Both the position numbers and the translations under genes were made by a program. Shown here piece after piece: positions 1 through 5,259 of a DNA stretch of 5,259 bases. Below the pieces are notes generated by a model. The model was not told the DNA's origin. It ran no database searches and saw only the letters and a program-made list of their open reading frames with translations. The stretch is from Candidatus Sumerlaeota bacterium (GTDB lineage Bacteria; CG03; SLGR01). How positions within the stretch are numbered: position 1 is the first letter of the stretch; every line of letters starts with the position of its first letter. The stretch lies in NCBI GenBank assembly GCA_007136585.1, contig SLGR01000146.1:1-5259 (forward strand), in the 5' to 3' direction.

Positions 1-648
1 AGGGTTGAGGAGGTTGACTCGGACAATAAAACACTATCTGTTTCCGGAAAGAAGTTCCGGTATGACCGCCTTATTATCACTTCACCGCTTAAAGAGTTTA
101 TCCTCCGGGTGCTTAAGGATCCCGGTCCGCTGGCGGAGGAGGCTGAAAAGCTGAGGAGCAGCGCGCTTCTTAATGTTAACCTCGGGTGGGAAGGGGATCC
201 TCCTTCCTCTTTACCCGGGGGGACCCACTGGGTCTATTTCCCACAGGAGGAGTATCTCTTTTACCGAGTGGGGTTTCCACCTGCGGTCTCGGAGCACCTG
301 GCGCCGCCGGGGTCTTACTCCTGCTATACTGAGATATCTTTTAAGGAAGGATCCCTGCCCTCTCCGGAGGAGTATGAGGGATTGGAGGATAAGGTAATTC
401 ACCAGCTTACGGACCTGGGTATAATCCCACCCGGCGCCGTGATAAAAACCAGGCTCACCCTTAGAATAGATCCGGCATACGTTATATATGACAGGGCAAG
501 ACAGGGGGCCCTGGAAAAAATCAGGGCCGTGCTTGAGGAGAAAGATATATATATAGCCGGTCGTTACGGGGCCTGGGAGTACTCCACTATGGAGGATGCG
601 ATCGAGTGGGGCAGGGGTCTTGCCGAGAAGTGTCAATGCGCCGGGTAG
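1..648 (+). CDS. FAD-dependent amine-oxidase / protoporphyrinogen-oxidase-like protein, C-terminal part (5' end outside window)
   Basis: The reading frame is open from base 1 to the TAG at 646-648, giving 215 residues of a protein whose N-terminus, including the expected FAD-binding GxGxxG motif, lies upstream. Visible residues 20-33 (RYDRLIITSPLKEF) resemble the strand before the substrate domain in flavin amine oxidases. The stretch at residues 160-164 (YVIYD) and the C-terminal block at 187-204 (GRYGAWEYSTMEDAIEWG) match the usual end of this superfamily, where a Gly-Arg-x-Gly segment contacts FAD and a helix follows. Members of this group are often found beside polysaccharide genes, and some relate distantly to UDP-galactopyranose mutase. 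The substrate cannot be read from this fragment. The downstream glycosyltransferase overlaps it by 13 bases, supporting a shared surface-glycan operon. An internal GTG at 109 is in frame but is not the start, because homologous-looking sequence continues upstream of it. I am fairly sure of the superfamily and unsure of the reaction. Confidence 0.75.
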   Translation, partial: RVEEVDSDNKTLSVSGKKFRYDRLIITSPLKEFILRVLKDPGPLAEEAEKLRSSALLNVNLGWEGDPPSSLPGGTHWVYFPQEEYLFYRVGFPPAVSEHLAPPGSYSCYTEISFKEGSLPSPEEYEGLEDKVIHQLTDLGIIPPGAVIKTRLTLRIDPAYVIYDRARQGALEKIRAVLEEKDIYIAGRYGAWEYSTMEDAIEWGRGLAEKCQCAG

Positions 649-1769
649 TCCATATTATAACCAAACTTGAGCTTGGGGGAGCCCAGAAGAACACTCTCTA
701 TACCCTGGAGCACCTTGAGCCTGGTGTTACGGGGATACTTATCTGCGGCCCCGGGGGTATTCTGGATAAAGAGGCCCTCGGCTCCGGCCGCTACATAACA
801 CGGTTCTGTCCGTTTCTGGTTAGAGAGGTTAACCCTCTGCTGGACGCGGCCGCTCTGCTTTGGATATTCTTTTATCTTGCCGGGATAAAACCCGGGGTTA
901 TACACACCCATTCCTCAAAAGCCGGTATACTGGGAAGATGGGCCGCCTATTTTGCCGGAGTAAAGAGTGTCCTCCATACCTTTCACGGATTTGGGTTTAC
1001 CCCTCTTCAGTCTCCCCCTGTAAGAAAAGCTTTCATTCTTCTTGAAAAGCTTACCGCTGGGATTACGGATATTCTCATAGCTGTTGCAGAGGCTAATGTA
1101 GATAAAGCCCTATCTCTCGGTATAGGTTCCCCCGCAAAGTACAGGGTCATAAGGAGCGGGATCGAGAGCGGGAAGTTTGAAAAAAAACTGGGAAATGATA
1201 CTATAAGAAAAAGGTTCGGGATAAGTCCCCGGGTCCTTCTTGTCGGAAATATCTCGTGTTTTAAACCTCAGAAGGGACTTGAAGATTTTATAGAGGCCTG
1301 CAGGCGCCTGAGTCTTCTTGGAGATTACTCTTTCATCCTGGCGGGAGACGGCAGGCTCGGAAACAGGCTCCGGAAACAGGTTTATGACTCCGGGCTGGAG
1401 GGCCGGCTTTTTATGCCCGGATGGGTCGGAAATCCGGGTGAACTGATTCCGGAGCTTGATCTGATGCTTCATACCGCATACTTTGAAGGTCTTCCGAGAG
1501 TGCTCCTTGAGGCGATGGCCTCAGGGGTTCCTGTCGTATCCTCGAATGTGGACGGGGTTGCAGATGTAATAAGACACGGGGTAAACGGTTTTCTTGCTTC
1601 GCCGGGCGATATTGACAGTATGGTTAAATATTCACATAATCTTCTGAAAAACCCGGAGCTTAGGGCGAGAATGAGCCGGCAGCAGAGAAAAAGCTTCAGG
1701 CCGGAGTTTGATATAAAGACGATGTCCGGGCGTCTGAACGCCCTTTACAGGGAAATAGAGGGATTGTAA
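636..1769 (+). CDS. GT4-family glycosyltransferase (GT-B fold), complete
   Basis: This 377-residue protein likely transfers a sugar from a nucleotide-sugar donor to a lipid-linked or polysaccharide acceptor at the inner face of the membrane. The N-terminal domain opens with the typical first strand and glycine loop (VVHIITKLELGGAQKN, residues 4-19). It continues with HTHSSKAG (90-97) and HTFHGFGF (114-121), both usual in GT4 enzymes of exopolysaccharide or O-antigen synthesis. The C-terminal donor-binding domain starts near residue 200 (GNISCFKPQKG) and contains the EX7E motif, E284 to E292 in FEGLPRVLLEAMASG. Length is normal for the family. I chose ATG 636 because the family's first strand begins directly after it. 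An in-frame GTG at 606 would add ten residues with no family resemblance. The gene overlaps the upstream oxidoreductase by 13 bases, suggesting translational coupling. There is no signal peptide or transmembrane segment. The acceptor and donor sugars cannot be told from the sequence. Confidence 0.93.
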   Translation: MRRVVHIITKLELGGAQKNTLYTLEHLEPGVTGILICGPGGILDKEALGSGRYITRFCPFLVREVNPLLDAAALLWIFFYLAGIKPGVIHTHSSKAGILGRWAAYFAGVKSVLHTFHGFGFTPLQSPPVRKAFILLEKLTAGITDILIAVAEANVDKALSLGIGSPAKYRVIRSGIESGKFEKKLGNDTIRKRFGISPRVLLVGNISCFKPQKGLEDFIEACRRLSLLGDYSFILAGDGRLGNRLRKQVYDSGLEGRLFMPGWVGNPGELIPELDLMLHTAYFEGLPRVLLEAMASGVPVVSSNVDGVADVIRHGVNGFLASPGDIDSMVKYSHNLLKNPELRARMSRQQRKSFRPEFDIKTMSGRLNALYREIEGL

Positions 1770-1808
1770 ACTCTCCCTAAGCGGCGGAAAAATAAGAAAG
1801 GAAAAATT
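1770..1808 (+). promoter_or_regulatory. 39-base intergenic spacer with Shine-Dalgarno for the citrate synthase
   Basis: This is the only non-coding gap in the window. It carries a purine-rich ribosome binding site, AAAGGAA at 1797-1803, with the AGGA core six bases before ATG 1809. That is a good spacing and clearly fixes the start. I see no convincing terminator hairpin with a T-run and no clear -10/-35 pair. Readthrough from the glycosyltransferase is therefore possible, although the change of functional theme hints that a promoter may lie here or inside the end of the upstream gene. Confidence 0.7.
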
Positions 1809-3569
1809 ATGAACGATAAAAAATCCTCAAAAGATCAGGAGATGAACCTTTTCAGGGAAATATTTCCATACAGCAGTGTTCCGTATGTTAAGTTTGATAA
1901 CGAGGTTGTCCCTATGAATATTCCGGAGGATTTCTGGATTACTGATACCACCTTCAGGGACGGCCAGCAGGCCAGAGCCCCGTACAGCGTCAAACAGATA
2001 GTGGATCTTTTCACTTTTCTTCACGAGATGGGAGGCCCCAACGGGGTCATAAGGACAAGCGAGTTCTTTTTATACAGTAATAAGGATAAAGATGCTGTCC
2101 GGAGGTGTCAGGAGAAAGGGTTTGAATATCCCCGGATCACGGGATGGATAAGAGCGCATAAGAAGGATTTCAAGCTTGTAAAGAAAATGGAGCTTGACGA
2201 GACCGGTATACTTACCTCCGCCTCCGATTACCATATATACCTTAAACTTGGTTCCGATCGCAGGACGGTTATGGATAAGTACCTTGAGGTAGTTGACGCG
2301 GCTCTTGAGGAAGGGATAATACCCCGGTGCCACCTGGAAGATATTACCAGGGCTGATTTCAATGGTTTTGTTATTCCTTTTGTCCGCAAGCTTATGGAGC
2401 GGTCCAGGCAGAGCGGAATACCGGTAAAAATCAGGGCCTGCGATACGCTTGGGTACGGGGTCCCGCACCCCCAGGCGGTTCTCCCCCGGTCGGTTCCCAA
2501 GATAATAGATACCCTGGTAAGAGAGTGCGGTGTCCCGTCTGAACATCTGGAGTGGCACGGTCACAACGATTTCCACAAGGTTTTAGTATGCGGTTTTTAC
2601 GCCTGGCTTTATGGTGCCAGCGCGGTTAACGGGACGCTCCTGGGTTTTGGGGAGCGTACGGGAAACCCTCCCATAGAAGGGCTTCTTATAGATTATATGA
2701 GCCTTAAGAGATCCGGGAATGAAGCTGATCCCCGGGTTATAAGGAAGGTGGCCGATTACTACCGCAGGGAGCTCGGGGACCATATACCCTCGTCTTTCCC
2801 GTTCGTGGGGAGTGAGTTCAATACCACCAGGGCCGGGATCCACGCTGACGGACTTATAAAGAACGAGGAGATATATAACATATTTGATACGGCCGGGATA
2901 CTTGACCGGCCTATGAACGTCGCCATAACCGATAAATCCGGCACCGCCGGAATAGCTCTCTGGCTGAATAACTTCCTTAACCTTGAAGGCGACCGCAAGG
3001 TTAATAAGAACGATCCCAGGATTCACCGGGTCTACGAGATGGTTATGGAAGAGTATAACAGGGGTAGGACCACGGCTATGGCGAACGAGGAGATGGAACA
3101 TCTTGTAAAACAGTCTTTCCCCAGGTTCTTTGAATCGGAGTTTGAGCAGCTCAAGAAGAAGGCCGGTAAACTTGCCGTTCACGTGGTTGAGGAACTTGCC
3201 GAGTCGGAGGATATAAGGAGTATGAAACCCGAGGTGCAGGAAAAGGAGATGGATAAGGCCCGGAGAAAATACGAGTTTATCCAGTTTCTTTATGTTGTGG
3301 ACAGACACGGTTATAAGATAACCCGGAATATTATTGATCCGGAGTACTCCGGGGATTTCGAGAAGGGCGAGATAGGTATAATGTACACGGACAGGGCGTG
3401 GTTCAGCCGTCCCATAGAGACCGGGGTCTCGTTTGTTTCCAACTTCTATATATCGCGTATTACTAACCGTCTCTGCATAACGGTCTCGGCTCCGGTCCGC
3501 AACAGGAAGGACGAGATAGTCGGTGTTGTCGGGATAGATATGAGTTACGAAGACCTGGTAAGGGTATGA
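1809..3569 (+). CDS. Re-type citrate synthase (DRE-TIM metallolyase family) with C-terminal Cache/PDC-like sensor domain
   Basis: The 586-residue protein probably condenses oxaloacetate and acetyl-CoA to citrate with Re-face stereochemistry in the cytoplasm. Re-citrate synthases are unrelated to the common Si enzyme and belong with isopropylmalate and homocitrate synthases. The catalytic TIM barrel spans about residues 35-370. It shows DTTFRDGQQ at 46-54 (catalytic R50, metal-binding D51), the conserved E85, the metal-binding HGHND at 250-254, GERTGN at 281-286 and HADGL at 345-349. The Q53-Q54 variant of the DRE motif and phrases such as ITGWIRAHKKD, HLEDITRADFNGFV and EWHGHNDFHKVLV recall the Clostridium kluyveri type rather than LeuA. 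The family's C-terminal accessory helices run to about 450. Residues 452-586 are an extra domain resembling Cache/PDC sensors, with YVVDRHG at 494-500, DRAWF at 528-532 and GVVGIDM at 572-578. No LeuA dimer domain and no membrane helix are seen. ATG 1809 has a good ribosome binding site. The malate dehydrogenase and aconitase genes directly downstream support citrate rather than homocitrate or isopropylmalate as product. Automated annotation may call it 2-isopropylmalate or homocitrate synthase. Confidence 0.87.
   Translation: MNDKKSSKDQEMNLFREIFPYSSVPYVKFDNEVVPMNIPEDFWITDTTFRDGQQARAPYSVKQIVDLFTFLHEMGGPNGVIRTSEFFLYSNKDKDAVRRCQEKGFEYPRITGWIRAHKKDFKLVKKMELDETGILTSASDYHIYLKLGSDRRTVMDKYLEVVDAALEEGIIPRCHLEDITRADFNGFVIPFVRKLMERSRQSGIPVKIRACDTLGYGVPHPQAVLPRSVPKIIDTLVRECGVPSEHLEWHGHNDFHKVLVCGFYAWLYGASAVNGTLLGFGERTGNPPIEGLLIDYMSLKRSGNEADPRVIRKVADYYRRELGDHIPSSFPFVGSEFNTTRAGIHADGLIKNEEIYNIFDTAGILDRPMNVAITDKSGTAGIALWLNNFLNLEGDRKVNKNDPRIHRVYEMVMEEYNRGRTTAMANEEMEHLVKQSFPRFFESEFEQLKKKAGKLAVHVVEELAESEDIRSMKPEVQEKEMDKARRKYEFIQFLYVVDRHGYKITRNIIDPEYSGDFEKGEIGIMYTDRAWFSRPIETGVSFVSNFYISRITNRLCITVSAPVRNRKDEIVGVVGIDMSYEDLVRV
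3162..3566 (+). other. Cache/PDC-like sensor domain fused to the citrate synthase (residues ~452-586)
   Basis: This is a domain within the preceding gene. A long charged helix (about 452-488) leads into a first strand FIQFLYVVDRHG (489-500). Then come an insert, the DRAWFSRP segment (528-535), a strand with NFYISR (545-550), ITVSAPVRN (555-563) and the closing GVVGIDMSYEDLV (572-584). This order is that of a Cache/PDC ligand-binding module. Residues R529, W531, F532, Y547 and D577 fall at spacings like those I recall for the amino-acid-binding subclass of dCache domains. There is no signal peptide or transmembrane segment anywhere in the protein, so the domain should be cytosolic. The fold is recognised from pattern only. 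Ligand and regulatory role are inference. Confidence 0.75.
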
Positions 3570-4492
3570 ATAAGATTGGGGTTATAGGGGCCGGCGCAGT
3601 CGGAAGCCAGCTGGCTTTCCTGCTGTCCTTATCCGGGGTCTGTGATGAAGTGGCACTGGTTGATATCAAGGAGGGTCTGGCCGAGGGCAAGGCCCTTGAT
3701 ATGAGTCAGGCGGCTCCTGTCACGGGATCGAGGTGCCGGGTTTCAGGTTCGGATGATTTCAGCCTTATAGAGGGTTCGGATATAACTGTTATGACCGCGG
3801 GGGCGGCAAGAAGACCGGGTATGAGCAGGGAAGATCTTCTCAAGACAAACCTTGGAGTGGTTAGGGAGGTATCGGCCCTGGTAAAGAAATATGCTCCCGG
3901 AACTCTTCTTATAATGGTAACCAACCCCCTTGATATAATGGCCTTTGCGGCTTACGTTTTTACCGGGTTTGAGCCTTCCCGTGTTATGGGAATGTCGGGA
4001 GTCCTGGATACATCCAGGTACAGGAGTTTTCTTGCGGCTGAAGCAGGTGTCGCCCCTCCCGATACCAGGGCAATGATACTGGGCCCGCACGGGGATTCAA
4101 TGGTTATCCTTCCGGAAGCCGATCTGGGAGGGGAGAGCGCCGATACTTTAATTGAAACGGAAGTACTGGAGGGTGTGAAAACAAGAGCCCGGTCGGGGGG
4201 AAAGGAGATAGTTGAGCTTCTCAGGGATTCAAGCGCTTTCTTTGCCCCTGCAGCTTCAGCGGCCTGTATGGTAAAGGCCATAGCCGGGGATTCGGGCGAG
4301 GTTCTTCCCTGTTCGGTATACGCCGCGGGGGTTCTGGATCTTCCAGAGGTTTTTATCGGGTTGCCTGCAAGGCTTGGAAGAGAAGGGATCCGCGAGGTCG
4401 TGACGCCTGATCTGGCCCCGGCTGAGCTTAAGGCGCTGAAAGATTCCGCAGCGGATCTGGAGAAAAAAATTACAAGTCTGGAGCTGAAATGA
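3566..4492 (+). CDS. mdh: Malate dehydrogenase, LDH-like (type 3) family
   Basis: The 308-residue cytoplasmic enzyme interconverts malate and oxaloacetate with NAD(H). The N-terminal Rossmann fold has GAGAVG at 8-13 and D33 at the end of the second strand, which favours NAD over NADP. The specificity loop AARRPGMSR (80-88) has arginine at the position that reads malate/oxaloacetate, where lactate dehydrogenases have glutamine. N120 in VTNPLD, D148 and R151 in GVLDTSR and the catalytic H175 in GPHGD complete the active site. Length is normal. ATG 3566 overlaps the TGA of the citrate synthase as ATGA, indicating translational coupling; an AAGGG lies too close to be an ideal ribosome binding site. 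After H175 the sequence MVILPEADLGGESADTL departs from the usual MVPLPRY-type segment. Catalytic residues are all kept, so the enzyme is probably active. Its place between citrate synthase and aconitase suggests it supplies oxaloacetate to the synthase. Confidence 0.93.
   Translation: MNKIGVIGAGAVGSQLAFLLSLSGVCDEVALVDIKEGLAEGKALDMSQAAPVTGSRCRVSGSDDFSLIEGSDITVMTAGAARRPGMSREDLLKTNLGVVREVSALVKKYAPGTLLIMVTNPLDIMAFAAYVFTGFEPSRVMGMSGVLDTSRYRSFLAAEAGVAPPDTRAMILGPHGDSMVILPEADLGGESADTLIETEVLEGVKTRARSGGKEIVELLRDSSAFFAPAASAACMVKAIAGDSGEVLPCSVYAAGVLDLPEVFIGLPARLGREGIREVVTPDLAPAELKALKDSAADLEKKITSLELK
4480..4491 (+). promoter_or_regulatory. Shine-Dalgarno and ATGA start for the aconitase-family gene
   Basis: GGAG at 4480-4483 sits five bases before ATG 4489, inside the end of the malate dehydrogenase gene. 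The start codon overlaps the upstream TGA (4490-4492), so ribosomes finishing the dehydrogenase can restart here directly. This supports 4489 as the start. Confidence 0.75.
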
Positions 4493-5259
4493 AACAGACA
4501 CTTACAGAGAAAATTCTTTCATCCCGCGCATCACGGGATGTGAAGGCCGGAGACGTGGTTTTCGCGGAGGTGGACTGGGCCCTTGTCCAGGACGGGACCG
4601 GTCCGCTTACAATGGATGTTATTGAAGAGATGGGGCGGGGTGTCACTTCCCCCGGAAACCGTGTTGTTTTTCTTGATCACGCATCGCCTTCGTCGCGCTG
4701 GGAACTCTCGGCTTCCCATATAAAGCTCAGAAGCTGCGCCGAAAAGTACGGGATGAAACTCTTTGACGTGGGTGACGGGGTCTGCCACCAGATAATGGCT
4801 GAAAAGTTCGTCGAACCCGGCCAGGTAGTTGTAGGTGCCGATTCCCATACCTGTACCGCCGGGGCTTTCGGGGCCTTCGCATCCGGTTACGGTTCTACCG
4901 ATATAGCTTTCGCTTTCTCGACCGGAAAGATATGGCTTAAGGTTCCCGAATCCATAAAAGTTGAGCTTGCGGGTAAGCTCCCTCCTTTCGCATCCGCCAA
5001 GGATATCATTCTTGAGCTTATAGGCCGGCTGGGAGCCTCGGGGGCCACGTACAAAGCCCTGGAGTTCTGCGGCGGGGGCCTTGAGACCCTTTCAATGGAG
5101 AGCCGACTTACGGTATGCAATATGGTCATAGAGGCCGGGGCGAAGAACGGAATAATGCCTGCTGACGGGGAAGTCGCCGCCTATATGGAAGAACAGCGCG
5201 GAACTTCTGTTTCATTCGAGACCCTTCTCCCCGATGATGGGGCTTCCTACGAGAGCACT
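4489..5259 (+). CDS. Aconitase / 3-isopropylmalate dehydratase large subunit family (LeuC/HacA-like), N-terminal part, cut by window end
   Basis: The frame is open from ATG 4489 to the last base, giving 257 residues of a [4Fe-4S] hydro-lyase large subunit. It opens with MKQTLTEKIL and AEVDWALVQDGTGP (26-39). These are followed by FLDHASPS (61-68), GDGVCHQ (95-101) and the hallmark GADSHTCTAGAFGAFA (116-131). TGKIWLKVPESIKVEL and ASGATYKALEFCG also match. DSHTCT and TGKxWLKVPE are typical of the short archaeal/HacA-type large subunits (about 420 residues) that pair with a separate small swivelling subunit, rather than one-piece AcnA/AcnB aconitases. The three cluster-binding cysteines normally lie in the missing C-terminal part. 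The family includes isopropylmalate, homoaconitate, methylmalate and citrate isomerases, and sequence alone does not separate them reliably. The position after Re-citrate synthase and malate dehydrogenase makes citrate/isocitrate aconitase the best guess, and a small-subunit gene is expected just downstream. An ATGA overlap ties it to the upstream gene. Confidence 0.88.
   Translation, partial: MKQTLTEKILSSRASRDVKAGDVVFAEVDWALVQDGTGPLTMDVIEEMGRGVTSPGNRVVFLDHASPSSRWELSASHIKLRSCAEKYGMKLFDVGDGVCHQIMAEKFVEPGQVVVGADSHTCTAGAFGAFASGYGSTDIAFAFSTGKIWLKVPESIKVELAGKLPPFASAKDIILELIGRLGASGATYKALEFCGGGLETLSMESRLTVCNMVIEAGAKNGIMPADGEVAAYMEEQRGTSVSFETLLPDDGASYEST

Follow-up and report, generated by a model that had tools for sequence, protein, structure and literature searches.

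Cache domains usually sit outside the cell, as parts of chemotaxis receptors, and are regarded as the counterpart of PAS domains on the extracellular side. What might such a domain do at the C-terminus of a soluble enzyme, and is that enzyme a citrate synthase? Both questions are raised by a 586-residue protein encoded in a window of 5,259 nucleotides, which is one whole contig (SLGR01000146.1) of the draft genome of a Candidatus Sumerlaeota bacterium (1.88 Mb, 88% complete). The closest named relatives of this genome are Elusimicrobiota MAGs. The initial annotation, made from the letters alone, had proposed a Cache-like sensor behind the DRE-TIM barrel of a Re-citrate synthase, possibly serving allosteric control.

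Genomic context

All genes of the window lie on the forward strand. The first to appear, an amine-oxidase-like protein of which only the end is included, is followed by a GT4 glycosyltransferase (639–1769), the gene for the 586-residue protein (1809–3569 including the stop codon; defined by its open reading frame and translation, an HMGL-like match and the fold search), a malate dehydrogenase (3566–4492; Ldh_1_N/Ldh_1_C) and an aconitase/homoaconitase-family large subunit that is cut by the contig end (4489–5259), the last two assigned by family profiles. The starts of the malate dehydrogenase (3566) and aconitase (4489) genes each overlap the stop codon of the preceding gene, which suggests translational coupling. 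The order amine-oxidase-like protein, GT4, Re-citrate synthase, malate dehydrogenase, aconitase is common to much of the Elusimicrobiota order (the window and loci L004–L012), and its pairing of cell-envelope-type genes with TCA genes is unexplained. The operon goes on with isocitrate dehydrogenase and fumarase in L012, and with aconitase subunits and isocitrate dehydrogenase in L035. The aconitase at the same operon position in L012 (7664–9604) is of a different, single-chain type (646 residues, 35% identity to that of the window), which suggests a replacement in place. Glutamate synthase and glutamate-dehydrogenase-family genes are present in the genome from which the window comes.

The enzyme core

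An HMGL-like domain (PF00682) was matched by residues 44–295 with 95 bits in a Pfam scan of the protein. Based on the homologue alignment, AlphaFold models and a fold search, the catalytic DRE-TIM barrel and its helical subdomain extend over residues ∼44–443 (1938–3137, forward strand). The AlphaFold model of the whole protein has a pLDDT of 90 and a pTM of 0.74, and its closest fold is homocitrate synthase (PDB 6ktq, Z 33.9, residues 39–441). The catalytic motifs of the HMGL-like barrel are intact: F49-R50-D51-G52-Q53 is almost invariant among the 79 aligned homologues, and H250, H252, N253 and D254 (the HGHND motif), G281-E282-R283, N286 and H345 are invariant in all 79.

Judged by homology and context, the protein is probably a Re-citrate synthase. 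This is the most likely identity because the gene belongs to an operon type with malate dehydrogenase, aconitase and isocitrate dehydrogenase, no Si-citrate synthase was found, and close homologues occur in anammox bacteria. The Si-citrate synthase family (PF00285) was not detected in the 88% complete draft genome, while the same search found it in 13 of 14 control genomes. The anammox homologues (Kuenenia/Brocadia), which are Cache-less, are 58–60% identical to the 586-residue protein. A Kuenenia gene, 55.1% identical to the Re-citrate synthase of Clostridium kluyveri, was assigned this role from that identity together with labelling data that support an oxidative branch (PMC8027424); we infer that it is the counterpart of our anammox locus L089. 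The enzymes of C. kluyveri and Syntrophus aciditrophicus probably belong to the same family as the fusion protein.

The protein could instead be another DRE-TIM acyltransferase (a homocitrate, citramalate or isopropylmalate synthase) that carries a Cache domain. The NCBIfam equivalogs of these three families do match, all far under their cutoffs, and the connection to characterized Re-citrate synthases runs through the anammox homologues rather than through direct alignment. However, the operon, the lack of a detected PF00285 member and the inclusion of the Kuenenia/Brocadia proteins in the family all point away from this assignment, as does the presence of separate HMGL paralogues of 532 and 542 residues on another contig of the same genome. 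We therefore regard a different acyltransferase activity as very improbable.

Structure of the C-terminal module

The C-terminal region forms a Cache/PDC module of residues 444–586 (3138–3566, forward strand), as indicated by Pfam, a profile search against the PDB, AlphaFold models and a fold search. The module starts slightly earlier than in the initial annotation, which began the domain at position 3162: its long first helix begins at residue ∼444 (nucleotide 3138), and Cache-less homologues end there. MCP-like_PDC_1 (PF22673) matches residues 526–583 with 41.7 bits against a cutoff of 27, whereas dCache_1 (PF02743) matches residues 457–583 significantly (E 5e-9) with 36–41 bits, below its cutoff of 45. 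As the latter match covers only positions 30–155 of the 240 in the profile, the protein carries one module and not a tandem pair. All 71 aligned relatives match both families, with best E-values of 2.7e-21 and 7.6e-17. A profile built from the 71 C-terminal domains retrieved Tlp3 (1.6e-11), KinD (3.9e-10) and PctA (1.1e-7) from the PDB, as well as PctC and PctB.

The PDB search with the full-length model returned barrel matches only, so the domain was modelled separately (pLDDT 91.4, pTM 0.87). The model contains the long N-terminal helix (444–464) and PAS-like sheet of the Cache fold, with further helices at 467–470, 474–487 and 530–538 and strands at 491–498, 555–564 and 570–579. Its fold matches include WalK (Z 16.1), KinD (16.0), CitA (15.3), Tlp3 (14.5) and PctC (13.9), along with DctB, CtaA and PctA; in total, ∼50 Cache/PDC entries align with VIA-align Z-scores of 13–16 over 118–137 residues. 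The profile searches and structure prediction that the initial annotation had recommended thus bear out a Cache-like C-terminal domain. By its profile and fold matches, the module is assigned to the dCache_1 membrane-distal type of PctA and KinD. Matches of the helical region to septin CDC3 in a single-sequence search vanished with a profile search and are attributed to chance.

Kyte-Doolittle means over 19-residue windows do not exceed 1.13, with a peak of 0.28 in the N-terminal region. These low values along the whole protein indicate neither a signal peptide nor a membrane helix, in agreement with the earlier reading, and the protein is predicted to be soluble.

A putative ligand-binding pocket

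A motif for amino-acid binding, [YFWL]....[RK].W[YFW](13-17)[YFW](27-34)D, has been published for dCache_1AA domains, and docking places the ligand carboxyl at its Arg/Trp and first aromatic, and the amino group at its Tyr/Asp (PMC11237719). In PctA, R126 hydrogen-bonds the ligand carboxyl (PMC10104139). The profile alignment brings PctA R126, W128, Y129, Y144 and D173 into register with R529, W531, F532, Y547 and D577. The segment R529-A-W531-F532 (3393–3404, forward strand), aligned to R126-P-W128-Y129, is strongly conserved among the 71 relatives (R in 66 and K in 2; W in 71; F in 70). Y547 (3447–3449, forward strand) is Tyr in 61 and Phe in 8, and D577 (3537–3539, forward strand), at the position of the PctA contact to the ligand amino group, is Asp in all 71. 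The pattern R-x-W-F-(14)-Y-(29)-D occurs with near-constant spacing in 57 of 71 relatives, and 66 of 71, including the 586-residue protein, contain the published motif minus its first aromatic. The full motif is found in 11 of 71, nearly all from Desulfovibrionaceae or their neighbours. The 586-residue protein departs from it at the first residue only, having I524 where PctA has Y121; an F, Y or L fills position 526 in 32 of the 34 representatives left after thinning.

Among the relatives with the complete motif (L046, L050–L052, L055, L058, L062, L066, L073, L076 and L083), the Desulfovibrionaceae branch has the segment GYDFSQREWF, which closely resembles GYDPRSRPWY in PctA. From its sequence, this branch would provide the best candidates for testing ligand binding. 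The other dCache domains encoded in the genome of the window (contigs C139 and C54) are without the amino-acid motif. We also weighed a purine-type pocket but discarded it: McpH has Gly at the equivalent of D577, and T558 and S560 stand here at the Phe/Asp positions for purine.

Conservation is concentrated at the pocket. The five pre-specified pocket columns have a mean top-residue frequency of 0.95, against 0.56 for the domain, a value that none of 200,000 random five-column draws reached. In 34 representatives thinned at 60% identity, W and D are present in all 34, Y/F in 34 and R/K in 31. These numbers bear on whether the Cache-derived module is only a dimerization or stability domain that binds no ligand. 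Cache and PAS domains can also act as dimerization domains (PMC8694187), Cache-less enzymes exist, and the domain evolves faster than the core (mean identity of the 71 relatives to the 586-residue protein of 39% versus 58.5%). However, few columns of the domain are kept as well as those of the pocket, even as the remainder drifts, and a scaffold would have no need to keep R, Y and D at pocket positions across about ten phyla, which makes a purely structural role rather unlikely. To our knowledge, residues of the W128/Y129 type are partly structural in all dCache_1 domains, which weighs against the ligand-binding reading.

The aligned residues make a carboxylate a likely ligand of the module. 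A related possibility is that this carboxylate is not an amino acid, being instead pyruvate, 2-oxoglutarate, citrate or another di- or tricarboxylate. R529 aligns with R131 of KinD, which was crystallized with pyruvate; R131 is the residue changed in PDB 4jgq/4jgr, and it is the one letter that distinguishes the wild-type from the R131A KinD chain. The structural matches include CitA (citrate) and DctB (succinate), and the 586-residue protein lacks the amino-acid motif's first aromatic. On the other hand, D577 occupies the amino-group position of amino-acid receptors and is not matched by Asp in the KinD alignment, an Asp inside the pocket would be unfavourable for di- and tricarboxylates, and most of the close structural matches listed bind amino acids. 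We consider a non-amino-acid carboxylate somewhat unlikely and an alpha-amino acid, on the strength of the motif residues, the more probable ligand. I524 in place of the motif aromatic, in a column that is variable in the family, argues against amino-acid binding, which is thus not established. Glutamate, suggested by pathway logic, is a guess.

Distribution and history of the fusion

Homologues were collected with a seven-member alignment from the Elusimicrobiota order as the query. Among the best 80 loci in named genomes, a list biased toward full-length matches, 70 carry the full fusion. The groups concerned are Elusimicrobiota, Nitrospirota, Thermodesulfobacteriota and other deltaproteobacteria, Omnitrophota, Auribacterota, Margulisbacteria, Spirochaetota, Lentisphaerota and Fibrobacterota; Syntrophaceae relatives (L047) also have the Cache domain. 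In an unbiased draw from the deltaproteobacterial phylum of L021, the enzyme is present in 97 of 198 genomes, and 94 of these proteins extend to the end of the Cache domain, while two stop at residues 442–443 and one is cut short. The initial annotation had left open how widespread the fusion is; it extends to about ten further phyla beside the deltaproteobacterial one and is not peculiar to the source genome.

The extension is not a standard part of every Re-citrate synthase, being absent from Bacillota and anammox members. An unbiased draw from the Bacillota phylum of L090 yielded the enzyme in 26 of 249 genomes and the Cache domain in none of the 26, so that, unlike the fusion enzyme, the surveyed Bacillota members are without it. 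Cache-less proteins stop within a few to ∼20 residues of position 440, and no Cache remnant was found downstream of Cache-less genes in the 28 loci inspected. Stop codons were flagged in the matched or extended stretch of six Bacillota homologues (L094, L099, L100, L101, L109 and L112), at the C-terminal edge or in read-through past the end. A search of viral contigs revealed no relative.

On an unrooted tree of the core, the Cache label needs six changes, at least three of which are forced by starred branches. An attempt to use the distant HMGL paralogues of the same genome (contig C133) as an outgroup gave branches of length 10, and the tree was left unrooted. Since it has no root, gain and loss are not separable: the sequences are compatible with either a fusion of old origin that was lost repeatedly or several gains.

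Comparison with known systems

The membrane-distal dCache_1 modules of PctA, PctB, PctC and Tlp3 share the fold of the C-terminal domain, with R-x-W-[FY]...Y...D in register. These receptors are extracytoplasmic and bimodular and feed a chemotaxis signalling domain, whereas the fusion enzyme has one cytoplasmic module behind an enzyme and has not kept the first aromatic of the motif. KinD (PDB 4jgo; 4jgp with pyruvate), among the best matches by both profile and structure, shares with the fusion enzyme an S-x-I-T segment after the third strand; it differs in being extracytoplasmic, with two modules, a histidine kinase output and a residue other than Asp aligned to D577.

In architecture, the closest precedent found is YkuI (PDB 2bas, 2w27), in which a cytosolic EAL TIM barrel is likewise followed by a C-terminal PDC-like domain; the Pfam family YkuI_C is matched by 25 of the 71 relatives. 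However, YkuI is a c-di-GMP protein and not a metabolic enzyme, the function of its barrel is unrelated, and the match is weaker. 2-Isopropylmalate synthase with its LeuA_dimer domain, and CimA, combine the same kind of barrel with an end-product-sensing C-terminal domain, but these regulatory domains bind leucine or isoleucine and have a fold unrelated to Cache. LeuA_dimer (PF08502) gave no match to the 586-residue protein at E-values up to 1 in the Pfam scan, and the Cache domain sits in its place. The parallel with LeuA drawn in the initial annotation therefore holds for the architecture; the domain itself is unrelated, and the protein is not of the LeuA type.

Functional implications

Among related DRE-TIM enzymes, amino-acid end products exert feedback control, leucine on LeuA and lysine on homocitrate synthase (cf. 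the titles of PDB 3fig and 3mi3). The fusion suggests that a metabolite, perhaps an amino acid, directly tunes the activity of the enzyme, and we infer that the predicted Cache sensor would exert allosteric control. We find it reasonably probable that this cytoplasmic protein acts as a Re-citrate synthase and that its single C-terminal Cache module serves as an allosteric domain that binds a small carboxylate, an alpha-amino acid being the likeliest.

In this working model of end-product control, a small carboxylate would bind in the Cache pocket, with its carboxyl held by R529/W531 and its amino group by Y547/D577; the first candidate would be glutamate or some other product made from 2-oxoglutarate along this branch. 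The resulting change may travel through the long helix 444–464, which links the module directly to the enzyme's C-terminal helical subdomain, and would adjust the formation of citrate, the step that commits carbon to the oxidative branch leading to 2-oxoglutarate and glutamate. The fold and boundary of the module, the solubility, the conservation, the spread and the gene neighbourhood are shown by the analysis, whereas the specificity of the enzyme, the class of ligand, the signal route and the direction in which activity would change are predicted. Two further considerations count against the allosteric reading: many organisms have the same enzyme without a Cache domain, and in receptors the Cache signal exits by the C-terminal helix, whereas in the fusion enzyme it must exit by the N-terminal helix.

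No description of a Cache domain in a citrate synthase was found in the open-licence literature searched, and the literature covered describes no regulation of Re-citrate synthase. The fusion is thus widespread but apparently undescribed, although its architecture is probably visible in public databases, since Pfam already detects both domains. The constituent parts are already known; what is new is the use made of the Cache domain. The combination of HMGL-like and Cache domains offers an annotation handle for an enzyme that is routinely misnamed isopropylmalate or homocitrate synthase, and the pocket motif makes the question of the ligand directly testable.

If allosteric control through this module is true, it would explain how Re-citrate synthase is controlled, by a fold for which no role in the regulation of metabolic enzymes is known. 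An extracellular-type sensor would have been reused inside the cell for direct allosteric control, in an arrangement conserved across about ten phyla. More tentatively, and with some doubt, a large and ancient group of anaerobes may control the entry of carbon into its glutamate branch by a Cache domain inside the cell that is either a descendant or a sister of the universal extracellular amino-acid sensor; glutamate, or an amino acid related to it, would then exert feedback on Re-citrate synthase.
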